A DNA stretch of 29,097 nucleotides from a virus. Under the pieces are notes generated by a model. The model ran no database searches. It was given only the letters and a program-made list of their open reading frames with translations, and was not told the DNA's origin. Shown here one piece after another: positions 1 to 29,097 of the stretch. A program made the position numbers and the translations under genes. The stretch spans positions 1 through 29,097 of the IMG/VR virus record IMGVR_UViG_3300024264_000127. The stretch is one strand, 5' to 3'. Positions within the stretch are counted from its first letter, which is position 1. Each line of letters begins with the position of its first letter.

Positions 1-497
1 CCTTGACCGAAAGGATAGACGAGGAATACTGCACTCGCAGCAGCGACTGGAGCAGAATATGCTACACAGATCCATGGACGCATACCTAGACGGTATGAGA
101 GTTCCCATTCACGTCCCATATAAGCATAGATGCCGATAAGGAAGTGGAAGACTACCAGTTGGAAAGGACCACCATTATACAACCACTCATCGAGTGATGC
201 TGCTTCCCAGATTGGGTAGAAATGGAGACCGATTGCGTTTGAACTTGGGACAACTGCACCAGAAATGATGTTGTTGCCATACATGAGTGAACCAGCAACG
301 GGTTCACGAATACCGTCAATATCGACGGGTGGTGCTGCGATGAATGCGACAATGAAGCAGACAGTTGCTGCTAACAGTGTTGGGATCATCAATACACCGA
401 ACCAACCAACATATAAACGATTGTTAGTTGATGTCACCCACTCGCAGAAATTCTGCCATGGGGATGTAGATTGTTGCCTTGAAAGAGTTGTAGCCAT
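1..497 (-). CDS. psbA: Photosystem II D1 protein, N-terminal part (runs off the left edge)
   Basis: The first 165 residues of D1, the photosystem II reaction-centre subunit, are encoded; the gene continues beyond base 1. The protein begins MATTLSRQQ and shows the D1 landmarks in order: transmembrane helix A around 31-55, the [14 protein letters not shown] segment at 56-69, His118, and [15 protein letters not shown] at 128 onward. Residue 130 is Glu (GAA), the form found in high-light or stress-type cyanobacterial D1, rather than Gln. Phage-encoded D1 is known to replace the fast-turning-over host D1 so that photosynthetic electron flow continues during infection. Two promoters lie upstream (666-694 and 741-769). 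There is no strong ribosome-binding site before the ATG at 497. Confidence 0.98.
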
Positions 498-665
498 TGT
501 TTTGTACGAAAAAGTAAGACCATCAGGGAATGGTGGAGTTACTATTTCCCAGACACCCTAAGTCTGGGATATGAAAGACGTGTTTAGACACCCTAGAGGT
601 CTTGGTTTAAGGGGTGTTACATACAGTTAAGAAATATGTTGATTCCTTAACTTGCTGATGTATTT
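498..665 (-). promoter_or_regulatory. Structured psbA 5' leader
   Basis: Noncoding stretch between the proximal promoter and the psbA ATG. It contains several inverted repeats: CCCAGAC/GTCTGGG with a 7-nt loop (548-568), AGTTAAG/CTTAACT with a 14-nt loop (about 627-654), and ACACCC/GGGTGT between them. The 10-mer AGACACCCTA (plus strand) occurs twice, at 551-560 and 586-595. A leader of about 160 nt from the proximal promoter, or about 237 nt from the distal one, is long for this genome, where leaders are usually about 20 nt. It could control translation or mRNA stability; this is inference. Confidence 0.5.
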
Positions 666-694
666 AGAATACTACGGTTTCCCGTCCTTGTCAA
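666..694 (-). promoter_or_regulatory. Proximal psbA promoter, TTGACA-N17-TATTCT
   Basis: On the minus strand the -35 box TTGACA (689-694) and the -10 box TATTCT (666-671) are separated by exactly 17 bp. The spacer carries an ACGG-GAAA-CCGT inverted repeat. Predicted start is near 659, 162 nt before the psbA ATG. Confidence 0.7.
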
Positions 695-740
695 CCCCTG
701 TGTTAGGAGTGTTTTGAGGTGGTGTCCCGAAGACCCATCT

Positions 741-769
741 ATTATACAGGTCTTTAAACATCCCGTCAA
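741..769 (-). promoter_or_regulatory. Distal psbA promoter, TTGACG-N17-TATAAT
   Basis: The -35 box TTGACG (764-769) and -10 box TATAAT (741-746) are 17 bp apart on the minus strand. The -35 box lies just past the stop codon of the 53-aa gene. Predicted start is near 734, so psbA has two tandem host-type promoters. Confidence 0.75.
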
Positions 770-772
770 GCC

Positions 773-934
773 CTAGTATCGATACTCTTGAATCCGATCC
801 AGTACTCGATTTAGATACTTGTGTGCCAAATCTTTTTCTTTCTGCCAAACTGCTTTCGATTCTACATCAACCTCATGCTTGAGTTTAAGGACATGACATA
901 TCAGTTCATCCTTATTCAATTGATTCTTTGGCAT
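773..934 (-). CDS. Small conserved cyanophage-type protein, 53 aa
   Basis: ATG at 934 and TAG at 773 enclose a 53-residue Lys/Glu-rich, probably helical protein (MPKNQLNKDEL at the N-terminus, LNRVLDRIQEYRY at the C-terminus). It has no Cys cluster or membrane segment. From memory, proteins of this type recur in T4-like cyanophages with no assigned function. It sits between the hairpin at 941-976 and the psbA promoters. Its leader would come from the promoter embedded in that hairpin. No clear ribosome-binding site is visible. Confidence 0.75.
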   Translation of the reverse strand: MPKNQLNKDELICHVLKLKHEVDVESKAVWQKEKDLAHKYLNRVLDRIQEYRY

Positions 935-940
935 ATAATA

Positions 941-976
941 AAAAGACTCTACTCAGTATATAGAGTAAAGTCTTTT
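941..976. terminator. Bidirectional intrinsic terminator at the end of the hli/petF operon
   Basis: A near-perfect hairpin: AAAAGACT-c-TACTC, 8-nt loop, GAGTA-a-AGTCTTTT. T-runs follow on both strands. On the minus strand it closes the light-module operon. The minus-strand loop contains TATACT, a candidate -10 box for the next gene. Confidence 0.75.
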
Positions 977-983
977 TTGTCTG
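955..983 (-). promoter_or_regulatory. Candidate promoter embedded in the terminator, CAGACA-N17-TATACT
   Basis: On the minus strand, CAGACA (978-983) and TATACT (955-960) are 17 bp apart. The -10 box falls in the loop of the hairpin at 941-976. Predicted start is near 948, which gives the 53-aa gene a leader of about 14 nt. The -35 box matches consensus at only four of six positions. Confidence 0.4.
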
Positions 984-1109
984 TTATTGAATTGGGTTTT
1001 GTGCTGGTATCAACATACCACCACCCTTATCATCGTCATCGTCAATATCTTCAGAAAATACAGAATGAATTATAAAAGCACCCAACATAAAGGTTGCTAA
1101 TAACATCAT
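984..1109 (-). CDS. Single-pass membrane peptide with acidic patch, 41 aa
   Basis: Begins ATGATG at 1109 and stops at 984. The N-terminal half (LLATFMLGAFIIHSVF) is a hydrophobic helix; an acidic run (SEDIDDDDDK) and a GGGML linker follow. Only one base separates it from the upstream hli stop, and the end of that hli gene supplies GGAG and GGTGAG as ribosome-binding sequence. The position in the hli operon suggests a thylakoid-membrane or lysis-timing role, but this is not shown. Function unknown. Confidence 0.75.
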   Translation of the reverse strand: MMLLATFMLGAFIIHSVFSEDIDDDDDKGGGMLIPAQNPIQ

Positions 1110-1110
1110 C

Positions 1111-1218
1111 TCACCATACTCCAGGAATTAGGTCGCCGGTTAGAGCATAACTACCCATTGCGGCAATAACGCCAATCATTGCTGCCCAACCATTAATACG
1201 TTCTGCTCTTTCGTTCAT
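1111..1218 (-). CDS. hli: High-light inducible protein, short form, 35 aa
   Basis: One-helix chlorophyll-binding protein of the HLIP family. The core ERINGWAAMIGVIAAMGSY (residues 6-24) matches the family signature ExxNGRxAMxG, with Trp where many members have Arg; it ends TGDLIPGVW. Hlips protect photosystem II and carry chlorophyll during stress, and phage copies are thought to act at the host thylakoid during infection. At 35 aa it is the minimal form, with almost no N-terminal extension. The start ATG overlaps the stop of the 49-aa gene (ATGA), so translation is probably coupled. Confidence 0.93.
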   Translation of the reverse strand: MNERAERINGWAAMIGVIAAMGSYALTGDLIPGVW

Positions 1219-1364
1219 TGTTCTTGCTCCTGCGTTTTGTTGTAAATAATGACTCTACCATTTTCATGAGTGAATACTAATTCATCATCATGTGCCCAGC
1301 AGAGTTCTTCGTATAGGGCATTTAGTCTCTCCATATCATCATAGAGTTGATTTGGATTAAACAT
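1215..1364 (-). CDS. Hypothetical small acidic protein, 49 aa
   Basis: Starts ATG at 1364 inside the end of the 105-aa gene and stops at 1215 overlapping the hli start. The protein (MFNPNQLYDDMERLNALYEELC, then WAHDDELVFTHENGRVIIYN) is acidic and soluble. An N-terminal helix is followed by a short strand-rich part. The four-nucleotide overlaps on its downstream side indicate it belongs to the same polycistron as petF and hli. No function recognised. Confidence 0.75.
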   Translation of the reverse strand: MFNPNQLYDDMERLNALYEELCWAHDDELVFTHENGRVIIYNKTQEQEQ

Positions 1365-1674
1365 TCTTTACTGGTTCATATGAATGTTGAGGTTTGTGCT
1401 CTCTATCCATAGGTTTAGAAGACTCAAAAGGATCTCTTGAGAGATTTTTAATAACAATGAATGCTTCTTTGTTGTACTTACGAGTACCAATAGGTGACTG
1501 CCACTTTTTATTATAGACTTCACCGACATCAATACCAGAAACTTGAGTTCCTGCCATTTCAACTACGATGTTATCACCTTCTTCCCACCCATATTTTTGG
1601 GCAAGAGAAGAAACTTGTTCATAAACAGATGGAGCATCCATTACTCGATCTTCTGGTTCAAGACTTCCGTGCAT
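1357..1674 (-). CDS. Hypothetical protein of the petF-hli operon, 105 aa
   Basis: ATG at 1674 overlaps the ferredoxin stop. The sequence contains a compact beta-rich core (EGDNIVVEMAGTQVSGIDVGEVYN, residues about 32-55). The C-terminal tail is polar and probably flexible (SKPMDREHKPQHSYEP). No signal peptide, membrane helix or metal motif. Tight overlap with ferredoxin suggests co-translation and possibly a redox or light-related job, but I do not recognise a family. Confidence 0.75.
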   Translation of the reverse strand: MHGSLEPEDRVMDAPSVYEQVSSLAQKYGWEEGDNIVVEMAGTQVSGIDVGEVYNKKWQSPIGTRKYNKEAFIVIKNLSRDPFESSKPMDREHKPQHSYEPVKNV

Positions 1675-1967
1675 CAGTACAGTTTCTCTTCTTGTTCAGT
1701 TTCAATTATAACATCAGAAGTTGGATATGCAACACAAGTGAGCACAAACCCTTCTTCAATTTGATCATCATCCAAGAATGACTGATCACTTTGGTCTACT
1801 GTACCAGATACAATCTTACCTGCACAAGATGAACAGGCACCTGCACGACAAGAGTAGTTTAAATCAACTCCACCTTCCTCTGCTGCATCAAGGATGTATT
1901 GATCATCCTCGCAAGTAACAGTGGTTTCGGCACCATCAGGAGTGCGGAGAGTAATATTAAAAGACAT
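1674..1967 (-). CDS. petF: Plant-type [2Fe-2S] ferredoxin, 97 aa
   Basis: Length and motifs match photosynthetic-type ferredoxin: Cys40, Cys45, Cys48 and Cys78 form the CX4CX2C...C cluster ligand set in [13 protein letters not shown] and LTCVAYP. It is acidic throughout, as expected for docking to photosystem I and ferredoxin-dependent enzymes. In cyanophages, ferredoxin is a known auxiliary gene thought to route electrons to phage-useful reductases, such as bilin reductases. No bilin reductase gene is in this window. The ribonucleotide reductase encoded at 27172-29097 is the class Ia type, normally reduced by thioredoxin or glutaredoxin. Start ATG overlaps the stop of the 28-aa peptide. Confidence 0.96.
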
Positions 1968-2053
1968 TAGTAAGTTTCAGAAAGATTTTGTACAGAGTAT
2001 GCCAACAATACAAGGAAGGCAATACTAGTTATTGTAAACAAGATTGAATGCAT
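1967..2053 (-). CDS. Single-pass hydrophobic peptide, 28 aa
   Basis: ATG at 2053 to TAA at 1967, with the stop overlapping the petF ATG (TAATG). Residues 4-20 ([17 protein letters not shown]) form one transmembrane helix with a short polar C-terminus (VQNLSETY). The size and topology resemble the tiny single-helix subunits of photosystems and cytochrome b6f, but the sequence matches none I can name. Location between hli and petF makes a thylakoid-membrane role plausible; this is inference. Confidence 0.65.
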
Positions 2054-2063
2054 TGTCAAGTTC

Positions 2064-2282
2064 TCAGAAACCGAAAAGTCCGAAAAAGAACACACTACCA
2101 GTCGTAGCATAAGAAACCAGTGCAAAAGCAAATCCAATCATTGCCGTGCGACCATTGAGTTTCTCTGCACGTTCTGCATGTGTCTCAAGACCATATGCCT
2201 CAGTATAAGAGGGATCAACATACATACGGGGTTCAGTAGCCCACATGTTTGTGCGTCCACCGTCTTCGGTTGTTACAGTCAT
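2064..2282 (-). CDS. hli: High-light inducible protein, long form, 72 aa
   Basis: Second HLIP of the operon. The chlorophyll-binding core AERAEKLNGRTAMIGFAFAL retains the full ExxNGRxAMxG signature, including the Arg lost in the other copy. An N-terminal extension of about 35 residues and a glycine/phenylalanine-rich end (VFFFGLFGF) complete it. An upstream in-frame ATG exists at 2303. The predicted transcript start from the promoter at 2310-2338 falls on that codon, so it could only be used leaderless; I prefer the ATG at 2282 (MTVTTEDGG). First gene of the light operon. Confidence 0.93.
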   Translation of the reverse strand: MTVTTEDGGRTNMWATEPRMYVDPSYTEAYGLETHAERAEKLNGRTAMIGFAFALVSYATTGSVFFFGLFGF

Positions 2283-2309
2283 TTGAGTTTTGTGAAGAAA
2301 CATTACAAT

Positions 2310-2338
2310 ATTATATAGGAAACATAAAGTCCTGTCAA
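2310..2338 (-). promoter_or_regulatory. Light-module operon promoter, perfect TTGACA-N17-TATAAT
   Basis: Minus-strand -35 TTGACA (2333-2338) and -10 TATAAT (2310-2315) with a 17-bp spacer. This is an exact sigma70 consensus, as in early cyanophage promoters. Predicted start is near 2303. Confidence 0.85.
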
Positions 2339-2361
2339 GGGGTAGTCAGTATAAATGCTTA

Positions 2362-3153
2362 CTATTTCCCCTCAAACCCAGGAGGCAAACGATTAAAGTA
2401 TGGGTCATAGTCAAATAGTGCATTCCAATCCTGAATATCAACTGCCTGAGTTTTCCAAAAATTCCAAAGACCTTCATAACTTGACTTATGAAAAACATCA
2501 ATATGTTCTGCATGAATTGAAGAACCGAGTTCAAGTTTATATAAGAACAAAGGAATAGCAAAAGTGTTTCCAGAATTATAAATCAAATCATCGGCAACTG
2601 CTCTTGGTTTGACACCATTATCAATCTTATACTTATCTCCTCTTACATGAAGGTCAATTAGTTTTTGTGCATGACGACGAGTAATCAAATAACATGCAGT
2701 TGAGAAATCATTCACAAATCTTCTATGCATTTGTAAATGAACTGAAGCAGGATTAATAACTGCAAGTTGAATTACATCATAATCATAAGGAATTTTTGCA
2801 TAAAAATTCTTCCATTCAAAAGGCCAATACGATGCAGTAGAAATATCACAATCATCTTCCATCATTAATGCACATGAAGCATCCGTTTTAAGAAACTCCA
2901 CCATTGCTTTCAGATGAGACGTAGTGCATCCTACTTCACCAGAAGACATACTGTCAGGGTATCTTCCTTTAAGAATGTCTCCGAGGTCTCTACCGTCCCT
3001 ACCATCATATGCAGAGATACGAGTATAATTGTCAATATCCCAATACTTAAATTGCTCTTCCATATATTCTTTCCTCTCTGGTTGTTCATCCAGATTCAGA
3101 TAATATATGGGAGGAAGTTTTTTGAGTTTATAAAGTGCCTTATTCTTATCCAT
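2362..3153 (-). CDS. Glycosyltransferase family 25 (LPS glycosyltransferase-like), 263 aa
   Basis: GT25 enzymes transfer sugars onto lipopolysaccharide core or protein. Family landmarks are visible: IYYLNLDEQPERKEYM near residues 17-31, SSGEVGCTTSH at 70-80 (the S..EVGC..SH signature), and MMEDDCDI at 97-104, an acidic metal/nucleotide-binding motif. It is last in the nine-gene glycan operon and overlaps the preceding GT11 gene end-to-start. The short gap after it holds the next operon's promoter. No membrane helix, so it should act in the host cytoplasm on a lipid-linked or nascent glycan. Confidence 0.9.
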   Translation of the reverse strand: MDKNKALYKLKKLPPIYYLNLDEQPERKEYMEEQFKYWDIDNYTRISAYDGRDGRDLGDILKGRYPDSMSSGEVGCTTSHLKAMVEFLKTDASCALMMEDDCDISTASYWPFEWKNFYAKIPYDYDVIQLAVINPASVHLQMHRRFVNDFSTACYLITRRHAQKLIDLHVRGDKYKIDNGVKPRAVADDLIYNSGNTFAIPLFLYKLELGSSIHAEHIDVFHKSSYEGLWNFWKTQAVDIQDWNALFDYDPYFNRLPPGFEGK

Positions 3154-4022
3154 TATAAAATTTCCCAGTGATTGGGATATAAGTCTTTTGTATCTAGGTG
3201 AGAATTATTTGGACCAAACCATTTTGTTTTTGGATCTGGTCCTAATACTCTCTTATCTGGATTTTTGTTCAAATAGGCACCCCACCAACTAAAAGTACTA
3301 TTAGAAATTATATTATCAGTACAAAGAGTTTGTAAACATAAATCATACCAATGATCCATATTAGAACTTTCCCATCTCCCATCATTTGTAACTATCTTCC
3401 CATCTTCAGTTTCAGAAAACATAAATCTATCATCAGAAAACATTTTCTGATCCTTACACCAGGAAATATCATCTGAGAATATTAAAACTGTATGATCAGG
3501 AAATTTAGATGCTGCTTCTTCAAACCAAGCATCACTAAGATTATGATGGTTAGCAGAGTTTTGTAAATAGTCACCCCTTCTAATATGAACCGAAACAACC
3601 TTACCACTTATACCAGAAATAAACTCTTGACAAGGATCTAAAATTTCATCATGAAAAGTAAAATCTTCCTGAAGTTCATCCCAAATATTTAAAAAATATT
3701 TTTCAGATTGGAAAAACCCATATAAAGATGCGTCTTTTGGTGGATTGTTAAAAAGATATTCATCAAACTCAAATCCAGATTCTGCTACTATTGGACAATC
3801 AATAGGTGCTCCTCTACCATCTCTACGATTAAGGCTACCTAAAAATCCTCTGTTTTGAGTAGCATTAGTCATTTTAAATCCATGAGATAATTGCATCTCT
3901 TCATCTACAGGAATCATATATTCAATTTTATTATGTGCGGCAATTCCTTTTATTGCTGCATATTGGAACATTTGATTTGCTAGAAATCCAAGTCTTCCAA
4001 GATGATTAAATGATAATGTCAT
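3153..4022 (-). CDS. GT11 alpha-1,2-fucosyltransferase-like enzyme, 289 aa
   Basis: Family 11 glycosyltransferases move L-fucose from GDP-fucose to a galactose O-2. Diagnostic motifs: GRLGFLANQMFQYA at 9-22, GFFQSEKYF at 102-110, HIRRGDY at 146-152 (GDP-fucose-binding motif shared with eukaryotic FUT1/FUT2), and NSTFSWWGAYL at 241-251. Length is normal for the family. The genes on both sides overlap by about one base, so it is co-translated with the GT6 fusion. No GDP-fucose synthesis genes (gmd, fcl) are in the window; the donor may come from the host, or be GDP-L-galactose from the epimerase at 9958-11004 (inference). Confidence 0.93.
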   Translation of the reverse strand: MTLSFNHLGRLGFLANQMFQYAAIKGIAAHNKIEYMIPVDEEMQLSHGFKMTNATQNRGFLGSLNRRDGRGAPIDCPIVAESGFEFDEYLFNNPPKDASLYGFFQSEKYFLNIWDELQEDFTFHDEILDPCQEFISGISGKVVSVHIRRGDYLQNSANHHNLSDAWFEEAASKFPDHTVLIFSDDISWCKDQKMFSDDRFMFSETEDGKIVTNDGRWESSNMDHWYDLCLQTLCTDNIISNSTFSWWGAYLNKNPDKRVLGPDPKTKWFGPNNSHLDTKDLYPNHWEIL

Positions 4023-5689
4023 TATACATGATACTCCGAATTATTTTTTGCTAGATGAACTATTTTTGGTTCAAAGTTACATGCTTGTTTGAATACTTCT
4101 GGATATGCATATTGAGGTCCTAGTACATGAACATCATCTCTCCTTTCAGCAAAAAATTTGTTCATCTGACTTTCATCATGCCACTGTGCAATTATACCAT
4201 TATCCAAGTCTTTTTGAGTCCTCAATTCCAATTCACTAATCATATCAAGAACATATGGAACTTGTCCACCCCAAAGACATCCTTGGAAATAAACAGAAGT
4301 ATCGTCACCGTCTATAATACCAGCAGTAGATTTAGTGTCAGTCTCAAAAGAACCAGTACCCTCATTGTGAGGAGGCATTTTCAAGTAATGACATGGATGA
4401 TGAACTCCAAAGAAAGGTTTATCGGTGAAAAATTCTTCTTCAGTAATCTTATTAACTACTAAAGTATCTGCATCCATAAAAATTACTTTATCAAATCCAG
4501 ATAATTCTTTTTTTATCTTATTAATAATATTAAATCTCAGTAAAGTAATATAAGGCCAGTCAAGATGTTCCTGAGAGATAGTAGTAATATTATCAGGAGC
4601 ATCGTTCATTTCACCATCAGTAAATACAAAAAATTCTTTTTTGATATCTGATAAAAAATTCTCTTCAATATTTCTCCAATAATTTGGAAGGAAATTAATA
4701 TATTTTCCAGTACCAATAAAGCAAATAGCAACTTTATTCTTATTTCTGTTTATAATTTTTTCCATAGCAGTCACATAATATTCAGCAACCACATTTGACC
4801 ATTCAAATGTTTCTGCATACTCTAGAACTTCTTCTCTATGCTCAATAGAATATTTCCTGTTCTTGATAATCTCAGACTCTAGGAACACCATGTCCGTAAT
4901 TTTATCTTCAGGAATAACTGTAATAAAACCTTTACTAGTATCTAGATTAGCAGCAGCATACTGACTTACAACAACACCTAGACCTGCAGCAAATGCTTCG
5001 AGACACACTAGAGGATGTGCCTCACCATCACTTAGAAGAACTAGATTACCATAGTCAGTGAGTTCATTATAAAGTTTATCCTTAGACCATTCTTGCAACC
5101 ATCTCTTACTAACATCAAATCTAGAATCAGAGTTATTACCAGCAAACCACAAACTATCAATTCCTTGAAACAGATACTGTCTCTTACGGTAATCAATCTT
5201 AGCAAGATAGATTGATCTTTGTGGGTACTGTGGATTCTCTGTTTTTCTAAACAAATCAAGGTTTACACCATTAGGAGTAACAAAAAGATTTTCATCTAAA
5301 AAACCCATTGTATTTTTATATGTGTCCTTGATACCCTGAGACAAACAGAATACATTTGGTTTTATTTTTTCAAACTTTTGTGCAACTCTAGGTCCATAAT
5401 AATCCCATTTATTTGGTTGCTCCAAATAACCAAAGTGACTTGTAATTGCACATGGATATCTAATATGTGGAATTAATTCAACAAAATCATCGTACTGAAC
5501 ATGAACAAAATCAGGATTAAAAGAATCAATTTCTTTTAATATATCATTAGGGTTTTGTGTATTAATGATCAATACTTCATGTCCCAATTTTTCGAGAGCA
5601 AGTTTTTCATCCCAAATTAGAATTTCAACTGCACCCCAACCTGTAGGAGGAATGGGCATAATACCTGGACCAACTAAACAAATTTTCAT
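4022..5689 (-). CDS. Two-domain glycosyltransferase: GT4 fused to GT6 (ABO-transferase family), 555 aa
   Basis: Residues 1 to about 315 are a GT-B fold group 1 transferase (GT4): Gly-rich start GPGIMPIPPTGWGAVE, FVTPNGVNLDLF at 136-147, and SDGEAHPLVCLEAFAAG at 220-236 carrying the E-x7-E-type region. Residues about 318-555 read as GT6, the family of mammalian ABO and alpha-1,3-galactosyl transferases: FTDGE at 356-360, the DAD metal motif at 406-408 (human DVD), YFQGCLWGG at 467-475, and WHDESQMNKFF at 503-513 with Glu506 aligned to the catalytic Glu. The donor-selecting triplet (Leu-Gly-Gly in A, Met-Gly-Ala in B transferase) reads Gln-Gly-Cys, so donor specificity cannot be inferred. GT6 genes are rare outside vertebrates; one in cyanophage P-SSM2 is remembered from the literature. 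Confidence 0.9.
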   Translation of the reverse strand: MKICLVGPGIMPIPPTGWGAVEILIWDEKLALEKLGHEVLIINTQNPNDILKEIDSFNPDFVHVQYDDFVELIPHIRYPCAITSHFGYLEQPNKWDYYGPRVAQKFEKIKPNVFCLSQGIKDTYKNTMGFLDENLFVTPNGVNLDLFRKTENPQYPQRSIYLAKIDYRKRQYLFQGIDSLWFAGNNSDSRFDVSKRWLQEWSKDKLYNELTDYGNLVLLSDGEAHPLVCLEAFAAGLGVVVSQYAAANLDTSKGFITVIPEDKITDMVFLESEIIKNRKYSIEHREEVLEYAETFEWSNVVAEYYVTAMEKIINRNKNKVAICFIGTGKYINFLPNYWRNIEENFLSDIKKEFFVFTDGEMNDAPDNITTISQEHLDWPYITLLRFNIINKIKKELSGFDKVIFMDADTLVVNKITEEEFFTDKPFFGVHHPCHYLKMPPHNEGTGSFETDTKSTAGIIDGDDTSVYFQGCLWGGQVPYVLDMISELELRTQKDLDNGIIAQWHDESQMNKFFAERRDDVHVLGPQYAYPEVFKQACNFEPKIVHLAKNNSEYHV

Positions 5690-6144
5690 CTCATTTTCTC
5701 CGGATAATCAGTACATAATCCATAGCAGTTACTCCTCTTTAATTTTTTCCAATTAACATTATTATCCCATTCAGGCATAACTATCACAGATCTGCAAGTA
5801 TATTCTTTTCCAGGATACGACCAAATAATCCCACTACTCGTAAGAGTATAGTCATCCTCATGATGCCAGAAGTAATTAAATCCCAAATGCTTTGTCATTT
5901 GATGCAATGCAAGAATATCTTTACAGTGAATCCAGAGTTTCTCTTTCCTTTCTTCCAACCAATCTAGAGTTACAGAATATTCTCCCTTGTCATGACCAAG
6001 CAAAAACATTTTGATCATCGGTGAAAATCGAAGATCTATCTCAACATCAAATCCAAGACTGATACATAGATCAATCTGATCAAGAGAATTTTCTTTAGAG
6101 GGATCTGGTCCTCTCAAGTTTGCTCGGTGTGCAATTATTTTCAT
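5686..6144 (-). CDS. Short GDPD-like (glycerophosphodiester phosphodiesterase-like) protein, 152 aa
   Basis: Carries the core motif of the GDPD/PI-PLC-like TIM barrels: His6-Arg7, Glu18-Asn19, Glu35 and Asp37 (FDVEIDLRF), then His51-Asp52 (LLGHDKGEYSVTLDWLEE). It ends with GLCTDYPE, which resembles the usual GDPD C-terminal GVxTDxP. At 152 aa it is far shorter than the usual 240-300, so part of the barrel is missing or compressed, and it may be a specialised phosphodiester or phosphoglycan enzyme. Both ends overlap neighbours by four bases (ATGA), so it is embedded in the glycan operon. Confidence 0.75.
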   Translation of the reverse strand: MKIIAHRANLRGPDPSKENSLDQIDLCISLGFDVEIDLRFSPMIKMFLLGHDKGEYSVTLDWLEERKEKLWIHCKDILALHQMTKHLGFNYFWHHEDDYTLTSSGIIWSYPGKEYTCRSVIVMPEWDNNVNWKKLKRSNCYGLCTDYPEKMR

Positions 6145-7076
6145 TTGATTAATTTAGTAATATCAAAACGATCAGCAACTTCTGCAATGAACTTTGCCTT
6201 TGCATTCTTAACCTTCTCAACAACTTCTGCTGCATCAAGTTCATCACTGAGATTGACACCAACAGTTGCCATAAGTCCATCAACACGACAATCACGAATA
6301 CCAAGGTACTCAACCTCAACACCATTGGTAAGAGCACAGATAGTACTATGTGCTCTAGTAGTTACAATGAAACGAGAGTTTGCAATTGTGGTATAGAGAT
6401 GTCTTGCACTGGTGATAAGGAAGCATCGAGAATCATTAAAATGATTGGGACGCTCACAGTTGTTTGAGATAATATGAATAGGAGAATCAGTCTGACTTTT
6501 AAGAGAATTAAATGCATTAACAGATTCGTTCTTATCAATCATATCACCCTTCTCAATATTGATAAGGAGATATTCGGAAGTCTTAGAAGGTTTAGTGTAG
6601 GACTCTCCCATCCACCATCCTCCGTCCATACCACTCATGAAGTTATTATACTCACCAACTTGCTTGGCAATAATATCATCACGAGTGATCAATGCAAAGG
6701 ACTTGTCTGCAATCTCTTTAGCAAAGTTAATGTCATTCTGATTATAAGTTGTAGGAGAAAGACCCCATCCAATGAAAGGAGTTCCTGTTGATAGAAGAGG
6801 TTCAAAAAGATGTCTTAGGTTGTTGCGTAGGCAGCAACCACCAAATAATACAATTACATCTGCCTCATCACGAATCCAATCGAGAGTTGCTTGAGTGAAG
6901 AAAGCAGTTTGACCATTACCAAAACCATTTTCTCCACTATCAAAAAACTCAATATAATTAATCTCTTTTTCTACATGAGCATACGTTTGACGGAATGCTT
7001 CAATGCCACCAAGACTGAAGAAGTCATTTCCAAGATTGATAGAGGCGGGGGGTACAACAGCAGCGACTTTTAACAT
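6141..7076 (-). CDS. Polysaccharide pyruvyltransferase-family protein, 311 aa
   Basis: Resembles the CsaB/WcaK-type family that adds ketal pyruvate to surface sugars: LGNDFFSLGGIEAFR near the N-terminus, VIVLFGGCCLRN, WGLSPTTYNQ, and the C-terminal ARHLYTTIANSRFIVTTRAHSTICALTNG region typical of the family's second Rossmann half. I place the start at 7076 (MLKVAAVVPP) because AAGGAG lies six bases upstream; an in-frame ATG at 7121 would add 15 residues overlapping the previous gene. Substrate unknown; the operon points to capsule or LPS-like glycan. Confidence 0.8.
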   Translation of the reverse strand: MLKVAAVVPPASINLGNDFFSLGGIEAFRQTYAHVEKEINYIEFFDSGENGFGNGQTAFFTQATLDWIRDEADVIVLFGGCCLRNNLRHLFEPLLSTGTPFIGWGLSPTTYNQNDINFAKEIADKSFALITRDDIIAKQVGEYNNFMSGMDGGWWMGESYTKPSKTSEYLLINIEKGDMIDKNESVNAFNSLKSQTDSPIHIISNNCERPNHFNDSRCFLITSARHLYTTIANSRFIVTTRAHSTICALTNGVEVEYLGIRDCRVDGLMATVGVNLSDELDAAEVVEKVKNAKAKFIAEVADRFDITKLIK

Positions 7077-7087
7077 AGTAATCTCCT

Positions 7088-7885
7088 TTATGATTTGTAA
7101 TAAGTTTTGGATCTTTCCCAAGAGTCATCAACAAAGTTATGCATGAATAAAGAATCTGCAATTGTATCTGTACTCTTTCTGACACAATGACCATCCATCA
7201 TTGTCGGTTGTATATCTGTGACAGGAAATCTTCTTCTGAATGAAAAATATTTAAATCCTTCAGGTCCAGGAGAAAATACGTCTTTATAAACATGATCAAC
7301 ATCACTATAAATGTTAGTTGACCAATCCAGATGTTTCATTGGATAGAAAAGAATTACATCTGGGAATCGGTGATGATGATGAGGAATATGCAGCTTAGTT
7401 CTATCACACCTTTCTAAGTCAGGGATACGATATAATATCGTATCATACCTCAACATAACAATAAAGTCATATTCAGTTCCAGTATCTTCGGCATATTTCT
7501 TTACGATCCGAGAAGAGGATTGAATTGAATATAGTTGAGAAAGAATATTACTATAATTTTTATGAGACCAACTTGGTTTCTTGCCAGTAAACTCATGATC
7601 AATATATGCAATCGTTTCTGGTGAATGCTTGAACTCTTGAGGTTCATCAACTCTCAACTCTTTAGGGTTGTAGAGATCACAGAAGACATCAACTGCTTCT
7701 GGATGAATAGGACTTTCTTTAATTCCCGTCCATGACGATACATCATATTTACCATTATCTTTCCACCACATATGTCCGAAGACATCGCAGTCATATCGGT
7801 TAGTAAAGTAATGACGATATGACTCATGAATATGAGCATTCTCTAGAAATCTAGGTTGTCCATAGAATGACAAAGCAATTTTCAT
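7088..7885 (-). CDS. Putative glycosyltransferase-like protein, 265 aa (paralog of 9251-9952)
   Basis: Opens MKIALSFYGQPRF, has a CDVFGHMWW motif near residue 33, and MLRYDTILYR near 145. The gene at 9251-9952 has the same three blocks (ALVYSGQPR, DVFAHMW, VVRLRTDTLFF), so the two are paralogs about half an operon apart. The first block looks like a nucleotide-sugar-binding strand-loop and the RYDT/RTDT block could be a DxD-like metal site. No membrane segment. I infer a glycan-modifying enzyme from this and from its place among glycosyltransferases, but no named family is certain. Confidence 0.75.
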   Translation of the reverse strand: MKIALSFYGQPRFLENAHIHESYRHYFTNRYDCDVFGHMWWKDNGKYDVSSWTGIKESPIHPEAVDVFCDLYNPKELRVDEPQEFKHSPETIAYIDHEFTGKKPSWSHKNYSNILSQLYSIQSSSRIVKKYAEDTGTEYDFIVMLRYDTILYRIPDLERCDRTKLHIPHHHHRFPDVILFYPMKHLDWSTNIYSDVDHVYKDVFSPGPEGFKYFSFRRRFPVTDIQPTMMDGHCVRKSTDTIADSLFMHNFVDDSWERSKTYYKS

Positions 7886-9261
7886 TATATATTACCCTCA
7901 TAATGTTCCAAGAAATAATTAAGATCTTCAGGAGTTCCGATACCCCACATACCATCTCGATCAATCTCTTTGATACGAATTTTCTTCCCATCATTAATTG
8001 CTTCGTTGAATACAGGACAGACATAATATTCATTATTAACACGAATATCCTTTTCAATCATCTGTTCAGCATACTTCACGTAGTCAGATCCCTTCTTCCA
8101 GTAATAGATACCGACAGTAGCATGTTCTGAGATTGGTTTTTTCTCAGCAACCTCAGCAACATATCCATCCTCTCCCAACTTGGCATAAGACCACTTAGGA
8201 TGAGTTGCAGGGAAGGTAACAATACCACCATCAACCTCACCATTCTGGAAGGCATATAGAGTCTCATTAGAATCCCACTCAACAAACTGATCAGAGTTCG
8301 CCATTACTAGAGGTTCGTCATTATTAATGAATTCTTTTGCAAGTAAAGTGGTACAAGCTGCACCTTCTGTGATACCTTCAACTTGCACAATATTACATCC
8401 AGGAGCAATAAGAGGAAGAAGGTAATTGAGATTATACTTATCATAATGTTCCTTTTGTACAATGAAGGTATAGTTTGCCTTAATATTAAGATTCTCAGTA
8501 ACCACTTGAATCATTGGTTTACCTTTAACTTCAATGAGAGGTTTGGGGAAGGTATATCCCTGACTAGCAAATCTACTACCAGCACCTGCCATAGGTATTA
8601 ATACATTCATCGTCTTACTCTCCCATGCAACTTTTTTCTTTGTGCCATTTAAAATTTTTTTAATCCTATCAATCTTACTTTGATCCAAGTCTTTGCGATC
8701 TTCTACCGGAACTAGATGTGCCTTACTATCCAGAGCTCCCTGACGACCAATGTGACTGTCTTCAATAATCACAGTATTAGCAGGAATTGCACCCAAAGAA
8801 GTCATGCACTTCCAATACATTGCAGGAAATGGTTTATTACGAACTACATCTTCATTAGAGATGTACATATCAACAAACTCAAGAAGACCAAGACGTAAAA
8901 GAATGATCTTCACAGTATTACGAATACTATTAGATGCAACTGCAATCTTGTATCCACAGTTTACCAACTGTTGAAAGTATCCCATCAGTTCATAATCTTT
9001 TGCAACACAATCATTAAAGATCTTAAGAGTTGCTTCTTGCTTGTCTCTCCAGATTATATCGTAATTATCTACAGGAAGACCTTTATTTTTCGTAAGAAGT
9101 TCCAGTTTTGCTTTAGTAGGAAGACCATCATAAACACTAACATGTTCATCTCTACTAATAGCATACTCTTTTCCTAGTGCTTGATTGAGAGCATCATAAT
9201 GATGCTCTTTACTGTCAATTAAAACACCATCTAAATCAAAAATAACAAGTTTAGTATCCAT
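7885..9261 (-). CDS. HAD phosphatase-sugar nucleotidyltransferase fusion, 458 aa
   Basis: Residues 1 to about 205 form a HAD subfamily I phosphatase (beta-phosphoglucomutase-like): FDLDGVLIDS with nucleophile Asp9 and Asp11, ASNS at 109-112, NKPFP at 142-146 with Lys143, and IIEDSHIG at 165-172. Residues 218-458 form an NTP-sugar transferase: MNVLIPMAGAGSRFA with the Gly-rich NTP loop, PKPLIEV at 239-245, NSDQ at 322-325, GIGTPEDL near the end. One polypeptide could thus remove a phosphate and activate the sugar 1-phosphate, the logic of the GDP/ADP-heptose routes, but substrate is not readable. Met218 looks like the start of an ancestral separate gene. It abuts both GT-like paralogs. Confidence 0.88.
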   Translation of the reverse strand: MDTKLVIFDLDGVLIDSKEHHYDALNQALGKEYAISRDEHVSVYDGLPTKAKLELLTKNKGLPVDNYDIIWRDKQEATLKIFNDCVAKDYELMGYFQQLVNCGYKIAVASNSIRNTVKIILLRLGLLEFVDMYISNEDVVRNKPFPAMYWKCMTSLGAIPANTVIIEDSHIGRQGALDSKAHLVPVEDRKDLDQSKIDRIKKILNGTKKKVAWESKTMNVLIPMAGAGSRFASQGYTFPKPLIEVKGKPMIQVVTENLNIKANYTFIVQKEHYDKYNLNYLLPLIAPGCNIVQVEGITEGAACTTLLAKEFINNDEPLVMANSDQFVEWDSNETLYAFQNGEVDGGIVTFPATHPKWSYAKLGEDGYVAEVAEKKPISEHATVGIYYWKKGSDYVKYAEQMIEKDIRVNNEYYVCPVFNEAINDGKKIRIKEIDRDGMWGIGTPEDLNYFLEHYEGNI

Positions 9262-9952
9262 CTCTATCTCTCCATAATCTATGATTAATATCAGACTTAA
9301 TTGTTTTTACTTTATTTCGAACTTGTAAGTTCCATCCAATAATTGTTTCTGGGTTGATAACACATCCTTCCTGGATATTATCGCATATATTTTCATATGC
9401 GTCAAAGTATTTGTCCATGTTTTCAGAACTACTGAATGCAAACTGATCATCAATTCCATAATCAGTATGTGCATAGACATTTTTTACATAGCAATAATTC
9501 AAGTCATAATCTATGAGAGGTCCAACCTTGGAGAAGAATAATGTATCTGTTCTAAGTCTCACAACACAATAATATTTGAAGTTGTTCTCTTCCTCGTATT
9601 TCTTTTTAAGTTCGTTTGCTTTATACAAACTATAAAGCATAGAAATAGTATTGTCAATTGGGTGAGGACATCTAGGATCTGGTTTCCAAATATCCGATGA
9701 AAACTCTTTAGGTTTCTCTAGTTCTAAACCTTTAGGTTTCCAGTTCTCTTGCATAAAAGGAACCTGCCATGATTCCCACTTCCCCCTAACCTTATGATCA
9801 TCCCAGAAGTATCCACCCTCATCATTCCACATGTGAGCAAATACATCTATTTCACATTCTTTATTAGGTTCCCAAAATGTTTTCCATTGATTAGAAAAAC
9901 ATTCTTTTACATCTCTGGGTTGACCCGAATAGACTAAAGCAATTTTTTTCAT
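9251..9952 (-). CDS. Putative glycosyltransferase-like protein, 233 aa (paralog of 7088-7885)
   Basis: Shares with the 265-aa gene the N-terminal IALVYSGQPRD, the DVFAHMWND block near residue 35 and the RLRTDTLFF block near 132. It lacks the longer C-terminus of that paralog. Aromatic-rich and soluble. It lies between the epimerase and the HAD-nucleotidyltransferase fusion and overlaps the latter by 11 bases. Likely a GT-A type sugar transferase or glycan-binding enzyme; family not identified with confidence. Confidence 0.75.
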   Translation of the reverse strand: MKKIALVYSGQPRDVKECFSNQWKTFWEPNKECEIDVFAHMWNDEGGYFWDDHKVRGKWESWQVPFMQENWKPKGLELEKPKEFSSDIWKPDPRCPHPIDNTISMLYSLYKANELKKKYEEENNFKYYCVVRLRTDTLFFSKVGPLIDYDLNYCYVKNVYAHTDYGIDDQFAFSSSENMDKYFDAYENICDNIQEGCVINPETIIGWNLQVRNKVKTIKSDINHRLWRDRDGY

Positions 9953-9957
9953 AATAA

Positions 9958-11004
9958 TTACACTTTATTAATTTGATCCCGAATCCAATAATATGTGTAA
10001 CGAATACCTTCCCTGAGTGTCATTTCATAGTCCCAATCTAACTTCTCACGAATCAAATCATTATTAGAGTTACGACCACGGACACCCAGAGGTCCATCAA
10101 TATGAATCTTAGAAACTTCTTTTTCTGCAACTTCGGCAGCAATATCTACAAGTTGATTAATAGTAACCATCTCTTCGGAACCAATATTCACAGGACCCAT
10201 AAAGTCACTCTCCATTAGTCTTCTAGTTGCTTCGATGCATTCGTCAACATACAAGAAGGAACGAGTTTGTAACCCATCTCCCCACACCTCGATAGATCCA
10301 CCTGACTTCGGGAGGTAAGCAACCTTGCGGCAAATTGCAGCTGGTGCTTTCTCTCTACCACCGTCCCAGGTTCCTTCAGGTCCGAAGATATTGTGATACC
10401 TAGCAACCCGAACAGGGATACCATGGTTACGATTGTAAGCAAAGTAGAGACGCTCAGAGAAAAGTTTCTCCCATCCATACTCGGAGTCCGGTGCTGCAGG
10501 ATATGCTGATTCTTCACGGCAATCAGGATTATCAGGGTCTAGTTGATTGTGCTCTGGATACATACATGCCGACCCAGAGTAAAAGATTTTAGTTTTATTT
10601 TGCTCTGTAATTTCATTCAATTTACATTGTTCCTCAAGAACATTCAGATTAATAGACACGGAGTTGTGCATAATGTCTGCATCATTCTCACCAGTGAATA
10701 CAAATCCTGCTCCACCCATATCAGCAGCAAACTGATAAATCTCATCAAAAGGTTCTGCAAACTTATCTACAATATCTTTATAGAAGTTTCCAAGGTATCC
10801 AGTAAAACGAACACATCGTTTTACAAAATTAACATCCCTCAAGTCACCAACAATAAACTCATTCGCATGAGATGCTGAATATTCAGGATGCTTAAGATCA
10901 ACTCCCCGAACCCAATATCCTTCAGAACGAAGTCTCTTAACCATGTGACTTCCAATGAATCCACCTGCACCAAGCACAAGTGCAGTCTTCTTATAATCAG
11001 ACAT
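9958..11004 (-). CDS. GDP-mannose 3,5-epimerase-like extended SDR, 348 aa
   Basis: NAD-dependent epimerase/dehydratase. GAGGFIG at 12-18 is the dinucleotide loop; FAADMGGAGF at 92-101, SGSACMYPE at 143-151, SEYGWEK at 174-180 and GGREKAPAAICRK at 215-227 follow. These match plant GDP-mannose 3,5-epimerase nearly position for position: Cys147, Tyr176, Lys180 and Lys219 correspond to Cys145, Tyr174, Lys178 and Lys217 of the Arabidopsis enzyme (numbering from memory). The product there is GDP-L-galactose or GDP-L-gulose. A short insertion near 66-84 is absent from the plant protein. First gene of the glycan operon, immediately behind its promoter. Confidence 0.9.
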   Translation of the reverse strand: MSDYKKTALVLGAGGFIGSHMVKRLRSEGYWVRGVDLKHPEYSASHANEFIVGDLRDVNFVKRCVRFTGYLGNFYKDIVDKFAEPFDEIYQFAADMGGAGFVFTGENDADIMHNSVSINLNVLEEQCKLNEITEQNKTKIFYSGSACMYPEHNQLDPDNPDCREESAYPAAPDSEYGWEKLFSERLYFAYNRNHGIPVRVARYHNIFGPEGTWDGGREKAPAAICRKVAYLPKSGGSIEVWGDGLQTRSFLYVDECIEATRRLMESDFMGPVNIGSEEMVTINQLVDIAAEVAEKEVSKIHIDGPLGVRGRNSNNDLIREKLDWDYEMTLREGIRYTYYWIRDQINKV

Positions 11005-11028
11005 AAAATAATTAAACTCCTAGTATAT

Positions 11029-11057
11029 ATTATACTAAAAAAGACCCTTATAGTCAA
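11029..11057 (-). promoter_or_regulatory. Glycan operon promoter, TTGACT-N17-TATAAT
   Basis: Minus strand -35 TTGACT (11052-11057) and -10 TATAAT (11029-11034), spacer 17. Predicted start near 11022 gives an 18-nt leader whose first bases form the AGGAG ribosome-binding site. The -35 box overlaps the stop region of the upstream HNH gene. No other strong promoter is evident down to 2362. Confidence 0.75.
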
Positions 11058-11425
11058 GTTCTGCGTTGTCCGAGATTGCACTCTCTTCTCTGCTTATCCC
11101 ACATATCTTTCATATTATCACTGTTAGTCCCGACCCATAAGTTCTCCACGTAGTTTATCTGCGGATATGGTAGAGTCTCGTCTTTATGTAAGATAAACTT
11201 ACCAGGTTCATAGTCTTCTAAAAAACTACGTCCAACTAGCGTATGGGCGTATCCTATCCAGTTTCTATAATAATAGTCGTTCTCGCCCCAACCGCGTTTA
11301 GTATCCAATCGGAATACCATAAACTTCTGCTTCTTCGCGTTGTAGCAACGACCCTTTGTTGTTATAAAATACCCAGGTCTAAACTCTTTACACTCTTCGC
11401 CAGGTAATAATAGTTCTTTATTCAT
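11054..11425 (-). CDS. HNH homing-endonuclease-like protein, 123 aa
   Basis: Start ATG at 11425 (MNKELLLPGEE); longer upstream readings run through the promoter. Residues 18-26 (GYFITTKGR) resemble a NUMOD4-type start and the C-terminal half ILHKDETLPYPQINYVENLWVGTNSDNMKDM carries the HNH fold residues His/Asp, the VENLxxGT turn and DNxxDM. Such genes are free-standing mobile endonucleases in T4-like phages. It lies just upstream of the glycan operon. Confidence 0.85.
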   Translation of the reverse strand: MNKELLLPGEECKEFRPGYFITTKGRCYNAKKQKFMVFRLDTKRGWGENDYYYRNWIGYAHTLVGRSFLEDYEPGKFILHKDETLPYPQINYVENLWVGTNSDNMKDMWDKQRRECNLGQRRT

Positions 11426-11450
11426 AATAGGTCTGTGGTTAATAGTATAT

Positions 11451-11478
11451 ATTATACCACATAAAAAAGAAGGGTCAA
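11451..11478 (-). promoter_or_regulatory. Promoter of the HNH gene, TTGACC-N16-TATAAT
   Basis: Minus strand TTGACC (11473-11478) and TATAAT (11451-11456), spacer 16. Predicted start near 11444, leader about 19 nt. Confidence 0.6.
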
Positions 11479-11536
11479 GTGTGTCTGAATAACCACAGAC
11501 CGACATACTTAACCCCTCCCCAGGATAACACATTTA

Positions 11537-11556
11537 CCCCCCATTGTCAAGGGGGG
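11537..11556. repeat. GC-only inverted repeat, six C then six G around an 8-nt loop
   Basis: CCCCCC, loop ATTGTCAA, GGGGGG: a perfect six-pair hairpin at the end of the 41-aa reading frame. The loop read on the minus strand contains TTGACA, a -35-like hexamer. There is no T-run, so it is not a standard terminator. Confidence 0.6.
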
Positions 11557-11672
11557 TCTGGGTCATTGCAGGCTCGCCACTTACTCTTTGACCAGAAGCA
11601 AGAAACTGGACGGTAGTAACCCACCCGCACCAACGGCATTTGAGAGATGCCGTAAACTCTTAAGAGGGTCAT
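11547..11672 (-). CDS. Possible small protein, 41 aa
   Basis: ATG at 11672 follows a good ribosome-binding sequence (GGTGGAG, five bases before the start) and the frame runs to a TGA inside the GC hairpin. The product (MTLLRVYGISQMPLVRVGYY, ending WRACNDPDPP) has no recognisable motif. The ribosome-binding site and position between two genes on the same strand support it, but the region could also be noncoding. Confidence 0.4.
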   Translation of the reverse strand: MTLLRVYGISQMPLVRVGYYRPVSCFWSKSKWRACNDPDPP

Positions 11673-11688
11673 AATGACTCCACCAGGT

Positions 11689-11949
11689 CTAGTTTTCAGA
11701 CGATACCGAGTCTCTAACATAACAAGGAACACCATCTGGATCTAACCATTTAGTGTATTCATAATCCTCCATAGCAGTCATCAATTGCAATTCATTATCA
11801 CAAAGATACATATCACGATAACGACCGGTATATGAATCTGATTTTTGAATGCGACAATCTGGTTTACCATTGATTTCCAAAGTGCCAACTTGGATATAAC
11901 GATAAGGAGACCGTTCAAGAAGAACGGTTGGTTTTTGCACAACTTTCAT
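11689..11949 (-). CDS. Hypothetical protein, 86 aa
   Basis: ATG at 11949 overlaps the stop of the 73-aa gene (ATGA). Beta-rich N-terminal half (YRYIQVGTLEINGKPDCRIQ) followed by NELQLMTAMEDYEYTKWLDPDGVPCYV. Mixed charge, soluble, no signal. Cotranscribed with the 73-aa gene from 12193-12221. Function unknown. Confidence 0.8.
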   Translation of the reverse strand: MKVVQKPTVLLERSPYRYIQVGTLEINGKPDCRIQKSDSYTGRYRDMYLCDNELQLMTAMEDYEYTKWLDPDGVPCYVRDSVSSEN

Positions 11950-12170
11950 CAGGCAACCTCAACAGAAATTTCTAAATCAGAATACAAACAGTCCATCATG
12001 ATTTCATAATCATCAAGTGGATCACCAGAAAAAATTACTCCATTAGATTCATAATATTTACGAACCTTCTTAAATAATTTTGGACTTTTTACATCTAAGA
12101 AAATTTCACCTTTTGCAGCATTACGAAGAGTTTCTAAATCCTTACTCTTGAATTTTTCAGTCAGTGCCAT
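11949..12170 (-). CDS. Hypothetical protein, 73 aa
   Basis: Starts ATG at 12170, about 20 bases after a predicted transcript start. Lys-rich N-terminus (MALTEKFKSKDLETLRNAAK), then an acidic C-terminus (DDYEIMMDCLYSDLEISVEVA). Soluble, probably alpha/beta. No family recognised. Confidence 0.8.
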   Translation of the reverse strand: MALTEKFKSKDLETLRNAAKGEIFLDVKSPKLFKKVRKYYESNGVIFSGDPLDDYEIMMDCLYSDLEISVEVA

Positions 12171-12192
12171 TGTCCGTTTTGATTACCTGTGT

Positions 12193-12221
12193 ATTATAAG
12201 GTGTTGTGATTATGTAGTCAA
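12193..12221 (-). promoter_or_regulatory. Promoter of the 73-aa/86-aa operon, TTGACT-N17-TATAAT
   Basis: Minus strand TTGACT (12216-12221) and TATAAT (12193-12198), spacer 17. It begins three bases after the T-run of the terminator at 12224-12260. Confidence 0.75.
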
Positions 12222-12223
12222 GT

Positions 12224-12291
12224 AAAAGTAGGTTCCTGTCGCCGCTGCTTCTGAACCTACCAAAGGGAAGCACCGCAGTTGATTTCTCAAC
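12224..12291 (-). ncRNA. Candidate phage small RNA, about 68 nt
   Basis: A perfect sigma70 promoter (12298-12326) predicts a start near 12291, and an intrinsic terminator (GTAGGTTC/GAACCTAC, 12228-12260, then TTTT) ends the transcript near 12224. Between them lies a second hairpin, AGTTGA-GAAA-TCAACT (about 12276-12291), and a single-stranded segment of about 15 nt. There is no open reading frame of useful length (ATGAGTTGA stops at once). The next genes have their own promoter directly after the terminator, so this is more likely a free RNA than a leader. Confidence 0.55.
12228..12260 (-). terminator. Intrinsic terminator of the candidate small RNA
   Basis: Eight perfect pairs, GTAGGTTC with GAACCTAC, a 17-nt G/C/A-rich loop, then TTTT on the minus strand (12224-12227). 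Confidence 0.65.
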
Positions 12292-12297
12292 TCATAT

Positions 12298-12326
12298 ATT
12301 ATACTACCTCTAGTGCCCCCTGTCAA
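12298..12326 (-). promoter_or_regulatory. Perfect promoter TTGACA-N17-TATAAT inside the end of the 55-aa gene
   Basis: Minus strand TTGACA (12321-12326) and TATAAT (12298-12303) with a 17-bp spacer. The -35 box lies within the last codons of the 55-aa gene. No gene starts within 100 bp downstream. Confidence 0.75.
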
Positions 12327-12477
12327 ATGGTGCCCAATGCTGCCAGTTATATTTGTGGACTGCCCACATTCCCATGACAGGAACAATGATTAATATGAAA
12401 CTTAAACTGCCAACACCCCACGGATTATTGAGTGTTGCAGAGGCAAAGTGTGCTGCCTTGAGTGCTATGTTACCCAT
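12310..12477 (-). CDS. Small membrane protein, 55 aa
   Basis: ATG at 12477 lies inside the end of the 102-aa gene and follows AAGGGAG at suitable spacing; stop TAG at 12310. One transmembrane helix (VGSLSFILIIVPVMGMWAV, about residues 21-39), short N-terminus, and a His/Trp-rich C-terminus (HKYNWQHWAPFDRGH). Function unknown. Confidence 0.75.
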   Translation of the reverse strand: MGNIALKAAHFASATLNNPWGVGSLSFILIIVPVMGMWAVHKYNWQHWAPFDRGH

Positions 12478-12778
12478 AAGTAATCTCCCTTGTTTTCCAA
12501 AGATTTAGAAAATAACGATCAACTTGATATAAGTCTTTAGCAGGTGGTATTTCATCAATATTTTCAGACCACTCTTCACATAATATTCTCATCTCATATG
12601 AAATTTTATTTGGTGTGAACATTCTACCAAATGAGGACATGGCAAACGCATGTCTCATCTTAATGCGCTGTTCCATTTCCGTCATATTTGTCACTTTCAT
12701 AGTAGATATTTTCACCTTTTCTGTGCCCGAAATAAATGGTGGCACATAGAAATGGTATTGTTCCCCAGAGTAAGACAT
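12470..12778 (-). CDS. Hypothetical protein, 102 aa
   Basis: ATG at 12778, stop at 12470. Begins MSYSGEQYHFYVPPFISG, with a central helix rich in Met/Arg (MTEMEQRIKMRHAFAMSS) and a C-terminal segment with Trp/Tyr (VDRYFLNLWKTREITYG). Soluble. Overlaps the downstream 55-aa gene by eight bases. No family recognised. Confidence 0.75.
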   Translation of the reverse strand: MSYSGEQYHFYVPPFISGTEKVKISTMKVTNMTEMEQRIKMRHAFAMSSFGRMFTPNKISYEMRILCEEWSENIDEIPPAKDLYQVDRYFLNLWKTREITYG

Positions 12779-12787
12779 CTGCTAAAG

Positions 12788-13258
12788 TCATATGACATTT
12801 CCCGGTGATAGAGATTGGAAAATTTTAGAGCAAACATCAATAGCAACATGTGCTCCATATACCCCAGAGAAAATATATAAGATACCTAACTTAGAACAGT
12901 ACAGTTCCAGTTCCTGACATTTTCTTATATCCGTAGTACTGTAATCAATAATAATATCACCCTCCTCAAGTAAAGGTAGCAACTCATCAAGTGTGTCTTC
13001 TGTCTTTTGCTCTGGAAGTGTAATCTGAAAGATGCCAGGAACTTTTCCGGCACTAGTGTATCTAAGACCATCAGATTTAACTGCCTGAACAAGATACTCT
13101 AATGAAGTTACACATCCACTAATATATCCTGCCTCATATTGACCGCAAGCATTCTCATAGCTACTACTACTATAACCCCAAACTTCAATTCCCTTTTCAA
13201 TCATACGACGGGACATACCTTCACCAGTACGACCCAAACCAATCATTCCAACTTTCAT
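12788..13258 (-). CDS. 6-phosphogluconate dehydrogenase-like NADP-binding domain only, 156 aa
   Basis: The N-terminal Rossmann domain of Gnd is clear: MKVGMIGLGRTGEGMSRRM with the GxGxxG loop, then TLDELLPLLEEGDIIIDYSTTDI and KLGILYIFSGVYGAHVA, which replaces the usual substrate-binding GTSGGxxGA segment. The protein stops at 156 residues, whereas phage and bacterial Gnd are 300-480. The all-helical catalytic and dimer domain is therefore absent, and no remnant of it is readable downstream. Intact phage Gnd boosts NADPH through the pentose phosphate path. This one can at best bind a nucleotide and may be decaying or repurposed. Confidence 0.8.
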   Translation of the reverse strand: MKVGMIGLGRTGEGMSRRMIEKGIEVWGYSSSSYENACGQYEAGYISGCVTSLEYLVQAVKSDGLRYTSAGKVPGIFQITLPEQKTEDTLDELLPLLEEGDIIIDYSTTDIRKCQELELYCSKLGILYIFSGVYGAHVAIDVCSKIFQSLSPGNVI

Positions 13259-13267
13259 AAAATTCTC

Positions 13268-13483
13268 CTATAGTTTAATTTGTAACCATGGTAATAGTGG
13301 TGGAATAACACCAATCAATCTGAGAAGGCCCTCAGCAAATAAGCATAAGACAACCCACCCAACACACATGCTGATAATACTTGCGTTTCTATTGTGTCTC
13401 CGAATAGCATCGTCGATCATCTCCTGACACTCTTTTTGAGTGACATATTGTTCTGACTTTATTTCATCTATCCGATGGTTCAT
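13268..13483 (-). CDS. Small tail-anchored-like membrane protein, 71 aa
   Basis: The N-terminal 33 residues are charged and helical (MNHRIDEIKSEQYVTQKECQ), followed by a helix with SIISMCVGWVVLCLFAEGLL (about 35-54) and a second hydrophobic stretch (LIGVIPPLLPWLQIKL). Similar small proteins are common in cyanomyoviruses (memory). Overlaps the 52-aa gene by 20 bases. Function unknown. Confidence 0.75.
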   Translation of the reverse strand: MNHRIDEIKSEQYVTQKECQEMIDDAIRRHNRNASIISMCVGWVVLCLFAEGLLRLIGVIPPLLPWLQIKL

Positions 13484-13622
13484 TTTTCATCATTTTATCA
13501 ATAGGATCTGGTGCTCCACTAACAATTGCACATGCTCTCTGATAGAAAAAGTTTTCAGTATTCCCAGATGACTCAAAAGTCTCTTTGACTTTCACCCAGT
13601 TATTATAGGTGTGCTCGTCCAT
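13464..13622 (-). CDS. Small conserved cyanophage-type protein, 52 aa
   Basis: ATG at 13622, TGA at 13464. Sequence starts MDEHTYNNWVKVKETFESSG and contains NFFYQRACAIVSGAPDPID. I recall close relatives in many T4-like cyanophages without a function. Soluble, mostly helical. A weak promoter-like TTGATG-N16-TATTAT lies upstream (about 13650-13677). Confidence 0.7.
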   Translation of the reverse strand: MDEHTYNNWVKVKETFESSGNTENFFYQRACAIVSGAPDPIDKMMKNEPSDR

Positions 13623-13698
13623 GGTTTTTAGATTGAAATACATATTAGCTATAATAGTTACTAATTTGTATTCATCAACTTATTTTGATTTCCTAATA

Positions 13699-13956
13699 TT
13701 ACCTAGTCTCAAAATTTATTTTACGAACTTTGCGTTGCTTTCTTTGTTCGTGCCATAAGATATCTTCTGATGAAAGAACTCCTTTTTTATTTTTAGTCTG
13801 ATAAGAGTTTACCATAACAACATTTGATAAGTCAACTGCTGAAATCTTATCACCACGAATGGTTGCCATATTCGGACAACCACAACAAACTGTCTTACTT
13901 GGGTGCCCTTCCAATTCCTTTCCGCAGGAACGACACCTAATCTTTATATTTTCCAT
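13699..13956 (-). CDS. Zinc-ribbon-like small protein, 85 aa
   Basis: Two cysteine knuckles near the N-terminus, CRSC (8-11) and CCGC (24-27), form a likely zinc ribbon. The remainder is basic and polar, with HEQRKQRKVRKINFETR at the C-terminus. Could bind nucleic acid or a host protein. A late promoter (13990-13997) sits about 35 bases upstream. Confidence 0.8.
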   Translation of the reverse strand: MENIKIRCRSCGKELEGHPSKTVCCGCPNMATIRGDKISAVDLSNVVMVNSYQTKNKKGVLSSEDILWHEQRKQRKVRKINFETR

Positions 13957-13989
13957 TGTATAATTCTTTATACGTCTTCAGTTTTCAGT

Positions 13990-13997
13990 TATTTATA
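13990..13997 (-). promoter_or_regulatory. T4-type late promoter TATAAATA
   Basis: Minus-strand TATAAATA overlapping the stop codon of the 58-aa gene, placed to transcribe the zinc-ribbon gene with a leader of about 28 nt. Confidence 0.6.
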
Positions 13998-14169
13998 ATT
14001 TTTCTTCTAACATATACTCTACTGTATTGGCAACATCATTCATTGCATCTCGCAATTCCTCACGTTGTCCGGCATGTTGTTCTACTTTAGTAACACCATT
14101 TTTAAATTCTTCACAAAGAGTCCATCTCCATTGACTCATACTCTTAGAGTACCAAAGATTAATTTTCAT
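13993..14169 (-). CDS. Small conserved cyanophage-type protein, 58 aa
   Basis: ATG at 14169, TAA at 13993. Begins MKINLWYSKSMSQWRWTLCEEF and ends AMNDVANTVEYMLEEKL. The pattern (beta strand, Trp-rich loop, long helix) is one I recall in many cyanomyoviruses, function unknown. Its start is 11 bases inside the preceding gene, so translation is probably coupled. Confidence 0.75.
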   Translation of the reverse strand: MKINLWYSKSMSQWRWTLCEEFKNGVTKVEQHAGQREELRDAMNDVANTVEYMLEEKL

Positions 14170-14335
14170 TTGTAGAAAAGTCGTCTACGCGACTATTTAG
14201 TTCTCCCATCTTACGAATCAATTGCGTGTGTTCATTTTCTATTTCCTCAATACGACACTGTAGTATCTCAATCATATCATAGATGTTATCGCAGTCTGCA
14301 ATTTTTTGTTCCGACTTTTTTATTTTCTTTTTCAT
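14159..14335 (-). CDS. Small coiled-coil protein, 58 aa
   Basis: ATG at 14335 to TAA at 14159. Lys-rich N-terminus (MKKKIKKSEQKI) followed by heptad-like DMIEILQCRIEEIENEHTQL, typical of a short coiled coil. The start codon directly follows the T-run of the pstS terminator and has no ribosome-binding site. The promoter at 14360-14388 would give a leader of about 18 nt. Confidence 0.7.
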   Translation of the reverse strand: MKKKIKKSEQKIADCDNIYDMIEILQCRIEEIENEHTQLIRKMGELNSRVDDFSTNEN

Positions 14336-14359
14336 GAAAAAGGGGGACTACTGTCCCCC
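14336..14359 (-). terminator. Intrinsic terminator downstream of pstS
   Basis: GGGGGAC, 4-nt loop, GTCCCCC (14342-14359) followed on the minus strand by a T-run. The run ends at the next gene's start codon. Confidence 0.8.
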
Positions 14360-14388
14360 ACTATACTTATATTATTCGATACTGTCAA
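14360..14388 (-). promoter_or_regulatory. Promoter overlapping the pstS stop, TTGACA-N17-TATAGT
   Basis: Minus strand TTGACA (14383-14388), TATAGT (14360-14365), spacer 17. Predicted start near 14353 lies inside the terminator hairpin. A transcript begun here lacks the first arm and escapes the terminator, while pstS transcripts are stopped. Confidence 0.65.
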
Positions 14389-15334
14389 CAGCAGCAAGTG
14401 CTTTCTGTCTCAGATCCTCAGGCAGTGGAACATAACCAAGACCATCAGACATTGCTTGTGCTTTCTCACTCAACATATAACGAAGAGTTTCTTTCACACC
14501 AGTCTTAGACTTAGGATATGCTAGGACCCAAGTTAGAGAGACAATAGGATATGCGTTGGCACCAGCAGGGTTAGCGTCAGCACCACGAAGTTGATCGTCA
14601 AGGATGATTCTCGATAGACCTGCTGCAGATGTTTCAGCATTTGCTTTGACATAATTACCTGCCCTGTTTTGTAAGGATACTTGTTGAAACTTACCACCAG
14701 TCACATAACCATAATTTAGATACCCGATAGCACCAGGAACTTGCTTCACTTGTGCGGCAACACCAGAGTTACCTTTACCACCAACACCAGTAGGCCACTT
14801 TACTGCCTTACCTGTGCCGACATTCTCTTTCCATTCAGAAGAGAATGCTGATAGTGAGTTAGTGAAACCTTTTGTGGTGCCACTACCATCAGAACGGAAG
14901 ACAGGAACAATAGTTTTACTCTCACATCCAAAGGTAGACCAGTTAGTAATCTTACCAAGATATACATCAGAAAGTTGTGTCTGTGTCATCTTAACATCAC
15001 AACCAGGCATATTGTAAGCAGGAACAATAGCACCACCAGTCATGGGAATATGGACCATTGGAATGGTTTGCTTCTCATCACTTACAGCACCATCACTGGC
15101 ACCAAAGTCAACTGTTCCAGCAATATACTGACGGACACCAGAACCACTACCAACTGCTTGATAGTTTACTTGATTGCCAGTTTCACCTGCCATGGTTTGA
15201 AACCATGCTTGATACAATGGAGCAGGGAATGTAGCACCTGCTCCATCAAGTCTGAATGTAGTCTGTTCTGCAGATCCACATGCCACCATTAGAGGAGTGG
15301 CAGCAGCAATTGCTGCGATAGATTTGAGTTTCAT
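14372..15334 (-). CDS. pstS: Phosphate-binding protein PstS, lipoprotein form, 320 aa
   Basis: Periplasmic phosphate receptor of the Pst ABC transporter. The N-terminus (MKLKSIAAIAAATPLMVACG) is a signal with a lipobox, giving lipidated Cys19. Phosphate-loop motifs are present: DGAGATFPAPLY near 30-41, GSGSGVRQYIAG, and FRSDGSGTTKGF. Length is normal. The window holds no pstC, pstA or pstB, so it must work with the host permease. A secreted barrel-like gene lies 10 bases upstream, and both follow a Pho-box-like promoter (15732-15784). From memory, phage pstS is induced through host PhoBR under phosphate starvation. Confidence 0.97.
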   Translation of the reverse strand: MKLKSIAAIAAATPLMVACGSAEQTTFRLDGAGATFPAPLYQAWFQTMAGETGNQVNYQAVGSGSGVRQYIAGTVDFGASDGAVSDEKQTIPMVHIPMTGGAIVPAYNMPGCDVKMTQTQLSDVYLGKITNWSTFGCESKTIVPVFRSDGSGTTKGFTNSLSAFSSEWKENVGTGKAVKWPTGVGGKGNSGVAAQVKQVPGAIGYLNYGYVTGGKFQQVSLQNRAGNYVKANAETSAAGLSRIILDDQLRGADANPAGANAYPIVSLTWVLAYPKSKTGVKETLRYMLSEKAQAMSDGLGYVPLPEDLRQKALAAVDSIE

Positions 15335-15344
15335 TATATAATGC

Positions 15345-15701
15345 TCAGAACTTATACTTGGTGCCGACTTCTACTTTCCAGTCACGGGTACTATCTTCTT
15401 GGAAGATGTTCTCCCACTTACCATAAGCACTGAAATTATCAGTGATCTTTACTTTACTACCAAGTTCAAGAGCAGTAAAACATTCTTGCTCACCACCATC
15501 AGGAACAGATACTCCAGCACCACCTTCGATGTATGGAGCAAAGTTTCCTGTCTTCCACTCATATCCTACACGTCCTTGGTGGACTTGCTTACTGAACTCC
15601 TCATCAGTTCCTTTAAACTCGGACTTGGACTCTACATATGGACCTGCCATGGCGGGGGCGGAGATCGCCAAACCGAGCAGGGCAACTGCGAATGCTTTCA
15701 T
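15345..15701 (-). CDS. Secreted outer-membrane-barrel-like protein upstream of pstS, 118 aa
   Basis: Signal peptide MKAFAVALLGLAISAPAMA, cleavage before GPYVESK. The mature part alternates in beta fashion (VGYEWKTGNFAPYIEGGAGVSV, GSKVKITDNFSAYGKWENIF) and ends in KVEVGTKYKF with a terminal Phe, a sign of outer-membrane barrels. At about 99 mature residues it would make a very small barrel. It is a paralog of 15904-16278 (shared GPYV, PDG.E, TDN..AYG, K.KYNF/KYKF). It is probably cotranscribed with pstS and so may aid phosphate uptake; this is inference. Confidence 0.8.
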   Translation of the reverse strand: MKAFAVALLGLAISAPAMAGPYVESKSEFKGTDEEFSKQVHQGRVGYEWKTGNFAPYIEGGAGVSVPDGGEQECFTALELGSKVKITDNFSAYGKWENIFQEDSTRDWKVEVGTKYKF

Positions 15702-15731
15702 TTGTTTTTTGTGTAATGTGATTACTTGGTT

Positions 15732-15784
15732 ATTATAACAGACCCATTCAGATCTGTCTTTAAGATCAAGTTAACTTGACTTAA
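15732..15784 (-). promoter_or_regulatory. Pho-box-like promoter of the barrel gene-pstS operon
   Basis: Three TTAA cores at 15760-15763, 15771-15774 and 15781-15784 are spaced 11 and 10 bp, close to the 11-bp period of cyanobacterial Pho boxes (PyTTAAPyPy repeats). The -10 box TATAAT is at 15732-15737. The matching -35 position reads AAGACA, a poor hexamer, as expected for an activator-dependent promoter. Confidence 0.6.
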
Positions 15785-15843
15785 TTCAAACCTCAGTATA
15801 TAGAGTGGGTTATACTAATTTTAACCATCCCTAAATCAAAGCA

Positions 15844-15872
15844 TAAAAAAGGAGACTCTCGTCAGAGTCCCC
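15844..15872 (-). terminator. Intrinsic terminator downstream of the 124-aa barrel-like gene
   Basis: Minus strand GGGGACTCT, loop GACG, AGAGTCTCC, then a run of T (15844-15850). Nine pairs including one G-T. Confidence 0.85.
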
Positions 15873-15903
15873 GAACATCTAGATGTTTATTTTATATCGA
15901 AGA

Positions 15904-16278
15904 TCAGAAGTTGTACTTCAGACCCGCTTTGGTTCCATAACCACGGTCGATGTCAGAATCACCTGAACCAACGAACGAAACTTCACCATATGCACCCAGA
16001 TTGTCGGTCAGTGCAACACCAAGACCTGCCTTACCAGAAGGAACAGTGTCACTTTCAGCACCATCAGGGGAGACTACAGTGGCACCTCCTTGAACATAGT
16101 AGGATGCAGACTCACCCAATTCACCTTCATATCCTACGTGCAGGTCTGTGGCAGTTCCACCATAATCAGATCCCGTCCAACCGGAGTTAGCTTCGACGTT
16201 GACGTAGGGTCCGGCTAGGGCAGCAGCAGGGGCAAGAGCAATTGCAGCAGCAGCTGCAGCGATAGTCGTTTTGAACAT
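15904..16278 (-). CDS. Secreted outer-membrane-barrel-like protein, 124 aa
   Basis: Signal peptide MFKTTIAAAAAAIALAPAAALA, cleavage before GPYVNVEA. Mature part is Gly-rich with alternating hydrophobics (LHVGYEGELGESASYYVQGGATVV; AYGEVSFVGSGDSD) and ends AGLKYNF. Paralog of 15345-15701, so a duplication has left one copy under phosphate-type control and this one under a late promoter. A good ribosome-binding site (GAGG) lies nine bases before the ATG. Role unknown. Confidence 0.8.
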   Translation of the reverse strand: MFKTTIAAAAAAIALAPAAALAGPYVNVEANSGWTGSDYGGTATDLHVGYEGELGESASYYVQGGATVVSPDGAESDTVPSGKAGLGVALTDNLGAYGEVSFVGSGDSDIDRGYGTKAGLKYNF

Positions 16279-16378
16279 TTGTTTTCCTCGTTTTTTTTTA
16301 CTTGCGGAATGGTTACCCGCAGATGTTAAGAACCTCGACTGGTTCTGTTGTAAATCGTTACTTACAGTAACTTCAGAG

Positions 16379-16386
16379 TATTTATA
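16379..16386 (-). promoter_or_regulatory. T4-type late promoter TATAAATA
   Basis: Minus-strand TATAAATA in the palindrome GAGTATAAATACTC. It faces the 124-aa gene with a leader of about 95 nt that contains the small hairpin GTTAC-TGTAA-GTAAC. Confidence 0.6.
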
Positions 16387-16397
16387 CTCATTTTGTT

Positions 16398-16422
16398 TTT
16401 CGGGTATTCGGATAACCCGAAA
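16398..16422 (-). repeat. Hairpin immediately 3' of tRNA-Gly
   Basis: TTTCGGGT and ACCCGAAA arms around a short loop directly after the tRNA. No T-run follows on the minus strand. It may be a processing or RNA-stability hairpin for the end of the tRNA transcript. Confidence 0.5.
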
Positions 16423-16492
16423 GCGGAATACCAGAATCGAACTGGTGACGAAAGGTTGGAAACCTTTAGTTTTGCCTCTAAACTAATTCCGC
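16423..16492 (-). tRNA. tRNA-Gly (anticodon TCC)
   Basis: Full cloverleaf on the minus strand: acceptor GCGGAAT pairs with ATTCCGC, anticodon loop TTTCCAA on the stem AAAGG/CCTTT, T-loop TTCGATT. No encoded CCA. Last of the tRNA block, behind its own promoter at 16539-16567. Confidence 0.9.
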
Positions 16493-16538
16493 AGATGAGA
16501 GATTGCTCTCCCAACGCATCTTCCTTCACACAAGAGAT

Positions 16539-16567
16539 AGTATAAGACAAGATTTGATTCTTGTCAA
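16539..16567 (-). promoter_or_regulatory. Promoter within the tRNA block, TTGACA-N17-TATACT, with internal hairpin
   Basis: Minus strand TTGACA (16562-16567) and TATACT (16539-16544), spacer 17. The spacer contains the inverted repeat GACAAGA-ATCAAA-TCTTGTC, so the -35 box is in one arm. Predicted start near 16532, ahead of tRNA-Gly. Confidence 0.65.
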
Positions 16568-16568
16568 G

Positions 16569-16641
16569 TGGGTTTAGTCAGGCTCGAACTGACGACTTGC
16601 AGGTTAAAAGCCCGATACTCTACCAACTGAGTTATAAACCC
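16569..16641 (-). tRNA. tRNA-Lys (anticodon TTT)
   Basis: Acceptor GGGTTTA with TAAACCC, D-loop AGTTGGTAGA, anticodon loop CTTTTAA, T-arm GTCAG-TTCGAGC-CTGAC. The anticodon stem has one unpaired top position (T-C). No encoded CCA. Confidence 0.85.
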
Positions 16642-16664
16642 AAATCTACTTATTAAAAGTAGAA

Positions 16665-16736
16665 AGCCTTCGACAAGATTTGAACTTGCGACCTGAGCTT
16701 TACAAAAGCCCTGCTCTACCACTGAGCTACAAAGGC
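16665..16736 (-). tRNA. tRNA-Thr (anticodon TGT)
   Basis: Acceptor GCCTTTG with CGAAGGC, D-arm GCTCAGTGGTAGAGC, anticodon loop TTTGTAA, T-loop TTCAAAT. Confidence 0.9.
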
Positions 16737-16740
16737 AAAG

Positions 16741-16825
16741 CGGAGAGGGTGAGATTCGAACTCACGGAGGCTTTCACCTCGGCAGTTTTCAAGACTGCTA
16801 CCTTAATCCACTCGGTCACCTCTCC
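16741..16825 (-). tRNA. tRNA-Ser (anticodon TGA); its first 23 nt are also HNH coding sequence
   Basis: Class II tRNA with long variable arm. Acceptor GGAGAGG pairs with CCTCTCC; anticodon loop CTTGAAA on GCAGT/ACTGC; T-loop TTCGAAT. Bases 16803-16825, the acceptor 5' strand and D-arm, are simultaneously the last eight codons (partly) and the stop of the HNH gene at 16803-17120. Confidence 0.92.
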
Positions 16826-17120
16826 CTATGTTTCTTGACTTGTAAGTTGGAAGTTGAGAATCACAATTGTGACATACAAACCTGAGGTTGTCAAGTCTGT
16901 TGTCATTGTTGATGCCATTGATATGGTCAAGGACAAAACTCATAGGTTTACCTTGCCACTCAGGGGGCATACCACAGACAGAACATTGATAAGGAAGCAT
17001 CTTATTTTTTATGATACGTTCCTTGAGTCTGTGTCTTGGATAGGTGCTCTCTGCTACGAAGACTTCTTCGTCGGTCTTAGGAGGACCGTAAGCATTTCTT
17101 GGATTGTTTGCTCTTGCCAT
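16803..17120 (-). CDS. HNH endonuclease overlapping tRNA-Ser, 105 aa
   Basis: HNH homing-type nuclease: CSVCG near 46-50 and CHNC near 83-86 form a zinc site around the catalytic FVLDHINGINNDNRLDNLRFV. The last residues GRGDRVD and the TAA stop are encoded by the first 23 nt of tRNA-Ser. A diverged copy of the same 23 nt lies just upstream at 17156-17178, followed by a late promoter and the HNH ATG. This indicates insertion of the endonuclease gene into tRNA-Ser, with the element supplying a replacement 5' part of the tRNA. Confidence 0.92.
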   Translation of the reverse strand: MARANNPRNAYGPPKTDEEVFVAESTYPRHRLKERIIKNKMLPYQCSVCGMPPEWQGKPMSFVLDHINGINNDNRLDNLRFVCHNCDSQLPTYKSRNIGRGDRVD

Positions 17121-17144
17121 AACACTGGTTCAGGATACCAGAGT

Positions 17145-17152
17145 TATTTATA
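17145..17152 (-). promoter_or_regulatory. T4-type late promoter TATAAATA for the HNH gene
   Basis: Minus-strand TATAAATA three bases downstream of the tRNA-Ser fragment. It gives the HNH gene a leader of about 20 nt. Confidence 0.6.
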
Positions 17153-17155
17153 CAA

Positions 17156-17178
17156 TTAAACCACTCGACCACCTCTCC
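17156..17178 (-). pseudogene. Orphan tRNA-Ser 5' fragment, 23 nt
   Basis: Reads GGAGAGG, GTGGTCGAG, TGGTTTAA on the minus strand: acceptor 5' strand and D-arm start of a tRNA-Ser, matching 20 of 23 bases of the intact tRNA-Ser start at 16803-16825. Nothing of the anticodon or T-arm follows; the late promoter of the HNH gene does. Confidence 0.75.
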
Positions 17179-17183
17179 AGGTT

Positions 17184-17313
17184 TAAGAGAAGGGCAGATT
17201 CGAACTGCCATTTGCCAAAGGACTAACTTAAACGTTTCGTCTCGGACGGGAGGTAATCCGTCTCTGCCACCTTGAATTCTAGGCGACCACCATCCTAACA
17301 GGTGCTTCTCTTA
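17184..17313 (-). ncRNA. tRNA-like structured RNA, about 126-130 nt, identity unresolved
   Basis: The ends form a perfect 9-bp stem (TAAGAGAAG/CTTCTCTTA). At the 3' side is a perfect tRNA T-arm, GGCAG-TTCGAAT-CTGCC, directly joined to the acceptor-like strand. A CCTTTGGCAAAT segment before it resembles a tRNA-Leu variable arm. No normal D-arm or 7-base anticodon loop can be folded. Instead there are hairpins such as CGCCT/AGGTG and GACGG/CCGTC, both with 8-nt loops. The promoter at 17318-17349 predicts a start at about 17314, exactly at the closing stem. It is either a degraded or insertion-bearing tRNA-Leu, or a distinct tRNA-mimic. Confidence 0.4.
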
Positions 17314-17317
17314 TGGG

Positions 17318-17349
17318 ACAATCATACCAGAAGTGGTGATGATTGCCAA
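17318..17349 (-). promoter_or_regulatory. Hairpin-promoter repeat, copy B: TTGGCA-N17-TATGAT
   Basis: Minus strand TTGGCA (17344-17349) and TATGAT (17321-17326), spacer 17. Inverted repeat CAATCAT/ATGATTG flanks the spacer. Strongly similar to copy A at 17506-17536. Lies between tRNA-Ala and the tRNA-like RNA. Confidence 0.55.
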
Positions 17350-17423
17350 TGGAGAATAACGGACTCGAACCGTTGACATCCTACTTGCAAAGCAGGCGCT
17401 CTACCAGACTGAGCTAATTCCCC
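17350..17423 (-). tRNA. tRNA-Ala (anticodon TGC)
   Basis: Acceptor GGGGAAT with ATTCTCC (one G-T), D-arm GCTCAGTCTGGTAGAGC, anticodon loop TTTGCAA, T-loop TTCGAGT. Confidence 0.92.
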
Positions 17424-17425
17424 AA

Positions 17426-17497
17426 TCGGGGTGGCAGGGATCGAACCTGCGACCCTCGCTTCCCAAAAACGATGCGCTACCTCTGCGCTACACCCCG
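17426..17497 (-). tRNA. tRNA-Pro (anticodon TGG)
   Basis: Acceptor CGGGGTG with CACCCCG, D-arm GCGCAGAGGTAGCGC, anticodon loop TTTGGGA, T-loop TTCGATC. Two bases separate it from tRNA-Ala. Confidence 0.92.
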
Positions 17498-17505
17498 AAG
17501 ATGAG

Positions 17506-17536
17506 ACAATCATACCAGAAAGGTAATGATTGTCAA
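17506..17536 (-). promoter_or_regulatory. Hairpin-promoter repeat, copy A: TTGACA-N16-TATGAT
   Basis: Minus strand TTGACA (17531-17536) and TATGAT (17509-17514), spacer 16. The element is an inverted repeat, ACAATCAT/ATGATTGT extended by ACC/GGT across a bulged A, loop AGAAA. Lies between tRNA-Asn and tRNA-Pro. Confidence 0.55.
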
Positions 17537-17608
17537 CTCCCCCGGCAAGATTCGAACTTGCGACAAAGTGATTAACAGTCACCGACTCTACCGCTGAGCT
17601 ACAGGGGA
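17537..17608 (-). tRNA. tRNA-Asn (anticodon GTT)
   Basis: Acceptor TCCCCTG with CGGGGGA, D-arm GCTCAGCGGTAGAG, anticodon loop CTGTTAA on GTGA/TCAC, T-loop TTCGAAT. Its 3' end touches the copy A promoter. Confidence 0.92.
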
Positions 17609-17613
17609 TCAGG

Positions 17614-17687
17614 CAGGCAAGGAGGGACTCGAACCCCCGACCAACGCATTAGAAGTGCGTGGCTCTGTCCATCTGAGCTACTTGCCC
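17614..17687 (-). tRNA. tRNA-Arg (anticodon TCT)
   Basis: Acceptor GGGCAAG with CTTGCCT, D-arm GCTCAGATGGACAGAGC, anticodon loop CTTCTAA on CGCA/TGCG, T-loop TTCGAGT. First tRNA of the block, seven to eight bases after the predicted transcript start. Confidence 0.92.
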
Positions 17688-17701
17688 TTGCTGACCTTCA
17701 T

Positions 17702-17730
17702 ATTATAATGCCTTCTGGTCTGTGCGTCAA
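17702..17730 (-). promoter_or_regulatory. tRNA block promoter, TTGACG-N17-TATAAT
   Basis: Minus strand TTGACG (17725-17730) and TATAAT (17702-17707), spacer 17. The -35 box overlaps the stop codon of the 75-aa gene. Predicted start near 17695. Confidence 0.8.
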
Positions 17731-17954
17731 CCCTCTTCTACGACTTCCGTCTCAGAGACTTCTGTTTCTACTTCTTCGGTGACTTCTGGTTCTGGCAGTT
17801 TGACACCGGTTGCTTCCAAATACTCAATAGCACCTTGAGTCTTAAGCATCAAATCTCTGGTTCTTGTAGTTTGTGTTTGGATTCCTTCCAACTTTTGCGA
17901 GAGTGTTACTCTTTGTTCGATTAATTGCGAAAGATGATTTTGCTGTTCGTTCAT
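17727..17954 (-). CDS. Small coiled-coil protein with acidic tail, 75 aa
   Basis: Residues 1-48 are a Gln/Leu-rich coiled coil (QQNHLSQLIEQRVTLSQKLEG). The C-terminal 25 are Glu/Val repeats (PEVTEEVETEVSETEVVEEG). A late promoter TATAAATA is at 17978-17985. I recall similar small proteins in cyanomyoviruses; function unknown. Confidence 0.8.
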   Translation of the reverse strand: MNEQQNHLSQLIEQRVTLSQKLEGIQTQTTRTRDLMLKTQGAIEYLEATGVKLPEPEVTEEVETEVSETEVVEEG

Positions 17955-17977
17955 TTCAAATCATTATTGTTTCAACT

Positions 17978-17985
17978 TATTTATA
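17978..17985 (-). promoter_or_regulatory. T4-type late promoter TATAAATA
   Basis: Minus-strand TATAAATA 24 bases before the 75-aa gene start. In the other direction ACTAAATA (17986-17993) may serve the divergent plus-strand genes, but matches the motif less well. Confidence 0.55.
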
Positions 17986-18017
17986 ACTAAATAATTACAA
18001 ACAAATTGCATCGAAAA

Positions 18018-18521
18018 ATGAAAAAATCACTGCTGTTTTTTGGTATTATGTTTTTGATGGCACCCTCAGCACATGCCGATATTACAAGTAGATTATCTTC
18101 AAGTGTTCAATTAACTGTTGATGCAGCAGCATCACAAGCAACAAGAATTGGAAGTTCATACTCCGTAAGTGGTAGTAATGTTTCAGCAACTCTTGGTGGT
18201 CTTACAGCACCCGCAAGTGCCACCTCTGCAGCAACAATGAATGCTGGTACATACACACAAACAACCGATGGTGCAGCAGTCACCTTCACAGAGGCATTTA
18301 CACAAGGTGATGCTGTTAATGTGATCAACTCAGGAACATCAGTTTCTTCAGGTGTTGTAGGTTCTCTCCCTGCTTATGGAGAAGTTACTACAACTGCTGG
18401 TGGTGTAGCAGGAACTCTTGCAGGTTCTATTGATTCTGCAGGTACTATCGGACCCCTAACTGCTGGTGGTGCTGGTACAAGTGCAACAGGTCAGTTCGTA
18501 TCTGAAATTACAGTGAGATAA
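18018..18521 (+). CDS. Secreted Ala/Gly/Ser/Thr-rich protein, 167 aa
   Basis: First of three plus-strand genes. Signal peptide MKKSLLFFGIMFLMAPSAHA, cleavage before DITSR. I use the ATG at 18018; a TTG at 18006 would add four residues. The mature part has no charge clusters and is built of short beta-type repeats (SATLGGLTAPASATSAATMNAG; SAGTIGPLTAGGAGTSATGQF), as in secreted fibrous or adhesive proteins. Its stop overlaps the next ATG (TAATGA). The three genes form one secreted-protein operon; possible envelope or structural role. Confidence 0.85.
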   Translation: MKKSLLFFGIMFLMAPSAHADITSRLSSSVQLTVDAAASQATRIGSSYSVSGSNVSATLGGLTAPASATSAATMNAGTYTQTTDGAAVTFTEAFTQGDAVNVINSGTSVSSGVVGSLPAYGEVTTTAGGVAGTLAGSIDSAGTIGPLTAGGAGTSATGQFVSEITVR

Positions 18522-18964
18522 TGAAGGAATCAATTGGATTGGGTTTAATTTTAGGTATTCTACATGGACTGCTTCAACCAGTAGGAGCAGTTCCAGTTGT
18601 TCCCAATTTCACACAAGGATCTCAAACATCTACCACAGAAACAAAAACTAAAGTAAGTGAAACTATAAACTCTATAAATTATAATACAGGATACCAATAT
18701 AGTGTAACTGGAACCAATGTCCAAATGGATGGTTCTAGTATAACACCAGGAACTAATTCTACATCAAATAATATCGATGGGGTGACTTCATCATGGACGA
18801 ATCTAAATCTGAACAACAAACCCAACTGGTCAGTAACAAAACCAGGACAGGCATTTCAATTTACAGAAACTTATCAAGGTCCTGGAATTTCAAATCAAAC
18901 AATTATACAAAGAACAACGGAATTAGACAGCGTTACAACTACTACAAGTATCTTCTCCCAATAA
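18521..18964 (+). CDS. Secreted Ser/Thr/Asn-rich protein, 147 aa
   Basis: Signal-like N-terminus MKESIGLGLILGILHGLLQPVGAVP. The mature part is rich in Ser, Thr and Asn (TSTTETKTKVSETINSINYN; GTNSTSNNIDGVTSSW) with Gly-Pro turns. Its VSGSNV/VTGTNV-type motifs recall the 167-aa neighbour, so the two may share a fold. Its 3' 172 bases overlap the next gene in another frame. Function unknown. Confidence 0.8.
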   Translation: MKESIGLGLILGILHGLLQPVGAVPVVPNFTQGSQTSTTETKTKVSETINSINYNTGYQYSVTGTNVQMDGSSITPGTNSTSNNIDGVTSSWTNLNLNNKPNWSVTKPGQAFQFTETYQGPGISNQTIIQRTTELDSVTTTTSIFSQ

Positions 18965-19641
18965 TTACATTATTATTTGCTTCTCCGTCTTATGCTGAAA
19001 CTGTTGGTGGTGTCTCTGCTACTGCTGCTCCTGTTGCTAACTCTTCAGGTTCCGTTACAAACCAGGCTATACAAGTCCTTCAGGGACCTTACATTACGAA
19101 CACCTACGGTGGAGGTATACAATGTCAAGGTCCCACTCTCAACTTTACACCCTATGTAACAGGTGCCGTATCAGCACAAAAACCATTTGAAGATTTTTAT
19201 AATGACCCAGTATATGATTTAAGAGATCTTGATGAAGATGGTTCTTTAGATAATCCAGGAGATATATTATATCGAGTTCCAATAAGAACAGGACAAAAAG
19301 ATAACTACAGTTTAAGTCTTGGATTTTCTGCCACTTGGTCTAAACCATTAGATACTAAATTACAAGAACAATGTAAACAAGCAGCAGCAACTCAAATAGA
19401 ATTACAACAACAATTAATTGCCAATAAAAGATTAGATTTTGAAATTGCCAGACTTAAGAATTGTGGAGAACTTAAGAAACAAGGAATTTATTTTCACCCC
19501 AAGTCTCCATATTATTCAGTATGTGCGGATATTATAGTCACTAATCCAGGTGGTGTAATTCCACAACATAGACATTCTATTCCAACACCAGTATCAAAGA
19601 AAGCAGAAGACCTTGGTGGTGTTATATCAACGACCCCTTAA
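18793..19641 (+). CDS. Secreted protein with internal signal-like segment, up to 282 aa; start uncertain
   Basis: The part from about residue 53 is clearly protein-like: YLLPIITLLFASPSYA is a signal peptide, followed by ETVGGVSATAAPVANSSGSV and NQAIQVLQGPYITNTYGGGIQCQGPTLN, then a helix (TKLQEQCKQAAATQIELQQQ). The only in-frame ATG (18793) precedes this by about 52 residues, all encoded out of frame inside the 147-aa gene. No GTG or TTG lies between; ATT at 18922 would give a normal signal peptide. It could start at that ATT, be a frameshift product, or really use 18793. The C-terminus overlaps the convergent gene by 15 bases. Confidence 0.75.
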   Translation: MDESKSEQQTQLVSNKTRTGISIYRNLSRSWNFKSNNYTKNNGIRQRYNYYKYLLPIITLLFASPSYAETVGGVSATAAPVANSSGSVTNQAIQVLQGPYITNTYGGGIQCQGPTLNFTPYVTGAVSAQKPFEDFYNDPVYDLRDLDEDGSLDNPGDILYRVPIRTGQKDNYSLSLGFSATWSKPLDTKLQEQCKQAAATQIELQQQLIANKRLDFEIARLKNCGELKKQGIYFHPKSPYYSVCADIIVTNPGGVIPQHRHSIPTPVSKKAEDLGGVISTTP

Positions 19642-20328
19642 TTTCCTAATTGCCCTTACTGCTTCAGTTTTCTCTCTTTGTATTTCTCTTCGTTCATTAA
19701 TACTTAATACAATTTCTTCTTTACCAAATTTATTAGAAACTTTTTTAATTACTTTTTTCATAACAGGTCTAATAAGTTTTAAAAGCAAATTTGCTAATGG
19801 TCTAGCAACTAATGCACCAGATGCCGCAGCAGCAGCAATAACAGTAGTTGATACGACTGCTTCTACTGGAGGTATGTAATCTACAATATTAATAGTTTCT
19901 TCTATTATAGGATCTTCCTTTTCTTCAGTCTTAATTACGGGCATTTCGGTTTTAGGTGTAATGGGTGGTTTAATTTGAGGAGTTTTAAAATCTGTCTCTG
20001 GAGGTTTATAAGGAGGGACAGGTGCTTTTGATGGTTGAAGATAATCTTCAACATTAAAGTCTATAGGATTAAACGATGGTAATGACCCATCACAAAATGT
20101 CAATGTTCCATTTGGATCATCTTGAAGTAGAGCAGTATTTTTTGGATTGTTCTCCTTATTAGATTCTACACATCCAGGAAGATTGACAATAGGAAAACCA
20201 AGATTAACCGTTACAGGAGCAGCAGTTGGTATCGATTGTGATGGTGCAATTACATACTTAGGAATATCCATAGATCTAATCGGACTTATGGATATTGGTC
20301 GTATTTCAATATTAGGAATATTCTCCAT
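19627..20328 (-). CDS. Proline-rich putative virion protein, 233 aa
   Basis: N-terminal half begins MENIPNIEIRPISISPIRSMDIPKYV and has SLPSFNPIDF. A Pro/Lys linker (SKAPVPPYKPPETDFKTPQI) follows. One hydrophobic segment (AVVSTTVIAAAAASGALVA, about 155-173) precedes a basic amphipathic tail (RPVMKKVIKKVSNKFGKEE). I recall a similar N-terminal block in proteins annotated as cyanophage structural proteins. ATG overlaps the 43-aa stop (TAATG). Confidence 0.75.
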   Translation of the reverse strand: MENIPNIEIRPISISPIRSMDIPKYVIAPSQSIPTAAPVTVNLGFPIVNLPGCVESNKENNPKNTALLQDDPNGTLTFCDGSLPSFNPIDFNVEDYLQPSKAPVPPYKPPETDFKTPQIKPPITPKTEMPVIKTEEKEDPIIEETINIVDYIPPVEAVVSTTVIAAAAASGALVARPLANLLLKLIRPVMKKVIKKVSNKFGKEEIVLSINERREIQREKTEAVRAIRKLRGR

Positions 20329-20459
20329 TAATCATTCTTAAAAATTCCAGCAATACCGGTAAACAAATGGTAAAAAATCACATAAAGAAAAAATCTATTC
20401 TCAGTATCAGATTTTTTCTTTATATTAGACCTCCTTCTCTTTGCATTAGAAACAGACAT
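20328..20459 (-). CDS. Small basic, C-terminally hydrophobic protein, 43 aa
   Basis: ATG at 20459 to TAA at 20328. Strongly basic start (MSVSNAKRRRSNIKKK) and an aromatic-rich hydrophobic segment (FFLYVIFYHLFTGIAGIF, about 24-41). Four-base coupling to the proline-rich gene. Function unknown. Confidence 0.7.
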   Translation of the reverse strand: MSVSNAKRRRSNIKKKSDTENRFFLYVIFYHLFTGIAGIFKND

Positions 20460-20506
20460 AAGAATTCACATTTACTATTATATATTTAACAAATCTCATA
20501 AAGTTT

Positions 20507-20776
20507 TCAGAAAGGCAGTGCTCCACCAGTCATCGAAGGAACTGATTGTGTAGATTCCGGAAGGACATTACCAGTCATACTAGGCATTTCAGGTAATGCA
20601 GAATTAATCATACCAGGAAGTGCTTCTGTAATTGCTTTAGTAATTTGTTCTGTTGCTTGTTCCTTTACCTGCTCAATCATTGCATCCTTATTAAGATAAA
20701 GATATGCTCCGGCACCGACAACCGATAAAGATACCAGACCCGAAAGTAATGCGATTCCGTTAATTAATTTTTGCAT
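20507..20776 (-). CDS. Single-pass membrane protein, 89 aa
   Basis: Transmembrane helix IALLSGLVSLSVVGAGAYLYL (about 8-28), then an amphipathic helix (AMIEQVKEQATEQITKAITE) and a Pro/Met/Ser tail with the motif PSMTG twice (PEMPSMTGNVLP, SVPSMTGGALPF). I recall similar proteins in cyanomyoviruses. Function unknown. Confidence 0.8.
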   Translation of the reverse strand: MQKLINGIALLSGLVSLSVVGAGAYLYLNKDAMIEQVKEQATEQITKAITEALPGMINSALPEMPSMTGNVLPESTQSVPSMTGGALPF

Positions 20777-20777
20777 T

Positions 20778-20864
20778 TTAATTTTTACCTTTTTTTATAG
20801 GCCATGTAATATGTAGACCATAACAAAGTAATGTTATAAATCCAAATACAAATACTGCTGACAT
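20778..20864 (-). CDS. Hydrophobic peptide, 28 aa
   Basis: ATG at 20864, TAA at 20778. AVFVFGFITLLCYGLHITW is a transmembrane helix; it ends PIKKGKN. Two-base gaps to its neighbours on both sides make it part of the cluster. Function unknown. Confidence 0.6.
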   Translation of the reverse strand: MSAVFVFGFITLLCYGLHITWPIKKGKN

Positions 20865-20866
20865 AA

Positions 20867-21283
20867 TTACTCCTGATGAATGTTGCATGGTATTTTAGGT
20901 CCTGTAGGTGACAGTATATCTCTTCTACCCCATCTCTTTAGATTGCCCAATAGACTACGACGTTTTTGGTCTTCAGTTGTTCTGTAGTCTGCTAGGTAAC
21001 CATGCTTACCTTTATTGCTTTTTGCAATCTTCTTCTTATGTTCTTCAGTCTTTGCAAGACCAGCATTACTACTCTTCCTGCCACCCAATATTGACCGGGC
21101 CCTTTGTCTCTCCTCATCCATTTGATTAGACAGAGACTTATATGCAAACAAGTCTTCTGTCTTACCATACTTTTCGTATAATGTCAAGTGGGCTTGGGCG
21201 TGTTCTTCTATAGACAGCAACACAAGGTTGTCCGGGTCATCAGTGCCACCCATATGACGTGGTAGTATATGGTGTTTATGCAT
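20867..21283 (-). CDS. HNH homing endonuclease, 138 aa
   Basis: N-terminal HNH: MHKHHILPRHMGGTDDPDNL, VLLSIEEHAQAH, with paired His and the DNL/H motif. The middle and C-terminal part is Lys-rich with a NUMOD3-like stretch (EEHKKKIAKSNKGKHG). The predicted transcript start from the promoter at 21289-21317 is on or next to the start codon, so the mRNA may be leaderless. A later start at Met11 would remove catalytic His residues. Confidence 0.9.
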   Translation of the reverse strand: MHKHHILPRHMGGTDDPDNLVLLSIEEHAQAHLTLYEKYGKTEDLFAYKSLSNQMDEERQRARSILGGRKSSNAGLAKTEEHKKKIAKSNKGKHGYLADYRTTEDQKRRSLLGNLKRWGRRDILSPTGPKIPCNIHQE

Positions 21284-21288
21284 AGTAT

Positions 21289-21317
21289 ATTATACCATAG
21301 TTCCGTTCTTTCGTCTA
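21289..21317 (-). promoter_or_regulatory. Promoter of the HNH gene, TAGACG-N17-TATAAT
   Basis: Minus strand TAGACG (21312-21317) and TATAAT (21289-21294), spacer 17. Predicted start near 21282 coincides with the ATG at 21283. Confidence 0.5.
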
Positions 21318-21748
21318 ATCTCTCTCAACAATTCCAGGTCCATGTTTTTTGTTCCGCCATCGTAGGGCAAGGCATAGCCCTCGTTAATCATTTGTTCATT
21401 GATCGAGAGTAATTCATCCCCGCAATAAAGCCAACCCAGAAGACGCCCGTATTTGCCAGTGCCACCAACAAGTTCAGTCCTAACAGACAACTCATCATCA
21501 CCAGCCAAAGTGCCTTCGAGTTTCTCTTTGAGCCAGTTGGTTGCGTCGATTCCAAGTGCTTTCTCCTCTAAGTTCTTCGTCCTTTTCTCTGGCGTATCAA
21601 CTCCCGCGACTCTAACTCTCTCCTTTTTATATAAATCAAATCCTAAATCTATTGTCACATCTATTGTGTCACCATCAAGGACACGATTGATCTCCGTCAC
21701 TCGGAAGTTGTAGCAGGACTTCCTGCTTGGTGGTGTCAGTCCTGCCAT
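21290..21748 (-). CDS. Staphylococcal-nuclease-like (thermonuclease) protein, 152 aa
   Basis: SNase fold: VLDGDTI at 23-29, RVRVAGVDTPE at 44-54 and GKYGRLLG at 98-105 contain the metal ligands, catalytic Arg and Glu, and second Arg expected of the family. There is no signal peptide, so it probably acts in the host cytoplasm, perhaps on host DNA or RNA. Its first 74 bases overlap the 69-aa membrane gene. If that overlap is not used, translation could begin at a later codon, though the domain begins near residue 12. Confidence 0.88.
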   Translation of the reverse strand: MAGLTPPSRKSCYNFRVTEINRVLDGDTIDVTIDLGFDLYKKERVRVAGVDTPEKRTKNLEEKALGIDATNWLKEKLEGTLAGDDELSVRTELVGGTGKYGRLLGWLYCGDELLSINEQMINEGYALPYDGGTKNMDLELLREIRRKNGTMV

Positions 21749-21884
21749 CTCCTATTTCCTCAAATGCTTCTCCTATTATGTATACAACATAACCTAATGC
21801 CAATCCAACAGCAATAATTACTAGAATAATTACTGACCATACAGGATCAGTAACATTATCAAGTGGACGTAATAATAAATTCAT
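21675..21884 (-). CDS. Single-pass membrane protein, 69 aa
   Basis: VWSVIILVIIAVGLALGYVVYII (about 15-37) is a transmembrane helix; the rest is acidic and polar. It overlaps the nuclease gene by 74 bases, so its C-terminal third is dual-coding. Could be a holin-like or envelope peptide; unproven. Confidence 0.65.
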   Translation of the reverse strand: MNLLLRPLDNVTDPVWSVIILVIIAVGLALGYVVYIIGEAFEEIGDGRTDTTKQEVLLQLPSDGDQSCP

Positions 21885-21887
21885 TTG

Positions 21888-22346
21888 TTATAAAGAATAA
21901 GGTGGTTTAGGAGGATCTGTTGGCACAGGTTTAATTATTGGTTCACTATTTTCAAATCTAATTGGACCTTGCTCAACTCTTATAGTTTGAGAAGGTGCAG
22001 TTTGTGCAGCAGATTCTATTAACCTTTCCATATCTTCTTTACTAATTCCACCTCCATTACTACTACTCTCTCCCGATTTCTTTGCTGCCTGTACACCGAA
22101 AGTGGCTAAAACACCAGTAAATACTGATGCAATAAAAGTAGGATCTAATTTTTGTTCAGGAACACCAAAGGCAGGTGGTAACTTAATATATGCAAGTGTA
22201 AGTATTCCACCACTCCATACCAAAATAGCAAGACGAACAAATGTTGACAATATTTCTAATTGCTCTTCTTTATCATCAACTGATTCTTTAAGTTTACTAA
22301 AAATACTTTTATTTTTTAAATCTCGATTCTTAACCTCTTCTTCCAT
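21888..22346 (-). CDS. Membrane protein with two helices and Pro-rich tail, 152 aa
   Basis: A charged N-terminus (SKLKESVDDKEEQLEILSTF) is followed by FVRLAILVWSGGILTLAYI (about 36-55), FIASVFTGVLATFGVQAA (about 71-88), then a Gly/Ser linker and a tail ending DPPKPPYSL. Holin-like topology and a late promoter make a lysis role possible; no motif proves it. Confidence 0.75.
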   Translation of the reverse strand: MEEEVKNRDLKNKSIFSKLKESVDDKEEQLEILSTFVRLAILVWSGGILTLAYIKLPPAFGVPEQKLDPTFIASVFTGVLATFGVQAAKKSGESSSNGGGISKEDMERLIESAAQTAPSQTIRVEQGPIRFENSEPIIKPVPTDPPKPPYSL

Positions 22347-22366
22347 TAAAAACCAGCAGGTTTATA

Positions 22367-22374
22367 TATTTATG
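22367..22374 (-). promoter_or_regulatory. Late promoter, CATAAATA variant
   Basis: Minus-strand CATAAATA, fitting the NATAAATA form seen in cyanophages, 20 bases before the two-helix membrane gene. Confidence 0.5.
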
Positions 22375-22564
22375 GTTTAAGAAGGTCAACTGTGATACTT
22401 GTTTTCTCTATTTGATTAAATTTTTGACACAATCTATCACTGGATTCATGTTCCCATTTATGATAGGTTTTTTGCAATTGTTCTTTATAATCAAGACTAT
22501 CACACAGTTTCATTTCTTCGGCAACAATAGTCTTGATTAGTATATCTCTAGTTAAAGATGTCAT
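22370..22564 (-). CDS. Hypothetical helical protein, 64 aa
   Basis: Begins MTSLTRDILIKTIVAEEMKL; middle YKEQLQKTYHKWEHESSDRL is helical and charged. Soluble. The stop overlaps the late promoter of the next gene. Function unknown. Confidence 0.7.
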   Translation of the reverse strand: MTSLTRDILIKTIVAEEMKLCDSLDYKEQLQKTYHKWEHESSDRLCQKFNQIEKTSITVDLLKP

Positions 22565-22597
22565 ACTTAAATTTTGTTATCCAACAAAGAGTTTACC

Positions 22598-22603
22598 ATT
22601 ATA
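22598..22603 (-). promoter_or_regulatory. Extended -10 promoter TGTTATAAT
   Basis: Minus-strand TATAAT preceded by TGT (extended -10). No good -35 hexamer at the usual distance. Would start the 64-aa gene transcript near 22591. Confidence 0.4.
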
Positions 22604-22656
22604 ACACAAGAGGTTTCACAGAACTCTTCTTGGTAGGTTATCTGTTTAGGATGTTA

Positions 22657-23328
22657 TTATTTAGTAATGTAACCTTCCTTAACTAAGTACTTACGTGTCA
22701 AGGGAGTGGGAGGATACATTTCCCACATTTTACCATTGGCACATGCCGCAAGTGCATCAGAGGTCATTCCTTCTGTCTTACCTGCCCATGTTGCTTCTTT
22801 TTCCCATGGCCATACTGATTCGTGATAGGTACTCTCTACAATCTCACTCCAGAGCATAGGAACTTCATTTTCAGGTTTAATAATAGCAATCAAACTATTA
22901 TCAATAGTCCCTGCCATACAATCCTGTGCCGCGTGCCATCCTTCATGACGCATGACACTCATCAATACATTCGGACGACCCATGAATGCTTTATTGAGAA
23001 AGAAGTTATTACTCACAGTATGATAAACACCACGATGCCCTACTGGAAAATATTTTTGATCTGCTAGAAATACATTAACCCCAATCATATTAAGGGAATT
23101 AATCATATTATTAAATTCAGTAGCAACAGAATAAAAAGAATCAGTATTGGAATACTGACTAGAAATGTCAAGGATGTTATAAACTTGTTTTACATCATCT
23201 GTACACTCTTGTAAAAGCATACATCCCATAGAATGCATGGTGAAGTATTCACTATCTTTAAGTGGATCTGCAAAAACAGGAGTAGTTAATGCTGCAGATG
23301 CCAGTAAACTTGCAATAATTTTTTTCAT
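22657..23328 (-). CDS. Secreted HExxH metallopeptidase-like protein, 223 aa
   Basis: Signal peptide MKKIIASLLASAALTTPVFA, cleavage before DPLKD. MRHEGWHAAQDC contains HEGWH (128-132), the zincin HExxH motif. Downstream WEKEATWA (175-182) offers Glu as the third zinc ligand. Several Cys (36, 42, 137) suggest disulphides in the periplasm. Would act outside the inner membrane on a cell-envelope or virion protein. I recall homologs in other cyanophages labelled hypothetical, so the peptidase reading is inference from motif. Confidence 0.8.
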   Translation of the reverse strand: MKKIIASLLASAALTTPVFADPLKDSEYFTMHSMGCMLLQECTDDVKQVYNILDISSQYSNTDSFYSVATEFNNMINSLNMIGVNVFLADQKYFPVGHRGVYHTVSNNFFLNKAFMGRPNVLMSVMRHEGWHAAQDCMAGTIDNSLIAIIKPENEVPMLWSEIVESTYHESVWPWEKEATWAGKTEGMTSDALAACANGKMWEMYPPTPLTRKYLVKEGYITK

Positions 23329-23534
23329 CTATAATATGCCTCAAAATATTTAATAATACCATTAGTATTTACATTACCTTGCGATACCCAATCATGAGCA
23401 CATTCGTATATAGATTGATTACTATATCCAGGTAATGAGTCTTTTAGTTGACCACCGTATTTAGTGAGAAGAACTTTAAGTGCAGACTCACGGAGATTCA
23501 ACTTCTGTTCACTATAACGCCAATCTTCAATCAT
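23325..23534 (-). CDS. Hypothetical protein, 69 aa
   Basis: I place the start at 23534 (MIEDWRYSEQKLNL), where ATGA overlaps the previous stop; an in-frame ATG at 23567 would extend it 11 residues. Ends with GIIKYFEAYYR, its stop overlapping the next ATG. Helical, soluble. Function unknown. Confidence 0.7.
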   Translation of the reverse strand: MIEDWRYSEQKLNLRESALKVLLTKYGGQLKDSLPGYSNQSIYECAHDWVSQGNVNTNGIIKYFEAYYR

Positions 23535-23956
23535 TGAAATTGCATCCAACCAGTTCCGGATTGCCAACCTTCCTGAAAATTTTCAGAACCACTTCCAAAT
23601 TGTGGAGTGGGGTCAAGTTGCGTCGTAGTTTTTCCATGAGATGTAGCAATATTATATATTACCTCATGAATATCTTTTGGTTCTACTGCATCATCTTCAT
23701 GCAATAATTGTCCATCAGATACTGCATGTTCATATGCTTCTTTGGCAGTCATTTGAGGTTCGGATAAAACTGCCGAACCAAACCAAGGATCATCTTTTAA
23801 ATACTTAGGAGCAAACTGTCCCACAAAAGAACTATATCCCTGAGTAAAATGTCCTGACCCACATTCAAATAATGGTGCTTCCAAATCATCAATCAAACAT
23901 TCTACTTTTGGTGTTTCTTTAATAAAAAGTGATTTAAGTTTTTTGATCATGCCCAT
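23531..23956 (-). CDS. Hypothetical protein, 141 aa
   Basis: Begins MGMIKKLKSLFIKETPKVEC. Contains two similar segments, FECGSGHFTQGYSSFVGQFA and FGSGSENFQEGWQSGTGWMQF, i.e. an imperfect internal repeat of (F)xxGSGxFxxGxxS. Acidic central part. Soluble. Overlaps the lysozyme-like gene by 10 bases. Function unknown; could be a virion or tail-associated protein. Confidence 0.75.
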   Translation of the reverse strand: MGMIKKLKSLFIKETPKVECLIDDLEAPLFECGSGHFTQGYSSFVGQFAPKYLKDDPWFGSAVLSEPQMTAKEAYEHAVSDGQLLHEDDAVEPKDIHEVIYNIATSHGKTTTQLDPTPQFGSGSENFQEGWQSGTGWMQFQ

Positions 23957-24525
23957 ACCATTTTTTTAGTGTAGTCATATGCATAAAGTTCTCTATTACC
24001 TTTAATACCCCATCCTAACCAATAGTATGCAGGTCTCATGTAATAAGATACTGTTTGTCCACCACCCTCAAATTGTGGAAGAACACGTTGGAAGATAGGT
24101 TCATTAATCATCCAACGAACTTGACAATCTAATTCACTTGGATTGCAATCATACTTCACTGCAAAGTTTCCAAGTCCTCTATAACGATTGATAGAAGTCC
24201 ACTGAATCAATCCATAACCACCTCTCAAACAGTTCTCATAAGTAACACGAGCACCACCCTCACAAATGTTAGCAATGAACTTAGATTCTTGCTGAATATT
24301 TCCCATGATTGTTGCCAGTGCATTACGATCAGAGATCTTTGTGTGCTCTTGTAATGCTGCTAAAACAACTTGCTCATTAGGAGTACACTCAGGACACTTC
24401 CAAGTCTCTTCCTCCACAATAACAGTTTCTTCTACAGGTTCTAATTTTACTTGTTCAGGTTCTGGTGGGGAAGGAATTGCAAATACACTTGCAAGAACTC
24501 CAATTCCAAAAAGTGATTTAATCAT
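23947..24525 (-). CDS. Phage tail lysozyme-like protein, 192 aa
   Basis: Resembles the phage-tail-lysozyme family: residues 66-125 include DRNALATIMGNIQQESKF with Glu80 as likely catalytic acid and RGGYGLIQWTSINRYRGL. The start at 24525 (MIKSLFGIGVLASVFA) follows TTGGAGACA, so translation begins there with a signal anchor; a longer reading from 24567 lacks such a site. After the anchor a Pro/Glu/Val linker and CPEC (44-47) precede the domain. May be the peptidoglycan-degrading protein for lysis or DNA entry. Confidence 0.85.
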   Translation of the reverse strand: MIKSLFGIGVLASVFAIPSPPEPEQVKLEPVEETVIVEEETWKCPECTPNEQVVLAALQEHTKISDRNALATIMGNIQQESKFIANICEGGARVTYENCLRGGYGLIQWTSINRYRGLGNFAVKYDCNPSELDCQVRWMINEPIFQRVLPQFEGGGQTVSYYMRPAYYWLGWGIKGNRELYAYDYTKKMVWA

Positions 24526-24721
24526 TGTCTCCAAGATATTCGAGTGAGTAGATTTCATGATCCTCAAGATTAGGGTCTAACCATTCGGCAAACTCTGACT
24601 GGATCGCATGAGCATCTTCTACAGATTTTAGCACATCATCCGTCTTCATGTCACACAGAATGTGCATTCTGTCAACTGCCCACTCATGAGTCACCTGTAG
24701 AGTCTTTTCCAAAATTTCCAT
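24518..24721 (-). CDS. Hypothetical acidic protein, 67 aa
   Basis: ATG at 24721 with GGAAAG upstream; starts MEILEKTLQVTHEWAVDRMH and ends EWLDPNLEDHEIYSLEYL. Highly acidic, helical. A longer frame from 24802 would lie within the GIY-YIG gene. Overlaps that gene and the lysozyme gene slightly. Function unknown. Confidence 0.7.
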   Translation of the reverse strand: MEILEKTLQVTHEWAVDRMHILCDMKTDDVLKSVEDAHAIQSEFAEWLDPNLEDHEIYSLEYLGDND

Positions 24722-25133
24722 AATCTTTCCGCATGTAACGGCCGAGAATGTTGCTATTATAGTATGCTGGTGCTCCGTTGTCAAGTGCCTCTGATAGCAC
24801 ATTATTTAGAAACAACTGCTTGGTCTCCTCAAAGTTACAATCTCCTTTCCTCTCATGAAGACTTAGTATCACTCTACTGAAGAACTCTTTGCCGTATCTT
24901 TTTATATCTTCCTTTAACTCAGGACAAGAACCATAATACTTCTTCCAATCAGATTCTTGTTTTACTTTTCTCTTTTTTCCTGGTGGGGTTCTGAACGACC
25001 AAAAGTATTTCCTTCCGATGTATTTTCTACCGGTGGTCTTATTGGTAATACAGTAAACAAAACCAAAGTGGTTCCCAATAGCATCAGACTCAAAAGGTTC
25101 ATTATTGTATATCCAAGAATTCTCATAACTCAT
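24684..25133 (-). CDS. GIY-YIG endonuclease-like protein, 149 aa
   Basis: GFVYCITNKTTGRKYIGRKYF (24-44 in pieces GFVYCI and KYIG) is the GIY-YIG core. SDWKKYYGSCPELKEDI and FSRVILSLHERKGDCNFEET follow as in T4-type phage members; I recall this protein in most cyanomyoviruses. May be a free-standing endonuclease or a domesticated nuclease. A late promoter (25156-25163) lies upstream. Confidence 0.8.
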   Translation of the reverse strand: MSYENSWIYNNEPFESDAIGNHFGFVYCITNKTTGRKYIGRKYFWSFRTPPGKKRKVKQESDWKKYYGSCPELKEDIKRYGKEFFSRVILSLHERKGDCNFEETKQLFLNNVLSEALDNGAPAYYNSNILGRYMRKDYGNFGKDSTGDS

Positions 25134-25155
25134 TGTATAGAACTCAATGAGCTAT

Positions 25156-25163
25156 TATTTATC
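25156..25163 (-). promoter_or_regulatory. Late promoter, GATAAATA variant
   Basis: Minus-strand GATAAATA 22 bases upstream of the GIY-YIG gene ATG. Confidence 0.5.
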
Positions 25164-25181
25164 TTTAACGGGGACAAACCT

Positions 25182-25210
25182 AGTCTACATAAAAAAAGGA
25201 GACTTGTCAA
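25182..25210 (-). promoter_or_regulatory. Possible promoter embedded in the terminator, TTGACA-N17-TAGACT
   Basis: Minus strand TTGACA (25205-25210) occupies the loop region of the terminator at 25191-25216; TAGACT (25182-25187) is 17 bp downstream, a weak -10 box. Confidence 0.35.
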
Positions 25211-25216
25211 GCCCCC
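25191..25216 (-). terminator. Intrinsic terminator after the Ser/Gly-rich gene
   Basis: GGGGGCTT, loop GAC, AAGTCTCC (two G-T pairs), then seven T on the minus strand. Confidence 0.8.
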
Positions 25217-25240
25217 TTTGAGTATTATGTGAGTTTTATA

Positions 25241-26992
25241 TCACTTTGTTAGTTTACCAACAGCACGACCGATACCTTTCTGCCTCTTATCAATCTTTTT
25301 ATCTTTATCAATTGGTCGAGGGGGGAATCCGACCATCATCGTCCCTTCTTCAGAATCAGATTGACCTTGATCATAAGACCTTTTTTCAACATCCTTAGAC
25401 GCTTTCTTTACGTAAGAACCAAGAGTTTTCTTGGAGATTTCGTCAAGTTGCTCAAATTCTTCATTCTTAGCACCAGACTTATGACGGACGGTTCCTTTCT
25501 CGTCAGTATAAGTTTCTTTCTCCCTTCTAGGGGTTACATAGCCAACACCAGGAACTACACCAGTCTTACCGGCAGCTCTCGCAGCATTTCTATCTGCTGC
25601 TCTTTGTGCTGCTCTCTTACGATTGCGATCATAAGAACTCATTGCTTCATCAACATTCTCTGACTCCACAAGTGCTTCAATCTCCTTCATAGTAAAGAGA
25701 CCGGTTGCTTCAAGTTCTTCTTGACGAAGTGACTTACGACGACGCTTCTCTGCTTGCTTAGGACTTACGGTAGCACCTTTACCTCTGTTTGCATCTTTAT
25801 CCCAGTTGGTAGGTGGAGTATATTCTATCTTACTATTTTTAAACATTGCGATTCTATCACGAACCCCCTGATCACTCTTACCCATTTCATCAATATACTC
25901 TTCTTTCTTCATATTAGATTCCCTTCTCTTCGCAACATAGTCATGACCAAAGTCTTTTCCCTTGTCGTTAGTGCCTTCACGTTTTCTTTGTGCGGCAAGA
26001 CGCTTTTCTCTTCTTGCTTGCATTGCAGCAAGTGAATCTGCTTCATCAAGTTGCTCAGGTTCTTCTTCTTGATGATTACAAACTTGTCTATAAAGTTCTT
26101 TGATTGTTGCGAGTTCTTTGTTGTAATTCATGTCCTCTTTCCTTGCTCTATCTGTAAGTGAATCAGCACCTGCCTTAACTGCACCAGCAGCAGCAGAAAC
26201 ACCTTTTGTAATGCCTCTGACGACCTTCTTAAGTCCTCTCTTTAGAAGACCATCCTTTCTCTTCTTAGGTGTCGCAGAAGACGATCCACCACCACTAGAA
26301 GAACTGGAAGATGGTCCAGTGCCTGATGATGAAGAACTTCCACTGTCAGAAGAACTAGAAGAACCAGTGCCTGATGATGAAGAACTTCCACTATCAGAAG
26401 AAGAACTTGAAGAACCTCCACCAGAACCTTGTCTTCCTCTCTCATATCCTTTCTTAGCAGCACTCTTGACTGCACTACCTGCTCTCACTGCAGTTCCTAC
26501 TGCTCTTGTAGCAAGACCTATACCACCTTTTGCTGCCTGACCTACTTTCTTAACTGCACCTTTAATTTGTGAAAGTTTTGATGCTTTCTTTTCGGGAGAA
26601 GCACTTCCAACTTTTTGCTTAGATACTTTAAGTTTTGCTCTAGCAGCTGCTCCAGCATCTCTGCCCGATTTCTGACCTTCTCCAGATGCTGCAGAGGTTT
26701 TATCCCTCATTCTCATTGCAGCAACTTGTGCAGGATTTGTAACCTCAGTAAGAATTTCTAACTCGGTATCAACAGACTCACAAATCGTTTGCTCTACAAT
26801 ATCAATATCTAATCCTTCTTCCAAGCACTCTTGGAAGAATTCTATTACTTGCTCTTCAATATATTCATCTGTAAGATCATCAAGATCTTCATCAGTAAAT
26901 TCATCTAAAATACTTTCTGCAATATCAGGAGCATAAACATCCTGATATAAACTTCGAATTAGTCCATAATCAGACTGCGATAAAGATTTCAT
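25241..26992 (-). CDS. Large Ser/Gly-rich putative virion or prohead protein, 583 aa
   Basis: Residues 1-90 are acidic (ILDEFTDEDLDDLTDEYIEE), 100-190 Ala/Lys-rich and basic. About 192-240 is a low-complexity Ser/Gly/Asp region with a 16-aa tandem repeat. The rest is charged and helical, with RREKRLAAQRKREG and LDEISKKTLGSYVKKASKDV. The acid-base pattern is typical of scaffold, core or internal head proteins; I recall the YVKKAS motif in cyanophage structural proteins. A late promoter overlaps the preceding terminator (27021-27056). Confidence 0.75.
   Translation of the reverse strand: MKSLSQSDYGLIRSLYQDVYAPDIAESILDEFTDEDLDDLTDEYIEEQVIEFFQECLEEGLDIDIVEQTICESVDTELEILTEVTNPAQVAAMRMRDKTSAASGEGQKSGRDAGAAARAKLKVSKQKVGSASPEKKASKLSQIKGAVKKVGQAAKGGIGLATRAVGTAVRAGSAVKSAAKKGYERGRQGSGGGSSSSSSDSGSSSSSGTGSSSSSDSGSSSSSGTGPSSSSSSGGGSSSATPKKRKDGLLKRGLKKVVRGITKGVSAAAGAVKAGADSLTDRARKEDMNYNKELATIKELYRQVCNHQEEEPEQLDEADSLAAMQARREKRLAAQRKREGTNDKGKDFGHDYVAKRRESNMKKEEYIDEMGKSDQGVRDRIAMFKNSKIEYTPPTNWDKDANRGKGATVSPKQAEKRRRKSLRQEELEATGLFTMKEIEALVESENVDEAMSSYDRNRKRAAQRAADRNAARAAGKTGVVPGVGYVTPRREKETYTDEKGTVRHKSGAKNEEFEQLDEISKKTLGSYVKKASKDVEKRSYDQGQSDSEEGTMMVGFPPRPIDKDKKIDKRQKGIGRAVGKLTK
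26316..26414. repeat. Tandem repeat, 48 bp and 51 bp units, within the Ser/Gly-rich gene
   Basis: Two adjacent near-identical units starting CCAGTGCCTGATGATGAAG (26316 and 26364); the second has a three-base insertion. They encode Ser/Gly/Thr/Asp low-complexity repeats. Slippage or recombination could change the copy number. Confidence 0.85.
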
Positions 26993-27020
26993 CTTAATTC
27001 TAAATTACCCTTTATAAGGA

Positions 27021-27028
27021 TATTTATA
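27021..27028 (-). promoter_or_regulatory. T4-type late promoter TATAAATA fused to a terminator T-run
   Basis: Minus-strand TATAAATA begins at the end of the terminator's T-run and sits 29 bases before the Ser/Gly-rich gene ATG. Confidence 0.65.
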
Positions 27029-27056
27029 AAAAAAAAGGACTCCCTTAGGAGTCCTT
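27028..27056 (-). terminator. Intrinsic terminator after nrdAB and the 54-aa gene
   Basis: AAGGACTCC, 4-nt loop, GGAGTCCTT (27035-27056), perfect nine pairs, followed by a run of T. Confidence 0.9.
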
Positions 27057-27209
27057 AGTATATGCTTCATAACCATCATAATCACCAAATAGAAAAGCAT
27101 CAGATAGTGCTGCTTCTCTATACATCTCTAAAGCATCTTCAGTTTTTACACAGTTGCACTTACAATTTCCTTTACAAGGAGAACCCTGCAAATGTATCTT
27201 CGGTAACAT
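27045..27209 (-). CDS. Small Cys-rich protein after nrdB, 54 aa
   Basis: Start ATG at 27209, inside the end of nrdB, with GGAGG 11 bases upstream; its stop lies in the terminator stem. N-terminal CKGNCKCNC is a tight Cys cluster that may bind zinc or iron; the rest (EMYREAALSDAFLFGDYDGY) is acidic and helical. I recall this protein next to cyanophage nrdB. Coupling suggests a role with ribonucleotide reductase, for example as a reductant or metal carrier; inference. Confidence 0.75.
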   Translation of the reverse strand: MLPKIHLQGSPCKGNCKCNCVKTEDALEMYREAALSDAFLFGDYDGYEAYTKDS

Positions 27210-28314
27210 CTTGTTTGATTCCTCCGACGATATAAGATTCAACTTCCGTTTCTTGAGGAGCAACTTGAAGACCCTTCGACGAAATCCAATGTTCCGTCCA
27301 GGGGAGTGGGTTATTCTTTGCGGGTATGTCATAGATCGGCTTAAGTCCAATTGATTTCATTCTACGATTGGCAATCCATTCCACATACTGCTGAAGCAGT
27401 TTATCATTGAGACCAATCATCGAACCATCCTTGAACAGATACTCTGCCCAAAGTTTTTCTTGATTTACAGTTTTCTCAAAAGTTTGAATTAACCACTGCT
27501 CTTCTTCTTTGAAGATTTGTGCCATCTCAGGATCATCACCTTCTCTCCACTTCTTTAGAATATTCTGAGTAATAGCAAGATGTTGATTCTCATCTCTGGC
27601 AATCAGTGAGATGATCTTTGCACTTCCTTCCATAAGTTTGAGTTCACCAAAAGCAAAACTGCAAGCAAATGATACGTAAAATCGAATACCTTCAAGGATA
27701 TTAACATTCGCAACTGCTTTGAAGAGTTTGCGTTTGAGTTCATATCTTGATTCTTGTGCATAAACAACTCCTTCTAATGCGTGTTGCCAATCATTACTAC
27801 TATCATAATGATGTGCTGCATTAATAAAATCATTATATGCTTCTGTCACACTCATTGCACGTTCTACAATTCTTTCATCATTCAGAATGTGATCAAACAC
27901 ATCCGAAGGGTCTGAATAAACATTCTTAATGATATGAGTATATGAACGACTGTGGATCATCTCCATGAATCCCCAGACCTCCATACATGCTTCTAACTCG
28001 GGTAGACTGCAATAAGGTATAAAAGCCATCCCAGGACCACGCCCTTGTACAGAATCCAGCATGATCTGATACTTAAGATTGCTGGTAAAAATGTGCTTTT
28101 GCTCAGGGCGTAATGTCTGATAGTCCGCACGGTCTTTCTGGAGAGATACCTCTTCGGGTCTCCAGAAATATCCCAGTTGTTGCGTTGTAAGTTTATCAAA
28201 AATCGGATACTTGTAAGAATCGTATCTTTGAATACCTAATGGTTTTCCAAAGAACATTGGTTGCTTTTTAGTGTCTACCTCTTCTGCATTGAACACGGTC
28301 ATAGAATCGACCAT
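27172..28314 (-). CDS. nrdB: Class Ia ribonucleotide reductase, small subunit
   Basis: Radical-generating R2 subunit. Motifs: SNLKYQIMLDSVQGRGP (Asp ligand), MEMIHSRSYTHII (Glu, His ligands and the radical Tyr), EGIRFYVSFACSF (Glu), ARDENQHLAITQ (Glu, His). Together with NrdA it makes dNTPs for phage replication. Starts are ambiguous: GTG at 28356 has a strong GAGGAGG in the end of nrdA; ATG at 28314 has AAGAGAG; ATG at 28302 gives MTVFN as in the relatives I remember. I give 28314. The 3' end is shared with the 54-aa gene. Confidence 0.95.
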   Translation of the reverse strand: MVDSMTVFNAEEVDTKKQPMFFGKPLGIQRYDSYKYPIFDKLTTQQLGYFWRPEEVSLQKDRADYQTLRPEQKHIFTSNLKYQIMLDSVQGRGPGMAFIPYCSLPELEACMEVWGFMEMIHSRSYTHIIKNVYSDPSDVFDHILNDERIVERAMSVTEAYNDFINAAHHYDSSNDWQHALEGVVYAQESRYELKRKLFKAVANVNILEGIRFYVSFACSFAFGELKLMEGSAKIISLIARDENQHLAITQNILKKWREGDDPEMAQIFKEEEQWLIQTFEKTVNQEKLWAEYLFKDGSMIGLNDKLLQQYVEWIANRRMKSIGLKPIYDIPAKNNPLPWTEHWISSKGLQVAPQETEVESYIVGGIKQDVTEDTFAGFSL

Positions 28315-28336
28315 TGGTCTCTCTTCTTTATTTGTC

Positions 28337-29097
28337 TTAAATCTTACAAGACTCACAGTCTTCCTCCTCTGCGGTTTCTAATTGAGAAATTAAACTATCA
28401 AGTGACTCATTGGAATCATCCATTTCGTCAGTCTTGATGTCATATGTATTTTGATAGTAGGATGTCTTCCATCCATACTTATATGTAGTTAATAGATCCT
28501 GTGCCATGATAGACACTGGAATTTCATTATTGGGATAGTGTTCCGGATTGTAACTCCAATTACCAGAAATTGCCTGGTCAAAGAATTTTTGCATTACGGC
28601 AACAATATTAATGTATCCTTTATTGGATCTCATTTCCCAAAGAAGATCGTAATTGTTCTTCAGTGTTCCGTATTGTGGAACAATCTGCTTAAGAGGTCCT
28701 TTTTTGGACTTCTTAATGGACAAGTATCCTCTAGGTGGTTCAATTCCATTTGTTGCGTTTGACACAACGGAACTGCTCTCTGAAGGCATCTGTGCGGACA
28801 ATGTTGAGTTCCTAACTCCGTATTGATTAACTTGTGCCCTAAGACTCTCCCAATCATAGTGAAGCTCATTTGGAACTATTTCATCCACATCATTCTTATA
28901 TGTATCTATTGGAAGAATTCCATTACCATACTTGGTACGATGACTGTATTCACATGCACCCTTTTCCTTCGCAAGGTTGACAGTTGCCTGAATGAGATAG
29001 TATTGAAATGCTTCGGATAAGTCATGAACAGACTTCCATGCCTCAGGATCTTCATACCTATGACCATTCTTGGCAAGGTAGTGTGCCAGTCCAATAT
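28337..29097 (-). CDS. nrdA: Class Ia ribonucleotide reductase, large subunit, C-terminal part (runs off the right edge)
   Basis: The last 252 residues of R1 are present, the 5' part lies beyond the window. GLAHYLAKNGHRYED, KGACEYSHRTKYG, LPIDTYKNDVDEI, LRNSTLS-type RNSTLSAQMPSESSS and NATNGIEPPRGYLSIK correspond closely to E. coli NrdA. The C-terminal CESC pair (residues 3-6 from the end) is the redox pair that is re-reduced by thioredoxin or glutaredoxin. Its end provides the ribosome-binding site for nrdB. Confidence 0.97.
   Translation of the reverse strand, partial: IGLAHYLAKNGHRYEDPEAWKSVHDLSEAFQYYLIQATVNLAKEKGACEYSHRTKYGNGILPIDTYKNDVDEIVPNELHYDWESLRAQVNQYGVRNSTLSAQMPSESSSVVSNATNGIEPPRGYLSIKKSKKGPLKQIVPQYGTLKNNYDLLWEMRSNKGYINIVAVMQKFFDQAISGNWSYNPEHYPNNEIPVSIMAQDLLTTYKYGWKTSYYQNTYDIKTDEMDDSNESLDSLISQLETAEEEDCESCKI

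What the first reader, a model, noticed from the sequence alone, without database searches (positions are those of the whole stretch)
12224..12326. Stand-alone small RNA with perfect promoter and terminator
TTGACA-N17-TATAAT at 12298-12326, a GAAA-capped hairpin, an intrinsic terminator ending near 12224, and a new promoter immediately afterwards. No coding potential lies between. This is the layout of an independently expressed RNA of about 68 nt, perhaps an early regulator of host or phage mRNA.
Basis: partly seen in the sequence, partly recalled or inferred. Interest (0 to 1): 0.7.

Follow-up and report, generated by a model that had tools for sequence, protein, structure and literature searches.

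The report
Conserved pseudoknot RNA of marine cyanophages
Large viruses of marine cyanobacteria carry a small, intricately folded RNA of about 65 to 70 bases that starts exactly where a strong promoter should fire, often sits right in front of a tRNA gene, and belongs to no catalogued RNA family; its job is unknown, but its folding is strongly preserved by evolution.

Summary
Behind a 12/12 sigma-70 promoter lies a non-coding RNA (about 12291-12225, minus strand). It is a 5' hairpin followed by an H-type pseudoknot: S1 TGCTTC/GAAGCA, S2 GGTAGGTTC/GAACCTACT. I found 139 distinct cores in cyanophage genomes and IMG/VR contigs, and none in 84,980 bacterial and archaeal genomes (exact-pattern scan). 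They contain 53 different S1 stems; 136 of 139 keep all six pairs. L1 length tracks S2 length. The -10 box ends 6-7 nt before the 5' hairpin in 124 of 138 copies, so the hairpin should start at +1. No Rfam family matches, and I found no paper describing it. The intrinsic terminator is not conserved. In 58 of 140 classified copies a tRNA-Pro or tRNA-Arg starts 4-8 nt after S2; in 44 a coding gene starts within 45 nt. So in most phages the RNA is the 5' part of a longer transcript. It is nearly always single copy (one clear exception), yet sits before unrelated genes. A trans-acting, probably protein-binding phage RNA freed by processing is therefore most likely (about 0.5); a cis-acting leader is the main rival (about 0.3). 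Expression and function are unshown.

The parts
12298..12326 (-). sigma-70 type promoter TTGACA-N17-TATAAT (12/12); the -35 box overlaps the 3' end of the 55-aa ORF
   Evidence: in relatives the -10 box ends 6 nt (114) or 7 nt (10) before the 5' hairpin in 124 of 138 copies
12225..12291 (-). the RNA: 5' hairpin plus H-type pseudoknot; inferred +1 at 12291, 3' end not established
12278..12291 (-). P0, 5' hairpin GTTGA-GAAA-TCAAC; stem kept, sequence and loop variable
12273..12277 (-). conserved unpaired TGCGG joining P0 to the pseudoknot
12267..12272 (-). S1 5' strand TGCTTC
   Evidence: 53 distinct stems, 136/139 with all 6 pairs
12262..12266 (-). L1, CCTTT (consensus CCTT with 0-1 further base)
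   Evidence: length coupled to S2 length
12253..12261 (-). S2 5' strand GGTAGGTTC
12252..12252 (-). L2, a single nearly invariant A between S2 5' and S1 3'
12246..12251 (-). S1 3' strand GAAGCA
12236..12245 (-). L3, GCGGCGACAG (consensus GCGGCKAYAG)
12227..12235 (-). S2 3' strand GAACCTACT
12193..12221 (-). second promoter TTGACT-N17-TATAAT for the 73-aa gene; visible in most relatives with this gene order, absent from the short gap in tRNA-linked copies

Best explanation
A new family of phage-encoded structured RNA in large T4-like marine cyanophages. Host sigma-70-type RNA polymerase starts at the first G of the 5' hairpin. The nascent RNA forms the hairpin and then an H-type pseudoknot. In most phages transcription continues into a tRNA or a coding gene, and the RNA is probably cut free: by RNase P at the tRNA 5' end, or by RNase E in the AU-rich gap before a coding gene. 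The freed 65-80 nt RNA then acts in trans, most likely by being bound by a host or phage protein that reads the invariant bases TGCGG, CCTT, A, GCGGCKAYAG and the TTC/GAA inner pairs of S2. A decoy or antitoxin-like counter-defence RNA is my leading version of that. Shown here: the conserved fold, promoter spacing, contexts and copy number. Inferred: transcription, processing, trans action, protein binding.
For: S1: 99.4% of cells paired, 5 of 6 pairs with double changes; whole-structure covariation score 0.528 against 0.238 shuffled and 0.11 or less when slid; 53 distinct S1 stems, 136/139 fully paired. S2 outer pairs also covary. L1 and S2 lengths coupled, (7,7) 92, (6,6) 42, (7,6) 1. Promoter distance fixed at 6-7 nt even when P0 sits in unrelated sequence. 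One copy in 9 of 9 complete phage genomes that have it, and in 23 of 24 further contigs. Next genes unrelated: tRNA-Pro, tRNA-Arg, phrog_552, DUF6561, PurM, PurH, deformylase, tail tube, HNH, PMM/HAD. None in 84,980 bacterial and archaeal genomes by exact pattern. Analogous layout: cyanophage S-CREM1 has an orphan abiF RNA 4 nt before a tRNA-Gly, and abiF RNA is a demonstrated protein-binding antitoxin in C. difficile (PMC12373285).
Against: No expression data. No released 3' end shown. One contig (L165) has two copies, each leading a tRNA transcript, as a cis element might. No partner protein identified; two complete genomes carrying a Phd-like antitoxin next to it are suggestive only. 14 of 16 other cyanophage genomes tested lack it, so it is dispensable in the family.
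Confidence: 0.5

Rival explanations
1. Cis-acting 5' leader: the hairpin at +1 and the pseudoknot protect or regulate whatever RNA is attached (pre-tRNA or mRNA), for example against 5'-end-dependent RNase E or RNase J, or as a translation leader.
For: It is always promoter-proximal with P0 at +1; the distance to the next tRNA is 5-6 nt in 54 of 58 and to the ATG mostly 19-24 nt; L165 has two copies, both leading tRNA transcripts.
Against: Nearly always a single copy although the phages have many promoters; attached genes are unrelated in function (tRNAs, metabolic genes, tail tube); in the window's clade a second promoter separates it from the next gene.
Confidence: 0.3
2. A put-like antitermination RNA acting on the RNA polymerase that made it, as in phage HK022.
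For: About 70 nt, directly behind a strong sigma-70 promoter, base-paired from +1; HK022 putL has this placement (PMC9378689).
Against: putRNA is two stem-loops, this is a pseudoknot; intrinsic terminators are not enriched downstream (0.16 per kb against 0.20 upstream); mostly one copy, often before single late or metabolic genes.
Confidence: 0.08
3. An antisense small RNA that pairs with host or phage mRNA.
For: Small, promoter-driven, non-coding.
Against: The conserved bases lie within the pseudoknot core; the freely exposed P0 loop is variable; no conserved single-stranded seed outside the core.
Confidence: 0.07
4. A riboswitch or other ligand-binding leader.
For: H-type pseudoknots with invariant loops are common in small aptamers (own knowledge).
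Against: No shared pathway among downstream genes, no room for an expression platform before tRNAs, no Rfam riboswitch match.
Confidence: 0.05

Closest known systems
abiF RNA (Rfam RF03085), orphan copy in cyanophage S-CREM1
   Same: Structured RNA a few nt upstream of a phage tRNA gene, with no AbiF-like gene annotated in the 2 kb shown
   Different: Different sequence and fold (37-nt interrupted hairpin); the two do not match each other's models
Type III antitoxin RNAs (ToxI) and phage PhiTE pseudo-ToxI
   Same: H-type pseudoknot RNA; a phage can carry a mimic that blocks a host toxin (PMC3475682)
   Different: No tandem repeats, no toxin gene found next to it, longer L3, own promoter with a 5' hairpin
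HK022 putL RNA
   Same: About 70 nt, starts right behind an early promoter (PMC9378689)
   Different: Two stem-loops, no pseudoknot described; two copies at the early promoters
wcaG, manA and PhotoRC-II RNAs of cyanophages
   Same: Structured RNAs in the same phages, partly in the same gene neighbourhoods
   Different: Separate elements with their own covariance models; none matches this RNA
RNA anti-CRISPRs (Racrs)
   Same: Small phage RNA that works as a decoy (PMC10651486); a functional analogy only
   Different: Racrs mimic CRISPR repeats; no such resemblance was tested or seen here

Membership tests
Any Rfam 15 family | covariance model match at gathering score, or a meaningful weak match | tested here: not met
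   nothing over the RNA in any copy scanned (best was SNORA5 on the wrong strand, E 8.5)
Type III toxin-antitoxin RNA | H-type pseudoknot | tested here: met
Type III toxin-antitoxin RNA | tandem repeats of the RNA unit | tested here: not met
   one unit per locus in 226 of 227 loci; the exception is two units 1.2 kb apart
Type III toxin-antitoxin RNA | adjacent endoribonuclease toxin gene | tested here: not met
   downstream proteins sampled from ten contexts match no toxin family
HK022 put RNA | about 70 nt directly downstream of a phage promoter | tested here: met
HK022 put RNA | two stem-loop architecture | tested here: not met
   covariation supports hairpin plus pseudoknot
HK022 put RNA | read-through of terminators downstream | not testable with these tools
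   terminators not enriched downstream, which does not settle it
Independently terminated small RNA | own promoter | tested here: met
Independently terminated small RNA | intrinsic terminator at the 3' end | tested here: not met
   T run not conserved and absent in tRNA-linked copies

The most novel reading that the evidence does not exclude
A phage RNA decoy: the pseudoknot is an orphan, antitoxin-like RNA that binds and neutralises a host antiviral protein (for example an RNA-cutting toxin), produced together with phage tRNAs that such toxins destroy and released from them by RNase P.
Probability: 0.2. Interest if true: 0.88.

Novelty: new variant of a known kind. Interest (0 to 1): 0.68.

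Why it matters
It adds an apparently undescribed, covariation-proven RNA family to some of the most abundant viruses in the sea, with a precise predicted 5' end and several isolated phages (S-SKS1, P-SSM2, S-SM2, Bellamy, S-B05, ACG-2014f, SynMITS9220M01, S-SCSM2R) in which it can be tested at once. If it is a trans-acting protein-binding RNA, it would be a widespread RNA-based tool of cyanophages against their hosts; if it is a leader, it would be an unusual shared 5' cap structure for viral tRNA and mRNA transcripts.

Tried and rejected
Rfam: no match at gathering or weak thresholds. Suspected it was manA or wcaG, because P-SSM2 and ACG-2014f have these nearby; they are separate elements. 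Suspected S-CREM1's annotated abiF RNA might be this RNA under another name; it is not. A relaxed pattern found further true copies with different S2 sequences, plus a few chance hits inside genes. Simple MFE folding alone was uninformative (z -0.96) because it cannot draw the pseudoknot. A search of cyanobacterial genomes with the covariance model could not be centred. The put-like idea was examined through downstream terminators, without support. 'Strictly one copy per genome' had to be given up after L165. The two opposite copies in G010 lie in loci L021 and L027 of one contig, both carrying the same neighbour gene, so they look like an inverted duplication of the contig.

Full report
What was checked. 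The finding describes a promoter, a hairpin, a terminator and a second promoter on the minus strand at 12326-12224. The promoter is exact: TTGACA, 17 nt, TATAAT. Three such 12/12 promoters occur in the window where a Markov model expects 0.08, so it is unlikely to be chance. The window is a cyanophage contig: it carries wcaG and PhotoRC-II RNAs and eight tRNA genes, and its nearest record at this locus is Synechococcus phage S-SKS1, 94.8% identical over 250 bases. The -35 box is inside the end of a conserved 55-aa ORF of phrog_1184, so that hexamer is partly under coding constraint in this gene order; in other contexts it is not.

Relatives. Blastn with the RNA alone finds it in other cyanophages away from its present neighbours. 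Loci brought in by the neighbouring 73-aa protein, which is an unbiased way of sampling with respect to the RNA sequence, and pattern scans give 139 distinct cores. The corrected exact pattern finds none in 84,980 bacterial and archaeal genomes. That pattern demands CCTT, GTAG, TTCAG and GCGGC, so distant relatives would be missed, and the apparent invariance of those bases is partly ascertainment. The neighbour-gene loci nearly all show the same bases, which limits that worry.

Fold. The core reads TGCGG - S1(6) - CCTT(N) - S2(8-9) - A - S1'(6) - GCGGCKAYAG - S2'. Stem 1 pairs a strand that precedes S2 with one inside the S2 loop, so the two stems form an H-type pseudoknot. On the alignment of 82 sequences 99.6% of cells pair, against 85.6% shuffled and 17-57% when slid by 1-3 columns; the covariation score is 0.528 against 0.238 shuffled. 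There are 53 different S1 stems, of which 136 of 139 cores keep all six pairs. S2 keeps TTC/GAA at its inner end and covaries at the outer positions. When S2 gains a pair, L1 gains a base: (7,7) in 92, (6,6) in 42, (7,6) in 1, which is what the geometry of an H-type pseudoknot asks for. Related sequences inflate such counts, but the number of distinct stems is large. Energy folding of the window copy without pseudoknots gives only P0 and S2; S1 closes first in a growing transcript (-12.0 kcal/mol intermediate with P0 and an S1 hairpin).

The 5' end. A hairpin (P0) ends immediately before TGCGG. Its sequence changes (GTTGA/TCAAC, GTCAG/CTGGC, GTGGTT/GACCAC, GTTAGAG/CTCTAAC and others) and its total length runs from 12 to 73 nt, in some phages spanning the end of the upstream gene. 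The promoter was not used to choose the hairpin, yet the -10 box ends 6 nt before it in 114 and 7 nt before it in 10 of 138 copies, with almost nothing at other offsets from -40 to +40. So transcription should begin at the first base of P0, 12291 in the window.

The 3' end. In 58 of 140 classified copies a tRNA-Arg(tct) (35) or tRNA-Pro(tgg) (23) begins 4-8 nt after the S2 core, 5-6 nt in 54 of them. In 44 an ATG lies within 45 nt, most often 20 nt. No terminator fits there, and only 2 of 58 tRNA-linked copies have a T-rich tail. In the window's own clade the T run TTTTA is variable or deleted. RNase P would cut it from the tRNA-linked ones. That is inference.

Copy number and neighbours. Nine complete phage genomes that have the RNA carry exactly one (SynMITS9220M01, S-SCSM2R, S-SKS1, P-SSM2, two ACG-2014f, S-SM2, Bellamy, S-B05), as do two IMG/VR records of 231 and 239 kb. 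14 of 16 further cyanophage genomes have no convincing match, among them S-PM2, Syn9, P-SSM4, P-HM2 and S-RSM4 (run with stricter filters). Of 24 more contigs 23 have one; G021 (L165) has two, 1.2 kb apart, each as promoter-RNA-tRNA. The next gene varies widely: tRNAs, phrog_552, DUF6561 proteins, PurM, PurH, deformylase, a PMM-like HAD protein, tail tube protein, HNH endonuclease. S-RIM14 (L240) has the same upstream gene without the RNA, so the RNA is a removable module.

What it most likely does. A single RNA gene that keeps its own promoter and fold while its neighbours change behaves like a trans-acting gene. Conserved bases buried in a pseudoknot, and a free loop that drifts, point to a protein partner rather than antisense pairing. 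Two hints point to counter-defence. Cyanophage S-CREM1 carries an abiF RNA, a known kind of RNA antitoxin (PMC12373285), 4 nt before a tRNA in its tRNA cluster. And in S-SCSM2R the order is this RNA, tRNA-Pro, Phd-like antitoxin. Phages are known to use RNA mimics against host defences (PMC3475682, PMC10651486). None of this shows function. The double-copy contig and the fixed spacing to tRNAs keep a cis leader model alive.

Novelty. No Rfam 15 family matches the RNA. The library searches returned no description of it; the relevant papers (PMC2864571, PMC9964418) list manA, wcaG, PhotoRC-II, glnA and abiF only. Large automated surveys of viral RNAs may hold it unnamed; I could not check their tables.

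Noticed in passing
L251 (OP535465, S-CREM1) 1032-1068: Orphan abiF antitoxin RNA (RF03085) 4 nt upstream of a tRNA-Gly in a phage tRNA cluster, no AbiF-like gene annotated in the 2 kb shown; a candidate anti-abortive-infection RNA.
   Followed up: partly
L003 3210-3386 and several related loci: A Phd/VapB-like orphan antitoxin (phrog_375) lies just downstream of the RNA and tRNA-Pro in several phages (MEVYSVEYWQENW..., MQFYSVEYWQENW...).
   Followed up: partly
window 14342-14388: Promoter-like TTGACA-N17-TATAGT whose -10 box abuts a perfect terminator hairpin GGGGGACAGTAGTCCCCC-TTTTT at the end of the 320-aa gene; the predicted start lies inside the hairpin.
   Followed up: no
window 24784 and 2338, minus strand: Two further 12/12 sigma-70 promoters; what follows them was not examined.
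   Followed up: no
window 11566-11661 and 534-629, minus strand: wcaG and PhotoRC-II structured RNAs (Rfam) in the same contig.
   Followed up: no
L008 2057-2415: In ACG-2014f the order is this RNA, tRNA-Arg, manA RNA, tRNA, packed within about 2 nt of each other; S-CREM1 likewise has manA between tRNAs, although manA is catalogued as a cis-regulator of mRNAs.
   Followed up: no
P-SSM2 gene PSSM2_175 (L007 2105-2773): Annotated as purM but matches no Pfam family and phrog_3704 (called ferredoxin); the annotation looks doubtful.
   Followed up: no

Follow-up and report, generated by a model that had tools for sequence, protein, structure and literature searches.

HNH gene and tRNA-Ser(UGA) at the locus

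The window is the whole stretch of DNA that was analysed, a cyanophage contig of 29,097 nucleotides from the IMG/VR virus record IMGVR_UViG_3300024264_000127 (positions 1 to 29,097). On its minus strand, an HNH endonuclease gene was found to run into a tRNA-Ser(UGA) gene. The features of the locus are given below; empty alleles are those of relatives which lack the HNH gene at this place.

16740..16825, minus strand: tRNA-Ser(UGA), a mosaic gene (ARAGORN; Rfam, 56 bits; comparison with empty alleles and contig L199)
16740..16780, minus strand: resident 3' part of the tRNA (41/41 identity to the empty allele)
16781..16825, minus strand: imported 5' part of the tRNA, comprising the acceptor 5' strand, D arm and anticodon arm (sequence comparison)
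16803..17120, minus strand: HNH endonuclease gene of 105 aa (ORF; CxxC...CxxC and DH-N motifs)
17125..17141, minus strand: hairpin CTGGT-ATCCTGA-ACCAG with a 7-nt loop, just 5' of the HNH start codon (sequence)
17145..17152, minus strand: TATAAATA, a T4-type late-promoter-like octamer 5' of the HNH gene (sequence; similar octamers 5' of many relatives)
17157..17178, minus strand: 22 nt left over from the 5' end of the resident tRNA-Ser (collinear with the upstream flank in S-SKS1)

The 3' end of the HNH ORF reads ...ATA GGG AGA GGT GAC CGA GTG GAT TAA, and the tRNA-Ser(UGA) starts from the second G of GGG, at 16825. The final 23 nt of the ORF, composed of two bases of the GGG codon, six codons and TAA, are nt 1-23 of the tRNA. 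A second copy of the tRNA 5' end is situated at 17156-17178, and it is identical at 20 of 23 positions. When the tRNA 5' end was compared with the upstream DNA, no shuffled version reached the observed score. A tRNA body 3' of this copy was not found in the window. A sequence-only reading of the window had described the 23 nt at 16803-16825 as both the tRNA-Ser start and the last codons plus stop of the HNH gene, and this was borne out by ARAGORN, Rfam and the ORF coordinates; the diverged upstream copy with no tRNA following it was likewise confirmed. The same reading treated the 23 nt as one unit. The 20/23 match is real, but only 22 nt (17157-17178) are ancestral, because the resident tRNA in the empty alleles reads GGTTTATGG and its 23rd base differs from the window copy; the 23rd matched base belongs to the junction. 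The end of the repeat exactly at the HNH stop codon, to which that reading had drawn attention, has no special meaning since TAA is simply a part of the tRNA sequence.

The octamer and the hairpin are both located between the old tRNA 5' end and the HNH ATG. The hairpin stem has the same sequence as the anticodon stem in the empty allele, and more of the old tRNA may therefore persist there with its loop changed. The assignment of the hairpin as an anticodon-arm relic is uncertain.

The conserved core of the HNH protein spans residues 17-97 of 105 aa. Its best family match is the PHROG 10822 HNH endonuclease (E=9.6e-30), and its match to Pfam HNH_3 (E=5.4e-5) is slightly under the curated cut-off. 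The AlphaFold2 model has a mean pLDDT of 83.5, with most of the core above 90, while the tRNA-encoded tail (residues 100-105) is predicted to be disordered with pLDDT below 50. Fold matches of the model in PDB were weak (best E 0.17), many of them being HNH enzymes, and a PDB sequence search with the protein gave no relative. The PHROG 10822 match, the HNH_3 match near the cut-off and the model assign to the protein a nuclease domain of the homing endonuclease class; its nuclease activity and cleavage site are predicted. The gene lies outside any group I intron or intein: Rfam gave no intron family in the window, and the tRNA is contiguous after the gene. A group I intron in the tRNA was rejected, as no match was found in the window at the Rfam gathering score and the locus shows a duplicated 5' end, not two exons.

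Several other features were observed in the window. An unannotated RNA-like element (17182-17312, minus strand) lies between tRNA-Ala and the tRNA-Ser remnant. An acceptor-like stem of 8 bp, a perfect T arm and several additional hairpins were recognised in it (-43 kcal/mol, z -2.74). It is conserved in S-SKS1, S-CAM7 and contigs L197 and L198, and is called by ARAGORN only at relaxed settings, as tRNA-Leu(UAA) with a 47-nt insertion. Near-identical 20-nt repeats at 17313-17332 and 17501-17520 are placed inside TTGACAATCAT..GGTATGATTGT units between tRNA genes. These units, which are also present in S-SKS1 and S-CAM7, resemble repeated sigma-70 promoters of the tRNA array. Elsewhere on the minus strand the window contains two homing endonuclease-like genes, a SegE-type GIY-YIG gene (24684-25133, Pfam E=2.2e-55) and a second HNH gene (20867-21283), and two Rfam cis-regulatory RNAs, wcaG (11566-11661, 85 bits) and PhotoRC-II (534-629, 76.5 bits).

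Empty sites and the mosaic tRNA-Ser

Empty sites were found in S-SKS1, S-CAM7 and the IMG/VR contigs L197 and L198, each with a single intact tRNA-Ser(UGA) at the locus; the HNH gene is thus present or absent at one locus among close relatives. The first 22 nt of the tRNA-Ser(UGA) in all four empty alleles match the upstream copy of the window, and the adjoining upstream flank also matches in S-SKS1, L197 and L198. From tRNA-Arg through the upstream copy, a distance of 564 nt, the window is 99.5% identical to S-SKS1, and the match ends exactly after GGTTTA. These matches identify the upstream copy as the original 5' end of the resident tRNA gene.

The window tRNA was compared with the empty allele in two parts. 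Nucleotides 1-45 differ at 12 sites (33/45 identical) while the last 41 nt show 0 differences (12/45 against 0/41, Fisher p=2.4e-4), and the switch point is just past the anticodon arm. The tRNA-Ser of a different cyanophage (L199/L200), without an HNH gene before it, is identical to the window tRNA at 44/45 and 36/41 positions of the two parts. A foreign stretch of nt 1-45 joined to the resident last 41 nt cannot result from a tandem duplication, and the import of a foreign 5' half can explain it; simple tandem duplication of tRNA-Ser was rejected on the foreign 5' half of the downstream gene.

The sequence-only reading had proposed that the HNH gene entered tRNA-Ser carrying a replacement 5' part, and the foreign 5' part, the resident 3' part and the empty sites support it. 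Related cyanophages with an uninterrupted tRNA-Ser, which that reading had named as the place to look, are those with the empty sites above, and 0/4 empty alleles carry both copies, an arrangement which it had considered as speaking against the proposal. The mosaic together with the four empty alleles would argue for insertion rather than loss in the window lineage. The tRNA-Ile and tRNA-Ser(GCU) which adjoin the empty site in S-SKS1 are absent from the window and also from S-CAM7, which may reflect a larger event or an additional deletion. An intact donor for the window element was not found.

HNH relatives and tRNA genes in other phages

The architecture of the window was found again in Enterococcus and in Citrobacter phages, where empty alleles that are nearly identical are available for comparison. 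Enterococcus phage EFDG1 is filled and vB_OCPT_Ben is empty with one tRNA-Leu(UAG), and their matched flanks are 99.9% identical. In EFDG1, the old tRNA-Leu(UAG) is retained up to GTGGCACT inside the anticodon loop and is followed by the HNH gene. The tRNA after that gene has a 5' half of foreign origin, and its 3' part, GTGAGGGTTCGAATCCCTCCTCTTGTA, is the resident one and does not differ from the empty allele. EFGrKN represents a second filled Enterococcus allele with the same insertion and a longer remnant. When the filled Citrobacter phage Michonne was compared with the empty Mordin, 11 nt of the old tRNA-Leu were found directly before the HNH start, as its ribosome-binding region, and a different tRNA-Leu(UAG) after the HNH gene. 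The same junction as in Michonne is present in mistaenkt and SP22. The HNH-less phages vB_EfaM_A2 (L195) and Moogle (L098) possess a tRNA-Leu(UAG) of the donor type found after the HNH gene in their relatives. They may be cured alleles from which the HNH gene was lost after homing, the order of these events being unpolarised.

The HNH family was sampled by two IMG/VR scans, one bacterial genome scan and a phage collection, giving 184 loci, or 105 after dereplication. In 46 of these dereplicated loci, a tRNA on the same strand begins no more than 60 nt from the end of the HNH core; random placement in the same loci gave a mean of 13.6 and a maximum of 24 in 1000 trials. Ser(UGA) is the linked tRNA in 32 of these 46 loci (expected about 2), although it makes up 13 of 320 (4%) of the other tRNAs there (binomial p ~4e-34). 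Leu(UAG) is the second commonest, with 6 of the 46 loci. ARAGORN missed a few further Ser(UGA) genes beside HNH genes which were visible by sequence and profile. In the family tree, the Ser label needs 9 changes against 32.6 in shuffles; the tree is built on 84 columns and 100 rows, so it indicates clustering only and clades are not claimed. These relatives with the same pattern in unrelated phages suggest a mobile gene family which lands in tRNA genes and rebuilds them.

To look for remnants beside the HNH relatives, the 400 nt preceding the HNH core were scanned with a weight matrix built from 16 nt of tRNA-Ser 5' ends, and hits of 12 bits and above were counted. Same-strand remnants were detected in 11 of the 38 Ser-associated loci, against 0/38 in each of three control regions (upstream on the other strand, and downstream on either strand). 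The match in L089 falls in HNH coding sequence and is probably due to chance, leaving about 10/38. The remnant in L104 is 26 nt long and contains the HNH ATG, that in L120 is 29 nt long and is accompanied by a hairpin with a 7-nt loop, and further examples were found in L126, L143, L144, L146, L152 and L167. Most remnants are followed by a TATAAATA-like octamer and then by the HNH start. In about 28 of the 38 loci a strong 5' remnant is missing; junctions of another kind, decay or plain insertion upstream of the tRNA therefore occur as well. Exact-flank IMG/VR scans for empty sites of L167, L120, L144 and L146 gave only filled contigs.

One explanation of these loci is passive insertion in the spacer before a tRNA, with the stop codon falling in the tRNA by chance and the tRNA differences arising from ordinary phage recombination. 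Enterobacter phage KKP_3262 (Karamvirus) resembles such a case. In comparison with Entb_43, its HNH gene is inserted just 5' of tRNA-Ser(UGA), the tRNAs have a difference in the D-loop only, and no tRNA remnant was found upstream of the HNH gene. The 15 of 46 linked loci without any HNH-tRNA overlap fit it too. However, it accounts neither for the pieces of the same tRNA's 5' end that precede the HNH gene, nor for the old tRNA broken within its anticodon loop in EFDG1, nor for Ser(UGA) and Leu(UAG) being so strongly favoured, and as a general account it is unlikely. In Enterobacter phage EnC15, an annotated homing endonuclease gene other than the present HNH gene (L097: 442-1056) was observed directly 5' of the same tRNA-Ser(UGA) as in KKP_3262, and this tRNA is one landing site for different endonuclease genes.

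In the other 31 of the 46 linked dereplicated loci, the HNH ORF overlaps the tRNA by 6 to 64 nt, with all three frames represented (11/10/10). As the frames vary in this way and the tail that the tRNA encodes in the window protein is predicted to be disordered, the coding overlap is incidental. The claim of the sequence-only reading that the HNH reading frame is itself the replacement was therefore not upheld, and purposeful coding of the tRNA by the HNH frame was rejected. What serves as the replacement is the DNA that follows the HNH core, and the coding overlap is a by-product. The overlap might still have been domesticated for regulation, for example if the RNase P cut removes the HNH stop and limits the HNH protein, with mobility long past; in the 31 loci tRNA 5' maturation must indeed destroy the 3' end of the message. 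Against this, the length and frame of the overlap vary freely, and the filled/empty polymorphism between near-identical phages indicates recent mobility. Regulation and mobility can also coexist, and domestication in place of mobility seems just as unlikely as passive insertion.

Least probable of all is that duplication came first, with two tandem tRNA-Ser(UGA) genes, an HNH gene arriving later in or between them, the upstream copy decaying to 22 nt and the tRNA never being rebuilt: tRNA arrays do gain and lose genes, and S-SKS1 has two different tRNA-Ser genes nearby (UGA and GCU), but the downstream tRNA is no copy of the resident one, all four empty alleles have a single tRNA-Ser(UGA) at the position, and the order of remnant, HNH gene and foreign half recurs with Leu(UAG) in Enterococcus, against an empty allele with one such tRNA.

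Other arrangements were also observed among the HNH loci. In L044 (1786-2283, on a contig shared with L153) the layout is mirrored: the HNH gene is preceded by an intact tRNA-Ser(UGA), and its stop codon is overlapped by 23 nt that copy the tRNA 3' end exactly (GGTTCGAATCCCTCCTTCTCCGC). L011, L024, L039, L042 and L043 have a tRNA-Ser upstream of the HNH gene without a clear 3' remnant. In L031 and L033, an apparent tRNA interrupted by group I intron-like sequence follows the HNH gene.

Proposed mechanism and comparison with known systems

The insertion, the remnant and the mosaic tRNA are present in the window and are repeated across phages. It is highly probable that a free-standing HNH homing endonuclease gene entered the resident tRNA-Ser(UGA) together with a foreign tRNA-Ser 5' half. 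The cut, which the HNH protein is predicted to make, would lie inside the resident tRNA gene, probably within the anticodon arm or close to it; this is suggested by the anticodon-loop break in EFDG1 and by the window tRNA, where the switch comes just after that arm. An anticodon-arm target would also explain the isoacceptor preference. The break would be repaired from a donor in which the HNH gene is directly upstream of its own tRNA-Ser and runs into it. On the left side, the repair would stop within the tRNA 5' half or close to it, leaving the resident 5' piece as a dead remnant upstream of the HNH late promoter. On the right side, recombination in the shared 3' half would produce a complete tRNA with the donor 5' half and the resident 3' half. 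The donor-type tRNA is predicted to resist cutting. With the tRNA gene serving as target, homology arm and restored cargo, the insertion would cost the phage no tRNA.

For a broader version of this mechanism the chances are about even. In it, a widespread HNH class would move as a unit of the HNH gene and a tRNA 5' half, the two halves of one isoacceptor gene acting as portable homology arms which would permit homing between phages without other homology. Each round would swap the 5' half of tRNA-Ser(UGA) or tRNA-Leu(UAG), giving a filled allele and then, when the HNH gene is lost, a cured allele of donor type, as the HNH-less A2 and Moogle suggest. Since the HNH stop codon is inside the tRNA, RNase P maturation would leave the HNH message stopless. 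Such a mechanism would explain how a selfish endonuclease gene can be inserted harmlessly and without an intron into an RNA gene, a role so far of introns and integrases, and it offers a way in which phage tRNA genes could turn over quickly and become mosaic. Among cultured phages there are natural alleles of the filled, the empty and possibly the cured type (EFDG1, Ben and A2; Michonne, Mordin and Moogle), which makes homing directly testable.

Among HNH enzymes, the Mob-type proteins (T4 mob genes) and F-Tfl (T5) are free-standing homing endonucleases. They and PHROG 10822 share with the present family the HNH domain and the free-standing gene, and several members have late-promoter-like octamers; no description of tRNA-restoring junctions or tRNA specificity was found for this group. 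In the tRNA arrays of mycobacteria and their phages, HNH homing endonuclease genes are noted to be more widespread than any other coding genes and are suspected of shaping tRNA diversity, according to the available text of two papers (PMC5966550, citing Pope et al. 2014; PMC6582537), where they are noted as neighbours and junctions, remnants or tRNA mosaics are not described. A literature search of partial coverage gave no description of an HNH gene rebuilding its target tRNA.

The nearest described system is SegB of T-even phages, a free-standing GIY-YIG homing endonuclease of the tRNA region (PMC13096335; Edgell 2010 PMC2988022), and a free-standing endonuclease gene among phage tRNA genes is common to both. 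SegB cuts within tRNA genes without isotype preference, and in T6 a microhomology is reported between the segB 3' end and the tRNA-Tyr 5' end (PMC13096335). In our own reading, the SegB cut motif RAWTSGAAC resembles the T-loop consensus. The window protein has an HNH domain and no GIY-YIG domain was found in it. Unlike SegB, which shows no isotype preference, the present HNH family is strongly associated with Ser(UGA) and secondarily with Leu(UAG), and where it inserts, pieces of the tRNA 5' half are left behind and a foreign 5' half lies downstream.

The integrases of phages, islands and ICEs which target tRNA genes restore the tRNA from element sequence and leave a remnant of the old gene at the far end. 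Restoration of an interrupted tRNA from element sequence is the one respect in which the window element works like them. The window insert, however, has no tyrosine or serine integrase, the HNH gene being its sole gene, and an integrase element was rejected on this ground. It likewise lacks an att identity block. Between the two copies 20 of 23 positions agree, and the replacement extends as far as nt 45; this is in keeping with break repair and co-conversion, not with site-specific exchange. The window element belongs with the free-standing homing endonucleases; it is like the tRNA-restoring integrative elements, yet it is not one of them.
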